This document shows, in pieces, positions 1 through 64,000 of a DNA stretch of 64,000 nt. The notes beneath the pieces were generated by a model. The model had not been told where the DNA came from. It did not search any database and saw nothing but the letters and a program-made list of their open reading frames with translations. Position 1 is the stretch's first letter. Each line of letters begins with the position of its first letter. The translations under genes were made by a program, and so were the position numbers. Origin of the DNA: Bacteroidota bacterium (GTDB lineage Bacteria > Bacteroidota > Bacteroidia > 2-12-FULL-35-15); assembly GCA_025963725.1 (NCBI GenBank), contig JAOQAE010000003.1, positions 62,001 through 126,000 of the forward strand, given 5' to 3'.

Positions 1-1
1 G

Positions 2-397
2 CTGAGGTTCTACGGATTCTCGGTGAATGAAATTGTGAACGACGAGCATCCCTTGCTCGATACGGATATTGATCCCAAGCTGAGCTGGGCATTGCGCAAT
101 CCCGCCGTTTTCCCTGTGGATATTAACACAGCCGATTATTCGCTGATCCTCCGCGTGCCGGGCATTGGTGTAAGCTCGGCAAAAAAGATCACAGCGGCTC
201 GCCGCTTCGGGAAGCTCGATGCTCAGCAGCTTTCAAAGATCGGCGTATCGATGAACCGCGCGAAATATTTTATCATCTGCCAGGGCGGATCGTTTGTCAA
301 CATTGGCCTGCAGCCGCAGCTCATCCGCCATCACATTCTTTCACTGTCATCCGGAAAATTCAAATCAGCCCATTCCCCGCAGCTTACTTTATTTTAA
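2..397 (+). CDS. Radical SAM DNA repair/modification protein, C-terminal part (partial)
   Basis: The reading frame is open from base 2, so the gene begins upstream of the window and only about 131 C-terminal residues are present. The visible part contains a helix-hairpin-helix-like stretch (VDINTADYSLILRVPGIGVSSAKKI split across residues around 35-60 of the visible part), typical of DNA-binding proteins. The sequence resembles the C-terminus of the SplB-like radical SAM proteins annotated as putative DNA modification/repair enzymes. The next gene, starting 5 bases after this stop, is the DUF4130 protein that normally accompanies this family, which supports the call. The radical SAM cysteine motif lies outside the window, so the enzymatic class is inferred from family resemblance and context. 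Confidence 0.75.
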   Translation: MRFYGFSVNEIVNDEHPLLDTDIDPKLSWALRNPAVFPVDINTADYSLILRVPGIGVSSAKKITAARRFGKLDAQQLSKIGVSMNRAKYFIICQGGSFVNIGLQPQLIRHHILSLSSGKFKSAHSPQLTLF

Positions 398-401
398 ACG
401 C

Positions 402-1166
402 ATGCAGATCATTTACGACGGCACATTTGAAGGCCTGCTTACCGCAATATTCGATATTTATGAACGTAAATTCAACGGCGTTAAGATCTTCCGGAAGGAT
501 AAAATAACCGCGCTGGGCCTCTTCGAGAACCATGAAGTGCACAGCGATCCGGATAAGGCTGCGCGTGTACTGCGCGGGCTAAAAAAGAAGCTCTCCGCAT
601 CCACGCTCAACAATTTTTACTGGTGCTTTTTATCGGAGCTTGATGGCATTGAAGATCACATTCTTTCCTATGCCCGTTACGCGCTTTCATCCGCGCAGCC
701 GGTGGAACAGGATTACGGAAACGCCTCGGTGCTGGAAATTGCACAGGTGGCGCGTAAGGTAGGCCGCGAAAAGCACCGCTTCGAAGCCTTTGTGAGGTTC
801 CAGGAGATCAACAGCAATTTTTATTATGCTGCCATCGATCCCGATCACAACGTGCTGCCATTGATCATTCCGCATTTCAGGCGCCGTTATCCCGCGCAGG
901 ACTGGCTCATCTACGATACCCGCCGGCATTACGGGATTCATTACGACAGTCAAACAGAACAAACTCATGAAGCCATCATGGATTTCGATGCGGCAAGCAA
1001 CAGGGGGCAGTCCACCTGCATCGCCATTGATACCGATGAAGCGCATTATCAAAGCCTCTGGAAGCATTATTTTAAGCATGTGAACATTCCGGCGCGAAGA
1101 AACATGAAGCTGCATTTACAGCATGTACCCAAAAGATATTGGAAATACCTTGTGGAGAAGCAATGA
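402..1166 (+). CDS. DUF4130 family putative DNA metabolism protein
   Basis: This 254-residue protein begins with MQIIYDGTFEGLLTAIF, the usual start of the DUF4130 family (TIGR03915-type). An in-frame extension back to 294 overlaps the preceding gene and was rejected in favour of the ATG at 402, 4 bases after the upstream stop. The C-terminal third ends in a conserved-looking stretch with ARRNMKLHLQHVPKRYWKYL. In other bacteria this domain is fused to or encoded beside a uracil-DNA-glycosylase-like domain and paired with the radical SAM protein seen here. A shared role in repair or modification of DNA is therefore expected, but the biochemical function is not established. No UDG domain is visible in this copy. 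The two genes are almost certainly co-transcribed. Confidence 0.8.
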   Translation: MQIIYDGTFEGLLTAIFDIYERKFNGVKIFRKDKITALGLFENHEVHSDPDKAARVLRGLKKKLSASTLNNFYWCFLSELDGIEDHILSYARYALSSAQPVEQDYGNASVLEIAQVARKVGREKHRFEAFVRFQEINSNFYYAAIDPDHNVLPLIIPHFRRRYPAQDWLIYDTRRHYGIHYDSQTEQTHEAIMDFDAASNRGQSTCIAIDTDEAHYQSLWKHYFKHVNIPARRNMKLHLQHVPKRYWKYLVEKQ

Positions 1167-1198
1167 CCGGCCGGATGAAATTTGCCAGAATTATTCTT

Positions 1199-1206
1199 TA
1201 ATTTTG
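1199..1206 (+). promoter_or_regulatory. Bacteroidota -7 element
   Basis: TAATTTTG matches the TAnnTTTG consensus 22 bases before the DUF4256 start codon. A TTG lies upstream but at a short 14-base spacing, so only the -7 element is convincing. Confidence 0.4.
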
Positions 1207-1228
1207 AGCTCAGATAAAAACACTGCTC

Positions 1229-1804
1229 ATGAAAAAAACAAACAGCGCTAAACGGGAATTGCCCATGAAACAAGCCCAGGAGCTCCTCGAACTGTTGAAG
1301 GCCCGCTTCGAAAAAAACATGAAGCGCCACAAAGGCATTGAATGGAGCAAGGTGCAGGAAAAGCTGGAAGCCGATGCAGAAAAGCTTTGGTCGCTCAACG
1401 AAATGGAAGCCACCGGCGGTGAGCCGGATGTGATCGGCCCTGATAAAAAAACCGGCGGATACATTTTTTGCGACTGCTCGGCCGAAAGCCCCAAAGGCCG
1501 CAGAAGCATTTGCTACGATCGTGAAGCGCTCGATTCAAGGAAAGAGCACAAGCCGGCGAACAATGCGATAGAGATGGCCGCAGCAATGAACATCGAGATC
1601 TTAACCGAAGAGCAATACCGGGAGCTGCAGCAGCTCGGCGAGTTCGACCTGAAAACATCGAGCTGGGTAAAAACACCTCCCGGCATCCGGGAGCTTGGCG
1701 GGGCGCTCTTCTGCGACCGGCGCTACAACACAGTGTTCGTTTATCACAACGGCGCCGAATCCTACTATGCTGCGCGGGGCTTTCGCGGCTCGCTGAAAGT
1801 GTGA
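1229..1804 (+). CDS. DUF4256 domain-containing protein
   Basis: A 191-residue soluble protein with no signal peptide or membrane segment. It matches the DUF4256 family along its whole length: residues 16-60 hold the LLELLKARFEKNMKRHKGIEW region, followed by a Gly-Glu-Pro-Asp-Val segment, the CDCSAESPKGRRSICYD signature and a C-terminal SYYAARGFRGSLKV end. The family is widespread and of unknown function. It stands alone, 62 bases after the DUF4130 gene and preceded by a likely -7 element, so it is probably a separate transcript. An in-frame second methionine at residue 13 is an alternative start. Confidence 0.8.
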   Translation: MKKTNSAKRELPMKQAQELLELLKARFEKNMKRHKGIEWSKVQEKLEADAEKLWSLNEMEATGGEPDVIGPDKKTGGYIFCDCSAESPKGRRSICYDREALDSRKEHKPANNAIEMAAAMNIEILTEEQYRELQQLGEFDLKTSSWVKTPPGIRELGGALFCDRRYNTVFVYHNGAESYYAARGFRGSLKV

Positions 1805-1852
1805 AGTGGCAGGAATATTGAGTGATAAAAATCTGAAAAAAAACTGACAGCC

Positions 1853-2737
1853 ATGATGCTTAAAAGATCTTTACTCTGCGTTTCGCTTCTGCTGCTGTTC
1901 TGCAGCGCAAAAGAGCTTCCTACAATTCCCGGGTACAACCTTAATGCCCCGCATAAGGTATTGGTGCTGCCGGATACCCTGAGAGAAGTTTCCGGATGTG
2001 CCTATCTTGATTCCTCCACCTTTGCCTGCGTGCAGGATGAAAACGGGATCGTGTTCATTTACAACGTGATCAGGAATAAGATCGAGAGCCAGCACAACTT
2101 CCACCTGGATGGCGATTACGAGGGCGTAACGATTGCGGGAAACAAAATGTTTATCCTGCGAAGCGATGGTGTGCTCTTTGAAATCACGAATTTAAAAGCC
2201 CAAAAGCCGACGGTAAGGTCTTATGCGACGGGCATTCCCGCAACTAACAACGAGGGCTTGTGCTATGACAAAGACAACAACAGGCTTCTCATCGCAGCGA
2301 AAGGAAAGATCGGCAAGGGCAAGGAATACCTTGACAAAAGAGTGATCTACAGCTTTGATCTCGGCACGTACAAGCTTGAACCAGAGCCGGCCTTCGATTT
2401 CAACCTGAAAACGATCAAAGACTTTGCGGTGAAGCAGAAGCTGCCCCTCGAAACAAGAAGCAAAAAGAACGGCGCCATCACAGAGCCTGTTATTAAATTC
2501 AACACATCTGCCATCTGCATTCACCCGATAACGAAGCACCTTTACCTGCTGTCGGCTTCCGACCATATCCTTTTTATATTCGACATGAAAGGAAACCTGC
2601 TGAACATGTCCCTGCTTGATCCTAATGTGTTTAACAAAGCCGAAGGGATCACCTTCAATGAAAAGGGAGATATGCTGATCACAAACGAAGGCCAGGACAA
2701 AAAGCCGACAGCCTTGCTTTTCAGGTATGGCAGCTAA
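1853..2737 (+). CDS. SdiA-regulated-type beta-propeller protein, secreted
   Basis: A 294-residue protein with a short N-terminal hydrophobic signal (residues 1-20, LLCVSLLLLFCSAKE), so it is exported; the Cys near residue 17 could be a lipobox cysteine. The body (LREVSGCAYLDSSTFACVQDE, DGDYEGVTI, NNEGLCYDKDNNRLL, KAEGITFNEKGDMLITNEG) follows the pattern of the SdiA-regulated family (YjiK-like), a six-bladed beta-propeller with esterase/phytase-like relatives. Substrate is unknown. The repeated EG(V/L/I) motifs at blade boundaries are the main evidence. It precedes a phospholipase D lipoprotein by 36 bases and the two could be co-transcribed. Confidence 0.72.
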   Translation: MMLKRSLLCVSLLLLFCSAKELPTIPGYNLNAPHKVLVLPDTLREVSGCAYLDSSTFACVQDENGIVFIYNVIRNKIESQHNFHLDGDYEGVTIAGNKMFILRSDGVLFEITNLKAQKPTVRSYATGIPATNNEGLCYDKDNNRLLIAAKGKIGKGKEYLDKRVIYSFDLGTYKLEPEPAFDFNLKTIKDFAVKQKLPLETRSKKNGAITEPVIKFNTSAICIHPITKHLYLLSASDHILFIFDMKGNLLNMSLLDPNVFNKAEGITFNEKGDMLITNEGQDKKPTALLFRYGS

Positions 2738-2773
2738 GATCCGGGCTGGCATAATTATTTAAATGGCGGAGGC

Positions 2774-4318
2774 ATGATGCCCCCGAATCAAAAAGAACGA
2801 TCGAACAATCAGTCCTTCCTGCTTATAACGGTTATCACGCTTTTCTGCGTCTCCTGTGCATTCCAGGGCACAAGGAACAGCGGGAAATACACAGCCGATC
2901 CGGCACCCGAGCGGGTTAGCATTGCCAGGGCGCTTACGCTTCCCGAAGAGAACCTTACAGCAAAAACCGGGATCTACACCCTTGAAAACGGCGGTAAAAG
3001 CTTTATTTCAAGGCTCTGGCTCGTGGATCACACGCAAAAAACGATCGACATACAATACTACAGCTTCGCGAGCGATGTAACCGGCACCATCGTTTGGGAC
3101 CATATCATCCGCGCCGCCGACCGCGGTGTAAAGGTTCGCCTGCTGATCGATGACGCGGCAAGCCTCATGCGCAGCCACGAGATCCGGCTGCTTGATTCGC
3201 ACGACAACATCGAGATCCGCGTGTACAATGCGGGACTGATGCTCGGGAGGCTCGACCGGCGGATCAAAAAGCTGGGCGGCAACTTTAACCGGCTGCTGAG
3301 GCGCATGCACAACAAGGCGGTGATCTTCGACGGGCAGGTTTGCATCACCGGCGGCCGCAACATCGCCGACCAGTATTTTGATTATGACCACCGCTTCAAT
3401 TTCCGCGACCGCGATGTGCTGCTGATGGGAAAGGCCGTAACAGGCGTAACGCGCTCCTTTGAAAAATTCTGGAATGATACGCTTACCGTAGTTTATTCGG
3501 AGCTTTCAGGGAATAGCAAAAAAAAGCAATCCGGGGATGCTGAACGCTTTGAGCGGATCCATGCCGATGCAGCCAAAGATTATTCGCAAAGCCTCCGGGA
3601 TAAAGTAAAAGCTTTCCCGGAAGAGATCAGGGCCGCAACCAAAGCCGGGGAATTCGTATGGGTGGGCAAAGCCGTTTATATATCCGATGAGCCCGGGAAG
3701 AATGAGGACAGGAAGGACCGTGAAGGCGGCATCTGCACCGATTCGCTCATTTGCCTTATCCAACAAGCCAAAACATCCATTGATATTCAAAGCCCTTACT
3801 TTATCACAACGGAAGTAAGCAAAAAGCTCCTGCGTGAAGCGGTGCAGCGCGGCGTAAAGGTGAGGCTGCTTACCAACAGCCTTGCCTCTATCGATAACAT
3901 TGAAGCTTACAGCGGGTACCAAAAGGACAGGGCAGCCATCCTGGAAACAGGCGCGCTGATCTATGAATTTAAACCCGATTCCAAAGAGCGCTATAAGCTG
4001 ATGATCCCGGAAGTACAGGAAGGGCTCAAGTACAAGCCAGTGTACGGATTTCACTCCAAGACCATTGTGATCGACGGATACATTTCAGTGATCGGCTCCT
4101 ATAACTTTGATCCGCGCAGCGCAAATTACAACACAGAGTGCATTACCATCATCCGATCCGGGGAAGTGGCGGGCAACCTCTTAAAACACATAGAAGAAGA
4201 ATTTTTGCCTGAAAATTCCTGGCATGTTACAAAAGATTATAACCCGGATGCGGAAGCGGGATTAAAAAAGCGCATCCAGGCTGCCTCCAAGCGGATCCTG
4301 CCCAAAAAGCTCCTGTAG
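2774..4318 (+). CDS. Phospholipase D family lipoprotein (ClsC/YmdC-like)
   Basis: This 514-residue protein carries two HKD motifs: H179-N-K-A-V-I-F-D186 followed by GGRN, and H427-S-K-T-I-V-I-D434 followed by GSYNFDPRS. This is the duplicated catalytic site of the phospholipase D/cardiolipin synthase superfamily. The N-terminus (LFCVSCAFQG) has a lipobox-like cysteine near residue 28, so it is probably a lipoprotein facing the periplasm. The layout resembles the YmdC/ClsC group, which makes or remodels cardiolipin or phosphatidic esters in the envelope. Substrate is inferred from family only. It lies 36 bases after the SdiA-regulated-type gene. Confidence 0.82.
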   Translation: MMPPNQKERSNNQSFLLITVITLFCVSCAFQGTRNSGKYTADPAPERVSIARALTLPEENLTAKTGIYTLENGGKSFISRLWLVDHTQKTIDIQYYSFASDVTGTIVWDHIIRAADRGVKVRLLIDDAASLMRSHEIRLLDSHDNIEIRVYNAGLMLGRLDRRIKKLGGNFNRLLRRMHNKAVIFDGQVCITGGRNIADQYFDYDHRFNFRDRDVLLMGKAVTGVTRSFEKFWNDTLTVVYSELSGNSKKKQSGDAERFERIHADAAKDYSQSLRDKVKAFPEEIRAATKAGEFVWVGKAVYISDEPGKNEDRKDREGGICTDSLICLIQQAKTSIDIQSPYFITTEVSKKLLREAVQRGVKVRLLTNSLASIDNIEAYSGYQKDRAAILETGALIYEFKPDSKERYKLMIPEVQEGLKYKPVYGFHSKTIVIDGYISVIGSYNFDPRSANYNTECITIIRSGEVAGNLLKHIEEEFLPENSWHVTKDYNPDAEAGLKKRIQAASKRILPKKLL

Positions 4319-4390
4319 ATAATTTTAAAAGCAAGTTTTTGTATCCTTTGGAATGTATTGTCATCTAACAGTAAACCAAACTACAAAACC

Positions 4391-4726
4391 ATGCTTTACA
4401 TTTCCATTGCCCTGTTCTTAGTTGCGGCTGTTTTCGGCCTTATCATCGCATCTGCCATTCTCCGCAAACAACCTACTCCAAAACCGCTCGTGTACATTCA
4501 CGGCCTCCTTGGCGCAGCTGCGCTTACCATTGTTGTTATTTACGTGATGCAGCATGCCGACAAAAACCCGATGACCAGCCTTGTGCTGCTGATCATCGCA
4601 GCGTTAGGCGGCTTTGTGCTTTTTGCCAGGGACATGACAAAAAAGCCGGGGCCTATGGCACTCGTCGTGATCCACGCTCTTGTAGCCGTAGCAGGCGTGC
4701 TGGGCCTGGTGATCTTTGTAATCTAA
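4391..4726 (+). CDS. Small four-helix membrane protein
   Basis: The ATG at 4391 gives 111 residues and places a hydrophobic helix right at the N-terminus; an in-frame TTG at 4358 would add 11 polar residues and is less likely. Four hydrophobic stretches are visible (about residues 3-22, 32-51, 57-77 and 88-110), separated by short positively charged loops such as RKQPTPKP. No family was recognised with certainty. It is flanked by envelope lipoprotein genes, so an inner-membrane role is likely. No catalytic residues stand out. Confidence 0.65.
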   Translation: MLYISIALFLVAAVFGLIIASAILRKQPTPKPLVYIHGLLGAAALTIVVIYVMQHADKNPMTSLVLLIIAALGGFVLFARDMTKKPGPMALVVIHALVAVAGVLGLVIFVI

Positions 4727-4798
4727 GTTTAAAATTCCCCAGCCGGTCTTAGCATGTTTTTTGAGTAGTGATGCTGAACCAATACATCTACTACAATT

Positions 4799-5665
4799 AT
4801 GAAAAACGGCATTTTAAATGGATTACTGATCGCAGGGATCCTGTCGGCAGGCTTAAGCAGCTGCAAACCTCACGCTATGTGCGGCGATACAAGCGCTAAA
4901 AAGCCCACCGTGCTTTCCAAACGTTACCGGAAAGCGCTGTCGGAAAGGGATTCCCTCTGCAGCCTTTCGAAGCAGAAAATAGCGGAGCTTACTGCCGCCA
5001 ACCAAAGCCTGGAAGGGCTTCATAAGGAATATGATAATTTAAAAGCTTCTGCGGGAAGCACCGTTGCCAGCCTCAGCGACGACCTTAAAAACAAGCAGTC
5101 GGAGCTGGAGAAAAAAGAAAGGGACCTGAAGGAAAAGGAAGCTAAGCTGAAAGACCTGCAGGGAATCATCAACCGGCAGGACTCGATCATGTCGGCGCTT
5201 ACCAACACCGTAAAAAAAGCCCTGCTTGGCTTTAATGCCGATGAGCTTACCGTTTATATGAAAGACGGAAAAGTATATGTTTCCATGTCGGACAAGCTCC
5301 TGTTCAAATCCGGAAGCCCCGATGTAGAGGCAAAAGGAAAAGAGGCGCTGAAAAAGCTCGCCGAAGTGCTGAACAAAAACAGCGATGTAAGCATTGCCAT
5401 TGAAGGGCATACCGACAATGTGCCTATCCGGACCGCACAGTTCAAGGACAACTGGGACCTGAGCACCGCCCGTGCAACAAATGTGGTGAGGTTGTTAACC
5501 GATGAATACGGCATGGATGCAAAAAAGCTGACGGCCGCAGGCAAGGGAGAATATTCGCCCGTAGCCGATAACAGCACTGCTGAAGGAAAAGCAAAGAACA
5601 GGAGGACGGAGATCGTGCTTTCACCGAAGCTGGATGAATTGATGAAAGCCATTTCCCCTAAATAG
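4799..5665 (+). CDS. OmpA-family peptidoglycan-binding lipoprotein
   Basis: A 288-residue protein with a lipoprotein signal (AGLSSCK, cysteine at about residue 22). Residues about 60-135 form a strongly charged coiled coil rich in Lys and Glu. Residues about 165-280 are an OmpA/MotB C-terminal domain, with the diagnostic EGHTDNVPI, WDLSTARA and AKNRRTEIVL motifs that bind diaminopimelate in peptidoglycan. It probably anchors the outer membrane to the cell wall, with the coiled coil as spacer. A strong terminator follows at once, so the transcript ends here. Confidence 0.88.
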   Translation: MKNGILNGLLIAGILSAGLSSCKPHAMCGDTSAKKPTVLSKRYRKALSERDSLCSLSKQKIAELTAANQSLEGLHKEYDNLKASAGSTVASLSDDLKNKQSELEKKERDLKEKEAKLKDLQGIINRQDSIMSALTNTVKKALLGFNADELTVYMKDGKVYVSMSDKLLFKSGSPDVEAKGKEALKKLAEVLNKNSDVSIAIEGHTDNVPIRTAQFKDNWDLSTARATNVVRLLTDEYGMDAKKLTAAGKGEYSPVADNSTAEGKAKNRRTEIVLSPKLDELMKAISPK

Positions 5666-5672
5666 CATTATT

Positions 5673-5731
5673 AAAAAAAGCGTAAATTTATTCTGCCGGC
5701 TTCCGGTACCGAAGAGATTTACGCTTTTTTT
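5673..5731 (+). terminator. Intrinsic terminator after the OmpA lipoprotein gene
   Basis: A 16-base arm of the form AAAAAAAGCGTAAAT pairs with ATTTACGCTTTTTTT across a 26-base loop that itself holds a small hairpin. The run of T on the plus strand makes it a good terminator, and it is nearly symmetrical. Confidence 0.85.
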
Positions 5732-5766
5732 ATTTATCCGGATATAAAACCTCTAATTAAAGCCAG

Positions 5767-6696
5767 GTGAGATCCTTTTTCATACTTCTGCTTCCAGTGT
5801 TCCTGATCGGCTGCAGCGGGTCCCGCTCCATGCTGAATTCGGGCAAGGTGCTTCCGAAAGGCCAGATGCGCTTCGGGAAGAATTACACCATCAACATTTC
5901 CACCTCACCCATTTCACAATCCGTTCGCGGCGCTTATAACCTGAGCGATAACTTTGCATCAAAGGATACCATCTATTACAACGAGCAGGTGGAATATATG
6001 AATGCAGCGCTGCTCTCCTATTGCCTCGACCCCATCGGCGTGAACGATGAATTGTATTTCCGCTACGGCCTCGGGCGCCGCTTCGATCTTGGCTTTAAGA
6101 ATTCGGGCGGATCAAATGCATTTGATGTGCAGTACCAGTTCCTGGGCTCTACCAAAAGCGTGGACCAGGTGAAAAATGATAAGAACGGCTTTTATGGAAG
6201 CATCGGCGCACAATATTCCTGGCAGAATTACCGCTTCCTGAATTACCGCATGTTCGATAAGGTGCAGCATATTTTCGGGATGGACATGAGCAGGAAGGAC
6301 ATTACGATACCGCTCATCTTCAGCACATCCTTCGGGCCGGAAGAGCGCGTAGGCTGCTTTTCATTCGGACTGGTATACTCGCACAGCTTTATAAAATACA
6401 AGATCGTTCCGAAAAATATTTATGCGGCCGACAGGATCAATCCCGAGCTGCTGGAGCCTGTGAATGCAAAGGTACAGTATGATGCCTTCGGTACGTTTTT
6501 AAACTTCAAGATCGGGAAGAAGATCGTGTTCTTTAACCTTTCCCTGGCGGTGTACTACCAGGATTACGGCCGGTACCCGATGCTTGGCGGAACCACGAAA
6601 TCGCTGAAAGGGTTTACATTCATTCCTTCCTACGGCGTGCAGTTCAATCTTCTTAAAAAGAATAAGAAGAAAGGCAGTCCGGCAAAACAGGCATAG
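5767..6696 (+). CDS. Unknown lipoprotein, possible outer-membrane barrel
   Basis: A 309-residue protein starting at GTG (5767), with the signal peptide MRSFFILLLPVFLIGCSGS and a lipobox cysteine at residue 16. The rest is rich in alternating aromatic and polar residues, many Tyr and Phe, and short Gly-rich turns (FRYGLGRRFDLGF, GSIGAQYSWQNYRF, GCFSFGLVYSHSF), which suggests a small beta-barrel or beta-rich surface protein. It follows the OmpA gene but is separated from it by a terminator. No named family was recognised. It converges with a minus-strand T9SS gene. Confidence 0.65.
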   Translation: MRSFFILLLPVFLIGCSGSRSMLNSGKVLPKGQMRFGKNYTINISTSPISQSVRGAYNLSDNFASKDTIYYNEQVEYMNAALLSYCLDPIGVNDELYFRYGLGRRFDLGFKNSGGSNAFDVQYQFLGSTKSVDQVKNDKNGFYGSIGAQYSWQNYRFLNYRMFDKVQHIFGMDMSRKDITIPLIFSTSFGPEERVGCFSFGLVYSHSFIKYKIVPKNIYAADRINPELLEPVNAKVQYDAFGTFLNFKIGKKIVFFNLSLAVYYQDYGRYPMLGGTTKSLKGFTFIPSYGVQFNLLKKNKKKGSPAKQA

Positions 6697-6710
6697 TACA
6701 TTTTCAGTGA

Positions 6711-6780
6711 TCAATAACAGTATCTGTTCCGATACAGCCGTTAGCATCCCGTTACCGTAACATTGTATGTCCCTGTGTTT
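6711..6780 (-). pseudogene. Remnant of a repeat domain from a T9SS cargo gene
   Basis: Read on the minus strand, this stretch encodes a recognisable piece of the type GTYNVTVT(D)ANGCIGTDTV, interrupted by a short deletion/frameshift at the DANGC position. The same motif (YYVTVTDANGCTGKDTVNI) occurs intact in the neighbouring minus-strand gene at 6807-8474. The fragment lies after that gene's stop codon, so it is not part of it and looks like the residue of a second, decayed paralogue. Confidence 0.45.
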
Positions 6781-6806
6781 GCAGCAGGATGCACCTGGTG
6801 CTTGCA

Positions 6807-8474
6807 TTATTCCACATGATGGATGCCAAGCATCATTACGGCACGCTTCCCCCCGACCACCGTTTCAGCAAGATACAGCCCTTCCGCAAGATTTGAAACA
6901 TCAATCGTTTCTGAATTTTCGTGCAGCTCTCGTGTCAGGATCAATTTTCCTGCCTGGTCATACAGGAAAAAAACACGCGGAAAATTTGGCGAAGCCGGAA
7001 GATCAAGGTGAATGACGTCAGTTGCGGGGTTGGGATAAATGAAGATCTCATTTTGATCCTCAACAGCAATGCCGGTGCAGAGATCAACAAAGAGGCCGAC
7101 TGAACCGGCGGCGCTGCAGCCGAGACTGTCGGTATAGGTGTACAGCGCAGTGTAGGTGCCTGCGCCTGTTACCTGCGGATCGAATGAGGAGGCAGTAACG
7201 CCTGTGCCGGAGTATGTTCCGCCGGAAGGCGTACCCGTAAGCGCAACAGGCATTCCGCTGTCGCACATCGTATCGTTTGCAGCAGCGAGCGTTACAACAG
7301 GCAGCGGCCGGATCGTAATGTTAACGGTATCTTTCCCGGTGCAGCCATTAGCATCGGTCACCGTTACATAATACGAACTGCTGGAAATGACGGTAAACAA
7401 TTGAGCAGTGCTTGCATCCTGCCACAGATAAGAAGCGCCGGGGTTCGCAGCATTGAGCACAAGGGGGCCGCAATGCGTTGTATCCGGGCCGAGGTTCACC
7501 ACCGGATCAGCCGCAGTAACATGCACACCGCTCAGGCAGGTGTCGGTACCACAGGCATCGTTCAGGCGGCAGTTGTACACGCCTGTGCCTGTTGCATAAA
7601 AATTTTGGGAAGTTGCACCCGCAATAGTATCGCCGTTCTTATACCATTGGTACGAAGGAGATGCGCTCGCGGTAAGCAATGCGGAATCGCCCGCGCAAAT
7701 AGCGGCAGTGCCTGATACCGAGCGGCTGCAGCTGATAAATGCCAGCCCTCTCGCAAGCTGTGCCGTGGTATCGCTCATGTTGTTGAAAGTACCTGTCGTG
7801 CTCCAGTATGCAAACACATAATTGATATTGGAGCATAAGAACTTATCCGCAGAAATGTACACAGCGCCGAATGTTTCATTGGAAATGGTAGTGGAAGAAA
7901 CAATCGGTGTAATCGTGTAAGGAGGATAAGGTAAAACAGATTCAAACTCTACCGTAACATTTCCCGACCAGTGATAAATAAGGTCATGCGCCGGATTATA
8001 GCAGATCACCTCGCCGTCGGTTCCTGCACCGAGCGAAGTCATGAAGGTGGCGGAAGCGCTGAGCGTATCGATAAGGAACAGTGATTCGGGAACAGCGGCA
8101 CCATTGCCTGTTACGCCAATGAGTGAATCACCGCGAAACGTGATCGAAGAAAATTTATCACCCAGGTCACCGATCACATTTACAGTGTAAGTGCTTACAT
8201 CGAGTCTTCCGAGCATCCGTCCAGCAACGCCGGTTTGCTTGCACACAACGTAGACTGACCCGCTGTTCGGATTCCTTGCGATCCCGAGCGTGCCTGTGAT
8301 GACTCCGCCGGAAGAAGGCATCAGCTGCACCCGCTTCACGATCCTGTATGAATTGGTATCGGTCACCCACAATGAATCATTCGCCCTGTTTGCTGAAAGC
8401 ATCCGGTGAGCTGTTTGGGCATCCAGCCTGAACAGGCCAAAAACGCAAAGGAAGAAGAGTACTGATCTTTTCAT
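6807..8474 (-). CDS. T9SS type A cargo with Ig/PKD-like domains
   Basis: A 555-residue secreted protein: signal peptide (residues 1-20, LFFLCVFGLFRLDAQ), a beta-propeller-like half (about 25-250), two or three Ig/SprB-like modules (CAGDSALLTASASPSYQWYKNG; YYVTVTDANGCTGKD; a GTPSGGTYSGTGV module), and a type A sorting domain at the C-terminus (IFIYPNPATDVIHLDL to MMLGIHHVE). The C-terminal domain directs export through the type IX system and attachment to, or release from, the cell surface. Ligand or substrate is unknown. It is 9 bases downstream of ansA, on the same strand, so it may be the last gene of that transcript. Confidence 0.85.
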   Translation of the reverse strand: MKRSVLFFLCVFGLFRLDAQTAHRMLSANRANDSLWVTDTNSYRIVKRVQLMPSSGGVITGTLGIARNPNSGSVYVVCKQTGVAGRMLGRLDVSTYTVNVIGDLGDKFSSITFRGDSLIGVTGNGAAVPESLFLIDTLSASATFMTSLGAGTDGEVICYNPAHDLIYHWSGNVTVEFESVLPYPPYTITPIVSSTTISNETFGAVYISADKFLCSNINYVFAYWSTTGTFNNMSDTTAQLARGLAFISCSRSVSGTAAICAGDSALLTASASPSYQWYKNGDTIAGATSQNFYATGTGVYNCRLNDACGTDTCLSGVHVTAADPVVNLGPDTTHCGPLVLNAANPGASYLWQDASTAQLFTVISSSSYYVTVTDANGCTGKDTVNITIRPLPVVTLAAANDTMCDSGMPVALTGTPSGGTYSGTGVTASSFDPQVTGAGTYTALYTYTDSLGCSAAGSVGLFVDLCTGIAVEDQNEIFIYPNPATDVIHLDLPASPNFPRVFFLYDQAGKLILTRELHENSETIDVSNLAEGLYLAETVVGGKRAVMMLGIHHVE

Positions 8475-8483
8475 AAGGTAGTA

Positions 8484-9506
8484 TTAAATGCTCATTTCAC
8501 CGCGCAGGCTGCTGCGCAGCATCTTTTCAATTTCCTTCTTTCCTTTCGCTGTTCCGAGCACATACATTAGCTTGGCAACAGCAGCTTCGGTGGTAATATC
8601 GGAGCCGCCGATCACGCCCATCTTTTTAAATGCCGCGCTCGTTGCGTATTTCCCCTGCTCCACTTTTCCTGCATTGCATTGCGTTACATTCAGCACCACA
8701 AGTCCGCCGGAGATCGCTTCCTTTAAGCTGTCGGTGAACCATTGCTGCGTGGTTGCATTTCCCGCGCCGAATGTTTCGATGATGAGCGCCTTTAAATTTT
8801 TTGTTTTCAGAACGGCATCGACCACATTTTCCGAGATTCCCGGGTACATCTTCAGGATGGCGATGTTCGGGTCGAGCTTCGTTTGCACGTTCAGCTTTTT
8901 TGTTCCTGGCTTCATCAGCGCAGCACGGTTGTATTTTAAATGCACTCCCGCTTCTGCAAGGATCGGGTAGTTTGGTGACTGAAAGGCCTGGAAATGCTCG
9001 GCATTGTATTTATGCGTGCGGTTGCCGCGATAGAGCTGGTATTCAAAATAAATACACACTTCCGACACAACGGGCTTTCCTTTTTCTTTCGCGGCAGCGA
9101 TCTCGATCGCTGTAATTAAATTCTCCTTGCCGTCGGTGCGGATGGTCCCAATCGGCAGTTGAGAGCCTGTAAGGATCACGGGCTTGCTAAGGTTCTCCAG
9201 CATAAAGCTCAATGCCGATGCGGTGAACGACATGGTATCGCTTCCATGAAGGATCACAAAGCCATCGTACTTTGTGTAGTTGGCTTTGACCGCTTCCGCC
9301 ATTTCGATCCATACGGCAGGGCTCATATCGCTTGAGTCGATGGGCTTGCTGAATGAGACCGCGGAAAGCTCCACCTCAAATTTATTCAGCTCGGGGATCT
9401 GCTCGGTGAGGTGCTTAAAATCAAATGGCTTGAGCTGGCCTGTTTTCGCATCCTGCATCATACCGATGGTTCCGCCTGTGTAAATGAGTAGTACTTTGGA
9501 TTTCAT
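8484..9506 (-). CDS. ansA: Type I L-asparaginase
   Basis: This 340-residue protein hydrolyses L-asparagine to aspartate and ammonia. The N-terminal TGGTIGMM motif supplies the nucleophilic threonine (T13), and the second signature LHGSDTMSFTASALSFML supplies the catalytic Thr-Asp pair. Later conserved segments include GSQLPIGTIRTDGKENL and TQCNAGKVEQGKY. There is no signal peptide, so it is the cytoplasmic type I form. Length fits the family. The Bacteroidota-type enzyme is usually called AnsA. Confidence 0.93.
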   Translation of the reverse strand: MKSKVLLIYTGGTIGMMQDAKTGQLKPFDFKHLTEQIPELNKFEVELSAVSFSKPIDSSDMSPAVWIEMAEAVKANYTKYDGFVILHGSDTMSFTASALSFMLENLSKPVILTGSQLPIGTIRTDGKENLITAIEIAAAKEKGKPVVSEVCIYFEYQLYRGNRTHKYNAEHFQAFQSPNYPILAEAGVHLKYNRAALMKPGTKKLNVQTKLDPNIAILKMYPGISENVVDAVLKTKNLKALIIETFGAGNATTQQWFTDSLKEAISGGLVVLNVTQCNAGKVEQGKYATSAAFKKMGVIGGSDITTEAAVAKLMYVLGTAKGKKEIEKMLRSSLRGEMSI

Positions 9507-9527
9507 ATATATACGGATACCGAATGT

Positions 9528-9964
9528 TTATGGTGTTACTTCTTTTGATTTAAGCACTGTCACATTCCCCTCTTGAGAGGGGTTAGGGGTGTGTTTTTGA
9601 AATTCTTCCACGTAAAGCTCTATTGCCCTCAATACATTCAATAGCTGCGTGCGAATTTCTTTTTCTGTAAACCTGAGAAAGTGTAAATCATACTGCTCGA
9701 GGTTCTTTTGCCGCACAAGATCTTTGGAATAAAAATCTTCATGTTCATGGTATTTACCATCGATCTCGATCACAAGATTAGCTCAGCGCAATAAAAATCG
9801 ACGATGTATTCCAGCAATGGCTTTTGCCTGTGAAAATCATAACCGTAAAATTGTTTCCCTTTCAGCTTCTTCCAAAGGATCACTTCACCTAAAGTACTGT
9901 TATTTCTAAGATCCCTTGCAAGGTCTTTTAATTTAGGATTGTATGGAATGATCCTTCTTTTCAT
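9528..9964 (-). pseudogene. DUF559 endonuclease-like gene with a frameshift
   Basis: Two overlapping minus-strand frames together make one DUF559 protein of about 145 residues. The first (9964 down to 9770) gives MKRRIIPYNPKLKDLARDLR through FHRQKPLLEYIVDFYCAEL, and the second (9773 down to 9528) continues with VIEIDGKYHEHEDF. Restoring one base (an extra A at about 9778-9780) joins them as CAELNLVIEIDGKYH, the family consensus. DUF559 belongs to the Vsr/PD-(D/E)xK-like nuclease fold; the acidic residues in IVDFYC and VIEIDG are the presumed metal ligands. The last 20 residues (TPNPSQEGN) are encoded by a palindromic repeat that also occurs twice just upstream of the start codon. A real inactivating mutation or an assembly error in a short A run are both possible. 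Confidence 0.75.
9565..9594 (-). repeat. Palindromic repeat, copy A (inside the DUF559 3' end)
   Basis: On the minus strand the unit reads ACACACCCCTAACCCCTCTC followed by AAGAGGGGAA. The core CCCCTCTTGAGAGGGG is a perfect palindrome. This copy encodes the Thr-Pro-Asn-Pro-Ser-Gln-Glu-Gly tail of the DUF559 protein. Confidence 0.85.
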
Positions 9965-9977
9965 TTATCTTTTCTTT

Positions 9978-10007
9978 ACACACCCCTGGCCCCTCTCGAG
10001 AGGGGAA
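9978..10007 (+). repeat. Palindromic repeat, copy B
   Basis: This copy is in the opposite orientation to copy A on the reference strand, with core CCCCTCTCGAGAGGGG. It differs from the others at two or three positions (GGCC for AACC, CGAG for CAAG). It lies 14 bases upstream of the DUF559 start codon. Sequence on both sides resembles that around copy C, so the duplicated unit is about 100 bases long. Confidence 0.85.
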
Positions 10008-10076
10008 TGGACGCTACTCGGTTTATGAATTAGGATCCAAATTAAATTTCTTCTTTGTAACTATCCTTTTTCTTCT

Positions 10077-10106
10077 ACACACCCCTAACCCCTCTCAAGA
10101 GGGGAA
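10077..10106 (+). repeat. Palindromic repeat, copy C
   Basis: Same orientation as copy B, 99 bases further on, with core CCCCTCTCAAGAGGGG. It matches the reverse complement of copy A over all 30 bases. The following GGAATAGGCGCT echoes GGAATGGACGCT after copy B. It sits 27 bases beyond the tatD stop codon. Confidence 0.85.
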
Positions 10107-10133
10107 TAGGCGCTGCACGAGTTTTGATTAGAA

Positions 10134-10904
10134 TCACATCCCAAAAACCTCCACCGAGTTTTGTGTAGTGATGGCCGCTACTTCTTCAACGCTGATCTTC
10201 TTGATCTCCGCTATTTTTTTGGCGACCAGCACCAGGTAATCCGGTTCGTTGCGCTTGCCGCGATATGGCATGGGCGCAAGGTAAGGTGCGTCTGTTTCCA
10301 GCACGAGGTGCTTTATATCGATGGCCTCCACCACTTTATCGAGCCCCGAATTTTTAAAGGTCACCACGCCGCCGATGCCCAGCTTAAAATTGCCCGCTGC
10401 GATCACCTGCTCTGCCTGCTCCACATTTCCGCTGAAGCAATGAAAGATCGCTTTAATATTCTCATTCCTGAACTCATTAACGATCTCCATTGTTTCATCA
10501 AAGGCATTCCGTGAGTGGATGACGTATGGCAGATCATATTTCTTTGCCCAGCCGATCTGCGTCCGGAAAGCATCCTGCTGCTGCTCAAAATAGGTCTTGT
10601 CCCAGTACAGGTCGATGCCAATCTCCCCAATAGCGGTGAATTTACGCTTCTCCAGCCAGTGTTCCGCCACTTTCAGCTCCTGCTGGTAAGTGGCATTAAC
10701 CGAGCAGGGATGCAGCCCCATCATCGCGAAGCAATTGGCGGGATACTGCTTTTCCACCTGGAACATCCCGGGAATGGATTCACTGTCCACATTCGGCATA
10801 AAAAAGCGCGTTACGCCGGCAGCCATTGCCTTTTCAATAAGGGCAGCCCTGTCGGCCTCAAATTCTTTGGAATACAGGTGTGTATGCGTATCGGTAAGGA
10901 TCAT
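10134..10904 (-). CDS. tatD: TatD family metal-dependent deoxyribonuclease
   Basis: A 256-residue TIM-barrel hydrolase of the TatD group. It shows the metal-binding DTHTH motif at residues 5-9 (H7 and H9), the MGLHPCSV and GEIGIDLYWD segments, IHSRN, the HCFSGN motif and the late ETDAPYLAPMPYRGKRNEP signature. TatD enzymes act as 3'-5' exonucleases on DNA or RNA and in repair. Length fits the family. The first methionine (MILTDTHTHLY) places the DTHTH motif directly at the N-terminus as usual. The gene is monocistronic, bounded on its 3' side by repeat copies. Confidence 0.93.
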   Translation of the reverse strand: MILTDTHTHLYSKEFEADRAALIEKAMAAGVTRFFMPNVDSESIPGMFQVEKQYPANCFAMMGLHPCSVNATYQQELKVAEHWLEKRKFTAIGEIGIDLYWDKTYFEQQQDAFRTQIGWAKKYDLPYVIHSRNAFDETMEIVNEFRNENIKAIFHCFSGNVEQAEQVIAAGNFKLGIGGVVTFKNSGLDKVVEAIDIKHLVLETDAPYLAPMPYRGKRNEPDYLVLVAKKIAEIKKISVEEVAAITTQNSVEVFGM

Positions 10905-10973
10905 GCTGCAAAATTACCAATAATATGCACCGCTCTGCGAATTTTTAAGCCCCGACGGAAATTGTGAGGGATG

Positions 10974-11005
10974 TTTGGTTGTTGGAGCTTAAATGCTTAA
11001 ATTTG
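10974..11005 (+). promoter_or_regulatory. Promoter of the hmgA-hppD operon
   Basis: TTTG at 10974-10977, a 20-base spacer, then TAAATTTG at 10998-11005 is a full match to the Bacteroidota TTTG-N19-21-TAnnTTTG promoter. Transcription would begin near 11012 and leave a leader of about 155 bases before hmgA. Confidence 0.65.
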
Positions 11006-11169
11006 TAATTATGAAGACAACCTCAAAGTCCTTCGTTATTGACATCAAGCAGGTGACCAAACGCAACCCTGAATAATACACCCGTACCTTTCCTTTCCTC
11101 CGGGAGGAAGTGCTCCAATAAGCACGCTGAATTTTCAACCCTCAATTTTTCATTCTTAATTTCTGAAAA

Positions 11170-12327
11170 ATGCCTCTCTACCATAAGCTGGGATCATTCC
11201 CTCAAAAGCGACACACACAATTTGAAAAGCCAAACGGCGGACTGTATTACGAGCAGCTGTTCGGAACCGAAGGCTTCCACGGCCACTCTTCCCTGCTGTA
11301 TCATACACACCGCCCTACACAGGTGAAAGAGATCCTGAAGTCGTACGACGTAAGCCCTAAAATTGCGATCGATAAGAACATCAAGGCGCTGCTGCTGAAA
11401 GGCTTCCAGGTGAAACCCGCAGCCGATTTCCTCGACAGCCGCAAGCCGATGCTGGTGAATTCCGATTGCACCATCGGGCTGGCCGCTCCGCAAAAATCAT
11501 TGCGCGATTATTTTTACAAGAACGCGGATGCCGATGAAATGCTTTTCATCCACAAAGGCAAAGGCACGCTGCGCACCTTCATGGGCAATATCCCTTTCGA
11601 GTACGGTGATTACCTTATCATCCCGCGCGGCATGATCTACCAGGTGGATTTTGACACTGCCGACAACCGCATTTTTTATGTTGAATCTTTTTCTCCTTTT
11701 TATACACCGAAGCGCTACAAGAACGGCTCGGGGCAGCACCTCGAGCATTCCCCATTCTGCGAGCGCGATTTTAAATTGCCATTAGAGCTGGAAACCTTTG
11801 ATGAAAAAGGTGATTTCCTGATCAAGATCAAAAAGCAGGGAATGATACATGAAGTTGTATATGCAACACACCCTTTCGATGTGGTAGGCTGGGACGGATA
11901 CAACTTCCCGTACGGCTTCAGCATTCACAACTTCGAGCCGATCACCGGGCGCGTGCATCAGCCGCCACCGGTACACCAAACCTTTGAAACAGGAACCTTC
12001 GTGGTATGCTCTTTTTGTCCGCGCCTGTACGATTACCACCCGAAATCGATCCCGGCGCCTTACAACCACAGCAACATCGACAGTGATGAAGTGCTGTACT
12101 ATGTGGACGGCGATTTCATGAGCAGGAACAACATCGAGCAGGGGCATATCACGCTGCACCCGAAAGGGATCCCGCACGGGCCTGCACCGGGCGCAATGGA
12201 GCGCAGCATCGGGCAAACCGAAACGCAGGAGCTGGCAGTGATGGTGGATACGTTCAGGCCGCTGATGGTAACGGAAGATGCAATGGCGATAGATGATGGA
12301 AAATATTACAAGAGCTGGGTGGAATAG
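11170..12327 (+). CDS. hmgA: Homogentisate 1,2-dioxygenase
   Basis: This 385-residue protein opens the aromatic ring of homogentisate to maleylacetoacetate, the third step of tyrosine degradation. Recognisable segments are LGSFPQKRHTQF, LYYEQLFGTEGFHGHSSLLYH, the GDYLIIPRGMIYQV cupin-like region, and the iron-binding region near HEVVYATHPFDVVGWDG, the HNFEPITGRVHQPPPVH segment, and GIPHGPAPG. The length is shorter than that of human or Pseudomonas enzymes (about 430-445) but usual for the Bacteroidota form. It is followed 74 bases later by hppD, which supplies its substrate. Confidence 0.93.
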   Translation: MPLYHKLGSFPQKRHTQFEKPNGGLYYEQLFGTEGFHGHSSLLYHTHRPTQVKEILKSYDVSPKIAIDKNIKALLLKGFQVKPAADFLDSRKPMLVNSDCTIGLAAPQKSLRDYFYKNADADEMLFIHKGKGTLRTFMGNIPFEYGDYLIIPRGMIYQVDFDTADNRIFYVESFSPFYTPKRYKNGSGQHLEHSPFCERDFKLPLELETFDEKGDFLIKIKKQGMIHEVVYATHPFDVVGWDGYNFPYGFSIHNFEPITGRVHQPPPVHQTFETGTFVVCSFCPRLYDYHPKSIPAPYNHSNIDSDEVLYYVDGDFMSRNNIEQGHITLHPKGIPHGPAPGAMERSIGQTETQELAVMVDTFRPLMVTEDAMAIDDGKYYKSWVE

Positions 12328-12401
12328 TCGGGAGCCAGGAGTCAGTAGTTCGGAGATAATAAACAATAAACAACATATTAATTTATAATTCAATTTACAA
12401 C

Positions 12402-13562
12402 ATGAGCAAAGAAATAAAAAATGTAGAGTACGGTTTAGAAAAGATCTTTGAAGGCGCGCAGGATTTCCTTCCGCTGCTGGGAACCGATTACGTGGAATTT
12501 TATGTGGGCAACGCAAAGCAGGCGGCACACTATTACAAAACAGCATTCGGCTTTCAGTCGTATGCATACAAAGGCCTTGAAACAGGCTGCCGCGATTACG
12601 CATCGTATGTATTGAAGCAGGACAAGATCCGCATCGTGCTTACCACTCCTTTAAATTCGAAATCGCCGATCAACGAGCATATCGTAAAGCATGGCGATGG
12701 TGTTAAAGTAATCGCATTGTGGGTGGAAGATGCGCGTAAATCATGGGAAGAAACAACGAAGCGCGGCGCAAAATCATTTATGGAGCCCACTGTTGAGAAG
12801 GATGAAAATGGCGAAGTGGTGCGTGCCGGAATTTACACTTACGGAGAAACCGTTCACATGTTCGTGGAACGCAAAAACTACAAAGGGACCTTTTTACCGG
12901 GGTACCGCGAGTGGAAATCGGATTACAATCCTTCCGCAACAGGCCTTAAATTCATCGACCACATGGTTGGAAATGTTGGCTGGAATGAGATGAACGCAAC
13001 AGTGAAATGGTATGAGGAAGTAATGGGCTTTGTGAACTTTTTATCGTTCGATGATAAGCAGATCACAACGGAATACTCCGCGCTGATGAGCAAGGTGATG
13101 AGCAACGGAAACGGAAGGATCAAATTCCCGATCAACGAGCCGGCAGAAGGAAAGAAAAAATCGCAGATCGAGGAATACATTGATTTCTATGAAGGCCCGG
13201 GAGTGCAGCACTTAGCGGTGGCTACCGATGATATTATCCAGACAGTAACAGAGCTGAGGGCACGCGGGGTTGAATTCCTTCCTCCTCCTCCACAGGCTTA
13301 TTATGATGATATTCCGAACAGGCTGGGTGTACACATGAGCATCATGAAAGAGGACATCTCCAAGCTTCAGGCGCTCTCTATCCTTGTTGATGCGGATGAA
13401 GACGGCTACCTGCTCCAGATCTTCACCAAGCCTGTTGAAGACCGCCCTACCTTGTTCTTCGAGATCATCCAGCGAATGGGTGCAAAAGGCTTTGGCGCCG
13501 GCAACTTCAAGGCATTGTTCGAATCCATCGAGAGAGAGCAGGCGAAGAGAGGAACGTTGTAG
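12402..13562 (+). CDS. hppD: 4-hydroxyphenylpyruvate dioxygenase
   Basis: A 386-residue Fe(II)-dependent enzyme that converts 4-hydroxyphenylpyruvate to homogentisate. It has two vicinal-oxygen-chelate domains. The iron triad is visible as H187 (IDHMVGNV), H270 (GVQHLAVATDD) and E354 (FFEIIQRMG), followed by the C-terminal GAGNFKALFESIE signature that shapes the product site. Together with hmgA it forms a two-step tyrosine catabolic operon. The enzyme ends 9 bases before a short REP-like hairpin, and the operon terminator lies about 100 bases further on. Confidence 0.95.
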   Translation: MSKEIKNVEYGLEKIFEGAQDFLPLLGTDYVEFYVGNAKQAAHYYKTAFGFQSYAYKGLETGCRDYASYVLKQDKIRIVLTTPLNSKSPINEHIVKHGDGVKVIALWVEDARKSWEETTKRGAKSFMEPTVEKDENGEVVRAGIYTYGETVHMFVERKNYKGTFLPGYREWKSDYNPSATGLKFIDHMVGNVGWNEMNATVKWYEEVMGFVNFLSFDDKQITTEYSALMSKVMSNGNGRIKFPINEPAEGKKKSQIEEYIDFYEGPGVQHLAVATDDIIQTVTELRARGVEFLPPPPQAYYDDIPNRLGVHMSIMKEDISKLQALSILVDADEDGYLLQIFTKPVEDRPTLFFEIIQRMGAKGFGAGNFKALFESIEREQAKRGTL

Positions 13563-13563
13563 G

Positions 13564-13601
13564 CACGTCATTGCGATCCGCCACGGCGGAGAAGCAATCT
13601 C
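13564..13601 (+). repeat. Single REP-like hairpin (GTCATTGCGA type)
   Basis: CGTCATTGCGA, then TCCGCC-AC-GGCGGA, then GAAGCAATCTC: a short palindrome whose TGC/GCA flanks also pair. It resembles the GTCATTGCGA-type intergenic repeats common in many bacterial genomes. It sits between hppD and its terminator. Confidence 0.6.
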
Positions 13602-13658
13602 ATAATAGCTGCAAAATTGCTGCGGTAAATACCGCCGCACACTCAATAAGTAAACCGG

Positions 13659-13696
13659 AATCCCGGTTCGTGAAAACACGGACGGGGATTTTTTTT
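13659..13696 (+). terminator. Terminator of the hmgA-hppD operon
   Basis: AATCCCGGTTCGTG pairs with CACGGACGGGGATT across an AAAA loop, with one G-G mismatch, and is followed by a run of T. A strong intrinsic terminator. Confidence 0.85.
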
Positions 13697-13720
13697 ATCT
13701 TTAGGATCCTAAACATTGAC

Positions 13721-16639
13721 ATGAAAAAGCTATTACTCTTATTTGCTGCATTTATATTGTTTTATAATATCAAAGCCCAAACCCTGGATTGGGCAAAATC
13801 ATTGGGAGGTACGGGAGCAGATAACATCAACGATATAGTATATGATTCCGCTGGAAATGTATATACTACCGGATCATTTCAGAATACTGTAGATTTTGAT
13901 CCGGGGCCGGGTGTATTTAACCTTTCTTCAGCGGGATATTATGATCTGTTCGTTCAGAAGCTGGATGCCTCAGGGAACCTGGTTTGGGCTAAAAGTATCG
14001 GGAGCAACAGCGCTGAAAATGGGAATGGGATCGCGTTGGACATGTACGGGAATATATATGTAACAGGCGACTATTATAGTCCGACCGTTGATTTTGATCC
14101 TGGCCCGGGAGTAGAGAACGTGTCCAGCCTGGGTAGTATGGATGCCTTCATATTGAAACTTGACGCTGCCGGAAATTTTAACTGGGTAAAAACAATCAGT
14201 GCCCCAAACATTCAGACAGGTGTAAAGCTTGTAACAGATCCCGCAGGCAATATCTATATTTCAGGGACATATTACGGCACTGCCGATTTTGATCCGGGAC
14301 CGGGGGTGTACAATCTCACCTCGGCCGGCTCAGGAAATTTTTTCGCTGAAAAATTAAACAGCATTGGAGATCTTATCTGGGCCCGTTCCATGGGCTCAGC
14401 CGGCAATGAGGAAGCCCATGATATTGCTCTTGATAAAAACAACAACGTTCTTCTTTCGGGTTTATATACCAGTTCTGCAGATCTGGATCCGGGTCCTGAT
14501 TCTGATATCGTATCGGGATTGGGAAACTGGGAAATCTACATCGTTAAGCTTGATTCTTCCGGAAATTATACCTGGGGAAAAAGTATCAGCAGCTCCGGCC
14601 CTGATATTGCCAATTCTATTGCCGTTGATGATTCCGGCAGTGTATACGTAACAGGTTTCTTCTCTTTTGTTGCTGATTTTAACCCTGGCCCCGGCACATC
14701 GAATTTAGCCTCCCAAGGCAATTGGGATATTTTTGTCGAGAAACTGGATTCTTCCGGTAATTTTGTCTGGGCCAAAAGCATCGGCTCCCCGGGAAACGAT
14801 GAAGGTAACGCTATCAGCACCGACCTTTCGGGTAATATTTATATAACAGGCAGATTCAGTGGCACTGCCGACTTTGATCCCGGCCTGGGTACCACCAGCC
14901 TTACTGCTTCCGGCGCATCTGATGCATTTGTTGAAAAGCTGGATCCTTCCGGGAACCTGGTCTGGGTTCACCAAATGGGTGGAACAGGTTCGAATCAGGG
15001 CTACGCTGTTGCAGTCAGCCTCCCAGGTATGGTGTATGCTGCCGGCTACTTCCAATCCGCTACTGATTTTGATCCGGGCCCGGGCTCAGTGATCCTGACA
15101 TCTGCAGGAGCCACCGATGCATATTTAACCAAATGGAGCCAGGGTTATTGCGATAACTTAACAGTCGTTGTCGATTATGCATCGAATGCCGGATGCTCCT
15201 CTAATGGTTTTGCCTACGGTCATGCTCTTAATGGAATACCTCCTTATTCCTATTCCTGGAATACAGCTCCCATTGATCATGATTCTGCTGCTGCTTTCAG
15301 CAATTCGGGTATTTATAATCTCACCGCCATTGATTCCGTCGGATGCACCCATAGCTCCTCAGTATTAATAAATGGCCCAACCAGCCAAACGGGCTATGAT
15401 CTGAACATCAATTTCATCAGTACACCTTTGCGGCCAAACCGTACTTTTTATGCCTGGTTCGATAATATCAATACAGGTTGTGTAGCGGTTTCAGGTACTG
15501 TAATGCTCGTGCTGGATACAATGACCACTTATATTTCTTCCGTAATTTTTCCTCCAGACAGTATAAGCCCGACAGGCGACAGCCTGTTTTGGAATTTCAC
15601 CAGCATGCCTTATTCTCTCGGACACGTTTTTGGCAATATGACACTGAAAGTTTCTCCTCTTTCACATGCGGGGGATGTGCTTTGTTTTGATGTGTACACA
15701 AATCCTTTAACAGCAGATGCAAATCCGTATAATAATGTTAAGACGTACTGTTTCCCGGTTGTTAACAGCTGGGATCCCAATGTAAAAAACGTATATCCTC
15801 CAGGCGAGTGTTCAAACGGCTATGTTTCGAACGGGCAGTTACTCAGTTATACTGTTCGTTTTCAAAACACCGGAAGTGCTGATGCGATTGATATTTATGT
15901 CCTTGACACGCTCGACGCCGACCTTGATATCAATTCCGTGCACGTTATCTCAAGCAGCCATTCAATGTTCACTGAAATTCTCCCGGGCAACGTTTTGAAA
16001 TTCCGCTTCGATAATATTCATCTTCCCGACAGCACAAGCAATGAACCTGGCAGCCATGGCTACGTGATCTACGAAGTAATGCCTGTGGCAGGACTATCAA
16101 ACGCAACGCAGATCAGGAATAAGGCTGGGATCTATTTTGATTTCAATCCGCCGGTTTATACAAATGAAGTATTAAACACTATCAGCGATGGAACTTTCGA
16201 TCTCTCCACAAGCACTTCCGGGATCACTATTACAGCAAACCTGTCAGCGGGGGCCTATCAGTGGATCGATTGCTCAACCGGAGATTCCATTGCAGGGGCA
16301 ACAGCCCAGAATTTTACACCCAGCCAGAACGGCAATTATGCAGTGATCATTTCCGATGGATGCTATACCGATACATCTGCCTGCGTAGCTGTTCTCTCCC
16401 TTGGACTAAACAGCAAAGGCACTTATAATGCATTTTCAATTTATCCTAACCCGGCAAATTCAACGATCACTGTTAAAAGCGAAAAGGCAACAGAGATAAG
16501 GATCCTGAACATGCTTGGGGAAGTTTTAATGACCAGAACCATCGAGAAGGAAGCGGTGATTGATATCAGCCAGCTTGCAAATGGAATTTACTTTATACAA
16601 ACAACCGAAGGAACAATGCAAAAGCTCGTAAGGCAGTAG
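13721..16639 (+). CDS. T9SS type A cargo with SBBP-type beta-propeller repeats
   Basis: The ATG at 13721 gives 972 residues with a clear signal peptide (MKKLLLLFAAFILFYNIKAQ); the in-frame extension to 13571 would run through the hppD terminator and is rejected. Residues about 20-480 hold seven repeats of about 60 residues, each with an (A/V/T)DFDPGPG motif, a LDSSGNFVWAKSIG motif and an A-IAVDDSGNVYVTG motif. This is the SBBP-type beta-propeller pattern. A repeat domain with NTGSADAIDIYVLDTLDADL follows (about 720-850), and the end is a type A sorting domain (FSIYPNPANSTITV to QKLVRQ). It is an exported surface protein of unknown ligand, and its base composition is AT-richer than its neighbours. 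The kinase gene begins 15 bases after it. Confidence 0.88.
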   Translation: MKKLLLLFAAFILFYNIKAQTLDWAKSLGGTGADNINDIVYDSAGNVYTTGSFQNTVDFDPGPGVFNLSSAGYYDLFVQKLDASGNLVWAKSIGSNSAENGNGIALDMYGNIYVTGDYYSPTVDFDPGPGVENVSSLGSMDAFILKLDAAGNFNWVKTISAPNIQTGVKLVTDPAGNIYISGTYYGTADFDPGPGVYNLTSAGSGNFFAEKLNSIGDLIWARSMGSAGNEEAHDIALDKNNNVLLSGLYTSSADLDPGPDSDIVSGLGNWEIYIVKLDSSGNYTWGKSISSSGPDIANSIAVDDSGSVYVTGFFSFVADFNPGPGTSNLASQGNWDIFVEKLDSSGNFVWAKSIGSPGNDEGNAISTDLSGNIYITGRFSGTADFDPGLGTTSLTASGASDAFVEKLDPSGNLVWVHQMGGTGSNQGYAVAVSLPGMVYAAGYFQSATDFDPGPGSVILTSAGATDAYLTKWSQGYCDNLTVVVDYASNAGCSSNGFAYGHALNGIPPYSYSWNTAPIDHDSAAAFSNSGIYNLTAIDSVGCTHSSSVLINGPTSQTGYDLNINFISTPLRPNRTFYAWFDNINTGCVAVSGTVMLVLDTMTTYISSVIFPPDSISPTGDSLFWNFTSMPYSLGHVFGNMTLKVSPLSHAGDVLCFDVYTNPLTADANPYNNVKTYCFPVVNSWDPNVKNVYPPGECSNGYVSNGQLLSYTVRFQNTGSADAIDIYVLDTLDADLDINSVHVISSSHSMFTEILPGNVLKFRFDNIHLPDSTSNEPGSHGYVIYEVMPVAGLSNATQIRNKAGIYFDFNPPVYTNEVLNTISDGTFDLSTSTSGITITANLSAGAYQWIDCSTGDSIAGATAQNFTPSQNGNYAVIISDGCYTDTSACVAVLSLGLNSKGTYNAFSIYPNPANSTITVKSEKATEIRILNMLGEVLMTRTIEKEAVIDISQLANGIYFIQTTEGTMQKLVRQ

Positions 16640-16654
16640 CAATGACAAACAAAC

Positions 16655-19534
16655 ATGCCGCAGCGCCTTAAAAATAGCATTCTTATCCTCCTTGCCTTCT
16701 TCGCAATTCTTTCCAAAGGAATGGCGCAGAAGAGCGCAGCGATCGATTCCCTGCTCCAGATCATTTCCGTTTCAGCCGAAGACAAAGCCATGGCGGATGT
16801 TTTAACGAAGGTGGCATTTGACTACCTGAACTACGACATTAAAAAAGCCCGCGAATACGCCAACAGGGCTGTTGCCCTTTCCGAAAAGCTGGATTACATG
16901 CATGGGCAGGTCATGGGAATCATTGTACTGGCAAACATCGACAACAACCAGGGCCGCTATGCCGATGCATTGATCAAACTAAAAACCGCGCTGCTCCTTT
17001 CGGAGCAGGGCAACGATGAGCCCGCCATTGCCAAATGCTATTATTACATCGGGGATGTATATTCAACCCTCAAGAGCAACGAAAAAGCGATCAGCAATTA
17101 TGAGAAAGCGCTGCAGCTGTTCCTGAAGCAGCATGATACGGAGAACTGCATCAACACAATGAACCGCATCGCCAACCGGAACATGGACCTTGGGAATGCA
17201 AACAAGGATACTTCCCGCTTCTTTACCGCGATCAAGATCTACACTAAAGCATTCGACATTGCCACCCGTGCGCACGACGAGAAAAAGATCATCAACACGT
17301 ATGTGAACCTCGCCGATGCCTACAACATACTCGGTAAGGTTACCGGCAACAAAACTTATTTTTTCCAGGCACTCGATAATTCACTGCGCGGGCTCAGGCT
17401 CTCCCGCGAGAAAAAATTCTCCTCGCTCGAGGCCATCAACAACATTAATATCGGCGACACTTACAAGAACCTCGGACAGCCGCTCAAAGCCCTCCGCTTT
17501 TATAAGGAAGCGCTGATCCGCTATGAAAAGCTGGGCGATATGAACTGGCTGCAGAATACCTACAGCTATATCGCGAAAGCGCATTTCCTGATGAAAGCCT
17601 ACGACCAGGCCATTGAAAATGTGCTGAAAGGCGCCGAGTTCTCTAAAAAGCAGGGGCATGCTTCCGACCTGCGCGACAGCTACGAATTGCTCTCTGACAT
17701 CTACGCTGCAAAAAAAGATTTCCAGCGCTCGCTCGATTATCACCGCCTCTATACTTCTTACAAGGACAGCCTCATCAATGAGAACACCGCGCTCAGCATT
17801 GCAAGGCTGCAAACCGACCTTGAATTTGAAAAAAAGAACCAGGAGATCGAGCTGCTGAAAAAGAACCGGGAGATCCAGGATCAGAAGATCCATAACCAGA
17901 GCATCCTGCGCAACCTCCTTATTGCCGGGATCGTCGTTATCCTCGTGATGCTCATCATCATTTACTCCCGGTACCGTGAAAAGAACAGGGTGCAGTTTGC
18001 CATCATCAAGGCCAAGGAAGCGGCGGAGCATGCAAAGGAAACGCAGGAGCAGTTCCTCGCCAATACCAGCCACGAGATCCGCACACCCATGAACGGGATC
18101 ATCGGGATGACCAACCATTTAAAGGACACGGCGCTTACGAACGAGCAGCGCGAATACATCAGCGCGATCAACGAATCCGCCAACAGCCTGCTGGTGCTGA
18201 TCAACGACCTGCTCGACCTTTCAAAGATCAATGCAGGCAAAATGACCTTTGAAAAAAAGGCATTCCGTCTGTCGGACCTCTTTAAGAACCTCGTGTACTC
18301 GCTCCAGTACCGCAGCACCGAAAAGAACATCCGCCTCATCTCCAGCATCGATGAAGCGATCCCGGCGGCCCTCATCGGCGATCCTGTGCGCCTCAACCAG
18401 GTGTTGCTGAACCTCACCGGGAACGCGATCAAGTTCACCGAAAAAGGCGAAGTGAAGATTGTTGCGAAGCTGCTGAAGGACGATGGCAAGGAGCTGCTGA
18501 TCCTCTTCAGCGTGCAGGATACCGGCATCGGCATCCAGGAAAGCAAGCTCAGCACCATCTTCGAAAGCTTCACGCAGGTGAATGCCCGAACCACCCGTAA
18601 ATACGGAGGAACAGGGCTTGGCCTCACTATTGCCAAGCAGCTGATCGAGCAGCAGGGCGGAACTATCTCGGTAAGCAGTAAGGTAAACGAGGGCTCCACC
18701 TTTTCCTTCACGCTGCTATTCAAAAAGCTTTCGCGCAATGTAAAAGAGCAGCGCGACCTGAATATTCAGCCGGGCGATTTTAACCAACCCAACCTTAATT
18801 CCATTGCGGTTCTCGTGATCGACGACAACAAGGTGAACCAGCGGGTTGCCGCACTCACCCTGCAGAAATGGAATGCAAAGGTGGACGTTGCCGACAATGC
18901 GAAAATGGCATTTGAAAAGCTGAATGAGAAAAAATTTGACCTCATCCTTATGGACGTAACGATGCCTGAGATCGACGGCTTTGAAGCCACGCGCCACATC
19001 CGTAAAAAAATGCCGGCACCAATAAGCAAGATCCCGATCATTGCCATGACCGCATCGGCACTCATTGGCGACCGTGAAAAATGCATTGCAGTGGGCATGA
19101 ATGAATACGTGTCGAAACCTTTTAACCCCGAAGACCTGTACGATAAGATCATGAAGACGATCCCGCTGGATGCGATCAAAAGCACTGCGCCTGTGGTCGA
19201 CCTCGCCCTGCTGCGTGAGCGCGCGGAAGGCGATAACGGGTACATGAAGGACATCATGCAAAGCTACATCGACGAGATGCCGGTGTATGTGAATGAAATG
19301 AAGCAATTTCTTGAAGCGCAGCAGCTGAATGCGATCGGGCCGCAGGCGCATAAAATGAAAAGCCCGGCCAAGCTGCTCGGGGCATTCGAGCTGAACCTGC
19401 AGCTGGAATTCATTGAGAAGAACATCGCAGGCCATGGGCTCACACAGCAAATGACGGGCAAAATAGAGCAGATGAACAAGCTCTGCCTGCAAACTGTGGA
19501 GGCCCTGAAAAAGGAGCTTGAGAAATTAAGCTGA
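16655..19534 (+). CDS. TPR hybrid sensor histidine kinase (HK-REC-HPt)
   Basis: A 959-residue membrane phosphorelay protein. In order: signal peptide (1-24), periplasmic TPR repeats (about 30-390), a coiled coil, one membrane helix (about 418-438, [17 protein letters not shown]), a HisKA domain with [14 protein letters not shown] (H473), an ATPase domain with [19 protein letters not shown] and GGTGLGL, a receiver domain with phosphoacceptor D767 in [15 protein letters not shown], and a C-terminal HPt domain with H899 in [13 protein letters not shown]. All relay sites are intact. The ligand sensed by the TPR region and the final output regulator are not encoded nearby. The 15-base gap suggests co-transcription with the propeller-repeat cargo gene upstream. 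Confidence 0.93.
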
Positions 19535-19667
19535 GATCAGCACCGGCCGCCCGGCAGAGTCGAAAACCCTCTGTGGCTCAATGAGATCAGCCCTCCGGAG
19601 TGTTTAAAAACATATTTTTTTTTGCCGAATATTTTTAAGTACTTTGCTATAGCCAAATTTATACGGA

Positions 19668-20270
19668 ATGATCAGGAAGTTATTAGTTTCAGTCGCAATT
19701 GTATCGTTGATTACTTCCTGTAAACAGGAGACAGCTTTCAAAGAAGTGAAAGTGAACGAGCATTATTCCATTTCAACGCCCGACTACATGCAGCCCTGCG
19801 CCGACCTTCACAAGGATGCATCCTTCCAGTACCAGAATACCGACAAAGATATTTACGCGATCGTGATCGATGAGCGAAAAAAAACGATGGCGAACTACAA
19901 CCTTGATTACGACCTCCGCTCCTATTTCACAACCGCTTCACAACCGATCCTCGAAACGATCAAGGACGGAAAGATGAGCGCTGCAACAGAGAAGAAGATC
20001 AACGGGAACAATGCCATGGTGAGCGAGATCAACGGGAAGTTTGATGACATTGATGCTTACTACAAGATCGGCATCATTGAAACGCCGTATGCTTTCTACC
20101 AGATCCTGACATGGACACGCGCAGATAAAAAAGCGGAATTCGAGCCTGATATGGATTCGATGATCGAATCGTTCAAAGAGCTTCCGCAGCCTGAAAGCGA
20201 ATTGCCTGCACCGGAGCCGGAACAACAGGAAAACACACAGGATACGGTGAAGGCTGCTCCTGCAAAATAG
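19668..20270 (+). CDS. Unknown lipoprotein
   Basis: A 200-residue protein with a lipoprotein signal (MIRKLLVSVAIVSLITSCKQ, cysteine at about residue 18). The mature part has a mixed alpha/beta pattern (YSISTPDYMQPCADLHKDASFQYQ, DKDIYAIVIDERKKTM, INGNNAMVSEINGKFD, YYKIGIIETPYAFYQILTW) resembling small lipoproteins that share a PsbP/Mog1-like fold, but this is only a fold-level impression. The tail is a Pro/Glu/Gln-rich low-complexity segment of about 30 residues. It stands alone and converges with aspS. Confidence 0.7.
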   Translation: MIRKLLVSVAIVSLITSCKQETAFKEVKVNEHYSISTPDYMQPCADLHKDASFQYQNTDKDIYAIVIDERKKTMANYNLDYDLRSYFTTASQPILETIKDGKMSAATEKKINGNNAMVSEINGKFDDIDAYYKIGIIETPYAFYQILTWTRADKKAEFEPDMDSMIESFKELPQPESELPAPEPEQQENTQDTVKAAPAK

Positions 20271-20273
20271 CCT

Positions 20274-20302
20274 CAAAAAAAATCCCCGCTTCTCAGCAGG
20301 GA
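20274..20302 (-). terminator. Terminator of aspS
   Basis: On the minus strand ATCCCTGCT-GAGA-AGCGGGGAT forms a hairpin with one internal mismatch and is followed by eight T residues, 26 bases after the aspS stop codon. Confidence 0.75.
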
Positions 20303-20327
20303 TCTTCTTCACTATCTATCTTAATTA

Positions 20328-22076
20328 TTATTTCTTCAGCGCTATCGCCAGCTCATTCAGCTGCACATCGGAGATCACCGATGGAGAATCGATCATCACA
20401 TCCCTTCCGGAATTATTCTTCGGGAATGCAATAAAATCGCGGATGCCGTCAGCACTGCCAAACAGCGAGCAAAGGCGGTCGAAGCCGAATGCGATCCCGC
20501 CGTGCGGAGGCGCGCCGAACTCAAAGGCATTCATTAAAAATCCGAACTGTGCCTGTGCCTCTTCTTTTGTAAAGCCCAGCAGTCCGAACATTTTTGCCTG
20601 TAATGCCTTATTGAAGATGCGGATAGAGCCGCCGCCCACTTCCACTCCATTGATCACCATGTCGTAAGCGTTCGCCCTTACCTTGCCCGGATCGGTTTCC
20701 AGCAATGCAATGTCTTCCGGTTTCGGAGATGTGAACGGATGGTGCATAGCATGCCAGCGCGATGTTTCCTCGCTGTACTCCAGCAATGGAAAATCGATCA
20801 CCCAGTGGCAGGCGAATGTATTTTTATCGCGCAAGCCAAGGCGTGTGCCCATTTCGAGGCGCAGCTCCGACAATGCTTTGCGTGTTTTATTCTCTTCACC
20901 GGCAAGAATCAGCATCAGGTCTCCGGGCTGTGCATTGAATGCTGCTGCCCATTTTTTTAATTCCTCTTCGTTGTAAAATTTATCTACCGACGACTTGATC
21001 GTTCCATCGGCATTGCAGCGCGCATACACCAAACCGGTTGCACCGATCTGCGGCTTCTTCACAAATTCCGTAAGCTCATCCAATTGCTTGCGCGTGTATT
21101 CCGCCGCGCCTTTTGCACAGATCCCAACAACTAATCCTGCATTATCGAAAACAGGGAATCCTTTGCCTTTCACCACATCGTTCAGCTCCACGAACTTCAT
21201 TTCGAAGCGGATATCCGGCTTATCATTTCCATAGTACTTCATCGCATCGGCATAGGTCATGCGTGAAAGCTCAGGGATCTCAACATTCTTCACTGCCTTG
21301 AACAAATGGCGCACGAGGTCCTCAAACGTATTTAAAATATCTTCCTGCTCCACAAAGGCCATCTCGCAATCGATCTGGGTGAATTCAGGCTGCCTGTCGG
21401 CACGCAGGTCCTCATCCCTGAAACATTTTACGATCTGGTAGTAACGGTCGAAGCCGCCCACCATCAGCAATTGCTTGAAGGTTTGCGGCGACTGCGGCAA
21501 TGCATAGAACTCGCCCTGGTTCATACGGGAAGGCACCACGAAATCGCGTGCGCCTTCGGGTGTTGATTTGATGAGCACCGGGGTTTCCACTTCGAGGAAA
21601 TTGAGCTTGTCTAAAAAGAGGCGCGTTTCAATGGCCATGCGGTGGCGCAGCTCAAGGTTCCTTCTTACCGGGTTCCTTCGCAGATCGAGGTAACGGTATT
21701 TCATACGGATATCATCGCCGCCATCGGTTTCATCCTCTATAGTGAACGGTGGCGTAATCGCAGAATTGAGCACTGTTATTTTTTCCGGGCTGATCTCGAT
21801 ATCACCCGTTGGGATCTTATCAGATTTTGAATAGCGCTCGTTCACCTTGCCAGTTACGGTGATCACGAACTCACGTCCGAGTGTTCGCGCTGTCTCCACG
21901 AGCTCCGCAGCAGCGTTCTCGGTTTCAATGGTCACCTGGGTGATGCCGTAACGGTCGCGCAGATCGATCCAGAGCAATGAGCCTTTATCCCTGATGCCCT
22001 GCACCCATCCGCTGATGGTAACTGTTTGTCCGACGTGTGTGATCCGTAATTCTCCGCAAGTGTGTGATCGTAACAT
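20328..22076 (-). CDS. aspS: Aspartyl-tRNA synthetase
   Basis: This 582-residue class II synthetase charges tRNA-Asp. The start [16 protein letters not shown] at 22076 matches the usual N-terminus; an upstream in-frame start at 22124 would add 16 non-conserved residues. It shows the OB-fold anticodon-binding domain ([24 protein letters not shown]), class II motif 2 ([21 protein letters not shown]), the bacterial GAD insertion (about 285-420), and motif 3 ([14 protein letters not shown]). Length and domain order are those of the bacterial type. It ends at its own terminator. Confidence 0.95.
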
Positions 22077-22183
22077 TGTATTGAAATTAGAAATTTGAAT
22101 ATTAAAAGGATTGCCTAAAGGCATGCGAATTTACTAAAAATAATGATGTTTGGGGAAGAATGGTTTTGTCACACCCGGTGTAC

Positions 22184-22286
22184 GTCATACCGTGCTCCGA
22201 CACGGTATCTCTACGCAATGTTGATTCCCGCAGAATCCCCTCACCGTATGATTATAGAGAGATGCCGTGTCGTAGCACGGCATGAC
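22184..22286. repeat. Long palindromic intergenic element, copy 1
   Basis: Arms of 29 bases (22184-22212 and 22258-22286) are nearly perfect inverted repeats beginning GTCATACCGTGCTCCGACAC. Each arm is itself a small hairpin (CCGTG...CACGG). The 45-base centre is related to that of the second copy at 32713. The element has MITE/REP-like structure, no coding potential, and lies between aspS and the propeller-SpoIIE gene. Confidence 0.85.
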
Positions 22287-22319
22287 GGTTAATAGGAGTC
22301 AGAATTTAACTAATACACC

Positions 22320-25300
22320 CTAAAACCGGATCCCGATCACCAGGATATCATCGATCTGCTCCAGTTCCGATTTCCAGCTGTCGATGATCGCGTTCAGCTT
22401 TTCGCCCTGCTCTTTCATGGAAAGCGCCTGCATTTCGCCCAGCGTTTCCTTCAGGCGCTTGGTGGAGAACTTCTTTCCTTTCTCTCCGCCGAACTGATCA
22501 ACGTAACCATCCGTGAACAGGTAGAACGTATCGCCCGGCTTCAACGCTACGCTGTGGTTGGTGAAGCTATAGTTGTCTTCCATTTCGAGCCCGCCGATCG
22601 ATTGCTTATCGGCTTTTATCTCTTCGAAGAAATCGTTGTTGTAATGGAACATCGGGCGCTTGGCCCCGCTGTACTGCAACGTATTTGTAGTTGTATCGAT
22701 CACCGCCAGCGCAAGGTCCATCCCGTCTTTCGATTCATAGCTGTCGCGGTCCTGCTTCAATGATTTGCGCACGCCCTGGTGCAGCTTTTTCAAAACGCTG
22801 GCTGCATCGTGCGGGCCTTTCTTGCTGATGATCTCGTTCAGCAACGAGCTCCCGATCATGCTCATGAAGGCGCCCGGAACTCCGTGGCCTGTGCAGTCGA
22901 CAGCGGCAATGAAGATCTTATCTTCTTTTTTATTGAACCAGTAAAAATCGCCACTCACCACATCCCGCGGCTTGAAGAGCACGAACGACTGCGGAAGCGC
23001 TTTCTTTACTTCTTCATCCAGCGGCAGGATCGCATCCTGGATCTTCTTCGCATAGTTAATGCTGTCCTTGATGTCCTGGAAAGCCACGGCAAGGTGGTCG
23101 TTCGCTTCCTTCAGCTCGTGTGTACGCTCCGTCACTTTTTCCTCCAGCACCTTTTTCTCCTTTGCCAGCTGGGCCGTGCGGTAATTGATAAATCCTGAAA
23201 TTCCAAGCAGGGCGGCGATCACTACAAGCGTGTAGAACCACCAGGTTTGCCACCATGGCGGATCTATCGAGAACGTGAATGCGATCACTTCTTTGCTCCA
23301 TACGCCGTTGCTGTTCACGGCCTTTACTTTGAAGGTGTATGTTTTGCCCGGGCTGATATTCGCAAACACCGCTTCGGCATTGGTGCTCAGCGGCGACCAT
23401 GCCTCATCCTGCCCTTCGAGGATAAACGTATATTTCACATTGTCGGTGGTGAAAGCCTGGAAATCGAATGTGAGGTTATTGTTCTTATGCGAGAGCTCCA
23501 GGTTTACCGGCAGGTTCGTTGAAGGGTCTACCGAATCGGCATACATTTTCCAGTCGACCGTTTGATACGCCAGCCGGATGCCGCTCAGGTGCAGCTTTGG
23601 CGGGGTCACATTCGGATAGTCGTATTTCCGGTTGTACCTGCTCAGCCCATTGATCGTGCCGAACCATACATCTCCCGCTTTATCAAGCAATATTGCATTC
23701 TGGTTGATCTCGATGCCTTTGTAGCCTTCCTGCTCGCCGTAATACCTTAATGATGCGATCCCGGAATTATCATCCAGCGTTATCTTGTTGATGCCTTTTT
23801 CCGTTCCCAGCCAGAGGCCTTTATCAATGGGATCGAACAACAATGCAAGGATGTAGTTGGAGCACAATCCGTCCTTCACGGAAAAGCTCCTGAACATTTT
23901 ACCGTCGTAGCAGGCAAGCCCGCTTTCGCCTGTTCCAAAGAACATATTGCCTTTATTGTCTTCGGCGATGGCCCAGATCGATTTATCCGCAAGGCCTTCC
24001 TTCACCGAATAATTTGTAAACGTCCGGCCATCGTATTTTACCACGCCGGCATCTTTTGTCCCGATCCAGATGTTAGCCTTCGAATCCATAAAAACAGTGA
24101 GCACCTTGTCGGACACAAAGCCTGTTTTGGTGGAGTAATTCGTGATCTCTTTTCCATGAACGCGGAAAAGCCCCGAGGAATAGGACGCGATCCAGAGGTC
24201 ATTGTTCTTGTCCTGGATGATCTTCAAAGCCGCAAGCATTTCTGTGTTCGCAACATGCTTGTTGTAAAACTCCAGCAGCTCGTATTTCTCATTCGTCCTT
24301 TTCAATACAAAAACGCCTTCCTGCGCACCGAGCCAGATGCGGCCTTCATTGTCGACCACCACGGAAAAGATAATGCTCTCATCCACCTCTTTAATGCCGC
24401 ATGAGCTCCTGAATGTGTTGGTGCGTGCATTGTATTCGTTCAGCCCAAGGCCGGTGGTGCCGATCAGGTATGTATCTTCATCATACTGCACAACAGTGCT
24501 GATGTTCTTGCCGGTAAGCCCGTCTTTATCCGTAAAGTTCACGAACGACTCGTTGTTGAACAGGTTCACTCCGCCGCCCTGCGTCCCGATCCAGATGTTT
24601 CCTTCGTAATCGCTGCACACGGAAAGCACGCCGTTCGACGAGAGTCCCTGCTGCTCATTGAACAGGTGAAAGTTCTTCCCGTCGTATTTCAAAGCGCCAT
24701 GATCAGTGGCGAACCAGATGTTTCCTTTTTTATCTTCGGCGATGCTTCCGAAAAAATCATCCTTTACCACATCCGGAATTTCAAGCGCATGAAATTCCGA
24801 ACCGTCGTATTTTACTACGCCATAGCCGGAAATGCCGCCGAACCATACATTGCCTTTTGAATCGGCAAAGTTGCAGAAGAATGTGCGGTTATTGATCAGC
24901 GGATGTTTGTCGTAGCTCGTAATGCGTGTCCCATCGTATTTCGCGATGCCGTTTGAAAGCGCGAGCCAGTAATCGCCTTTTTTATCCTGCGTGATCGCAA
25001 ATAAATTATCGGAAGGCAGGCCATCCTTTGTGCTGAATGCGGTGAACGTTTTACCGTCGTAACGGTTCATTCCGCCATCCTGCATCCCGAACCAGATGTT
25101 ATTTTTATCATCGGCGTAAATGCAGTAAACGCTGCCTTTGGAGAGGCCATCCTTCTCTGTGAAATTAGTGAAATGCACGCCGTCGAAGCGGGACGCGCCT
25201 TCCGATGTGGCGATCCAGATATTTCCCGAATGGTCTTCGGTAACATAGGTCACATCATTGGCGATCAGCCCTTCGGCCTTGGTATAGTTCTTAAAGGTTT

Positions 25301-25496
25301 TCCCGTTGAACCTGCTTACGCCGCCACCCTGCGTGCCAAACCAGATGTAGCCCCTGCTGTCCTGGAAAATATTATTAACGATGGAGCTGGCCAGCCCGTT
25401 CTTTGGATTGAAGTTCTTGAAGTTATATTGCTGTGCGGGCATGAGGCACGACAGCAAAATAAAAAGAGAAAGCAGGATGTATTTCGTGAGCTTCAT
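22320..25496 (-). CDS. Two-component-type beta-propeller sensor fused to SpoIIE-type PP2C phosphatase
   Basis: A 1058-residue protein from the start MKLTKYILLSLFILLSC (25496); the longer frame from 25538 would run through a hairpin. Residues about 25-640 carry around fourteen propeller repeats of the form NIWFGTQGGGVNLFN/YDGKTFTNYS...DGL, followed by a Y_Y_Y domain (about 690-760), a membrane helix (about 770-790, FYTLVVIAALLGISGFI), a coiled coil, and a SpoIIE/PP2C domain (about 850-1058). The phosphatase motifs DVVSGDFYW, DCTGHGVPGAF, DGMDLALAVID and LFTDGYVDQFGG hold the metal-binding aspartates. It should sense a periplasmic signal and dephosphorylate a cytoplasmic Ser/Thr phosphoprotein, perhaps an anti-sigma-factor antagonist; no partner is encoded nearby. 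Confidence 0.92.
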   Translation of the reverse strand: MKLTKYILLSLFILLSCLMPAQQYNFKNFNPKNGLASSIVNNIFQDSRGYIWFGTQGGGVSRFNGKTFKNYTKAEGLIANDVTYVTEDHSGNIWIATSEGASRFDGVHFTNFTEKDGLSKGSVYCIYADDKNNIWFGMQDGGMNRYDGKTFTAFSTKDGLPSDNLFAITQDKKGDYWLALSNGIAKYDGTRITSYDKHPLINNRTFFCNFADSKGNVWFGGISGYGVVKYDGSEFHALEIPDVVKDDFFGSIAEDKKGNIWFATDHGALKYDGKNFHLFNEQQGLSSNGVLSVCSDYEGNIWIGTQGGGVNLFNNESFVNFTDKDGLTGKNISTVVQYDEDTYLIGTTGLGLNEYNARTNTFRSSCGIKEVDESIIFSVVVDNEGRIWLGAQEGVFVLKRTNEKYELLEFYNKHVANTEMLAALKIIQDKNNDLWIASYSSGLFRVHGKEITNYSTKTGFVSDKVLTVFMDSKANIWIGTKDAGVVKYDGRTFTNYSVKEGLADKSIWAIAEDNKGNMFFGTGESGLACYDGKMFRSFSVKDGLCSNYILALLFDPIDKGLWLGTEKGINKITLDDNSGIASLRYYGEQEGYKGIEINQNAILLDKAGDVWFGTINGLSRYNRKYDYPNVTPPKLHLSGIRLAYQTVDWKMYADSVDPSTNLPVNLELSHKNNNLTFDFQAFTTDNVKYTFILEGQDEAWSPLSTNAEAVFANISPGKTYTFKVKAVNSNGVWSKEVIAFTFSIDPPWWQTWWFYTLVVIAALLGISGFINYRTAQLAKEKKVLEEKVTERTHELKEANDHLAVAFQDIKDSINYAKKIQDAILPLDEEVKKALPQSFVLFKPRDVVSGDFYWFNKKEDKIFIAAVDCTGHGVPGAFMSMIGSSLLNEIISKKGPHDAASVLKKLHQGVRKSLKQDRDSYESKDGMDLALAVIDTTTNTLQYSGAKRPMFHYNNDFFEEIKADKQSIGGLEMEDNYSFTNHSVALKPGDTFYLFTDGYVDQFGGEKGKKFSTKRLKETLGEMQALSMKEQGEKLNAIIDSWKSELEQIDDILVIGIRF

Positions 25497-25542
25497 CAAA
25501 AAAAATTTGCCTGTCTCCGCAGATGTGAAGACAGGCAAATTT
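25497..25542 (-). terminator. Hairpin after the SprB-repeat gene, abutting the next start codon
   Basis: On the minus strand AAATTTGCCTGTC pairs with GACAGGCAAATTT and is followed by T8 that runs to within a base of the propeller-SpoIIE start codon. It should terminate the upstream gene (25578-26750). The left arm also holds a -7-like TAAATTTG (25536-25543). Confidence 0.7.
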
Positions 25543-25577
25543 AAGATATTCGATGGAAATCCGCGGTTTATTCGGGA

Positions 25578-26750
25578 CTAATTCACTACGAGTTTTTTAT
25601 ATGTCTTCAGGCCATTGCTCTCCACGCTCACGAGGTACACGCCTTTTGCATAACCTGAAACATCGATGCGGCTTGTGATCGCGGTGCCGGAAGCTTCAAG
25701 TCTCTCTTCCAGCATCAGCTGCCCTACGATATTTACAATCCGGAGTTTCGCATTTTTGATGTCCGGCGACAAGCCAATGATCACTTCAGCAGTTGCTGGG
25801 TTCGGGTACATTACCATTGATCCTCCGTCTTTCAGCGCTGCAATGCCCGTTGTAACGAGGCCTGCATGCTTGATGTTGGAACGCGTGGTGTTCACTGTTG
25901 CACGGGTTGGTGTGCAGGAAATGCCCCAGGCTGTTTTCACCCTCCAATTGGCAATGCTGCCGTGGGTAGGAAATCCCGGATCGTTTGCTACAGAATCCGT
26001 TCCCGGAACTGTTTGCACCGGCCCCCACACATCCACATTGGCTGTATCGCAAAGCAATACATAATTGGTTACGGGGTTCGGTGTGCCTTCTATTGTGTAG
26101 GGAGCAGACCATGAAAATTCGCCGAGGCCGTCATCAACAATATAAATGGTGCTGTGGTAAAGGCTCATCGGGCCGTAGTTCCCGCAGGTGTCGAGGATCT
26201 GGATCTTGTACCTGTAAGATGCCAGGTTCGGATCACCGTTTGCCGGGCCTACGCTGCGTGCTGTATCCTCGAACTGGCTCAGTGAATCGGATGATACTGC
26301 GCCGATGCGGCTGTACACCGACGAGCTTGTTTCACGGTAAATGATAAATGAATCCACATTGGTATAAGGCGTCTGGTCCCAGTAAACAAAGTTGTTCACC
26401 GAGTGCCCGTCCACTGTTACCATGCAGATAGAAGGCGTCGGAACAGCCGGGGCGGAAACTGTAACATTACCGATCACAAAACAGCTGGGGCCGCTGCCGT
26501 CCATAACTGTAACAGAATAGCTTCCGGGCATTAAACCGGTTGCAGTAGCCGTGGTTTGCGCTCCTGCCGAAACGGACCACAAGTATGTATAAGTACCTGT
26601 ACCTCCCGTGACACTCACGGTTGCCGATCCATCGTTATTATTCGGACAGCTGGCATCGGTTGTTGTAAATGTGAGGGTAAGGGTAGGGCATCCCGCTTTT
26701 GCGAAAGTTCCTGTAAGCAATATCATAGTAAGTAGTAGCAGTTTTTTCAT
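25578..26750 (-). CDS. T9SS type A cargo with an SprB repeat
   Basis: A 390-residue secreted protein: signal peptide (MKKLLLLTMILLTGTFAKA), an SprB-type repeat (about 22-105; DASCPNNNDGSATVSVTGGTGTYTYLWS ... GLMPGSYSVTVMDG, the last part split here), a fibronectin-like middle region (VYWDQTPYTNVDSFIIYRETSSSVYSRIG), and a type A sorting domain (MVMYPNPATAEVIIGL to YKKLVVN). It should be exported by the type IX system. The SprB repeat is shared with the gliding adhesin family, but this protein is far too short to be SprB itself. A terminator hairpin follows. Confidence 0.87.
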   Translation of the reverse strand: MKKLLLLTMILLTGTFAKAGCPTLTLTFTTTDASCPNNNDGSATVSVTGGTGTYTYLWSVSAGAQTTATATGLMPGSYSVTVMDGSGPSCFVIGNVTVSAPAVPTPSICMVTVDGHSVNNFVYWDQTPYTNVDSFIIYRETSSSVYSRIGAVSSDSLSQFEDTARSVGPANGDPNLASYRYKIQILDTCGNYGPMSLYHSTIYIVDDGLGEFSWSAPYTIEGTPNPVTNYVLLCDTANVDVWGPVQTVPGTDSVANDPGFPTHGSIANWRVKTAWGISCTPTRATVNTTRSNIKHAGLVTTGIAALKDGGSMVMYPNPATAEVIIGLSPDIKNAKLRIVNIVGQLMLEERLEASGTAITSRIDVSGYAKGVYLVSVESNGLKTYKKLVVN

Positions 26751-26925
26751 AGTGATAGTTTTAAATCCATTGCAATATACGACATTCTACGGGAAAAGCT
26801 GAAACACGGTTCTGTCGTTCGCTTGCACTTTTCAATGTTTCGCTGGTAGATTTCACAGCAAAAAGCAGCGCACTTTCAGGTTGAAAAAAGTAGCAGGTTT
26901 TCCGATAATAATTACCTTTAGCCCC

Positions 26926-27372
26926 ATGGAACTTTTCGTTTTTTCAGACGAGCATTTTATGCGGGAAGCATTAAAGGAAGCAAGAAAAGCTTTTGATGCG
27001 GATGAAGTGCCGGTGGGCGCTGTAGTGGTGGTGAACAACACGGTGATCGCGCGGGCGCACAACCTTACCGAGCGGCTGAACGATGTTACGGCCCATGCCG
27101 AAATGCAGGCCATTACTTCCGCAGCCAATTTCCTGAACGGCAAATACCTCAATGAATGTACCTTGTATGTAACCCTTGAGCCCTGCGTGATGTGCGCGGG
27201 AGCGCTGGCATGGGCGCAGGTTGCAAGGATCGTTTACGGCGCTGCCGATACCCGCCGCGGCTTTCACCTGGTGGGGCACAACCTGCTGCATCCGCGCACT
27301 TCCACCACAACAGGTGTGCTTGCAGAGGAATGCGGCACCCTTATCAAAACCTTCTTTCAGCAAAAACGCTGA
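26926..27372 (+). CDS. tadA: tRNA adenosine(34) deaminase / nucleoside deaminase
   Basis: A 148-residue zinc deaminase. The ATG at 26926 gives MELFVFSDEHFMREALKEA, the family's usual start; the in-frame TTG at 26881 adds unneeded residues. Zinc and catalytic residues are H57-A-E59 and PCVMC (C87, C90). Conserved VPVGAVVV, HNL and the late HPRTSTTTGVLAEEC segments fit TadA, which converts A34 to inosine in tRNA-Arg(ACG). A close paralogue such as guanine deaminase cannot be excluded by sight but lacks this C-terminal pattern. Confidence 0.88.
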   Translation: MELFVFSDEHFMREALKEARKAFDADEVPVGAVVVVNNTVIARAHNLTERLNDVTAHAEMQAITSAANFLNGKYLNECTLYVTLEPCVMCAGALAWAQVARIVYGAADTRRGFHLVGHNLLHPRTSTTTGVLAEECGTLIKTFFQQKR

Positions 27373-27404
27373 CCCTTTTACCGGCCAGCGTTCCTGTTTT
27401 ATTC
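27365..27404. terminator. Bidirectional terminator between tadA and the M16 protease gene
   Basis: AACGCTG pairs with CAGCGTT across a short loop containing a second inner stem; A-rich sequence precedes it and T-rich sequence (CCTGTTTTATT) follows. It separates two convergent genes. Confidence 0.65.
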
Positions 27405-27413
27405 AATTGATCC

Positions 27414-30365
27414 TTATCTCGATTTATTGACATTGTGCACCTTTGCCTTTTGCTTTCCATTAGCAGGTGCAGGCTGTGTATCTTTCGGAGCTTCCACCTT
27501 CGGATCTTTCGGCGCCTCTGTGTTAGCTGCAATCAGCGGGTTCCCATCGGTGTCGAGCTCTACCACTTCATAGCCTAATTTCACAAGGCCATCGTAGATC
27601 TTCGCTTTGTCGCCCACCACCAGGATGATCATGTTGTTGTACGGCAGGCGTTTTTTCGCGATCTGATTGATTTCCTCTGCAGTGATATTTTTCAGGATGG
27701 CATTTTGCTTTTCCACGAAATCTTTTCCGAGATCATACTCAAGGATACGCGCCATGAAGCCGGCTTTCTGCTGCGGCGTTTCATATTTCAGCGCCTCGCT
27801 CTGCCCGATGGAGCTCTTCGTGAACTCAAGCTCCTCCTTTGTGATCCCGCTTTCAGCATAACGTTTGATCTCCTTTATGAATTCCACTACGGAACTGTCG
27901 GTTGCATTGCCCCTTACACCGGCGCTTGCCGTGTACGGGCCTGCAAACTTAGTTCCCGAGAAGCCTGAGCGCGCACCATACGTATATCCGTGCAGCTCGC
28001 GAAGGTTCAGGTTGATGCGGCTGTTGAACGCGCCACCCAGCACATAATTGGCAAGCGTCGATTTGTAGTAATCCCCTGCTGCATCGAATGGCAGCGCCAT
28101 GTAACCGATGCGGATCTCCGACTGTGGCGCTTTCTCCTTGTTTACGAGATATAATTTTGTTTTCGCGATAGCAGGCGTAGCAGGCTCAGCGGCCCTTACC
28201 ACTTTTTTGCCTTCCCATTTTTTGAGGAATGCCAGCTTGTTAAGCGCAGCATCTTTTTCAATGTCGCCAACCACCACGAGCGACGAGATATGCGGACTTA
28301 CATTATTTGCATAATACGCCTTCACATCGTCCAGCGTGATCCCGCTTACTGTTTCTTTTGTTCCAAGGGAAGAAATCCCCATGTTATTTTCAGGCCCGTA
28401 CAGGAGCTTTGCAAATACGTTTCCTGCAATAGTAGTCGCCTGTGTTGCCTGGCTGGCAATAGCTTCCAGCCTTTGGGCTTTTACCCTGTCGAAATCGGCT
28501 TTATCGAAACGTGGGTGCAATAAGATCTCCTCTGCAATGGCCAAGGTTGAATCGAGGTTCTTGCTGAGCGATGAAACATACACTACAATGTTCTCGTTGC
28601 CTGCGGAAACACTGATCGAGCTTCCCAAACGGTCGAGCTTCTCCCCTACTTCCTCAGCAGTGTATTTGGCTGTTCCTTCATTCATCAGGCTTGCCATCAG
28701 GCTCGCGATCCCTGCTTTGCGGATATCTTCGAAGCGGTGGCCCGCCTCTATGTTCACCTGTACGCTCACGCTCGGGATCTCGGTTGTTTTCGCACCGATC
28801 ACTTTCATCTCGTTCGCGAATTTTTCTGTCCAGTAGTCGGGCGGGATGATCACCGGGTTTCCCGATGTCATCGGCTTCTTGTTCCTGTCGAAGCTATCCT
28901 TTGCCTTATTATACACAAGGCTTTTGTATTCCGCGCCTTCGACCGCATTGGTATTGCGTACCGGCGGAGTGTAATTATCGGCCTTTGCCACCAGCGATTG
29001 TTTTCCTTTCGGGTAAATGCTGAGGATCACCGCAGGCTTGTTTTTGATATACTGGTTGTACACGCGCATTACATCCGCCTTGGTTACTTTGGCATAGCGC
29101 TCCATGTCTTTCACGAGCTGGTTCGGGTTTCCTGTGAAGGTCTGGTTTGCAGCCAGCATCGCGCCTTTGCCCTGCACGCTTGTCAGCGAATTGATCATCT
29201 GCGCTTCGAAGCTGGCTTTGAACTTCTGAAGGTCATCATCCGTAACTCCGCGCTTTTCAAATTCTTTTAATGAATAACGCACCAGCGAATCCATTTGTGC
29301 AAGGTTCTTATCCTGCGTGGTGCGGACATTGATAATGAACGTTCCGGCCAGCTCAGGCACGGAATGATAGATCTGCGCGGATTGCGCCATTTGCGATTTC
29401 ACAAAATTCCTGTAGAATACCGATGATTTATTTCCTGCAAGGATATCCGCAAGAACATCCAGCGGCGCTTCATCCGGATGGTAGGAAGGCACGGTAGGAT
29501 AAGTGAATGTAAGCTGCGGCAGGCGGATATTGTCTTCGTAAGAAATGTAACGGTCCTTATCCAATGCCACAGGCGCGATCTTTTGTTCTTTCACTTCGGC
29601 ACCGCGGGGAATGGAGCCGAAATACTTTTCTGCATATTTAAGCACATCGGCAGTTTTTACATCTCCTGAAACCGTTAATGTTGCATTGTTAGGGCCATAC
29701 CAGCGAAGGAAGAATTTCTTCAGGTCATTCACATCCACGCGGTTCAGGTCTTCAATGTAGCCGATCGTAAGCCATGAGTACGGATGGTTTGGAGGATACA
29801 GCGCCGCATTGGTGCGCTCCTGCGCAACTCCGTACGGACGGTTATCATAATTCTGTCCGCGCTCATTCTTCACTGTTTCGCGCTGCACTTCAAATTTTTT
29901 CTGTGTTACCGAATCGAGCAGAAACCCCATCCTGTCGCTTTCCAGCCACAATGCAGTTTCCAGCTGGTTGGAAGGCAATACCTCCCAGTAATTGGTACGG
30001 TCGGTTGTGGTGCTGCCGTTCAATGTCCCGCCGGCCTCGGTCACGATCTTAAAATGCTGCTCATCGCCCACATGCTCCGAACCCTGGAACATCATGTGCT
30101 CAAAAAAATGTGCAAAGCCTGAACGCCCTTCCTGCTCGCGTGCAGAGCCCACATGATATGTTACATCCACATACACGATCGGGTCGGAATGATCTTCGTG
30201 CACCACAACGGTGAGTCCGTTTGGCAACAGGTATTTCTCGTAAGGGATCACCAGCTCGGATCCTTTTCGGGTTACTTTTTCGATCAGTTTCGCCGTTTGC
30301 GCGAACGCCGTAGCAGAAATAAACGAAAGGACAGCCGCAGCTTTTAGAATGTTATTTTTTTGCAT
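27414..30365 (-). CDS. M16 family zinc metallopeptidase, duplicated-domain form
   Basis: A 983-residue secreted protein with a signal peptide (residues 1-22, ending TAFAQ). The N-terminal half is an active M16 domain with the inverted zinc motif H86-F-F-E-H90 and the downstream glutamate in NQLETALWLESDR. The C-terminal half (about 515-930) is a second, inactive M16 domain without the motif, the arrangement used by pitrilysin-like proteases to form the chamber. The last 40 residues are a Pro/Lys/Ala-rich tail (EAPKDPKVEAPKDTQPAPAN). It probably degrades peptides in the periplasm. It is monocistronic. Confidence 0.93.
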   Translation of the reverse strand: MQKNNILKAAAVLSFISATAFAQTAKLIEKVTRKGSELVIPYEKYLLPNGLTVVVHEDHSDPIVYVDVTYHVGSAREQEGRSGFAHFFEHMMFQGSEHVGDEQHFKIVTEAGGTLNGSTTTDRTNYWEVLPSNQLETALWLESDRMGFLLDSVTQKKFEVQRETVKNERGQNYDNRPYGVAQERTNAALYPPNHPYSWLTIGYIEDLNRVDVNDLKKFFLRWYGPNNATLTVSGDVKTADVLKYAEKYFGSIPRGAEVKEQKIAPVALDKDRYISYEDNIRLPQLTFTYPTVPSYHPDEAPLDVLADILAGNKSSVFYRNFVKSQMAQSAQIYHSVPELAGTFIINVRTTQDKNLAQMDSLVRYSLKEFEKRGVTDDDLQKFKASFEAQMINSLTSVQGKGAMLAANQTFTGNPNQLVKDMERYAKVTKADVMRVYNQYIKNKPAVILSIYPKGKQSLVAKADNYTPPVRNTNAVEGAEYKSLVYNKAKDSFDRNKKPMTSGNPVIIPPDYWTEKFANEMKVIGAKTTEIPSVSVQVNIEAGHRFEDIRKAGIASLMASLMNEGTAKYTAEEVGEKLDRLGSSISVSAGNENIVVYVSSLSKNLDSTLAIAEEILLHPRFDKADFDRVKAQRLEAIASQATQATTIAGNVFAKLLYGPENNMGISSLGTKETVSGITLDDVKAYYANNVSPHISSLVVVGDIEKDAALNKLAFLKKWEGKKVVRAAEPATPAIAKTKLYLVNKEKAPQSEIRIGYMALPFDAAGDYYKSTLANYVLGGAFNSRINLNLRELHGYTYGARSGFSGTKFAGPYTASAGVRGNATDSSVVEFIKEIKRYAESGITKEELEFTKSSIGQSEALKYETPQQKAGFMARILEYDLGKDFVEKQNAILKNITAEEINQIAKKRLPYNNMIILVVGDKAKIYDGLVKLGYEVVELDTDGNPLIAANTEAPKDPKVEAPKDTQPAPANGKQKAKVHNVNKSR

Positions 30366-30464
30366 TGCGATGGGTTTTTATTAAGGAAAACAAATATAGT
30401 CAAATGACTGCGCATGAACAAGATTTAAATGATGAGCGGTTCCCGGGACAGCTGTATTTTTTCG

Positions 30465-30472
30465 TATCTTTG
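30465..30472 (+). promoter_or_regulatory. -7 element of the bacilliredoxin gene
   Basis: TATCTTTG matches TAnnTTTG and is followed by CAGTCTGAATATTACAG and the start codon 41 bases on. No clear -33 TTG is visible. Confidence 0.5.
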
Positions 30473-30513
30473 CAGTCTGAATATTACAGAAAAACAATTA
30501 AAAAAATTATAAA

Positions 30514-30924
30514 ATGTATCCAGAAAGTATCGTAATGCCAATGAAGCAGGAGCTTGTTACTGTTGGCTTTGAAGACCTTACAACCCCTGAGGCCGTGAAC
30601 GCGGCGATCAACAGCAAAGGAACCGTGCTGGTGGTGGTTAATTCGGTTTGCGGCTGCGCGGCAGGCGCTGCCCGTCCGGGAGTGAAGCTGGCTGTGTCGG
30701 GAGAAAAGCGTCCTGACCGCATCACTACTGTTTTTGCAGGATTTGACACGGAAGCTGTTGCGGAAGCCCGCAAGCACTTCGCGCCGTATCCTCCATCCTC
30801 TCCGGCTATCGCCCTGTTCAAGGACGGTAAGCTGGTTCATTTCGTAGAGCGCCATCACATTGAAGGCCGCAGCGCGCAAATGATCGCCGACAACCTGAAA
30901 ATGGCTTTTGAAGAGCTGTGCTAA
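30514..30924 (+). CDS. BrxA/BrxB family bacilliredoxin
   Basis: A 136-residue thioredoxin-fold protein of the YphP/BrxA group. The redox motif is C46-G-C48 in VVNSVCGCAAGAARPG, the unusual CGC active site of the family, and the conserved PYPPSSPAIALFKDGKLVHF segment holds the cis-proline region. Bacilliredoxins remove bacillithiol from S-bacillithiolated proteins, and many Bacteroidota make bacillithiol, so this role is plausible here. Length fits the family. It has its own -7 element and terminator. Confidence 0.92.
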   Translation: MYPESIVMPMKQELVTVGFEDLTTPEAVNAAINSKGTVLVVVNSVCGCAAGAARPGVKLAVSGEKRPDRITTVFAGFDTEAVAEARKHFAPYPPSSPAIALFKDGKLVHFVERHHIEGRSAQMIADNLKMAFEELC

Positions 30925-30938
30925 GAATTGATCTTTAA

Positions 30939-30975
30939 GAAAGCGCCCATCTGAAAAGGTGGGCGCTTTTATTTC
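30939..30975 (+). terminator. Terminator of the bacilliredoxin gene
   Basis: AAAGCGCCCATCT pairs with AGGTGGGCGCTTT across a GAAA loop and is followed by TATTTC. A strong hairpin 15 bases after the stop codon. Confidence 0.85.
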
Positions 30976-31076
30976 AATCCACTCATACAGCAATAGCGCC
31001 TTTCAAAAAAAATACGGGAACTTCCCCCTTCCCTTTCGTTAATTTTAGATATTATTACGAAATAAAAACCAAGCAG

Positions 31077-32645
31077 ATGAAAAGAATCCCCATCCTTCTA
31101 TTTTTATTTATTTCAACTTTAGCCTTTGCCCAGAAAAAAGGCCCCGACAACTGGCAAACGCTGGATCCCAAGGCCGACAGGGTATACGGAACAGGCGTAG
31201 AGCAGGCATACAAAACGCTGGGCGGGAAAACCGCGCAAACGGTGATCGTGGCAGTGATCGATGGCGGCACCGATGTGGATCACGAGGACCTGAAGGACAT
31301 CATCTGGACCAACCCGGGAGAGATCGCAGACAACGGAATTGATGATGACAAGAACGGGTACATCGACGACATTCACGGCTGGAGCTTCCTTGGCGGAAAG
31401 AACGGCGATATTAATTACGAAGCAACCGAGCTTGCCCGGATGTACATGCGCATGAATAAGAAGTTCAAGGATGTTGACGCTTCAAAGCTGAGCGGCGATG
31501 AAGCAAAGGAATACAAGGAGTTTGAAAAGATCAAACCCGAATACATGAAGGCGCAGGCTGAATCCGAAAGCCAGGCCCAGCAGCTTGGCATGCTCGCCGA
31601 TTTTATCAGCAAGGTGAAAAAGCAAGGCGGCGGCGAGTTCAGCAAAGGCACGGTAAAGACATTTGTGGCCGACAACCCGCGGGATGAGATGATCAAAAAA
31701 AGGATGAAGCTGATCCTTGCGGTGGTAAGTGCAAAGGAGCTCGACGAGCAGGTAACGCAGGGCGCAAGCATGATCATCAATATGGCAAAATACAACCGCA
31801 TGAATGTGGACTCGGTCCGCCAGTACATTGTGGGGGATGACCCTAACAACCCGAATGAGCGCTATTACGGCAACAACCATGTAAAAGGCCCTGACGCACT
31901 GCATGGCTCCCACGTAGCCGGGATCATTGCGGCGGTACGCAACAACAGCATCGGGATCAACGGGATCGCGGCCAATGTGAAGATCATGGTGGTGCGCGCC
32001 GTGCCTAACGGCGATGAGCGCGATAAGGATGTAGCCAACGCGATCCGCTATGCGGTTGATAATGGCGCAAAGGTGATCAACATGAGCTTCGGGAAATATT
32101 ATTCGCCCGATAAAAAGGTGGTGGATGAAGCGGTGCAGTATGCGCTTTCAAAAGATGTGCTGCTGATCCACGCGGCAGGTAATGAATCAAAGGACAAGGA
32201 TGTTGAACAATCGTATCCCGCACGCGAGCTCGCTTCCGGCACCATTGTACCCAACTGGATAGAAGTAGGCGCGAGCGGCTACAAAAAAGGAAAAACGATC
32301 ATCGGCAGCTTCTCCAACTACGGGAAGACGAAGGTGGATCTTTTTGCCCCGGGCGTAGATATTTACTCAACAGTGCCTGACAATAAATACATTGAAGAAT
32401 CGGGAACAAGCATGGCATCGCCTTCCACCGCGGGCGTTGCGGCGGTGATCCGCGGGTATTTCCCCGAGCTGAAAGCCAATGAAGTACGCGAAGTGCTGAT
32501 GAAAACGGTGGTTCCCTACAAGAGAAAAGTGAAGGTCCCGGGCAAGAAAAAATCAAAGGCTAAAGTGAGCGAGCTGTGTATTTCCGGCGGCTTTGTAAAT
32601 ACCAACAATGCCGTAATGGAACTGCTGGGGCTCAATAAGAAATAA
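31077..32645 (+). CDS. S8 family serine peptidase (subtilase), secreted
   Basis: A 522-residue exported protease with signal peptide MKRIPILLFLFISTLAFAQ. The catalytic triad is D62 (VAVIDGGTD), H279 (HGSHVAGIIAA) and S445 (GTSMASPSTAGVAA). A large helical, Lys/Glu-rich insertion (about 100-270) separates the Asp and His, which in ordinary subtilisins are some 35 residues apart; this inserted form is common among Bacteroidota subtilases. There is no T9SS sorting domain, so it is probably periplasmic. It is followed by the second copy of the long palindromic element. Confidence 0.93.
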   Translation: MKRIPILLFLFISTLAFAQKKGPDNWQTLDPKADRVYGTGVEQAYKTLGGKTAQTVIVAVIDGGTDVDHEDLKDIIWTNPGEIADNGIDDDKNGYIDDIHGWSFLGGKNGDINYEATELARMYMRMNKKFKDVDASKLSGDEAKEYKEFEKIKPEYMKAQAESESQAQQLGMLADFISKVKKQGGGEFSKGTVKTFVADNPRDEMIKKRMKLILAVVSAKELDEQVTQGASMIINMAKYNRMNVDSVRQYIVGDDPNNPNERYYGNNHVKGPDALHGSHVAGIIAAVRNNSIGINGIAANVKIMVVRAVPNGDERDKDVANAIRYAVDNGAKVINMSFGKYYSPDKKVVDEAVQYALSKDVLLIHAAGNESKDKDVEQSYPARELASGTIVPNWIEVGASGYKKGKTIIGSFSNYGKTKVDLFAPGVDIYSTVPDNKYIEESGTSMASPSTAGVAAVIRGYFPELKANEVREVLMKTVVPYKRKVKVPGKKKSKAKVSELCISGGFVNTNNAVMELLGLNKK

Positions 32646-32712
32646 CACATCCCCGTGTTTCAATGAAAAAAGGCCCTGTAGTTTTATTTGTTGGTCCTTG
32701 AAGAGTGTTTAT

Positions 32713-32813
32713 GTCATACCGTGCCCCGACACGGCATCTCTACGGATTATATTGCGTGCAGGATTCCGTTCACCTCATGTTCAGAGAGGAGATGCCGTGT
32801 CGGGGCACGGCAT
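32713..32813. repeat. Long palindromic intergenic element, copy 2
   Basis: Arms 32713-32741 and 32785-32813 are inverted repeats beginning GTCATACCGTGCCCCGACAC. The whole unit, including the centre (GTGCAGGATTCCGTTCACCTC against CGCAGAATCCCCTCACC in copy 1, in part), is homologous to 22184-22286, about 10.5 kb away. It lies between the S8 protease gene and ssb. Confidence 0.85.
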
Positions 32814-32848
32814 AAAAAAACCTCCGCACCATACAGCACGGAGGTTAT
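32814..32848 (-). terminator. Terminator of ssb
   Basis: On the minus strand AACCTCCGTGCTGTATGGTG forms a hairpin of 8 base pairs (AACCTCCG/CGGAGGTT) followed by a run of T, 21 bases after the ssb stop. Confidence 0.75.
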
Positions 32849-32866
32849 TGTTCAAGCTATAGCAGG

Positions 32867-33217
32867 TTACAATTTAGCAGCTTTGTTCGCACCGATCATC
32901 AGCACATCGTTCACCTGGATCTCGGTAATGTAGCGCTTTACGCCTTCCTTATCAGTATAATTGCGGTTGATCAGCTTTCCTTCCACTGCCACTTCACTGC
33001 CTTTAACAAGGTATTTTTCAATGATGGTGGCTGTTTTCCCCCAGGCGATCAAATTATGCCACTGGGTTTCGGTCACTTTTTCACCTTTTGAATTTTTGTA
33101 CGTTTCGTTTGTTGCGATGCTCATTTTCGCAAGCTTCTTTCCACCATCGAGTGTTTTCACTTCGGGGTTCATTCCTAAATTTCCAATTAACTGTACTTTG
33201 TTACGTAATGCGTTCAT
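32867..33217 (-). CDS. ssb: Single-stranded DNA-binding protein, short form
   Basis: A 116-residue single OB-fold protein: MNALRNKVQLIGNLGMNPEV, TQWHNLIAWGKTATIIEKYL and GSEVAVEGKLINRNYTDKEG are the standard SSB motifs. It ends at LMIGANKAAKL and lacks both the glycine-rich linker and the acidic DDxPF-type tip through which canonical SSB recruits repair proteins. Short SSBs of this type are widespread in Bacteroidota and usually coexist with a full-length SSB elsewhere. It has its own terminator and no operon partner. Confidence 0.9.
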   Translation of the reverse strand: MNALRNKVQLIGNLGMNPEVKTLDGGKKLAKMSIATNETYKNSKGEKVTETQWHNLIAWGKTATIIEKYLVKGSEVAVEGKLINRNYTDKEGVKRYITEIQVNDVLMIGANKAAKL

Positions 33218-33457
33218 TTTTTTCCTAGATTTTTAAGTTAATTTATGTTTGTTAGATGCCTTGCAATGAGCGCTCCATTGTTTGGCGCTGCAAAAGTGTG
33301 ATGGAAAGAAAAGACGATCCGGATAATAAATGCATATAAACGTTTTTAAACGTTTGCAAATGATTAAAACCGGGATTTTTTATATTTTAGCCCACAGTAA
33401 AAGTAGGTACTCCGCAATGCTTTTATTACTAGGAACCTTTTAATTGCATAAACATTT

Positions 33458-33814
33458 ATGGACAGATCATGTCTTGAATGCGGAGAAGCCCTCAGAGGAA
33501 GGGTGGATAAAAAATTCTGTTCCGATCTCTGCCGGACCAGCTACAACAACAAGATCAACAGCATCAACAGTATTTATGTTCGGAACGTAAATACCATCCT
33601 GCGCAAAAACAGGAAGATCCTCGAGGAGCTTACCCCCGCAGAAACCGCCAAAGCTTCAAGGATCAAACTACAGCAGCGCGGCTTCAACTTCAGTTACCAC
33701 ACACATGTGCATACCACGCAGAAAGGCGCGAATTATTATTTCTGCTATGAGTATGGCTACCTGCCGCTGGAGAACGATCACGTGTTTTTAGTAAAAAAAA
33801 CGGAGGCGGAATAG
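33458..33814 (+). CDS. Small zinc-finger protein of unknown function
   Basis: A 118-residue basic protein. The N-terminus has four cysteines at residues 5, 8, 21 and 25 (CLECGEALRGRVDKKFCSDLC), which should bind one zinc ion. Next is an Asn/Lys-rich helix (SYNNKINSINSIYVRNVNTILRKNRKIL, listed here only by its key residues N, R and K) and a C-terminal beta-rich part with HTHVHTTQKGANYYFCYEYGYLPL. The finger resembles DUF2116-like zinc ribbons. Nucleic-acid binding is likely from charge and finger type. I recognise the pattern as a recurrent Bacteroidota hypothetical but know no function. Confidence 0.72.
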   Translation: MDRSCLECGEALRGRVDKKFCSDLCRTSYNNKINSINSIYVRNVNTILRKNRKILEELTPAETAKASRIKLQQRGFNFSYHTHVHTTQKGANYYFCYEYGYLPLENDHVFLVKKTEAE

Positions 33815-33939
33815 CAGGCTCTTATAACGATCCGTAAACCCTGTATTTCAGGGCGGGTTCGTTGTGCCTTCCTGTGGGCGATTTTATTTCACCACAAGCC
33901 ACTATTTTGCTATCTTTAAATTTCTCTTTGCTTTTATCC

Positions 33940-34560
33940 ATGAAAAAATTATTCATCTGCCTATTCGTGCTTATTACGATCGGTTCCGTAACCGCACAGC
34001 TTACCGTTAGAATATACAATTACCGGCCAACCGGGGATTACGGGGCGGTGTTCAAGCCCACCATATCCGCTGAGATCGGCTCTATGCGACAATTTGATGA
34101 GGATAACAGGGTACGCTGGGTGTTTACCGGAACTGCACTTTATCTGAAACCAAGAATGGCGGAGTTTCCTACTACAGGTGAAATTGAAGATGGCAACGGC
34201 CTTAAGGTCTATCCCGGAACAATGGCTTATAAACTATATTTAGCCGTTCAGGCACATATCGGAATAGATGTGGCGCTGTACAGAACAGAGAAATTTAATG
34301 CTTTTATCGGGACGAATGCGATTATCGGCGGCGTTCTTTTTCACTACCATTCGGTAATTCCCGGTTTTCAGGATAATGAAAGCATCGGGAGCGGAACACA
34401 GCTTGGGGTACGGTTCAGAGCAGGCGGGGAGTATCAGTTGAATGATCAGCTTGGATTTTTAATAAGTGCTAACCGCAGTTACGGAATTATGCTCAGTGCA
34501 GATGCCGGTGGATTCTTCTCTGCAAATGACTACGGCATTGGTGTCAGCTATAAATTTTGA
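33940..34560 (+). CDS. Secreted outer-membrane-beta-barrel-like protein
   Basis: The ATG at 33940 gives 206 residues with signal peptide MKKLFICLFVLITIGSVTAQ; the frame extends to 33862 but lacks a signal there. The mature protein alternates hydrophobic and polar residues in about eight strands (AVFKPTISAEIGSMRQF, WVFTGTALYLKP, YKLYLAVQAHIGIDVALY, GVRFRAGGEYQL, LGFLISANRSYGIML) and ends in an aromatic residue (GIGVSYKF), the usual end of an outer-membrane barrel. Function is unknown. It sits 6 bases before the next lipoprotein gene, so the two are likely co-expressed. Confidence 0.7.
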   Translation: MKKLFICLFVLITIGSVTAQLTVRIYNYRPTGDYGAVFKPTISAEIGSMRQFDEDNRVRWVFTGTALYLKPRMAEFPTTGEIEDGNGLKVYPGTMAYKLYLAVQAHIGIDVALYRTEKFNAFIGTNAIIGGVLFHYHSVIPGFQDNESIGSGTQLGVRFRAGGEYQLNDQLGFLISANRSYGIMLSADAGGFFSANDYGIGVSYKF

Positions 34561-34566
34561 TCTGTT

Positions 34567-35346
34567 ATGAAAAAGAAATTCCCATTACTTGCGTTAACTG
34601 TGATCCTGCTTATGGCTTCGGCATGCAAAAAAGCGAAAAAGAACTACGATGATTATTTACCAAAAGTTAAGATTGAATCCGCAGTAGTTCAAACCGATGG
34701 AAGTGTCCTCGTTACCGGGCGAATTGAATCCGAAGGAAGCGCCCGGCTTGAGCGGATTGGCCTGTGCTGCAGCACGGGCGATCCTAAAATGACCGACAGG
34801 CAGATTGTTTGCGATCTGGCCGGTGATTATTTCAGCGGCATATTTATGTATTTGAGCATTGATTCTTCCTATAATTTCAGGGGATGGGCCACCAATAAGT
34901 ATGGATATTCCTATAGCGATCTCCTCACGCTTACCGATGTCACTCCACCTCCGGTAACTGCACCTTGTACACTAACGATGAATACATATAATACCGGTGC
35001 TACATTCGGATCCGGCACTTATTCAGGAACTACTCACCGCTTTAACTACTCAACTACATACGACTATTACTATCTCCAGGCCAATTCCTCAACGCAGACA
35101 GTCGAGCTTATACTTTCGGATCCCGTGACGCAGGGCACCTACTCGATCACAAATGCCTCTACACCGGGGTACCGGGAGATGAATGTTTCTTTCAGTTCAG
35201 GAAGCTATACCCAGCTTGGTTCAGGAACCGTTTATGTGAATAGCCTGGGTGGCGGGCAATATGATCTAACCATTTGCGATGCCCCATGGATGCTTACATC
35301 GTCTACGACCCTTCATTTCAAAACAAGGATGACGGTTACGAATTAA
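34567..35346 (+). CDS. Unknown lipoprotein
   Basis: A 259-residue protein with a lipobox cysteine at about residue 20 (LLMASACKKAKK). The first half (KVKIESAVVQTDGSVLVTGRIESEG through TNKYGYSYSDLLTL) resembles a fibronectin-type beta sandwich of the kind seen in Bacteroidota surface lipoproteins. The second half is rich in Ser, Thr, Tyr and Gly. No enzymatic motif is visible. It is coupled to the barrel-like protein upstream, and a surface or envelope role is likely. Confidence 0.68.
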   Translation: MKKKFPLLALTVILLMASACKKAKKNYDDYLPKVKIESAVVQTDGSVLVTGRIESEGSARLERIGLCCSTGDPKMTDRQIVCDLAGDYFSGIFMYLSIDSSYNFRGWATNKYGYSYSDLLTLTDVTPPPVTAPCTLTMNTYNTGATFGSGTYSGTTHRFNYSTTYDYYYLQANSSTQTVELILSDPVTQGTYSITNASTPGYREMNVSFSSGSYTQLGSGTVYVNSLGGGQYDLTICDAPWMLTSSTTLHFKTRMTVTN

Positions 35347-35454
35347 ATCCATTTATGAATACGCCTGTTTCCATTGGAAAATGGCCATCTACTCTGCCAA
35401 GATCGAATGCAATAGAGCCGCTGGAGCGAAAAATAAATTAAAAAGAGCAAAATA

Positions 35455-35895
35455 ATGGGTTATAAAAACAAGACAACTGAAACGCAGCTAAGCGTAACAG
35501 AGTTTGTTAACTCGTCTGTGGAAAATGATCAAAAGAAAGCAGACAGTTTTCAATTAATCGACCTTATGAGCGAATGGTCAGGCTTTAAACCTAAAATGTG
35601 GGGCCCAACGATCATCGGATTTGGCAGTTATCATTATAAATATGAAAGCGGGCATGAAGGCGATATGCCCCTGATCGCTTTCTCACCCCGCAAAGCAGAA
35701 TTTTCATTATATGTTTATTCACCAACAGCAGATAACAAACATTTATTGAATGACTTTGGAAAATATAAGATAGGTAAGGCCTGTATTTATGTAAAAAAGT
35801 TATCCGACATCAATATTTCCGTATTAGAAAAGATATGTAAAGCAACGATTAAGTACTTGAATGAACATCATGAATGTGCCTGCCGGGAGAAGTAA
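35455..35895 (+). CDS. DUF1801 (YdhG-like) domain-containing protein
   Basis: A 146-residue soluble protein matching the DUF1801 family: SVTEFVNSSVENDQKKADSFQLIDLM, KMWGPTIIGFGSYHYKYESG and the C-terminal GKACIYVKKLSDINISVLEKI segment. The fold is shared with YdhG and frataxin-like small proteins. The function of the family is unknown. Its base composition is clearly AT-richer than the surrounding core genes, as is that of the following genes, which suggests recent arrival. Confidence 0.85.
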   Translation: MGYKNKTTETQLSVTEFVNSSVENDQKKADSFQLIDLMSEWSGFKPKMWGPTIIGFGSYHYKYESGHEGDMPLIAFSPRKAEFSLYVYSPTADNKHLLNDFGKYKIGKACIYVKKLSDINISVLEKICKATIKYLNEHHECACREK

Positions 35896-35899
35896 TCTT

Positions 35900-36046
35900 C
35901 CCCTTGGAAATCATCATTTTCAATACAGGAATGGTTCATTTTCTAAGGACGGCGAAGATGGAGCGACTCGAAAATTAGCAGGTGGTTGGGGTTTTACGGC
36001 TTCCTTTGGCATCCAAATTTGGCGTGACAAAAAGAAAAACATATAA
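35900..36046 (+). pseudogene. C-terminal remnant of a beta-barrel-like protein
   Basis: An open frame overlapping the end of DUF1801 reads HHFQYRNGSFSKDGEDGATR then KLAGGWGFTASFGIQIWRDK and stops at 36046. The GWGFTASFGIQIW stretch with alternating hydrophobics looks like the last strands of a membrane beta-barrel. There is no start codon of its own, so it is probably the tail of a lost gene. Confidence 0.4.
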
Positions 36047-36364
36047 CGTCTGCTAATAACAGCGTTCTTGTCACCCGGTCATCTCACTTTGTTAAACAAA
36101 TTTCGTAAATTTAAAATCAGGCTCTGCAATTAAAAATACAGTAGAAACCCAAAGCGCCAGGCGGCGGGATCATGAAAAGGAAACTGAAACAAATGCAGAC
36201 CAATACTTTGACAACATGACCTTTGTTTCGAATTCATTTACAGGCTTTTTGAATTCAATGACTGAGGGTTAACGCTAATATAGCCCGGCAGCTAACACCG
36301 GCTAAGCACAATAGCCGTATTCTGCAAGCTCGCAAATGCAAATCTGATTGCCACAAATTATTAT
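36047..36364. other. Non-coding AT-rich stretch
   Basis: About 320 bases with no supported gene. It contains GCTAATAACAGCG near 36050 and an inverted-repeat-like GGCAGCTAACACCGGCTAAGC near 36283, of the style seen near cassette-like Bacteroidota genes, but no integron-type recombination site could be defended. Confidence 0.35.
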
Positions 36365-36497
36365 ATGGACATTATTCTTTTAACTAACATTATCTTAATT
36401 GTTTTATCCTCTTTCCTCAAACGAAAAAAAGAGAAGCATAATTTATCCTGTAGTACTTTTGGTTGCGGGAATGACTTATGCGTGGCTACTTAGATAG
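36365..36497 (+). pseudogene. Tiny two-helix membrane protein, frameshifted at a run of seven A
   Basis: The frame from ATG at 36365 gives MDIILLTNIILIVLSSFLKR, then hits the run AAAAAAA. Continuing in that frame yields a polar, non-membrane end and stops at 36493. Removing one A instead gives KKRSIIYPVVLLVAGMTYAW followed by LLR and a stop at 36497, i.e. a 43-residue protein with two membrane helices. The stop lies 3 bases before the ATG of the next membrane-protein gene. Mutation, sequencing error or slippage on the A run would all explain it. Confidence 0.45.
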
Positions 36498-36500
36498 AAA

Positions 36501-36899
36501 ATGACAATAGAAACAAAAAACCTAACATTTTTCACACAAGACAAACAACAATTCTTAATGGAAACCAAAGACTTCCTGGTATTACTGATATTTCTGATTT
36601 TATTGATTCCCTTTGGGCTTCTTTGGCATCGAATATTCAAATATTTAAGAAAGTATATTATAACCCTTCTTAATTATTCCGTATTAGTTCTGTTTACCCT
36701 GATAGGCATAACGGCTTATTTTATGTTAACATTCTTTATATCGATCTCATTGTTTAACGGAAAGTTGAGCGATCTAGTTGCTGCGACATCCTATACAATT
36801 GTTTTGTTTTCAAACTTGTTGATCATTCCGGCTCTTCTCCTGACAATCATACTCACAATTACATATTTTGTAAACCGTCATAAAAAAAGGCATCGCTGA
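36501..36899 (+). CDS. Small membrane protein
   Basis: A 132-residue protein with three strongly hydrophobic stretches (about 25-45 FLVLLIFLILLIPFGLLWH, 55-80 and 95-120) and a Lys/Arg/His-rich C-terminus (VNRHKKRHR). A second start at residue 20 (36558) would place the first helix directly at the N-terminus. Composition is very AT-rich. It is spaced 3 bases from the end of the repaired tiny membrane protein before it, suggesting the two formed a translationally coupled pair. No family was recognised. Confidence 0.55.
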   Translation: MTIETKNLTFFTQDKQQFLMETKDFLVLLIFLILLIPFGLLWHRIFKYLRKYIITLLNYSVLVLFTLIGITAYFMLTFFISISLFNGKLSDLVAATSYTIVLFSNLLIIPALLLTIILTITYFVNRHKKRHR

Positions 36900-36986
36900 C
36901 ATGGGAAGCCGGCACTCACGCCTATCGGAGACAACGAATCACAAGATCCCAGAGAGACGACAGGCCTGAAACATTAACATCTATTT

Positions 36987-37913
36987 ATGAAGACTACTAT
37001 ACTTATAGCATTATTATCCCTGGCAATTTCATCAACTTCCTGCGGACAATCGATAGCGACAGACTGTGCTAAAAACCTCGACAAGACCCCCTATTTTGTG
37101 ACTCACAATGTTATAGCCGGCGATGACTCGATCCTGACGGACTTTAAAATACTTAAGGAATGCGGACAATTGGACTCTATAGATAGTGAGCTGATCAACG
37201 GGCCAATGCTGGGCTCGATCATGATCGAACACGCCACCGAGGGGAAAGCAATAACTTACCGCTCAATTTTGAAAAGCATTAATGAATTCAAACAAACAAA
37301 TAATTATAAGCTTTTCAGAGATGCCAAAATGCTGGAAAGTAAAGTTGTAAATCTTTCCAATTGGGAAAACGACAGGCAACTATTGGTAAGTGTCGGAATG
37401 CCTGAACCAGAGATTGCGGATTTTAAGGAATTCATAAAACTGAATTCCGGCCAGAAAATGACGTTTAAGCAGGCATATACCGCTTATATGGCTTCTAAGC
37501 CGAAAGAGCAAGCGCAGGAGACGGCTAAATTGCAGTTTACCAACCTGGGAGATTTAGAGAACGCTATAAAATTGGGTAAAGAGCATAAAAAGACAATTTT
37601 GATATACTTTACCTGTCATGCTTGTGCAAATGCAAGAAAGATGGAAGATAAGATCCTGACAAATGAACAGGTGAAATCCCTGATCACAGACAACTATCAT
37701 TACTTTTCGGCATACGTTGATGATAATACCATTGAGGCCGGCTCCACTTCTACTACCGGCAGCAACTATTTAAAGCTGCAATCAGAAAAATTTAAAACCA
37801 ATTACCAGCCGTACTTTGTGCTCGTTGATGACAAGGGAAATGTTGTAGCCAGCACAGGCTACACGAACAACCCGGATGAGTTTGTTGACTTTCTGAAAAA
37901 GGGCTTAAAATAA
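36987..37913 (+). CDS. Thioredoxin-like lipoprotein with a CHAC motif
   Basis: A 308-residue lipoprotein (signal with SSTSCGQ, cysteine at about residue 20). Residues 25-175 are an unknown helical domain. Residues about 180-308 form a thioredoxin-like fold with the redox motif C210-H-A-C213 in ILIYFTCHACANARKMEDKI and a conserved PYFVLVDDKGNVVASTGY segment holding the cis-proline. It resembles DsbD-C-terminal/thioredoxin_7-type proteins. It probably handles disulfides in the periplasm. It sits in the AT-rich stretch, so it may have been acquired. Confidence 0.78.
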   Translation: MKTTILIALLSLAISSTSCGQSIATDCAKNLDKTPYFVTHNVIAGDDSILTDFKILKECGQLDSIDSELINGPMLGSIMIEHATEGKAITYRSILKSINEFKQTNNYKLFRDAKMLESKVVNLSNWENDRQLLVSVGMPEPEIADFKEFIKLNSGQKMTFKQAYTAYMASKPKEQAQETAKLQFTNLGDLENAIKLGKEHKKTILIYFTCHACANARKMEDKILTNEQVKSLITDNYHYFSAYVDDNTIEAGSTSTTGSNYLKLQSEKFKTNYQPYFVLVDDKGNVVASTGYTNNPDEFVDFLKKGLK

Positions 37914-38022
37914 ACCAGCGCTGGTTATTAGCATGGCTGGAGAAATTTCTGGCATTTGCCAATTCCTTTTGTACTTTTAATCGTAGAACGTAAGCATCAT
38001 ATTGCGCCGCATTATCATACAA

Positions 38023-39039
38023 ATGAAACTTTCAAAGGATCTGATCCCATTCAGGCAAATTATTATAATCTCATTGATCGTTGCCGGCATGCTTTCCTGC
38101 AATCAAAATGCGCAACAAGCTGCAGAGCAGGAGAAGCCGGCCGAACAACCAAATATTTCCAAATCTTCAGTTAAACCTCAACAACTACCAATCTGGACAA
38201 CGTCTATCCCTGATTCCGGGCTTATCACAGGAACGGAAACATACAACGACGGGATGGTTAAAAATGTATCCAACCCTACGATCACCATCTATTCCCCTAA
38301 ACAGAACAATACTGGAACAGCTGTAATCGTATTTCCCGGCGGAGGATATAACAAGCTTGCCATTGAGCTTGAAGGTTCCGAAATATGCGAATGGCTGGCA
38401 TCCATCGGAGTAACGGGCATACTCTTGAAATATCGCGTTCCTGCTTCGGGGCCTCATTATGACAAAGATTGCGATTGTCAGAAAGATCCTGTTAAACCGC
38501 TTGCTTTACAGGATGCACAAAGGGCAATGGGCTTAGTACGCTCCCGCGCTAAAGAATGGAACATCAACCCCAATAAAATAGGTGTAATGGGATTTTCAGC
38601 AGGCGGGCATTTAGTTGCTGATGTGAGCACCAATTATAGAGAGCGCGCCTACGCGGTATCAGATGAAGCTGATAAGCTGAGCTGCAAGCCCAATTTTGGA
38701 ATAGTGATGTTCCCCGGGCACATGACCTTTCACACCACCAAGCCTTATGAGCTAAACCGGACACTTCCCGTAGACAGCGCAACTCCGCCAATGTTCATCT
38801 TACAGGCAGGAAACGATCCGGTTGACACGATCCAGAATTCCCTGGTCTACTATATTGCATTGAAGAAGGCTGGTGTTCCCACGGAATACCATATTTACAG
38901 TGAAGGCGGACACGCATTTGGATTAAACTCTTCGGCACAAAAAGTTCCCGATTGGGAGAAGCTGCCTATTGCGGATTGGGAAAAGCTGGTTGAGCGATGG
39001 CTGCAGACAATTAAAATGACTTCTGAACAGAAACACTAA
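38023..39039 (+). CDS. Alpha/beta hydrolase lipoprotein (acetyl-esterase-like)
   Basis: A 338-residue protein from ATG at 38023 (MKLSKDLIPFRQ), with a lipobox cysteine in AGMLSCNQ; the upstream in-frame ATG at 38002 adds 7 residues and is less likely. It has the oxyanion-hole motif FPGGGY, the nucleophile elbow GFSAGGH, and a late GGHAFGL histidine. The order and the sequence between (ALQDAQRAMGLVRSRAKEW) match the BD-FAE/xylan acetyl-esterase-like hydrolases. A carbohydrate-ester substrate is the usual role. No polysaccharide utilisation locus is visible around it. Confidence 0.85.
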   Translation: MKLSKDLIPFRQIIIISLIVAGMLSCNQNAQQAAEQEKPAEQPNISKSSVKPQQLPIWTTSIPDSGLITGTETYNDGMVKNVSNPTITIYSPKQNNTGTAVIVFPGGGYNKLAIELEGSEICEWLASIGVTGILLKYRVPASGPHYDKDCDCQKDPVKPLALQDAQRAMGLVRSRAKEWNINPNKIGVMGFSAGGHLVADVSTNYRERAYAVSDEADKLSCKPNFGIVMFPGHMTFHTTKPYELNRTLPVDSATPPMFILQAGNDPVDTIQNSLVYYIALKKAGVPTEYHIYSEGGHAFGLNSSAQKVPDWEKLPIADWEKLVERWLQTIKMTSEQKH

Positions 39040-39135
39040 CTCATTCCGCTAATGACAATAAATGGATGTGAAAGAAAATAATTATCTTTAAAAAGTAAAC
39101 CCGGCTTTTCCATCGTATTTTAATAGGTCATAAAT

Positions 39136-40926
39136 ATGAAAATAAACTTTCTTTTTTTCTTCTTAGCGCTCATGTCATTTAACGCACGCTGCCAAACTAC
39201 CATCGCGGGCGGATCTGTGTCGGGCACCTGGACACTTGCAGGTTCCCCGTATCATGTTTCAGGCAGTATCATGATCCCCGACGGAACAACCCTTACAATT
39301 GACCCCGGAGTAACCGTGGTGTTTCATGGAACATACAAGCTGCTGGTGCTTGGCCGGCTTCTTGCAAACGGCACTGCTACCGACACCATCACGTTCAGGC
39401 CGGCAGCCAGCGTGAGCAACTGGCGCGGGATCCGCTTCGACAACACTCTTTCTTCAAACGACACTTCCCGGATCCGTTATGTAAAGATCAGCCAAAGCTC
39501 TGCAACGGGCGCAGCACCCGACGATAACGGCGGCGCTTTCTATTTTAATAATTTTTCCAAAGCTGTTATTTCCAATTGTCTGATTTCCGATTGTTATTCC
39601 GCAGTAAACGGAGGCTCAGTCTTTTGTTCCGGGAGCAGCCCTGTAATCACGAACAATACCATCACTCATTCCCACGCAGTTGTTTCGGGAGGCGGGATCT
39701 GCTGCTTAGCTAACAGCCACCCCTTTATTAGCCAAAACACCATTTCCAATTGCTCAGCCGGAAACGGCGGCGGTATTTTCTGCATTAGCGGCAGTAATCC
39801 GAATATCACCTACAATTCAATCGTTTCGGATACGGCATCGGACAACTACGGCGGCGGCATCCTGTGCTATAACTGCAGCCCCGTGATCGAGCACAATTTA
39901 ATTTCTTACAACATCGCAAAGGAGTATGGCGGAGGCATCCACTGCACCAACAACTCCACTGCCGTGATAAGCAACAACACAATTTCCTATAATACCAGTA
40001 TTCTCTACGGAGGCGCAGGAATCTTTTACAGCACCGATAGTCCGGGAACCGCCATTACAAATAACGTGATCTGTAACAATAAGGCTAATACCGAAGGAGG
40101 AGCCATATATGGCTCAGGAAATAATAATTCTATCTATAATAACGTGGTTGCGAACAACCGGGCACTTAGAGGCGGGGGATTTTACTTTATAGGCAGCACC
40201 TCAAAGGTCACTAATAATACGATCGTCAACAACTCCTCAGGATGGGGGGCAGGTGTCTACTGCGTGAACTCCGATCCGCTCTTCAAAAACTGTATTTTAT
40301 ACGGCAACAAGGCCGATACCAGCGGCGCGCAGGTTTATCTGTATGATGAGCCGAGCGATCCGGCCTTCACTTATTGTGATATTAAAGGAAGCAGCGCGGC
40401 CTTTGATTGTAACGGCAATTTTTTCACCGGCACCTATGCGAATAACCTGGACACCACACCTCTTTTTACATTATCATCAGGCGGCAGCGGCCTGGCATTT
40501 GATGGAATAGCTGCCGACTGGTCACTGTCCGATCCCTCCGGCTGTATAAACAGCGGTGATCCGGCAGCCACATACCCGGCCACAGACATTGCAGGAAATC
40601 CCCGGGTCACAGGCGGACGGATTGATATAGGAGCTTTTGAATCTCAGGGGCCCGCAGGTATTAATGATCTTAACGCAGACCTGTTAAAGATCTATCCTAA
40701 TCCTTTTGAAACATCCGCTGTAGTTGAATTCCCCCAGGTTGTTGATGGGATAACGCTGGCCCTGTACACTGTCTCCGGCAGCAAGGTATGGCAAACAGAG
40801 CGCTTTTCCGGAAAAAGCATTACCATAGAACGGGACGCCCTTCCCGCGGGCATCTATCTTCTTCGCATCTCACAGGGAACAAGTAGTCTCACAACGCGCC
40901 GGCTGGTTATAATGCCTGTGAAATAA
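39136..40926 (+). CDS. T9SS type A cargo with a right-handed beta-helix
   Basis: A 596-residue secreted protein: signal peptide (residues 1-20, FLALMSFNARCQ), a beta-helix of some 12 turns (about 60-470) built from repeats such as VISNCLISDCYSAVNGGSVF, ISNNTISYNTSILYGGAGIF and ITNNVICNNKANTEGGAIY, and a type A sorting domain at the end (LKIYPNPFETSAVVEF to RRLVIMPVK). Polysaccharide lyases, pectinesterases and adhesins share such helices. No catalytic residues could be assigned, so binding or adhesion is as likely as an enzyme role. Confidence 0.9.
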   Translation: MKINFLFFFLALMSFNARCQTTIAGGSVSGTWTLAGSPYHVSGSIMIPDGTTLTIDPGVTVVFHGTYKLLVLGRLLANGTATDTITFRPAASVSNWRGIRFDNTLSSNDTSRIRYVKISQSSATGAAPDDNGGAFYFNNFSKAVISNCLISDCYSAVNGGSVFCSGSSPVITNNTITHSHAVVSGGGICCLANSHPFISQNTISNCSAGNGGGIFCISGSNPNITYNSIVSDTASDNYGGGILCYNCSPVIEHNLISYNIAKEYGGGIHCTNNSTAVISNNTISYNTSILYGGAGIFYSTDSPGTAITNNVICNNKANTEGGAIYGSGNNNSIYNNVVANNRALRGGGFYFIGSTSKVTNNTIVNNSSGWGAGVYCVNSDPLFKNCILYGNKADTSGAQVYLYDEPSDPAFTYCDIKGSSAAFDCNGNFFTGTYANNLDTTPLFTLSSGGSGLAFDGIAADWSLSDPSGCINSGDPAATYPATDIAGNPRVTGGRIDIGAFESQGPAGINDLNADLLKIYPNPFETSAVVEFPQVVDGITLALYTVSGSKVWQTERFSGKSITIERDALPAGIYLLRISQGTSSLTTRRLVIMPVK

Positions 40927-40942
40927 CTGAAGCCCTAATACT

Positions 40943-41512
40943 ATGTCACTATACACCGAAGGAAAAAGATTCGACAAGATAAACTTCACAGAACAACAGC
41001 TTGAAAAAGGAGAGTATGAAAATTGCACCTTTGCCAACTGCAATTTTTCTGCTACCGACTTGTCCGGCATAAATTTTTCAGGATGCGAGTTCAGGTCCTG
41101 CAACCTGAGCATGGCAAAAACACTGAAAACAGGCTTCTGCGATATTCAGTTCACCGACTGCAAGCTTCTGGGCCTTCATTTCGAAACCTGCAACGAATTC
41201 CTCTTCTCTGCCTATTTTGAGAACTGCATCCTGAACCTGTCCTCCTTCTACAGGATGAAGATCAAAAAAACAAAGTTCAGCCGCTGCAGCATGCACGAAG
41301 TGGATCTTAGCGGTGCCGACCTTAGCGGCGCGATCTTCGATAACTGCGATCTCGCAAAAGCAAAATTTGAAAACACGATCCTTGAAAGAGCCGATCTCCG
41401 CACTTCCTGGAACTATTCCATAGACCCCGAGATCAACAAAATAAAAAAAGCGAAATTTTCGAAACAGGGAATTGCCGGCCTGCTCGACAAATATGATATT
41501 GAAATAGAATAA
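40943..41512 (+). CDS. Pentapeptide-repeat protein (Qnr-like fold)
   Basis: A 189-residue protein made almost wholly of A(D/N)LXX pentapeptide repeats, e.g. CTFANCNFSATDLSGINFSG and VDLSGADLSGAIFDNCDLAK, which form a right-handed quadrilateral beta-helix. The C-terminus (KAKFSKQGIAGLLDKYDIEI) is typical of the Qnr/MfpA-like chromosomal branch. Some members protect DNA gyrase by mimicking DNA; this is family knowledge and not shown for this one. It begins 16 bases after the beta-helix cargo gene. Confidence 0.87.
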   Translation: MSLYTEGKRFDKINFTEQQLEKGEYENCTFANCNFSATDLSGINFSGCEFRSCNLSMAKTLKTGFCDIQFTDCKLLGLHFETCNEFLFSAYFENCILNLSSFYRMKIKKTKFSRCSMHEVDLSGADLSGAIFDNCDLAKAKFENTILERADLRTSWNYSIDPEINKIKKAKFSKQGIAGLLDKYDIEIE

Positions 41513-41526
41513 CACATTCGCAAATC

Positions 41527-41925
41527 ATGACCCTCCGAAAGGCACTTAAGCCGGTTTTCTTTATAACCGCCATTTACTCAATCCTGGTATTGCCCGCATT
41601 TGCCGCACACGCAGGAGGCTCGTGCAATGCGGGAGTGGCACTGATAGGCATAGGATTTTTTTTAATTATATGCTCTGTGCTTACTTTTATTGCCGTTTAT
41701 CTTATAACAAAACACAGTCAAACAACAAAGGGGCGAACAACCGCAAAAGTGCTGAGCGTTATTGCAGCAGTGATCTGGGGGTTCTGGACTATAGGAGTTA
41801 TTACCGATGAGCCCTTAGCGGGAGCTGCTTACTTCCTGCCTTTCTTTAGCACAACCGTCATTACCTGCAGACTGGCATATACAGAACCGGTAAATAACAT
41901 TAAAGCAAACGACAAACATGCATGA
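41527..41925 (+). CDS. Small membrane protein of unknown function
   Basis: A 132-residue protein with four hydrophobic segments (about 10-28, 38-60, 72-92 and 98-115). The first may be a cleaved signal ending at PAFAAHAGG. A short basic loop (KHSQTTKGRTTAKV) separates the second and third helices. No motif or family was recognised. It starts 14 bases after the pentapeptide gene, so co-transcription is likely. Confidence 0.6.
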   Translation: MTLRKALKPVFFITAIYSILVLPAFAAHAGGSCNAGVALIGIGFFLIICSVLTFIAVYLITKHSQTTKGRTTAKVLSVIAAVIWGFWTIGVITDEPLAGAAYFLPFFSTTVITCRLAYTEPVNNIKANDKHA

Positions 41926-41972
41926 GATGCAAAACAATGCAGATAAAAAACAGCTGAAATAACAACCATCGT

Positions 41973-42809
41973 ATGAACAAATTCCTTATCTCCCTTCTTT
42001 GCACCGCTGCATTCAGCGCTGCTGCCCAGAACAAAACAGAAAGAGAAACCACCCGCATCCTTGAAGAAGGTAAAAAATTATACCGCTCGGAGATGGCCTC
42101 GTGGTACGGCACAGATATCTTCATTGCAAAGTTTATAAATAAGAGGCCGGATATTGGCGGCTACTTTTCGTATACCGACAGCAGCATCGCCAAATGCATT
42201 TTCTTTTCCAAAGGCGAACAGCCGAAAGTGATCGGCACCATTTCTTTCGACAGCACCTATAATGTGAATACAGCCACTGCCGACGGAACAGAAAGGGAAT
42301 TCAGCCCCTATGAGCGGGATCTCTGGACGATCAGGCAAAAAGCGTTTGACGAGATCAAAAAAGATGATATGTTCAAATCCTATGAGCACATGAACTTTAA
42401 CCTCGTGCCGCTGATAGATGGAAAGGAGAAAAAAGTGTACGTGTTCACCGGGCCTGAAGAGAACGGCTATGTGATCATCGGGAACGATTATCTCATCACC
42501 TTCAACAAGGACAACACGCTTCTCAAAAAGAAAGGCCTTCATAAGAATATTCTTGCCCTCCCTTACGGAAAGAACGAGGCAGTGGTGAGCATGCACACAC
42601 ATCTTCCCGAAACAGGCGATTATATTACGGCTACCGACATCTGTACGCTCATGCTGTATGAAAAGATCGCAAACTGGAAGCAGCACATTGTGATGTCGGA
42701 AGATTACGTATGCCTGTGGGACTGCAAAACAGACCAGCTGGTAACGCTTACAAGAAAGGCCTGGGAGAACATTTACAAGGACCAGAAGGAAAGACACAAG
42801 CAGGAATAA
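41973..42809 (+). CDS. Secreted unknown protein with a JAB/RadC-like motif
   Basis: A 278-residue exported protein (signal peptide MNKFLISLLCTAAFSAAAQ). The N-terminal half has no recognised domain. Near the C-terminus, residues 208-222 read HTHLPETGDYITATD: an H-x-H, eight residues, then T-x-x-D. This is close to the zinc-binding JAMM motif (HxH...SxxD) of JAB-domain proteases and of RadC (HNHPSGDPTPSRAD). The segment before it (ALPYGKNEAVVSM) would be the preceding beta strand. A metalloprotease or deubiquitinase-like fold is therefore possible, but the spacing and the Thr for Ser make it uncertain. Confidence 0.6.
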   Translation: MNKFLISLLCTAAFSAAAQNKTERETTRILEEGKKLYRSEMASWYGTDIFIAKFINKRPDIGGYFSYTDSSIAKCIFFSKGEQPKVIGTISFDSTYNVNTATADGTEREFSPYERDLWTIRQKAFDEIKKDDMFKSYEHMNFNLVPLIDGKEKKVYVFTGPEENGYVIIGNDYLITFNKDNTLLKKKGLHKNILALPYGKNEAVVSMHTHLPETGDYITATDICTLMLYEKIANWKQHIVMSEDYVCLWDCKTDQLVTLTRKAWENIYKDQKERHKQE

Positions 42810-42867
42810 AGCAACCTCTAATGCCTTTCACGTCTTCCTTAAAATAGTGTATATTTAATGTAATAAA

Positions 42868-43605
42868 ATGAAGCGCATTAAAAACATCTTCTGCCTGTTT
42901 CTTCTCCTGCTGCTTGCACAGAGGGGCTTATCCACAACATGGACAAGCATCGCCGAAGGATTCTGGAACGACCCTTCCACCTGGTCGGCCAATACCGTTC
43001 CGCCTTATTCCAGCTCCGATACATTTAACATCCGGCATGCCGTGGCATTCCAGGACGATCTCTTTTTTAACAGCGGCGCATTGCTGAAGATCGACAGCGC
43101 CGGCGGCCTCTGCGGACATTATAACATTACCGCCGCAAGCGGGTCAGCTATTAAAAAATACGGGATCATTGAGATAGATGTGATGAACATTCCCGGCGGA
43201 CATGTGGATTTTTACGCGCCCGGACAGGCGATCTTCACCCAATACGGATTGATCAGCAGCGGCGGCTCACTGAATGTAAGCGGCTGCTCGCTTACCGTTG
43301 GCCCCTGGTTCGAATGCGTGCAGCCAACCTTCAGTTTCACGATCGGCATAACCGAGCACACCAACGGAAATGTGCAGGTGTTCCCCGATCCCGCTACCGA
43401 CCATTTCACATTTTCATCTGAACAGGAGCTGCGAAACGCAACACTGCAAGTAACAGACATCAGCGGAAGGACTGTTCATACATCATCCTTTTCCGGGCAG
43501 GAATATACCGTCCCTGTTGATGAATGGAAAAATGGGATCTATTACTGGACAGTTACAGGAAAAGATCAGCTGCCGCTGCAGGGAAAAATAATGATCATAA
43601 AATAA
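42868..43605 (+). CDS. T9SS type A cargo, short, G8-like
   Basis: A 245-residue secreted protein with signal peptide (1-22). The WTSIAEGFWNDPSTWSANTVPP start is the usual first strand of G8/beta-helix-like Bacteroidota surface proteins. A type A sorting domain follows (VQVFPDPATDHFTFSS, with Asp in place of the usual Asn, to LQGKIMIIK). At about 150 residues the passenger part is unusually small. Ligand and function unknown. Confidence 0.8.
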   Translation: MKRIKNIFCLFLLLLLAQRGLSTTWTSIAEGFWNDPSTWSANTVPPYSSSDTFNIRHAVAFQDDLFFNSGALLKIDSAGGLCGHYNITAASGSAIKKYGIIEIDVMNIPGGHVDFYAPGQAIFTQYGLISSGGSLNVSGCSLTVGPWFECVQPTFSFTIGITEHTNGNVQVFPDPATDHFTFSSEQELRNATLQVTDISGRTVHTSSFSGQEYTVPVDEWKNGIYYWTVTGKDQLPLQGKIMIIK

Positions 43606-43629
43606 GTAATGAACTAATCCTGACAGCTA

Positions 43630-44136
43630 ATGAATTTCAGCCTCCGCCCCTGGACGATCAGCGACCTCGACAGCCTTGTGAAGCATGCCAACAATCCGAA
43701 CATTGCAAGGAACCTTACCGATAAGTTTCCTTATCCTTATACCGCTGAAAACGGAAAGGCATTTATTTCCTTTGCAATGCAGGGCGACCCGGTGAATATT
43801 ATGGCGATCGACATTAACGGTGAAGCCGTGGGCGGCATCGGCATTCACCCGCAGTCCGACATCCAGCGAAAGAATGCCGAGCTTGGGTACTGGCTGGCGG
43901 AGCCATTCTGGGGCAAAGGGATCATCACCCGCGCCATCCGGCAAATGACCGATTATGGATTTGCCAATTTCGACATTACACGCATTTATGCACGCCCCTT
44001 CGAAACAAACACCGCCTCAAAAAAGGCGCTTGAAAAAAACAGCTTCGTGATTGAAGGCCGGTTCGAAAAAACACTTTACAAGAACGGTGAATTCCTTGAC
44101 GAATTAATTTATGCCATAAGGCGGAAACTGCCTTAA
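43630..44136 (+). CDS. GNAT family N-acetyltransferase (RimJ/RimL type)
   Basis: A 168-residue acetyltransferase. The acetyl-CoA-binding motif is in GYWLAEPFWGKGIITRAIRQ, followed by YARPFETNTASKKALEKNSF, the usual motif B region. The N-terminus (MNFSLRPWTISDLDSLVKHA) is typical of the group that acetylates ribosomal proteins, aminoglycosides or amino acids. The substrate cannot be judged from sequence. It converges with the next gene, and the two coding ends overlap by 4 bases. Confidence 0.88.
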   Translation: MNFSLRPWTISDLDSLVKHANNPNIARNLTDKFPYPYTAENGKAFISFAMQGDPVNIMAIDINGEAVGGIGIHPQSDIQRKNAELGYWLAEPFWGKGIITRAIRQMTDYGFANFDITRIYARPFETNTASKKALEKNSFVIEGRFEKTLYKNGEFLDELIYAIRRKLP

Positions 44137-44771
44137 TTCTTCCGGCTCTCCCAGGTATCCATTTTGATCTTGATGATCAGCAAATGGTTCTTAAATTCAT
44201 GGATCATCTTCGCCATTTCCTCTTCACGCTCCATTAATTCCGTATAATCAAGGTCCGATGCTTCGATCACCGGCTTCAGCTTTGCAATGTTGGCCTGCAT
44301 CTGTGCGATCGTCTCCACCGCCTGCTGCCGGTCCTGCTCTCCCAGCTCATTCTTCTCCAGCTTCTGCTGAAGATCACCTACAAAGCCTTCCACGTATGGG
44401 ATCATGTCCCAGGGATTGTTGGGCCGCGCCCAAACGAATTCAATATTACACTTGCGGCATTTGTATTTATTGCATTTCCATCCCTGCGCATGCTTATCGA
44501 TCCCGACGAATTTCAGGTGTGTTGTTTTGTTGCACTTAGGGCATACCGCGTTGTCCTTCACAAGCCCTTTCAGCTGCTCGCGCTGGAGCAACACTTCCTC
44601 TCTCCGCGACGCATGCAGGTTCAGCTGCTCCGCGAACTTTTCGCAGGTATCGATCAGCTGCTGGAACTCGGCATCCACCTTATTCTCCCCTACCAGCTTT
44701 TCGGCATGCTTCCTGAAAAAATTAACCAGCTTGATCAGCTCCCGTTCATTCTCCTTGAGGTTATGGCTCAT
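44133..44771 (-). CDS. Coiled-coil protein with a zinc ribbon, unknown function
   Basis: A 212-residue soluble protein: a helical coiled coil (1-75), a zinc ribbon with cysteines at 77, 80, 100, 105 and 108 (VCPKC ... WKCNKYKCRKC), and a second long coiled coil (about 130-210, rich in Lys, Glu and Gln). The ribbon sits like a rubredoxin-type knuckle between two helices. The ribbon resembles those of transposase and RNA-polymerase-associated proteins, but no homologue is recognised with confidence. The transcript is presumably monocistronic. Confidence 0.7.
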   Translation of the reverse strand: MSHNLKENERELIKLVNFFRKHAEKLVGENKVDAEFQQLIDTCEKFAEQLNLHASRREEVLLQREQLKGLVKDNAVCPKCNKTTHLKFVGIDKHAQGWKCNKYKCRKCNIEFVWARPNNPWDMIPYVEGFVGDLQQKLEKNELGEQDRQQAVETIAQMQANIAKLKPVIEASDLDYTELMEREEEMAKMIHEFKNHLLIIKIKMDTWESRKN

Positions 44772-44844
44772 TTGTATCGAATTGTTTTTTCAAAGATAAG
44801 GATTGAGGGCAATATTTAAAATCCCGGCTTCCATTATTTTAAGC

Positions 44845-44874
44845 TTGCTTTCTACCTGTTTTTCACTATATTTG
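44845..44874 (+). promoter_or_regulatory. Promoter of the heme-c/copper oxygenase-like T9SS gene
   Basis: TTG (44845-44847), a 19-base spacer and TATATTTG (44867-44874) form a full match to the Bacteroidota promoter. The start codon lies 18 bases further. Confidence 0.65.
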
Positions 44875-44892
44875 ATCAACAATAAACATCCC

Positions 44893-46476
44893 ATGAAAAA
44901 ACTCTTACTTGCATTCGCATTATTCATTTGCCTCGCTCCCCTCGCAGCGCAAACAACCTACAGCAATGTAGCGCCGATATTCTTTAACAGGTGCACCAGC
45001 TGCCACCATGAGAACAGCCATGCGCCGTCTTTCATGACCTACAGCCAGATCGTTCCGCACATGTACACGATCGATGCATACCTGAACTCCGGCTATATGC
45101 CGCCATGGATCCCCGATACAACCTATTCACGCTTTTCGCATGAGCGTACCATCGCCCCTGCGGAAAAAGCGGCTATCCTCAACTGGATCGCCAACGGCGC
45201 ACCTGCAGGCGATACCACACTCGCGCCGCCGGCACCCGTGTATTCACGCTACCAGCTGAACGGCACTCCCGACCTGGAGCTTACCATCCCGACCTTTACA
45301 AGCAACGCCGTTACCGACGACAGCTATGTTTGCTTTTCCTTACCGACCGGCCTTACACAGAACCGTATCATCCAGGCCTACGAAGTGGTAGGCGGGAATG
45401 AATCGATCGTTCACCACGTTGTTGTAAACGTGGATACCATGGGCACTACCACCAGCGACCTTTCCGGCGGATGCTACACCATCAGCGGCGATTTCAGCAT
45501 TGGCGGATATGCTCCAGGGGCATCTCCAACCGTATTCCCAAGCACAGGCCCTCTTAAAATGGGCATCACCATCAAGGCCGGATCAAAGATCGTGTTGCAG
45601 ATCCACTACCCTGTAGGAACCGACGGGCAGCAGGACAGCACAAAGATCAGGATCTTCTTCTATCCTGTTGGAACCACCGGCGTACGCCCTGTTTATGTAA
45701 CCACACCATTACAGAACTGGTCGCTGAACATCCCGGCAAACACCGTGAGGACATTCAATGCAGTTTATCCTACTTCGGGCGGAATGCCTTACCCCACTTC
45801 TATTTTTGCGGCTTTCCCGCATTCACATAAGATCGCAAGGGTGCTGAAAAATTATGCTTACCTCGGAACAGATACGGTTCCGCTGATCAGGATCAATGAA
45901 TGGGATTTCAACTGGCAGGGATATTACACCTTCCGCAACCTGAAGAAAGTGCCAACAGGCTACAAGTTCAAGGCAACGCATATTTACGACAACACTACGG
46001 CCAATCCTTTTAACCCAACGCCAGTAAGCGTGTATGCAGGCACCAGCACCTCCGATGAAATGCTCTTCGATTCTTTTATGTCGCTCTATTACCTGCCGGG
46101 TGATGAAACTGTAAATATCGATTCCCTGCTGGCGCTCGATCCGCTTTTGCAGCCGGGAACTATCGGCATTACGGAACAGGTGATGCCGGGTATTGAAATG
46201 AATACCTACGCATTCCCGAATCCTTTCGATAACAGGGTAACCATCGGCTATACGCTGGATGCGCCTTCAAAAGTGAGCATTGATGTGTACACCATTTACG
46301 GAACACGTGTAAGCACACTGCAGAACGGCATGGAGGACAAAGGCACGCATGAGATGACATGGGACGGAACGAACGATGCAGGCGCCAAACTGGCTGCAGG
46401 CTCGTACATCTACATCGTAAGGACCGGCACACAGCAGTGCTACGGAAAGCTGACCCTGCTGGGCTTAAAAAATTAA
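44893..46476 (+). CDS. T9SS cargo with heme-c motif and copper-monooxygenase-like domains
   Basis: The ATG at 44893 gives 527 residues and a signal peptide (MKKLLLAFALFICLAPLAAQ). A heme-c motif follows at C34-T-S-C37-H38. The middle resembles the two beta-sandwich domains of ascorbate-dependent type II copper monooxygenases (PHM/DBH fold), and copper ligands can be matched: H174-H175 and H238 (first site), H310-x-H312 and M390 (second site). The end is a FlgD-like/type A sorting domain (TYAFPNPFDNRVTIGY to GKLTLLGLKN). It looks like a secreted redox enzyme with electron input through the heme. The substrate is unknown. A terminator follows. Confidence 0.8.
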   Translation: MKKLLLAFALFICLAPLAAQTTYSNVAPIFFNRCTSCHHENSHAPSFMTYSQIVPHMYTIDAYLNSGYMPPWIPDTTYSRFSHERTIAPAEKAAILNWIANGAPAGDTTLAPPAPVYSRYQLNGTPDLELTIPTFTSNAVTDDSYVCFSLPTGLTQNRIIQAYEVVGGNESIVHHVVVNVDTMGTTTSDLSGGCYTISGDFSIGGYAPGASPTVFPSTGPLKMGITIKAGSKIVLQIHYPVGTDGQQDSTKIRIFFYPVGTTGVRPVYVTTPLQNWSLNIPANTVRTFNAVYPTSGGMPYPTSIFAAFPHSHKIARVLKNYAYLGTDTVPLIRINEWDFNWQGYYTFRNLKKVPTGYKFKATHIYDNTTANPFNPTPVSVYAGTSTSDEMLFDSFMSLYYLPGDETVNIDSLLALDPLLQPGTIGITEQVMPGIEMNTYAFPNPFDNRVTIGYTLDAPSKVSIDVYTIYGTRVSTLQNGMEDKGTHEMTWDGTNDAGAKLAAGSYIYIVRTGTQQCYGKLTLLGLKN

Positions 46477-46489
46477 GAACTGTTTTTAT

Positions 46490-46523
46490 AAAAAAAGTCC
46501 TTCCCCACGGAGGGACTTTTTTT
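46490..46523 (+). terminator. Terminator of the heme-c/copper oxygenase-like gene
   Basis: AAAAAAAGTCC pairs with GGGACTTTTTTT around a TTCCCCACGGA loop, ending in a long T run. Confidence 0.85.
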
Positions 46524-46576
46524 ATGCCCGGCACAGATTTTAAAGCCGGTCTGTTATACTTTCAGTATTCAACCTT

Positions 46577-47425
46577 ATGAAAACATTCGCTTATTTATTA
46601 TCATTTGCTGCAGTGGGTATGCTAACGCTGCAAAGCTGCGGCATCTCAAAGCACAGGAACATCACGTATCTCCCGGCTGATCCGAAGTTGAAAACGGAGG
46701 AAATGAAGCTGGACGTATTCAGCCCGAAGCATGCCGATAAAAAAGATGTATTCATTTTTATCCATGGCGGCGGATGGGCGCATGGAAGCAAGTCGCTTTA
46801 CAAATTCTTCGGGAAGCGCCTTGCACGGAAAGACGTGGTAGGCGTTGTGATCGATTATCCCTTAAGCCCGAAGGCCAATTACAATGACATGGCCATTGCT
46901 TCCGCAAAAGCGGTAAAATGGGTGAAGGAGAACATTGCAAGCTATGGCGGCAATCCCGACAGGATCTTTATTTCAGGGCATTCGGCAGGCGGGCACCTTG
47001 CTGCGCTGATCACCGTACGAAAAAAATATTTCGACAGCCTCGGACTCGAAGACCCGGTGAAAGGCGTGGTGCTGATAGACGCTGCAGGGCTCGACATGAA
47101 AAAATATCTGGAGGACCAGGAAGCTGCCGGCGGTGATCATTACCTCGATGCATTTACAAAAGATCATGAAACCTGGAAGGAAGCTTCACCCATCTACTTT
47201 CTTCGCGAAGGCATTCCGCCCATGCTGATCCTTACCGGTGAAAAAACCTACCCGAACATTAAGGACAGCAACGAGCGTTTTGTAACCGGCCTTGCCAAAT
47301 ATGCGAAAACACTCGACTATAAAGTGGTGAAAGGAAAGCATCACATCCCGATGATCTTCCAGTTCTATAATGCGCATAATGGCCTGTATGACTATATTCT
47401 GAAATTTATGAAGAATACGAAATGA
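46577..47425 (+). CDS. Alpha/beta hydrolase lipoprotein (BD-FAE type)
   Basis: A 282-residue protein with lipobox LTLQSCG (cysteine at about residue 16). It carries the oxyanion-hole motif FIHGGGWAHG, the nucleophile elbow ISGHSAGGHLAAL, an aspartate in LILTGEKTYPN-region and a late KGKHHIPM histidine. This is the bifunctional feruloyl/acetyl esterase-like family, common in Bacteroidota. A plant-polysaccharide or lipid ester could be the substrate. It has its own small promoter region and lies between a T9SS cargo gene and a TPR gene. Confidence 0.85.
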   Translation: MKTFAYLLSFAAVGMLTLQSCGISKHRNITYLPADPKLKTEEMKLDVFSPKHADKKDVFIFIHGGGWAHGSKSLYKFFGKRLARKDVVGVVIDYPLSPKANYNDMAIASAKAVKWVKENIASYGGNPDRIFISGHSAGGHLAALITVRKKYFDSLGLEDPVKGVVLIDAAGLDMKKYLEDQEAAGGDHYLDAFTKDHETWKEASPIYFLREGIPPMLILTGEKTYPNIKDSNERFVTGLAKYAKTLDYKVVKGKHHIPMIFQFYNAHNGLYDYILKFMKNTK

Positions 47426-47478
47426 TGTACTCGCATCCGGCTAAATCACTATATTAGTTTCTGCAAAACAAAACAGCA

Positions 47479-48783
47479 TTGAAACACTTTCTCAGCCTTC
47501 TCATCGTATGGTGCTTTTTCATCCCATGCCTCGCGCAGCAGGAACCGACCGACTCGCTTCTCAATCTTTTAAAAGTTGCTAAAGAGGATACCAACAAAGT
47601 AATTCTCTTAAACCATCTCGGTGAATACTGTGATGAAAGCGACATTTTAAAATACGCTGAAGCCTCCTTGCAGCTTTCCGAAAAGCTGAACTATAAGCAG
47701 GGAATTGCGGATGCGACCGGGAACATCGGCTTTGTGTATAATAACGAAGGCCGCATTGAAATGGCGCTTGAATGCTTTATGAAGGCATTGAAATTAGAGG
47801 AAGAGCTTGGCAAAAAGAAGGAAGCTGCCTTTTTACTGAATAACATCGCATTTATCCAAAAGAACCAGGGACAGCCGGACATGGCGCTGGTCAATTACCT
47901 CAAAGCTCTTAAAATACTTGAAGAAGAAAAGGACCAAAGAATGCTTCCTTATATACTCGATAACATCGGGGAAATTTATTTTTTGCAGGAGCACATTGAC
48001 AAGGCACTTGAATTTCACCAGCGCGCATTAAAGCTCCGTGAGGAAACAGGCGACAAAAGAGGCATTTCAGCATCCTACAGCTATTTCGGCGTGATCTATA
48101 GAAACAAAGGAGAGCCTGAAAAAGCACTGGGCTATTTTCAAAAGGCCCTGGCGCTGCGCGAAGAAGCAGGCGAGAAGGAAGGGATCACCAACTCACTGAA
48201 TGCCGTTGGCGCCATGTACGCTGCACTGAAAGAATATAAGCAGGCCGAAAAATACTGTGTCCGTGCGCTGGAAGTGGCAAGGGAAATCGGATATCCCGGC
48301 TACATCCTCAATGCAAGCGAGAACCTCAGCATGATCTACAAGTCGGAGAACGATTATAAGAATGCATACGAAATGCATGTGCTGTACAAGGAAATGACCG
48401 ACAGCATTAACAACCAGGAAACAAGAAAAGCTTCGGTTCAAAAACAGATGAAGTATGATTTCGAGAAAAAGGAAATGCTTGCCAAAGCCGAACAGGATAA
48501 GAAAGACACCATTGCACGGGAAGAAAAACAGCAGCAGCAGCTGATCATTTATGCCGTGAGCGCCGGACTCCTTCTCGTCCTGCTCTTCGCGTTGTTCATT
48601 CTCAGGAGCTACCGGCAAAAGCAAAAGGCCAACATGGAGATCCTGCAACAGAAAGCGATCATCGAAGAAAAGCAAAAGGACATTCTCGACAGCATCCACT
48701 ACGCGAAGCGCATTCAGCAATCACTGTTGCCAACGGAAAAATACATTGATAAGAACATGCGTAAATTAAAGCGGGAAGCTTGA
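47479..48783 (+). CDS. TPR membrane protein with an orphan SpoIIE-type linker
   Basis: A 434-residue protein starting at TTG (47479): signal peptide (1-20), six or seven TPR repeats (about 25-320; e.g. ALEFHQRALKLREETGDKRG, ALGYFQKALALREEAGEKEG), a membrane helix (about 355-378), and a coiled coil. The end, QKDILDSIHYAKRIQQSLLP, is the linker that precedes a SpoIIE phosphatase domain in related proteins (KDSINYAKKIQDAILP in the gene at 22320), yet the phosphatase is missing. It ends cleanly 17 bases before a terminator, so truncation is old or this short form is functional. Confidence 0.85.
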   Translation: MKHFLSLLIVWCFFIPCLAQQEPTDSLLNLLKVAKEDTNKVILLNHLGEYCDESDILKYAEASLQLSEKLNYKQGIADATGNIGFVYNNEGRIEMALECFMKALKLEEELGKKKEAAFLLNNIAFIQKNQGQPDMALVNYLKALKILEEEKDQRMLPYILDNIGEIYFLQEHIDKALEFHQRALKLREETGDKRGISASYSYFGVIYRNKGEPEKALGYFQKALALREEAGEKEGITNSLNAVGAMYAALKEYKQAEKYCVRALEVAREIGYPGYILNASENLSMIYKSENDYKNAYEMHVLYKEMTDSINNQETRKASVQKQMKYDFEKKEMLAKAEQDKKDTIAREEKQQQQLIIYAVSAGLLLVLLFALFILRSYRQKQKANMEILQQKAIIEEKQKDILDSIHYAKRIQQSLLPTEKYIDKNMRKLKREA

Positions 48784-48800
48784 AGGCCCTTTCGTACAAT

Positions 48801-48835
48801 AAAAAAACGGAACCCAACCAGGTTCCGTTTTTTTA
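48801..48835. terminator. Bidirectional terminator between the TPR gene and accC
   Basis: AAAAAAACGGAACC pairs with GGTTCCGTTTTTTT across a CAACCA loop. It serves both converging genes. Confidence 0.88.
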
Positions 48836-48862
48836 TTTGCGTCTCCGCGTCTTTGCGGTGAA

Positions 48863-50203
48863 TTACTCTGTAAGGTCAAAGCCTTCCAGGAACTTCGTAG
48901 TATACTCTCCCTTAATGAAATTCTCATCCTTCATTAATTTCAGATGGAATGGAATGGTAGTTTTCACGCCCTCGATCACATACTCGCTCAGTGCGCGGTG
49001 CATCTTCGCGATCGCTTCCTCACGCGTTTGTGCAACCGTGATCAGCTTTGCCACCATGCTGTCGTAGTTTGGCGGAATGGTGTATCCTGCATATATGTGC
49101 GAATCCACGCGGATCCCGTGTCCGCCCGGGGTGTGCAGTACGGTGATCTTGCCCGGTGACGGGCGGAAGTTATTAAAAGGATCTTCCGCGTTGATGCGGC
49201 ATTCGATAGCATGCAGCTGCGGAAAATAATTCTTTCCTGAAATAGGAACTCCCGCGGCCACCAATATTTGCTCACGGATCAAGTCATAATCGATCACCTC
49301 TTCCGTGATCGGATGCTCCACCTGGATCCGGGTGTTCATCTCCATGAAATAAAAATTGCGGTGCTTGTCAACAAGGAACTCAACCGTTCCAACGCCTTCA
49401 TATCTCACCGCCAGTGCCGCTTTAATTGCAGCATCACCCATGCGCTCGCGCAATTCATCCGTCATGAACGGCGATGGCGTTTCCTCCATTAATTTCTGGT
49501 GCCTTCTCTGGATCGAGCAGTCACGTTCCGATAAGTGGCATGCTTTTCCGTATTGGTCGCCCACTACCTGGATCTCGATGTGCCTTGGCTCCTCGATGTA
49601 TTTTTCCATGTACATGGCGCCGTTGCCGAATGCAGCTTCCGCCTCTTTGCTTGCCGATTCAAAGTTCGCACGCATCTCTTCTTCTTTCCAGATGATGCGC
49701 ATTCCGCGCCCGCCGCCGCCGGCAGTCGCTTTGATGATCACCGGGTAACCCACTTCCGGTGCAAGCTCGATGGCCTGCTCCACGCTTTCCAGCAATCCTT
49801 CGGAGCCCGGTACGCAAGGTACGCCCGCTGCGATCATGGTCGCTTTCGCGGAAGACTTATCTCCCATCGAATTGATCATTTCAGGTGAAGCGCCGATAAA
49901 TTTGATGTTATGCTCCTGGCAGATCTTCGAGAACTTTGCATTCTCGGAAAGGAATCCGTAGCCCGGGTGAATAGCATCTGCATTGGTGATCTCCGCTGCG
50001 GAAATGATATTCGGAATATTTAAATAGGAGTCTTTGCTTGGAGGTGGCCCGATACAAACCGCCTCATCGGCAAATTTCACGTGCAGGGATTCCCTGTCGG
50101 CAGTGGAGTAAACCGCCACCGTTTTAATCCCCATTTCTTTACAGGTACGGATCACGCGCAATGCGATCTCTCCCCTGTTTGCTATAAGTATCTTTTTGAA
50201 CAT
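48863..50203 (-). CDS. accC: Biotin carboxylase subunit of acetyl-CoA carboxylase
   Basis: A 446-residue ATP-grasp enzyme that carboxylates biotin on AccB with bicarbonate and ATP. Diagnostic segments are [31 protein letters not shown], the ATP loop [12 protein letters not shown], the [13 protein letters not shown] and [12 protein letters not shown] catalytic region, and [18 protein letters not shown]. Length is normal. It lies downstream of accB on the same strand, separated by 115 bases rich in ATTCGTA repeats. Confidence 0.95.
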
Positions 50204-50214
50204 TCTCTTTTTGG

Positions 50215-50318
50215 TTAATTAATTCAGCGAATTACGAATCAAAAAAACGAAATTTCGAATTACTAAAATGTACGAATTCGTATTTCGTACAATTCGTAAC
50301 CATTCGTATTTCGTGGAA
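50215..50318. repeat. ATTCGTA-rich palindromic intergenic stretch
   Basis: About 100 bases between accC and accB hold a cluster of ATTCGTA/TACGAAT words in both orientations (e.g. TACGAATTCGTA and TTTCGTACAATTCGTAACCA). The stretch can form several overlapping hairpins. A weaker version of the same words lies between accB and fabH (50867-50925). Confidence 0.6.
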
Positions 50319-50813
50319 CTATGAAGGATCTACTAAAAACAACGGCTGATCATACTCAACAGGAGTAGCGTCATTCACCAGCACTTTTACGATCTTTCCT
50401 TTAATATCCGATTCGATCTCGTTGAACAGCTTCATCGCTTCAATGATGCATACCGGTTTTCCCGCAGCGATCTCATCGCCTACATTTACGAATGGCGGCT
50501 TGTCAGGTGAGGAAGAACGATAGAACGTCCCGATCATCGGCGATTTGATGGTCACGTATTTTGCATCATCAGCGGCGGCCGAAGCTTTTGCTTCAGGAGT
50601 TTTTGTTTCAGTAACTGGTGCCTGTGTCTGAACCGGTGCCGCTTGCATTGCAGGCTGCGCAACAGGTGCCGAAGTCTGAACAAATACTTGTTCCTTGCTT
50701 TTTCCTGCCGGAGTTTTAATAACAATCTTTACATCTTTTGTTTCGAGCTCAACCTCGCTTACACCGGATTTTGCTACAAACTTGATCAGGTCTTGAATTT
50801 CGTTCAGTTTCAT
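50319..50813 (-). CDS. accB: Biotin carboxyl carrier protein of acetyl-CoA carboxylase
   Basis: A 164-residue protein. N-terminal MKLNEIQDLIKFVAKSGVSE leads to a Pro/Ala/Gln-rich flexible linker (about 40-85), then the biotinyl domain. The biotinylation site is K128 in IIEAMKLFNEIE. It carries the carboxylated biotin between AccC and the transferase subunits (not in this window). Order fabH-accB-accC along the minus strand is typical for Bacteroidota lipid gene clusters. Confidence 0.95.
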   Translation of the reverse strand: MKLNEIQDLIKFVAKSGVSEVELETKDVKIVIKTPAGKSKEQVFVQTSAPVAQPAMQAAPVQTQAPVTETKTPEAKASAAADDAKYVTIKSPMIGTFYRSSSPDKPPFVNVGDEIAAGKPVCIIEAMKLFNEIESDIKGKIVKVLVNDATPVEYDQPLFLVDPS

Positions 50814-50925
50814 TCTATGTAATTTTTAAATTAATATTCTGTTTAGTTACGGATCGCTAATCATTGCGAATATACGAATCAGGTTTGCTATACCATGCCT
50901 TTACTCAGATTCGCAAATTCGTTTT

Positions 50926-51930
50926 TTATTCGTTATCCGTATTGTATGCCCATTTCAGATAAACACTTCCCCAGGTAAACCCTGCACCGAATGTAGAGAT
51001 AATAATATTATCCCCTTTTTTCATTTGCTTTTCGTAATCCCATAAACACAATGGAATTGTACCAGCAGTAGTATTACCATATTTCTGAATGTTCAACATC
51101 ACCTTTTCAGATGATAATCCCATTCTTTCAGCCGTAGCATCAATGATCCGCTTGTTTGCCTGATGAGGAACAAGCCAAGCGATATCATCTGATTTTAAAT
51201 TATTACGGTCCATGATCTGAGCAGACACATCAGCCATACCAACTACAGCGCGTTTGAAAACGGGCTGACCGTCCTGGTAAACAAAATGCTCACGCGCGTC
51301 AACTGTTTCATGAGTTGGTGGTTTAACAGATCCTCCTGCCTTTTGATGCAAATACTGACGGCCTGAGCCATCTGATTTTAAAATGGAATCCTGCACTCCT
51401 AAACCTTCAGTATTCGGCTCAAGTAAAACCGCTCCTGCACCGTCACCAAAAATGATGCAGGTGGAACGGTCAGTATAATCAAGAATAGCAGACATCTTAT
51501 CTGCACCTACCACAATAACTTTTTTATGTTTGCCGGTCTCGATGAATTGCGCACCTGTTGACAAAGCATATACAAATCCGGAGCATGCAGCGTTAAGATC
51601 GAAACCCCAGGCATTGGTTGCTCCTATTTTATCGCAAAGAACATTGGATGTTGAAGGGAAAACGTAATCAGGAGTAACAGTACCTACGATGATAAGATCA
51701 ATATCCAATGCAGAAATGCCGCGCTTCTTTAACAAGAGCTCAACAGCTTTCACACACATGTCGGAAGTTCCGAGGCCTTCGCCCTTTAAGATCCTGCGCT
51801 CTTTGATCCCTGTGCGTGTTTCGATCCACTCGGAAGTGGTCGGCACTAACTTTTCCAGCTCCTGGTTGTTCAGAATATATTCGGGCACATAACCCGCAAC
51901 AGCGGTAATAGCGGCAGTTACTTTCGTCAT
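50926..51930 (-). CDS. fabH: Beta-ketoacyl-ACP synthase III
   Basis: A 334-residue condensing enzyme that starts fatty-acid synthesis by joining an acyl-CoA and malonyl-ACP. Catalytic residues are visible: C116 in [11 protein letters not shown], the histidine in VPHQANKRI and the asparagine in KYGNTTAGT. The start codon overlaps the plsX stop as ATGA, so plsX and fabH are translationally coupled. Length and start are normal. Confidence 0.95.
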
Positions 51931-52865
51931 TGAAATACTTGTTTTATTTTATCCGACAGCTTTGCCTCTATCACATCCTTGGTGAGCAGCAGCATGTTCT
52001 TTACGGCAATATCATTGGAGATCCCATGGCCGATCATTACGGTTGAGTTGATGCCCAGCACGGGTGTCCCGCCATAGTTCTCATAATTGAAGCGGTCGAA
52101 ATAAGGATCGCTCAGTCCGCGCTTTTTGATCAGCGTATAAAATGCTTCCGCTTCCTTCAATACCACGTTTCCGGTAAATCCGTCGCATACGATCACATCG
52201 CAATGGTCGCCGAAAATATCCCGGCCTTCCACATTTCCCACGAATTTAAAGTCTTTGGAATCTTTCATCAGCTGGTGTGCAGCCTGTGCAACAAGGTTTC
52301 CCTTTTCAGGCTCCTCGCCGATGTTCAGTAAAGCAACTCTCGGATTTTTAATGTTGTACACGTATTCCGCGTACAGCGAACCAAGCACGGCGAACTGGTA
52401 AAGCACATCGGGCTTGCAGTCGGCATTGCTGCCTACATCGAGGATGAGGCCAACGCCGCCGTTCTCTTTGGGAAGGATGGAGGTGATGCAGGGACGGATC
52501 ACGCCTGCAACCGATTTAACGCTGAACATGGAACCCACAAGCATTGCGCCTGTGTTCCCGTTGCTGGCAAAGCCATCGAGCTTGCCTTCTTTGAGCATAA
52601 AAAAACCCAAAGCAATACTTGAATTGGGTTTGTGAGAAAAGGCTTTGGTAGGATGTTCGCTCATGCCGATCACTTCCGTAGAGTGAACAATATCGAAATT
52701 GTTCACATCAGCGTTGTGCTTTGCAAGCTCGGCAAGGATCAGCTCCTTGTCGCCGATCAGTACAAGGCGTACATCATGCGGTAATTCATTATAGGCAAGT
52801 AAAGCACCTGAAACAGTAGCTCCCGGTGCAAAATCACCGCCCATAATATCTATACCTATCTTCAT
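51927..52865 (-). CDS. plsX: Phosphate acyltransferase
   Basis: A 312-residue enzyme that makes acyl-phosphate from acyl-ACP, the first acyl donor step for phosphatidic acid. Segments [40 protein letters not shown] and [15 protein letters not shown] fit the family. It sits between rpmF and fabH as in most bacteria with this cluster, and its stop overlaps the fabH start by 4 bases. Confidence 0.95.
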
Positions 52866-52899
52866 AAATTAAGTTAATCGGGTTATTTGTTAAATGGCA

Positions 52900-52929
52900 A
52901 AAAAGGGATCTGTGCGTATGCCCAAACCC
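52900..52929 (-). terminator. Weak hairpin between rpmF and plsX
   Basis: On the minus strand AAAAGGG and CCCTTTT pair across about 19 bases with T following. It could attenuate transcription from rpmF into plsX. Confidence 0.35.
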
Positions 52930-52960
52930 TTTTGTCAGCCAATTAACTATTCACTTAAAC

Positions 52961-53146
52961 TTAAGCAGAAACTTTTTTCTCTACCGCTAATTTACCTTTG
53001 TAGTAACCGCACTCGTTACAAACGCGGTGATACAGTGTAGGCGCTCCGCAGTTGGAACAGTTGCAAAGTGTAGAAGCTACAGCTTTATCATGACCCCTAC
53101 GGCTATCTCTTCTTGATCTCGATAATTTTCGCTTTGGATGTGGCAT
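52961..53146 (-). CDS. rpmF: 50S ribosomal protein L32
   Basis: A 61-residue basic protein with the standard MPHPKRKLSRSRRDSRRGHD start. It has zinc-ribbon cysteines in LCNCSNCGAP and HRVCNECGYYKG (C30, C33, C43 and C46 are the likely ligands), so it is the zinc-binding form. It is in the usual DUF177-rpmF-plsX order. Confidence 0.96.
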   Translation of the reverse strand: MPHPKRKLSRSRRDSRRGHDKAVASTLCNCSNCGAPTLYHRVCNECGYYKGKLAVEKKVSA

Positions 53147-53235
53147 TGTTAATTAATTTTAGAATTATTGATTTACTGAACTGTTGATTAAAAACGTATA
53201 ATGCTTTTTGCAGGGACCGGCTTTCGCCTGTATGC

Positions 53236-53769
53236 TTAATTTAATTTTATTCCTTTTAATCCGTCCCATCTCGGGTCGGTATCATCTTCCCCGCTGTCAT
53301 CCACCAGGTATTTCTTCACTTTTTCGATCATCTCCGGGTCACAGGTGCTGTTTCCTTTTTCATCGGGAGGATGAACACGCTTGATCGGCAATGAAAGTAC
53401 GATATATTCGTAGATATACTGCGATACATCGAGCTCGTGCTCATTTGCAGCGATGGTAATGATGTCATCATTCTCATTCGTCTGGTCGCTTCCGCCCACC
53501 TTTACGATCAGCTTGTAATCACCGCTGATGGGCAGGCCGAACTCTTCCGTGCAAAGGTCGCAGGGCACTTTTACCGTGCCGCTGATCTTGAACCCGAGCG
53601 ACATCATGGCCGATTGCTTCAGCAGCGACAGGTCAACCGTAATATTTCCCTCTTTTATCTCCGAATAATCAAAGCCCTCAAAGAACTTATCTGTGACCTT
53701 GAATTCGTATTCATGCTTTCCAACGGCTAATCCTACAAACTGTATGATATACTCTTTTTCACCCGGCAT
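53236..53769 (-). CDS. DUF177 (YceD) family protein
   Basis: A 177-residue protein with the DUF177 core: FDYSEIKEGNITVDLSLLKQ, the CDLC motif (VKVPCDLCTEEFGLPISGDY) and the ELDVSQYIYEYIVLSLPIKR segment, then a Cys in GNSTCDPE and a DPRWDGLKGIKL end. YceD is involved in accumulation of 23S rRNA in some bacteria; the exact role is still unclear. It precedes rpmF, as in most genomes. Confidence 0.9.
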   Translation of the reverse strand: MPGEKEYIIQFVGLAVGKHEYEFKVTDKFFEGFDYSEIKEGNITVDLSLLKQSAMMSLGFKISGTVKVPCDLCTEEFGLPISGDYKLIVKVGGSDQTNENDDIITIAANEHELDVSQYIYEYIVLSLPIKRVHPPDEKGNSTCDPEMIEKVKKYLVDDSGEDDTDPRWDGLKGIKLN

Positions 53770-53870
53770 TTTTACTTAACTTTTTGAGAAAGACCGCAAA
53801 GGTAAAAATTTCTGCCTTATTTCAAAGCCTTAATCCAAATTAAATTTAAGGGCAGTTTTGATGCAAAAAA

Positions 53871-53915
53871 AGCAAAAATCCGGTAAAAACAACGATTTTT
53901 GACCGGATTTTTGCT
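53871..53915 (-). terminator. Terminator of pdxA
   Basis: On the minus strand AGCAAAAATCCGGT pairs with ACCGGATTTTTGCT and is followed by T7, 30 bases after the pdxA stop. Confidence 0.85.
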
Positions 53916-53944
53916 GTAAAGCATCGTTTTTAAGGGATCAAACT

Positions 53945-55000
53945 TTATCGCTCCCGTTTCTGAAGGCTGATCCTTAAGGGATTGGCCGTGATCTCACCAT
54001 GCATTTTTCGTGTTTTATAAATGTCGATAGCCGTATAAACCGCTTTCCGGAAGGATTCTTCCGATGCCTGGTTCTTTCCTGCAATGTCATAAGCTGTTCC
54101 ATGGTCGGGAGAGGTCCTTACCACCGGCAAACCTGCCGTAAAGTTCACACCATTGTTAAAAGCGATGGTCTTGAAAGGGATCAGCCCCTGATCGTGGTAC
54201 ATGGCTAAAACGGCATCGAACTGCTTGTAAGTGCCGTTGCCGAAGAAGCCATCCGCCGGGTAAGGCCCGTAAGCCAGCATTCCTTCCTCCTTTGCCTTAT
54301 TGATGGCCGGGATGATAATGTTTTGCTCTTCATTCCCGATCACGCCGTTATCACCGGCATGCGGGTTAAGCCCCAGCACGGCGATCTTTGGCTTGCGTAC
54401 CTGGAAATCCTGGATCAGCGATTTGTTCAGCACCTGGATCTTCTTCAGGATCTTTTCGGCCGACAATGCCTGCGCCACCTGCGTTACAGGAATGTGGCCC
54501 GTTGCAACTGCCACTCTCAGCGTATCGCTCACAAGGAACATAAGGCTGTTACCGTCGCCGAACCTGTCGTCGAGGTATTCCGTATGGCCGGGGAACTGGA
54601 ACTCGGGGGATTGAATGTTCTCTTTATTGATGGGCGCCGTTACCAGCACATGCACTTTCTTCTGGGAAAGGGCATAAGCTGCGGCCTCGAGGGATTTGAA
54701 TGCATACGTGCCCCCTGCAGGCGTTTGCTTGCCCAGCTCCACCAGCGGCTCGTCTTCATATACATTAATAAGGTTGGCGCGCTTGTGGTTGATCTCGGAG
54801 ATGTCCTTGATCTGGTTGAAGCTGAAATCTTCTATATTCAGGGCTTTCCTGTGAAAGGAGGCGGTTTTTAAGGAGCCGAACACCACCGGTGTGCAGATCT
54901 CGAGCATCTGCGGATCAAGAAAGGTTTTAATGATCACTTCCAGTCCGATGCCGTTTATATCTCCCTGTGAAATCCCAACAATTATTTTTTCGTCAGACAT
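53945..55000 (-). CDS. pdxA: 4-hydroxythreonine-4-phosphate dehydrogenase
   Basis: A 351-residue enzyme of pyridoxal-phosphate synthesis (DXP-dependent route). Segments MSDEKIIVGISQGDINGIGL, TAPINKENIQ, the metal-site FPGHTEYLDDRFG, YHDQGLIPFKTIAFNNGVNF and HGTAYDIAGKNQASEESF support it. pdxA upstream of DUF177 and rpmF is a common Bacteroidota arrangement. It has its own terminator, so it is probably transcribed separately. Confidence 0.95.
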   Translation of the reverse strand: MSDEKIIVGISQGDINGIGLEVIIKTFLDPQMLEICTPVVFGSLKTASFHRKALNIEDFSFNQIKDISEINHKRANLINVYEDEPLVELGKQTPAGGTYAFKSLEAAAYALSQKKVHVLVTAPINKENIQSPEFQFPGHTEYLDDRFGDGNSLMFLVSDTLRVAVATGHIPVTQVAQALSAEKILKKIQVLNKSLIQDFQVRKPKIAVLGLNPHAGDNGVIGNEEQNIIIPAINKAKEEGMLAYGPYPADGFFGNGTYKQFDAVLAMYHDQGLIPFKTIAFNNGVNFTAGLPVVRTSPDHGTAYDIAGKNQASEESFRKAVYTAIDIYKTRKMHGEITANPLRISLQKRER

Positions 55001-55074
55001 ACTATTAAGTCAAAAAGGTTAAATCCAAAGTCAACGACCTTAAGATCACTGTGAGCGCAAATGTACCTTTTTTA

Positions 55075-56205
55075 TCATTCCGAAACCCAACCGATGATAT
55101 TGGCCAGGGAAGATACATCCAGATTGGTCCACTTTTTTGTGGTGCTGTTCCAAACGGCCACTCCCTGCGGGTAACGGTCGCTGCCCACCACCATTTCGGT
55201 TTGGAAAGCCGCATACCCGCTGGTGGTTTGGGCATTGTCGACCCTGCACCACTTTTTACCTGTTTCCATGCTCTCGAATTTGATCGCCCTGCCGTATTTT
55301 GCATTTTCCGCCGATTCCACGAAGAAATTATTGCCCACCGTTTCGAACACCACCGGCTCGGCTTTTTTCTTCTTGAGGTCGATCATGAACTTTCCTTTTC
55401 CGCAGGTGTAGATCACATTCCCGGCAGCATCGTATTCAAAGGAGGTATTTTCAGCCGTTGCCGGGATCTCATCAATATCGGCGATCTTCTCCGTGCTCTT
55501 ATCGGTGCCTACCCTGTAAATGCCGGCCATGTGCTGGTTCTTTGAAAAGTTCGCATACAGGAAATTCTTATTGTCGAGCCAGAAGATCGGGAATTTGCGC
55601 TTTACATTGTCGCCGATGAGCGGCTGCGCCTCGCCATAGCCTGCATCCTTCACCAGCGTTTCCTTTTTACCGCTTGTTGCATAGGCGTTGATCTCGAAAG
55701 GCTCGCGGGTATCATCCACCTCCACGGTTGGTCTCGGCAGCGGGTTGTAATTGGCATTTTCCACTTTCTGGTATTTCTCGGTTTTGAGGTTGAACACCGA
55801 ATAGTACTTCCCTTTAAAAATATCGTTGGTATAAAATATCACACTGTCGCCGCTGAATGCGATGAACTCGTCCTTTTCATCCAGCAGCACCTTTTTATTC
55901 TTAATATCGATGATATTGCCGATCCCGGTAACAATGTAACGGTTGCGGTACAGCTTGTTCCTGCCGATGTCGAAGCGGATGTAATTTCCCTTCACGCCGG
56001 CTTTTTGAGTGGGAATGGCGAGGAGCTCCTCGCGGGAAACCATAGCGCCGTCGAGGAACGTATAATTCACCACATGCTGCAGGTGGTTCACGGAAGCATT
56101 GTCGTCGTATTCGGCCACAATGAGCGAAACCTTTTTCTGTGCAAGGCAAAAGGCGCTCAGGGCGAGCGCTGCAAAAATAATAACTGAAAATTTTATGATC
56201 CTCAT
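55075..56205 (-). CDS. Secreted unknown protein
   Basis: A 376-residue exported protein (signal peptide 1-22, ALALSAFCLAQ). The rest has repeated short strands with Tyr and Asp (VTGIGNIIDIKNKKVLLDE, DSVIFYTNDIFKGKYYSVFN, FPIFWLDNKNFLYANFSKN), suggesting a seven-bladed propeller or similar beta fold. No catalytic motif was seen. It is 11 bases downstream of the leucyl aminopeptidase gene on the same strand and is probably in its operon. Confidence 0.7.
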   Translation of the reverse strand: MRIIKFSVIIFAALALSAFCLAQKKVSLIVAEYDDNASVNHLQHVVNYTFLDGAMVSREELLAIPTQKAGVKGNYIRFDIGRNKLYRNRYIVTGIGNIIDIKNKKVLLDEKDEFIAFSGDSVIFYTNDIFKGKYYSVFNLKTEKYQKVENANYNPLPRPTVEVDDTREPFEINAYATSGKKETLVKDAGYGEAQPLIGDNVKRKFPIFWLDNKNFLYANFSKNQHMAGIYRVGTDKSTEKIADIDEIPATAENTSFEYDAAGNVIYTCGKGKFMIDLKKKKAEPVVFETVGNNFFVESAENAKYGRAIKFESMETGKKWCRVDNAQTTSGYAAFQTEMVVGSDRYPQGVAVWNSTTKKWTNLDVSSLANIIGWVSE

Positions 56206-56216
56206 TGCTTAACCAA

Positions 56217-57653
56217 CTAAAAATTATTCCTGAAATAATCGAACAGCAGCCGCACACCCACTCCCGTGCCGCCTTTCGGCCTGTAGCCATCCTTCACCGT
56301 AAGGAAAGCCGGCCCTGCAATATCGAAATGCATCATCGGGTAATCGGCATAGCGGGCCAGGAATTTTCCTGCTGTGATCGCGCCGCCATAAGGCCCGCCA
56401 ATGTTCTTCATATCTGCAATGTCGGATTTTATCATGTCGTCATAATCGTCCCAAAAGGGCATCTCCGCAAGGCGTTCAAAAGTATTAAAACCGCTTTCTT
56501 TTAATTTATCCTTGGTATCTTCATCCGCGGTTCCCATTGTCACCAGTCCCGACATGCCAATGGCTGCCACCGCTGCGCCTGTTAGGGTGGCGAAATTCAG
56601 CACCAGCTGCGGATTGTACTTTTTGGCATACGCAAGCGCATCTGCAAGAATCATCCGGCCTTCCGCATCGGCGTTCAGCATCTCTACCGTCATGCCGTTG
56701 TACATCGTGATAATATCGCCCGGCACGTATGCATTTTCTCCCGGGCGGTTGTCGGTAGCCGGCACCAGCGCGATCACATGCACCGGCAGCTTCGCTTTCG
56801 CGATGGCATAAATGCTTGCGGCAACGGTTGCCCCGCCTGCCATGTCGCATTTCATCATGTCCATGGAATTGGGCGTAGGCTTTAAGCTCAGTCCGCCCGT
56901 ATCATACACCACACCTTTGCCCACCAGCACCACCGGCTGCTTGTTCTTAGCCTTTGCCGGCTTATATTCCATGATGGTGAATGTCGGCGGATCAATGCTT
57001 CCAAGGTTTACAGCCAGCAATCCGCCCATTTTCAGGGAATTGATCTTTGCCTTATTGAGCACCTCAACGTTGAAGCCAGCTTCTTTTCCCATTTTCCGGA
57101 ATTCCTTCGAAAGCTGCACGGCGGTAAGGTAATTTGCAGGCTCATTCACAAGGTCGCGGGTGATCTGCACCGCATCCATTACGATCTGCAGCTGCTCCAC
57201 TTCCTGTGCGCCGATGGCTTTGCTGTGAACCCCTACCGACTTCAATGCAAATGCTTCCTTCTGCCTGTCTTTTTTATATTTCAGGAACTGGTAATTGCTC
57301 ATTGCCAGCCCTTCTGTAAACGCAAGTGTTTCCGCCGGTTTTCCATCCACATCCACTACCGTAACCGCACGCAGCTTTGCTTCCGCAACAATGGTATGAA
57401 TGCCGCTTGCCGCTTTCCGCAAGACTTCCAGCGTTTTATACGCTTCCTTCTGATCGGCTATGGCTTGAACGATCACATACCTGTTCAGCTGGTTGATCAG
57501 CACGTATTTCTTTTCGCGGACATTCATCTCTTCCTTCACAAAATCCTGCTCCGCTTTGTTTAATCCGTAATTAGCCAGGTTTGATGCCCTGCCGCACAAC
57601 AAAATAAGGCTTTCGCTGTTATTAATTACAGATATTTTAGATATGGTAGTCAT
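56217..57653 (-). CDS. pepA: Leucyl aminopeptidase (M17 family)
   Basis: A 478-residue aminopeptidase; the start MTTISKISVINN at 57653 fits the family better than the frame-extended start at 57710. The M17 signature NADAEGRMILADALAYA is present, as are the metal-binding VGKGVVYDTGG and MKCDMAGGATVAASI segments and the GRPGENAYVPGD-like region. It releases N-terminal residues in the cytoplasm using two metals. The secreted unknown protein follows directly. Confidence 0.93.
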   Translation of the reverse strand: MTTISKISVINNSESLILLCGRASNLANYGLNKAEQDFVKEEMNVREKKYVLINQLNRYVIVQAIADQKEAYKTLEVLRKAASGIHTIVAEAKLRAVTVVDVDGKPAETLAFTEGLAMSNYQFLKYKKDRQKEAFALKSVGVHSKAIGAQEVEQLQIVMDAVQITRDLVNEPANYLTAVQLSKEFRKMGKEAGFNVEVLNKAKINSLKMGGLLAVNLGSIDPPTFTIMEYKPAKAKNKQPVVLVGKGVVYDTGGLSLKPTPNSMDMMKCDMAGGATVAASIYAIAKAKLPVHVIALVPATDNRPGENAYVPGDIITMYNGMTVEMLNADAEGRMILADALAYAKKYNPQLVLNFATLTGAAVAAIGMSGLVTMGTADEDTKDKLKESGFNTFERLAEMPFWDDYDDMIKSDIADMKNIGGPYGGAITAGKFLARYADYPMMHFDIAGPAFLTVKDGYRPKGGTGVGVRLLFDYFRNNF

Positions 57654-57775
57654 ATAATATTTACTTTTGAGTTCCGTAAATGTAAAAAAAGAATTTATAC
57701 GGTTACGCACTAATTATTAACTGGTTATCAGCACAAAATCACACGATTTACAGCTCAACTTAATTACCCCTTGAA

Positions 57776-58900
57776 ATGAATATTGACGAATTACTGAAGC
57801 GCGCACTTAATTTTGAATTCCTGAGCATGGAAGAAGGCGTTTTCCTGTTTAAGAACGCCCCTACCGCCAGCCTCGTATTTACAGCAAACGAACTGCGCAA
57901 AATTCAAAAGCCCGATGGCAAGGTAACCTGGCAGATCGACCGGAATGTGAATACCACCAATGTATGCATCGCCAATTGCAAATTCTGCAACTTTTACCGC
58001 ATTCCCGGACACAAGGAAGCGTATATCACCGATATCGAGACCTATAAGGTTAAAATTGAGGAAACCTTAAAATACGGCGGCGACCAGCTGCTTCTGCAGG
58101 GCGGGCACCACCCCGGGTTGGGACTGAAATTCTACACCGATACCTTCCGCGAGCTGAAGAAATTATATCCGAACGTAAAGCTCCATGCACTCGGGCCCCC
58201 GGAAGTGGCGCACATTACCAAGCTGGAAAAATCAACACATACCGAAGTATTAAAGGCATTGAAAGAAGCCGGGCTCGACAGCCTCCCGGGAGCGGGCGCC
58301 GAGATCCTGAACGACCGCGTACGCCGCCTGATCTCCAAAGGAAAATGCACCGGCCGCGAATGGCTCGACGTAATGCGTGCAGCGCATCAGCTCCACATTA
58401 CCACCTCGGCCACCATGATGTTCGGGCACATCGAAACCATCGAGGAGCGCTTTGAGCACCTGGTATGGATCCGCGAAGTGCAGAGCGAAAAGCCGAAAGA
58501 TGCCAAAGGCTTCCTTGCCTTCATTCCATGGCCTTTCCAGGATGACGGAACCTTGCTGAAACGCCACAAGGGCATCACCAACAATGTAACCGGCGACGAA
58601 TACATCCGGATGATCGCCATGAGCCGCATCATGCTGCCGAACGTGATCAACATACAGGCAAGCTGGCTCACCGTGGGTAAGGATGTTGCCAAGCTTTGCC
58701 TCCATGCAGGCGCCAACGATTTCGGAAGCATCATGATCGAGGAGAATGTGGTTTCCGCCGCAGGAGCGCCGCACCGCTTTACCGCGGCAGGCATCCGGGA
58801 AGCTATCCGCGAAGCAGGCTTTGAGCCCCAGCTCCGCACGCAGCAGTACGAATACCGCGAGCTGCCTGCAAGCATCGTGGAGCAGGTGATCAACTACTAA
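57776..58900 (+). CDS. mqnC: Cyclic dehypoxanthinyl futalosine synthase
   Basis: A 374-residue radical SAM enzyme of menaquinone synthesis by the futalosine route. The iron-sulfur motif is C64-I-A-N-C68-K-F-C71. Later segments (LLQGGHHPGLGLKFYTDTFR, GAGAEILNDRVRRLISKGKC, FLAFIPWPFQDDGT, GANDFGSIMIEENVVSAAGA) match MqnC rather than MqnE. It shows that this organism makes menaquinone through futalosine; other mqn genes are not in the window. The Crp-family gene begins 1 base after its stop. Confidence 0.94.
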   Translation: MNIDELLKRALNFEFLSMEEGVFLFKNAPTASLVFTANELRKIQKPDGKVTWQIDRNVNTTNVCIANCKFCNFYRIPGHKEAYITDIETYKVKIEETLKYGGDQLLLQGGHHPGLGLKFYTDTFRELKKLYPNVKLHALGPPEVAHITKLEKSTHTEVLKALKEAGLDSLPGAGAEILNDRVRRLISKGKCTGREWLDVMRAAHQLHITTSATMMFGHIETIEERFEHLVWIREVQSEKPKDAKGFLAFIPWPFQDDGTLLKRHKGITNNVTGDEYIRMIAMSRIMLPNVINIQASWLTVGKDVAKLCLHAGANDFGSIMIEENVVSAAGAPHRFTAAGIREAIREAGFEPQLRTQQYEYRELPASIVEQVINY

Positions 58901-58901
58901 C

Positions 58902-59459
58902 ATGACGCTGCTATCGCATTTATCATCCATCATCCCCATTTCCGAAGCGCTGGAAACGGAGCTGAATTCCCTTTCAAAGGAGCTCAGCCTGTCTAAAAAT
59001 GAGATCGCCATTCAGTCGGGTGAAAAATGCAACGACCTTTTCTTCGTCCGCAAAGGCATCATGCGCGGCTATTATATTGATGAGGACGGCAAGGAGATCA
59101 CCAACTGGTTTGCGCAGGAAACCGAATTCGCCACCTGCTTTTACGCCTTTGTAGCCAAACAGCCTTCCTTCGAGATCATCCAGGCACTGGAGGATTGTGA
59201 AGTGACCCGCCTGTCGAATGCCGCATTACAATCCCTGTATGTTAAATTCCCCGAGACCGAGCGCATTGGCCGCATCATCACGGAAAATTATTACATCCGC
59301 CTCGAAGAGCGCCTATTGAACATCCAGTTCAAAACAGCGAAAGAGCGTTACAGGAATCTGATCCTTTCCAAACCGGGATTATTACAGCGGGCGCCTTTGG
59401 GGCAGATCGCCACCTATCTTGGCATTACGCAGGAAACGCTGAGCCGCATCAGGGCATAA
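58902..59459 (+). CDS. Crp/Fnr family transcriptional regulator
   Basis: A 185-residue regulator. Residues about 25-120 form a cyclic-nucleotide-binding-like beta-barrel (NEIAIQSGEKCNDLFFVRKG, TEFATCFYAFVAKQPSFEII), followed by a dimerisation helix and an HTH (APLGQIATYLGITQETLSRI) at the C-terminus. It lacks the arginine pocket of true CRP, so an unidentified ligand or none is likely, as usual for this Bacteroidota group. It is directly after mqnC, which suggests co-transcription, though a functional link is unproven. Confidence 0.88.
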   Translation: MTLLSHLSSIIPISEALETELNSLSKELSLSKNEIAIQSGEKCNDLFFVRKGIMRGYYIDEDGKEITNWFAQETEFATCFYAFVAKQPSFEIIQALEDCEVTRLSNAALQSLYVKFPETERIGRIITENYYIRLEERLLNIQFKTAKERYRNLILSKPGLLQRAPLGQIATYLGITQETLSRIRA

Positions 59460-59479
59460 GCGCGCCTGTCCGCAGGAAC

Positions 59480-60260
59480 CGCGCGCCGTCATTTCGAGTT
59501 CGACCAAAGGGAGAGTATCGAGAAAGTGCGGAGGCCCGCAGCCTTGTCATCCCGGGCTTGCACGAGGGATCTTACTCTGTACGGAGTCTTTTTTCTTGCC
59601 GCAGATTCACAGATTTTTGTCGTTTAGGGTACGCAGATCGTTATGATTTTTATGTCCAAATAATGATCGCTACGCGAGCTATGATTAATTATGATTAGAT
59701 AGCGTTCAGGGCTTTCGCCCGCAAACCGCGCGCCGTCATTTCGAGTTCGACCAAAGGGAGAGTATCGAGAAAGTGCGGAGGCCCGCAGCCTTGTCATCCC
59801 GGGCTTGAACGAGGGATCTTACTCTGTGCGGAGCCTTTTTTTCTTGCCGCAGATTCACAGATTTTTCTATTAATTTTTGCAGATTATCGCTTACGCGATG
59901 GATTAATCGCGCGCCGTCATTTCGAGTTCGACCGGAGGGAGAGTATCGAGAAAGTGCGGAGGCCCGCAGCCCTGTCATTCCGGGCTTGCCCGGGGATCTT
60001 ACTCTGTGCGGAGTCGTTTTTTTTGCCACAGATTCACAGATTTCTCTATTAATTTTTTGCAGATTATCGCTTACGCGACAGATTACGCGCGCCTGTCATT
60101 TCGAGCGGAGTCGAGAAAGCGCGGAGGCCCGCAGCTTGTCATCCCGGGCTTGCACGAGGGATCTTACTCTACGGAGTCTTTTTTCTTGCCGCAGATTCAC
60201 AGATTTTTCTATTAACTTTTTTGCATATTATCGCTTACGCGACAGATTACCGCGCGCGTA
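59480..60260. repeat. Four-copy tandem repeat array
   Basis: Four head-to-tail units start at 59480, 59727, 59908 and 60086 with CGCGCGCC and are about 247, 181, 178 and 170 bases long. Each has GTCATTTCGAG..., a GCGGAGGCCCGC palindrome, GTCAT(C/T)CCGGGCTTG, GAGGGATCTTACTCT, CGCAGATTCACAGATTT and (copies 2-4) ATTATCGCTTACGCGA. The last copy has a shortened GAGCGGAGTCGAGAAAGC at its start. Short frames in it are not genes. It fills the gap between the Crp-family gene and the first large secreted paralogue. Confidence 0.88.
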
Positions 60261-60411
60261 TTCGAGTACTTTCTGTGTCATCAAAACCCTCCCGCGGGCA
60301 CGTATTTTTATCATTTATTTTTCCGGATAAAGTCGCAAGCCAAGGGAAAATTTGTGATTTTAGAGGATATTAGATAATAAAGCCCTAAATTTATAGTTCT
60401 GATTCCAGACA

Positions 60412-63120
60412 ATGAAAAAATTTCTCCTTTTCCTATTTGTAATGTGCGGCTGCATTTTTAATGCGCAGGCCTCGCACCTCAAGGCCGGGGAGATCACGTA
60501 TACGCACCTCGCAGGAAAAAAATACAAGATCACTGTTACTACCTACTCGAACACGCTTGGGACAACCACCGACGACTGCGAGGTAAAGGTCCGCTTCGGG
60601 GATGGCGACAGTGCGATCGCACCACGTTCAAACGGTTCTGCCGGAGGAAGTTGCTCACCGGCATTGATGGGAGTAATGTTCACCTCTGTTCCCTACACGA
60701 AGCTGAATATTTATGAAACAGAGCATCTCTACAAAGGCGATGGCATCTTTCACATTACCTGCACCATCGAAAACCGCAACTCGGGGATCTGTAATATGAA
60801 CACTTCCGGCTTTATGCCTTTTTCGCTGCGAACCGATCTTGTCATTAATCCTTTTCTCAGCAGCAACACCTCCTCAGTACTGCTGAATCCTCCGTTGGAT
60901 CTGGCCTGCGTAGGCCAATGCTTTGAGCATAACCCGCAGGCATACGATATAAATGGCGACAGCTTGTACTACTACCTCGACACCTGTTATATGGCGCCGG
61001 GAGTGCGGGTAGATGGCTGGGATTACCCGCCAAACATGGGCCCTGCAAGCATCGATCACAGCACGGGAGATCTTCGCTGGTGCAGCCCGACCACCATTTG
61101 CGCCTATAACATCGCCATTGTTGTGGAGGAATGGAAGCTGCTCCTTACCACACACACCCGTTATTTTGCCGGATCGGTATTGCGCGATATGCAGATCGAA
61201 GTTGCTTCCTGCATGAACACGCCCCCTGCCATCAGCAGCATTCCCGATACCTGCATCGTAGCGGGAACAGCGCTCAATTTCAACGTCACTGCCTCTGATG
61301 CCGAAGCAAATAACATTACCTTATCGGCCAGCGGCGGGCCTTTCCTGTTAAGCCCTGCGGCTTCATTTCCTACTGTTTCTGCTATAAGCACAGTTACTGG
61401 AACTTTCAGCTGGACACCCGGCTGCTCCGCCGTGCAGCTGCTTCCTTACCTGGTTACTTTTAAATCCGAGGACAGCGATCCTACGCTGCCGCTGGTTAAT
61501 TATGAATCGATGTTCATCACGGTAGTAGCCCCGGCTCCAACCGCGCTTACGGCAACCCCAAGCGGCGCCAGCATTATTGTGGGCTGGTCGCCACCGGCAT
61601 GCGCCGCAACGGGCGGCTCCAATCCGCTCAAAGGATATTATATCTACCGCAAGGAAAGCTGCGACCCATGGGTGCACAGCCTCTGCGAAACCGGCGTTCC
61701 CGCTTATACAGGATATACGCTCGCCGGAACGGTGAACGCACCTGCAAACACATTTACCGACAACAACGGCGGACTCGGACTGCTGCATGGAATTGATTAT
61801 TCATACATGGTGGTAGCTTATTACAGCGACGGATCACAAAGCTATGCCTCCGGAAATGTGTGCGCGCACCTTGTACGCGATGTGCCGATCATCACCAATG
61901 TTAGCGTGCTGTCAACATCCTCCACTACCGGAAGCATCTGGACACACTGGGTGAAGCCGCTCGGCATTATGCCAAACCTTGATACAGCTGCGAACCCCGG
62001 GCCTTATGAGTATCGCCTGATGCAAGCTGCGGGACAAACGGGAACGCTTTCATTTGCGCCTGTTCCGGGAGCTTCCTACACATATCCCGCCTACTGGCAG
62101 CTTACGGATACTGGATTTGTAGCTACTGGCCTCAACACCCAGAGCTCTGCATACACCTATCGTGTTGACTTCTACAGCAACGGAATTTTCAAAGGCTCGA
62201 CGCATACGGCATCCTCCGTATTGCTCAGCTCATCGCCAAGCGATAATAAAGTAACACTTACCTGGAACGAGGTTGTGCCATGGATCAACGATGAATACTT
62301 TATTTACAAAGAGGTTCCTTCGGGATCTTCCACGTTCATCCTGCTCGACAGCACCTTAACGCATGCATACGTTGATACCGGCCTTGTGAATGGCGCCACG
62401 TATTGCTACAAGGTGCAGAGCCGCGGACAATATTCCGACACGGCATTGCCGCGCCCGCTGTACAATACGTCGCAGGTAAAATGCGAAACGCCGGTCGACC
62501 TTGTGCCTCCCTGCCAGCCCACCTTTACGGTTACGCCGGATTGCGCCGGCATGCAGGATGTGATCTCCTGGACCAACCCGAATACCTATTGCAGCGATGA
62601 TGCGGTGAAGTACATCATTTATTTTGCAAGGACAACGGAGGAAGCGCTGATCCCGATCGCAACCATCACCGATATCAATACCACTTCATTCATTCACCTC
62701 GACAATTACGAAGGCATTCCATCGATCGCCGGCTGCTACGCTGTTACGGCGGTAGATTCCTTCGGCAATGAAAGCCCTGTGGTGACGAAGCTCTGTGTCG
62801 ACAACTGCCCCGTTTATGAATTACCGAACGTATTTACACCGAACGGCGATAATGTGAACGACCTGTTCACCCCGCTGCCGTACCGCTATGTAAAAGATGT
62901 AGATATTAAAATTTACGACCGCTGGGGACTGCTCATGTTTGAAACCACCAACCCCGATGTAAGATGGGATGGCACAAGCAGGGACAGCAAACAACAATGC
63001 CCCGACGGAACGTATTTCTATCTCTGCACGGTGAATGAGATCCGCGTGGAAGGAATTAAGCCGCGGGTGCTGAAAGGCTTCATCCAGCTGATCAATACCA
63101 AAACATTACCGAACAGGTAA
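60412..63120 (+). CDS. Large T9SS type B (gliding-motility-associated) cargo, first paralogue
   Basis: A 902-residue secreted protein with signal peptide (residues 1-20, FLLFLFVMCGCIFNAQA). Residues 21-270 form an N-terminal domain (HLKAGEITYTHLAGKKYKIT, FGDGDSAIAPR, GDSLYYYLDTCYMAPG, WCSPTTICAYNIAIVVEEWK) shared with the next gene. An Ig-like domain (about 275-370) and several fibronectin type III-like modules (about 375-790) follow. The C-terminus is a type B sorting domain (LPNVFTPNGDNVNDLF, VDIKIYDRWGLLMFE, PDGTYFYLC). The protein should be exported by the type IX system. Its partner and ligand are unknown. Confidence 0.9.
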   Translation: MKKFLLFLFVMCGCIFNAQASHLKAGEITYTHLAGKKYKITVTTYSNTLGTTTDDCEVKVRFGDGDSAIAPRSNGSAGGSCSPALMGVMFTSVPYTKLNIYETEHLYKGDGIFHITCTIENRNSGICNMNTSGFMPFSLRTDLVINPFLSSNTSSVLLNPPLDLACVGQCFEHNPQAYDINGDSLYYYLDTCYMAPGVRVDGWDYPPNMGPASIDHSTGDLRWCSPTTICAYNIAIVVEEWKLLLTTHTRYFAGSVLRDMQIEVASCMNTPPAISSIPDTCIVAGTALNFNVTASDAEANNITLSASGGPFLLSPAASFPTVSAISTVTGTFSWTPGCSAVQLLPYLVTFKSEDSDPTLPLVNYESMFITVVAPAPTALTATPSGASIIVGWSPPACAATGGSNPLKGYYIYRKESCDPWVHSLCETGVPAYTGYTLAGTVNAPANTFTDNNGGLGLLHGIDYSYMVVAYYSDGSQSYASGNVCAHLVRDVPIITNVSVLSTSSTTGSIWTHWVKPLGIMPNLDTAANPGPYEYRLMQAAGQTGTLSFAPVPGASYTYPAYWQLTDTGFVATGLNTQSSAYTYRVDFYSNGIFKGSTHTASSVLLSSSPSDNKVTLTWNEVVPWINDEYFIYKEVPSGSSTFILLDSTLTHAYVDTGLVNGATYCYKVQSRGQYSDTALPRPLYNTSQVKCETPVDLVPPCQPTFTVTPDCAGMQDVISWTNPNTYCSDDAVKYIIYFARTTEEALIPIATITDINTTSFIHLDNYEGIPSIAGCYAVTAVDSFGNESPVVTKLCVDNCPVYELPNVFTPNGDNVNDLFTPLPYRYVKDVDIKIYDRWGLLMFETTNPDVRWDGTSRDSKQQCPDGTYFYLCTVNEIRVEGIKPRVLKGFIQLINTKTLPNR

Positions 63121-63208
63121 TTTCCCGGCATCCTTTAATTTCCCATTTATAAGGCTTTCTGAAATAAATTCCGTAATTTAGACTTCCTATTTTTCTGATG
63201 ATTCCGAA

Positions 63209-64000
63209 ATGAAGAAGTACATACTTTCCCTTGTTGTTTTAATTGCCGGGCTTTCCAACGTATCCGCCACGCATAACCGTGCGGGAGAGATCACCTACAG
63301 GTGGATCTCCGGCTATACCTACGAAGTTACAGCCACCACCTATACCAATACTTACGCTACAACCGCCGACCGCTGCGAGGTAACAATTTATTTCGGCGAC
63401 GGCGACAGCGCCGTAGCGCCAAGGATCAACGGGCCCTTTCCGGGAACCCTCTGCCCTTCCACTGCCGATGGCGCAATGATCACGCCCAACACCAAGCTCA
63501 ACGTTTATAAAACCTCACACACCTACCACGGCCCGAACCTCTATGTGATCACCATGGAGGATCCCAACAGGAACGCCGGCATCTGTAACATTCCAAACTC
63601 TGTGAACACCTCGTTCTTCCTGCGAACCGAATTAAACATCAATCCTTTTTTAAGCCCCAACAGCTCACCCGTTCTTCTCAACGAGCCGATCGATCTTGCC
63701 TGTGTGGGCGAATGCTTTGAGCACAACCCCGGCGCTTACGATGCCGATGGCGACAGCCTTTATTACCGCTTATCAACTTCCTATGCAGGCGGCTCACCGA
63801 TCCCCGGCTGGACATTTCCTCCGAACATGGGGCCTGCAAGCATCGACCACCAGACCGGCGACCTTGTATGGTGCACGCCTACCGTGATCTGCCAGTACAA
63901 CGTTGCCATTGTGATCGAAGAGTGGAAGCTGCTCCTGACAACACACACGCGCTATTATGCAGGATCAGTGCTGCGCGATATGCAGATAGATGTGGCTACC
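63209..64000 (+). CDS. Second paralogue of the large secreted protein (partial, 3' end missing)
   Basis: The frame opens at ATG 63209 and runs to the window edge without a stop, giving 264 residues. It begins with signal peptide MKKYILSLVVLIAGLSNVSA and then matches the N-terminal domain of the previous gene almost position by position (HNRAGEITYRWISGYTYEVT, YFGDGDSAVAPRINGPFPGT, GDSLYYRLSTSYAGGS, WCTPTVICQYNVAIVIEEWK). A gliding-motility-type C-terminal sorting domain is expected beyond the edge but cannot be seen. The two genes are 88 bases apart and probably arose by tandem duplication. Confidence 0.88.
   Translation, partial: MKKYILSLVVLIAGLSNVSATHNRAGEITYRWISGYTYEVTATTYTNTYATTADRCEVTIYFGDGDSAVAPRINGPFPGTLCPSTADGAMITPNTKLNVYKTSHTYHGPNLYVITMEDPNRNAGICNIPNSVNTSFFLRTELNINPFLSPNSSPVLLNEPIDLACVGECFEHNPGAYDADGDSLYYRLSTSYAGGSPIPGWTFPPNMGPASIDHQTGDLVWCTPTVICQYNVAIVIEEWKLLLTTHTRYYAGSVLRDMQIDVAT

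Follow-up and report, generated by a model that had tools for sequence, protein, structure and literature searches.

A heme c, PHM-like and T9SS-tailed protein and its relatives in Bacteroidota

Introduction

The animal enzymes PHM and DBH, both well known, draw their electrons from ascorbate. PHM carries five disulfides, and its R240, the Arg that stands before the HTH motif, binds the substrate carboxylate. In LPMOs, one copper is held in a histidine brace within a different fold, and the electron donor is usually a separate protein. Parts of PMC12055684 describe LPMOs served by cellobiose dehydrogenase or by bacterial cytochrome c redox proteins, a likeness to the arrangement considered here in that a heme protein feeds a secreted copper oxygenase. 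For DBH, passages of PMC4846438 state that two ascorbates supply the electrons, that CuH is the proposed electron-transfer site and that CuM binds O2. According to a passage of PMC8812541, PHM is widespread in eukaryotes, and PNGase F in bacteria.

We analysed a stretch of 64,000 nucleotides of Bacteroidota DNA (the window) in which one gene encodes a protein joining a heme c site, a PHM-like core and a T9SS-type tail; PHM-type proteins evidently occur in Bacteroidota too. No study of heme c-PHM proteins was found by title or abstract in the open-licence PMC literature, nor was an open-licence paper that combines T9SS, cytochrome c, a sorting domain and a monooxygenase. What is new here is that heme-copper fusions recur in Bacteroidota, in three clades, with recurrent redoxin or BD-FAE neighbours. 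A branch of the family in bacteria that brings its own heme would allow a direct test of electron entry at CuH and of the crossing to CuM, and surface hydroxylases could be drawn from it.

Results

Layout of the window protein

The gene lies at 44893-46476 (+) and encodes a protein of 527 aa. Its reading frame runs uninterrupted from ATG 44893 to the stop codon at 46474-46476. A longer form starting from TTG at 44803 is possible; the relatives start near the same Met as ATG 44893. The features of the protein are as follows.

44893..44952 (+), signal peptide, residues 1-20; cleavage point placed by eye, Q20 nearly invariant in alignment A1
44992..45006 (+), heme c attachment site C34-T-S-C37-H38, from sequence and conservation
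45097..45108 (+), MPPW motif, residues 69-72, with M69 as proposed sixth heme ligand (116/116 for conservation; the role is putative)
45256..46107 (+), PHM/DBH-like catalytic core, residues 122-405, from fold match and core profile
45412..45417 (+), H174-H175, proposed CuH ligands, aligned with DBH His262/His263
45604..45606 (+), H238 (QIHY), proposed CuH ligand, aligned with DBH His333
45820..45828 (+), H310-S-H312 (PHSH), proposed CuM ligands, aligned with DBH His412/His414
46060..46062 (+), M390 (DEM), proposed CuM ligand, 111/116, at most 2 residues from Met314/Met487, judging from where the structural alignments end
46186..46473 (+), T9SS type A-like or FlgD_ig-like C-terminal domain, residues 432-527, from Pfam, NCBIfam and fold match

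The earlier note had described one exported protein with a CxxCH motif, a full HH/H/HxH/M set and a type A-like tail, and all of these are present as predicted from sequence and fold. This combination of a heme c site, a PHM-type core and a T9SS-type tail is well supported as real. A chance set of motifs was considered and is ruled out by the fold and the conservation.

The tail resembles those of T9SS type A cargo proteins. It narrowly passed the NCBIfam model TIGR04183 (T9SS type A; score 23.7 against a cut-off of 23), stayed below the cut-off of PF18962 (21.8 against 27) and gave a strong Pfam match to FlgD_ig (E 3.4e-12). Residues 432-525 of the predicted model superpose on the C-terminal domain of PorU with Z 12.4 and an rmsd of 2.2 over 93 residues, and a T9SS tail was found in 63/67 family members at E <= 0.01. 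SprA is encoded in the genome (E 0) and had no match in 14 control genomes; the genome also holds two CcsA-like loci of the Cytochrom_C_asm family, which occurs in 9/14 control genomes as well. Export of a heme-bearing protein is therefore possible.

The single CxxCH of the protein follows the signal peptide and, with the conserved Met downstream, has the form of a c-type cytochrome site. Together with the motif, the conservation of M69 favours a c-heme of the His/Met type, with H38 and M69 as its putative axial ligands. Among the 67 members, PF13442 (Cytochrome_CBB3) matches 21, Haem_bd 16 and PF00034 (Cytochrom_C) 3 at E <= 0.01. Modelled alone, the heme domain reached a pLDDT of 80.8; its best structural matches were cytochromes at chance level (cytochrome c-554, E 1.2; YhjA, Z 4.5).

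The copper core has the PHM/DBH fold

An AlphaFold2 model of the 527-aa protein, built from 67 aligned sequences, had a mean pLDDT of 90.1 and a pTM of 0.74. With this model as the Foldseek query against the PDB, PHM and DBH chains took ranks 1-30 (best E 1e-13). In VIA-align, residues 122-401 superpose on residues 54-327 of rat PHM (5wja_D) with Z 22.3 and an rmsd of 2.8 Å over 256 residues at 18% identity, and the model superposes on human DBH (4zel) with Z 21.8 and an rmsd of 2.8 over 267 residues. The top 26 VIA-align entries were all PHM or DBH (Z 18.1-22.3), and lower entries mainly cover the tail. Superposition of a predicted structure on PHM, which the earlier note had proposed as a check, thus returned the PHM/DBH fold at Z 18-22. 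The same note held that its claim would fall with a predicted fold in which the His and Met residues do not meet at two copper sites. Since the fold matches PHM/DBH and the ligands align with theirs, that outcome did not arise in the model, at the level of the fold.

Sequence profiles point the same way. Pfam matches of the window protein to the two copper domains are weak but correctly ordered: PF01082 at 132-239 (E 0.0018, score 18.9 against a gathering score of 30) and PF03712 at 303-392 (E 1.6e-4, score 21.7 against 23), the latter spanning the position of M390. In the genome search, PF03712 scored 24.2, above its gathering score, and PF01082 gave no match. Among the relatives, PF01082 matches 44/67 and PF03712 62/67 at E <= 0.01. 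The single window sequence found DBH in the PDB at E 0.026 only; a profile of 67 full-length rows reached DBH at 2.8e-11, with PHM absent at E <= 0.01, and a profile of 55 core regions found both DBH (4.8e-13) and PHM (1.8e-7). The core profile alignment (A4) consists of these 55 rows and excludes L074 and eleven other members of the family alignment A2.

In the core profile alignment, HH, H and HxH align with DBH chain positions 223, 224, 294, 373 and 375, which a constant shift of 39 converts to 262, 263, 333, 412 and 414. These are the copper histidines of DBH as given in passages of PMC4846438. The His triad H174, H175 and H238 accordingly matches His262, His263 and His333 of the CuH site. 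The printed DBH profile alignment stops before M390. The structural alignment ends 402/326 (1phm) and 401/498 (4zel) place M390 exactly on the copper Met, and the end 401/327 (5wja_D) places it two residues away.

Like DBH (4zel), the window protein has the copper core fold, five aligned His and a further domain N-terminal to the core. Unlike DBH, for which parts of PMC4846438 describe a heme-less DOMON domain and a dimerization domain, it has a c-heme domain and a T9SS tail. With rat PHM it shares the core fold and the aligned His ligands, whereas PHM is without heme, and the window protein is without the Arg before HTH and has no lyase partner in view. Its core also differs from that of PHM in having only C147 and C194 as possible disulfide partners; they are conserved in 108/116 and 80/116 ORFs taken without a motif filter and may form a disulfide resembling one in PHM.

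Ligands of both cofactors are conserved among relatives

The earlier sets of relatives were picked by motif, namely 34 ORFs with CxxCH and HH and then A2, which comprises the window protein and 66 of 75 ORFs with CxxCH, HH and MPPW (L069, L072, L077, L079, L082, L085, L092, L106 and L109 were left out by choice); conservation within these two sets is therefore biased. Members of A2 are 32-74% identical to the window protein. We therefore relied on 116 ORFs from 112 sources, the window included, that the A2 profile retrieved at E <= 1e-15 without a motif filter. Some loci represent the same contig twice (L010, L041 and L122 are apparently one contig) and the searches overlap, so that the 116 rows are partly non-independent.

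The heme ligands are kept in nearly all of these ORFs (C34 in 114, C37 in 116, H38 in 115 and M69 in 116), and so are the copper ligands (H174 in 116, H175 in 115, H238 in 116, H310 and H312 in 112 each, M390 in 111). Frame ends explain misses: three ORFs stop short of H310/H312 and five short of M390. L064 begins at a contig end within the heme site, and the heme site of L088 aligns oddly. A genuine loss of three copper ligands was found in L074, where D, F and R replace H175, H310 and H312. The L074 gene (291-1910, +) lies on a long branch of the tree and retains the heme site, H174, H238, the Met and the T9SS tail, a natural case of copper-site loss. The heme part has therefore persisted without the copper sites in one lineage.

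Distribution in Bacteroidota and clades of the family

The earlier note had called such a redox module unusual, a description that does not hold within Bacteroidota. The source genome (4.79 Mb, 7 contigs) carries three heme-PHM genes, and 47/59 genomes among relatives, the own genome included, match at E <= 1e-15. In a wider sample of 296 Bacteroidota genomes, the family profile matched at least 21 at E <= 1e-20, again with the own genome included; this figure is a lower bound, because five candidates were scored per genome. PF03712 matched 19/296 genomes at E <= 1e-5 and none of the 14 control genomes. The family does not look rare; it looks unstudied, although a match came from only about 7% of the 296 genomes.

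The PF03712 search was keyed on the copper domain alone, not on heme, and yielded 22 proteins, two of them from the source genome. All 22 carry a heme c motif N-terminal to the PHM domain, 16 as CX2CH and 6 as CX4CH, so the heme fusion looks like the rule in this Bacteroidota sample. With CX2CH alone, four ORFs had seemed heme-less; CX4CH is present in these and in two ORFs that were at first unlocated. No other result speaks as strongly for joint action of heme and coppers as this pairing, obtained from a search for the copper domain.

There is precedent for CX4CH as a form of heme attachment. PHM-like proteins in which CX4CH occurs with an MPLG-type motif replacing MPPW were seen in L176, L180, L181, L185, L190 and L191, and by their motifs they appear to be a second heme form of the heme-PHM fusion.

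A contig search with two peptide patterns, one containing MPPW, confirmed 580 loci; the 80 that were listed all have Bacteroidota names, Fluviicola and Crocinitomix among them. A plasmid search returned matches to the T9SS tail only, in 4 records. A midpoint-rooted tree, built by FastTree from 119 unique sequences, resolved three clades of heme-PHM proteins, two tailed (A and B) and one tail-less (C). Clade A, with the window gene, has 94 sequences, 91 of them with a tail (support 0.966). Clade C has 21 sequences, 12 with a lipobox-like pattern (support 0.997). Clade B is small and tailed, with 4 sequences, and joins clade C with support 0.998.

Neighbouring genes

Two features follow the window gene on the same strand.

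46498..46522 (+), terminator-like hairpin with T run, 3' of the heme-PHM gene; pattern match only
46577..47425 (+), alpha/beta hydrolase of the BD-FAE family, lipoprotein-like by eye, next gene (PF20434, E 4.6e-27)

Terminator-like patterns in 44000-47600 numbered 7, compared with 3.6 +/- 2.2 in shuffled sequence, and the terminator-like site suggests that the window gene could form a transcript by itself. The BD-FAE gene, which ranks first among the 4 in the genome, starts 100 bp downstream, and the two genes stay adjacent in close relatives. Their co-transcription in the window was considered and is unsupported given the terminator-like site. A BD-FAE gene adjoins the PHM gene also in L041, L121, L122 (apparently the contig of L041) and L123, but not in L124. 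It is possible that the downstream hydrolase is a functional partner of the heme-PHM protein.

In 10 of the 80 loci listed, a BD-FAE-type esterase with a T9SS-like tail precedes the PHM gene, identified by Pfam for the L081 copy and by clustering and eye for the others; one gene intervenes in L059 and L082. A GDSL hydrolase (9/10) and a FadL-type transporter (8/10) stand in line with them, and the PHM proteins encoded there share 50-90% identity. An operon-like run of FadL, GDSL hydrolase, T9SS-tailed BD-FAE esterase and heme-PHM was seen in L059, L070, L071, L076, L081, L091, L107 and L109, and part of it in L068 and L082. A profile of both esterase groups found a strong member (E < 1e-15) in the flanks of 13 of the 80 loci listed; it was built from the same neighbours that it then found, and the loci represent few lineages. 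The BD-FAE family is common, occurring in 13/14 control genomes. Because of the few lineages, the self-trained profile and the common family, we treat the link between esterase and heme-PHM genes as a lead only.

A redoxin gene lies within 0.81 kb of the PHM gene in 4/4 clade B loci and 5/21 clade C loci; none accompanies the PHM gene in the 13 clade C loci that come from the genus of the window. Within clade A a redoxin was seen only in L103 (5.4 kb away) and L067 (1.8 kb, weaker), and a redoxin ORF occurs also in locus L193, which belongs to another family. The redoxin carries CPxC, replaced by CLxC in one copy and CPxS in another, as well as a C-terminal GC motif; it might act as a maturation factor for copper or thiols. 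A redoxin beside heme-PHM paralogues was seen at L136 7000-7521, L138, L139 and L140, and at L166-L168, L171 and L172. In clade B the redoxin sits by SufS, SufE-like and DUF59-like genes (assigned by eye) and DUF2480 (Pfam). All neighbouring ORFs were taken from a simple longest-ORF script. The search for conserved neighbours suggested by the earlier note was thus borne out in part: redoxin recurs in clades B and C and BD-FAE esterases in the window's clade, and the neighbours vary between lineages.

Proposed function and alternatives

With a probability of about 0.55, we read the protein as a cell-surface two-copper hydroxylating monooxygenase of the PHM/DBH type whose own covalent heme is the point of electron entry. 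It would be exported by Sec, receive its heme at C34/C37 in the periplasm from a cytochrome c assembly system, for which CcsA-like genes are present, and be loaded with copper at H174/H175/H238 (CuH) and H310/H312/M390 (CuM). Passage through the T9SS, of which SprA is present, would lead to anchoring or release via the C-terminal domain; if this reading of export is true, the T9SS moves a protein with three metal sites. A surface donor would then reduce the heme (H38/M69), the heme would pass electrons to CuH, and O2 bound at CuM would hydroxylate an organic substrate, as in PHM/DBH chemistry. By analogy, the built-in heme could take the role of ascorbate as electron supplier, and it is plausible that electrons pass from it to the coppers. 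The neighbouring esterases weakly suggest substrates that are esters, lipids or derived from plants. A wider version, which we advance tentatively, is that the PHM/DBH superfamily in Bacteroidota, perhaps in bacteria at large, is heme-wired: an N-terminal c-heme (CX2CH or CX4CH) would replace ascorbate as the immediate electron source, and the T9SS would bring the loaded enzyme to the surface, where it would oxidise external substrates beside surface esterases.

The heme-fed monooxygenase is supported by the PHM/DBH fold and its aligned ligands, by the ligands of both cofactor types being kept together, by the pairing in 22/22 proteins, and by the tail, SprA and the cytochrome c assembly loci. 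L074, with a heme site and without three copper ligands, is counted against it, as are the weak Pfam copper matches, the chance-level structural matches of the heme domain, the terminator-like site after the window gene and the neighbours that differ between lineages. L074, with its long branch and three lost ligands, would also suit a decayed structural homologue without metal function, a reading that we consider scarcely credible for a protein whose ligands are intact, as they are in nearly all other copies, across the 32-74% identity of A2. The copper core might instead be a monooxygenase whose heme c is not a donor and serves partner docking, O2 or redox sensing, or folding, with small extracellular reductants feeding CuH. 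DBH itself uses ascorbate, and the DOMON domain that precedes the same core has no heme pocket or ligands according to passages of PMC4846438; against this stand the joint occurrence of heme motif and PHM core in 22/22 proteins, in two motif forms, and the retention of the proposed axial Met in 116/116. We regard a non-donor heme as rather doubtful.

Less probable still is a surface protein for redox or copper handling, that is, an electron conduit or copper store with a heme and two copper sites, and not an oxygenase. Surface cytochromes in other bacteria serve extracellular electron transfer, and the redoxins found beside the paralogues would suit the handling of metals or thiols; a single heme would make an unusual conduit, and conservation extends to every HH/H/HxH/M ligand of a CuH/CuM pair, the Met at the O2 site among them. 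A bacterial peptidylglycine alpha-hydroxylase making amidated peptides would share its fold and ligands with PHM, but Phe308 replaces the Arg that stands two residues ahead of the HTH of PHM in the core profile alignment, and Pfam found no amidating-lyase domain in the protein or in six window neighbours. With the Arg not kept and the lyase not seen, we rejected peptide amidation, which on this sequence evidence is very unlikely.

Other genes nearby

Two further genes with T9SS tails lie close to the heme-PHM gene in the window, one for a right-handed beta-helix protein at 39136-40926 (+) and one for a 245-aa protein at 42868-43605 (+). On the other side, at 47479-48783 (+), is a gene for a TPR protein with a membrane segment, which ends soon after the stretch DSIHYAKRIQQSLLP. 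Pfam gave TPRs and one weak unrelated match for this protein, which by its appearance may be a shortened relative of TPR-phosphatase sensors.
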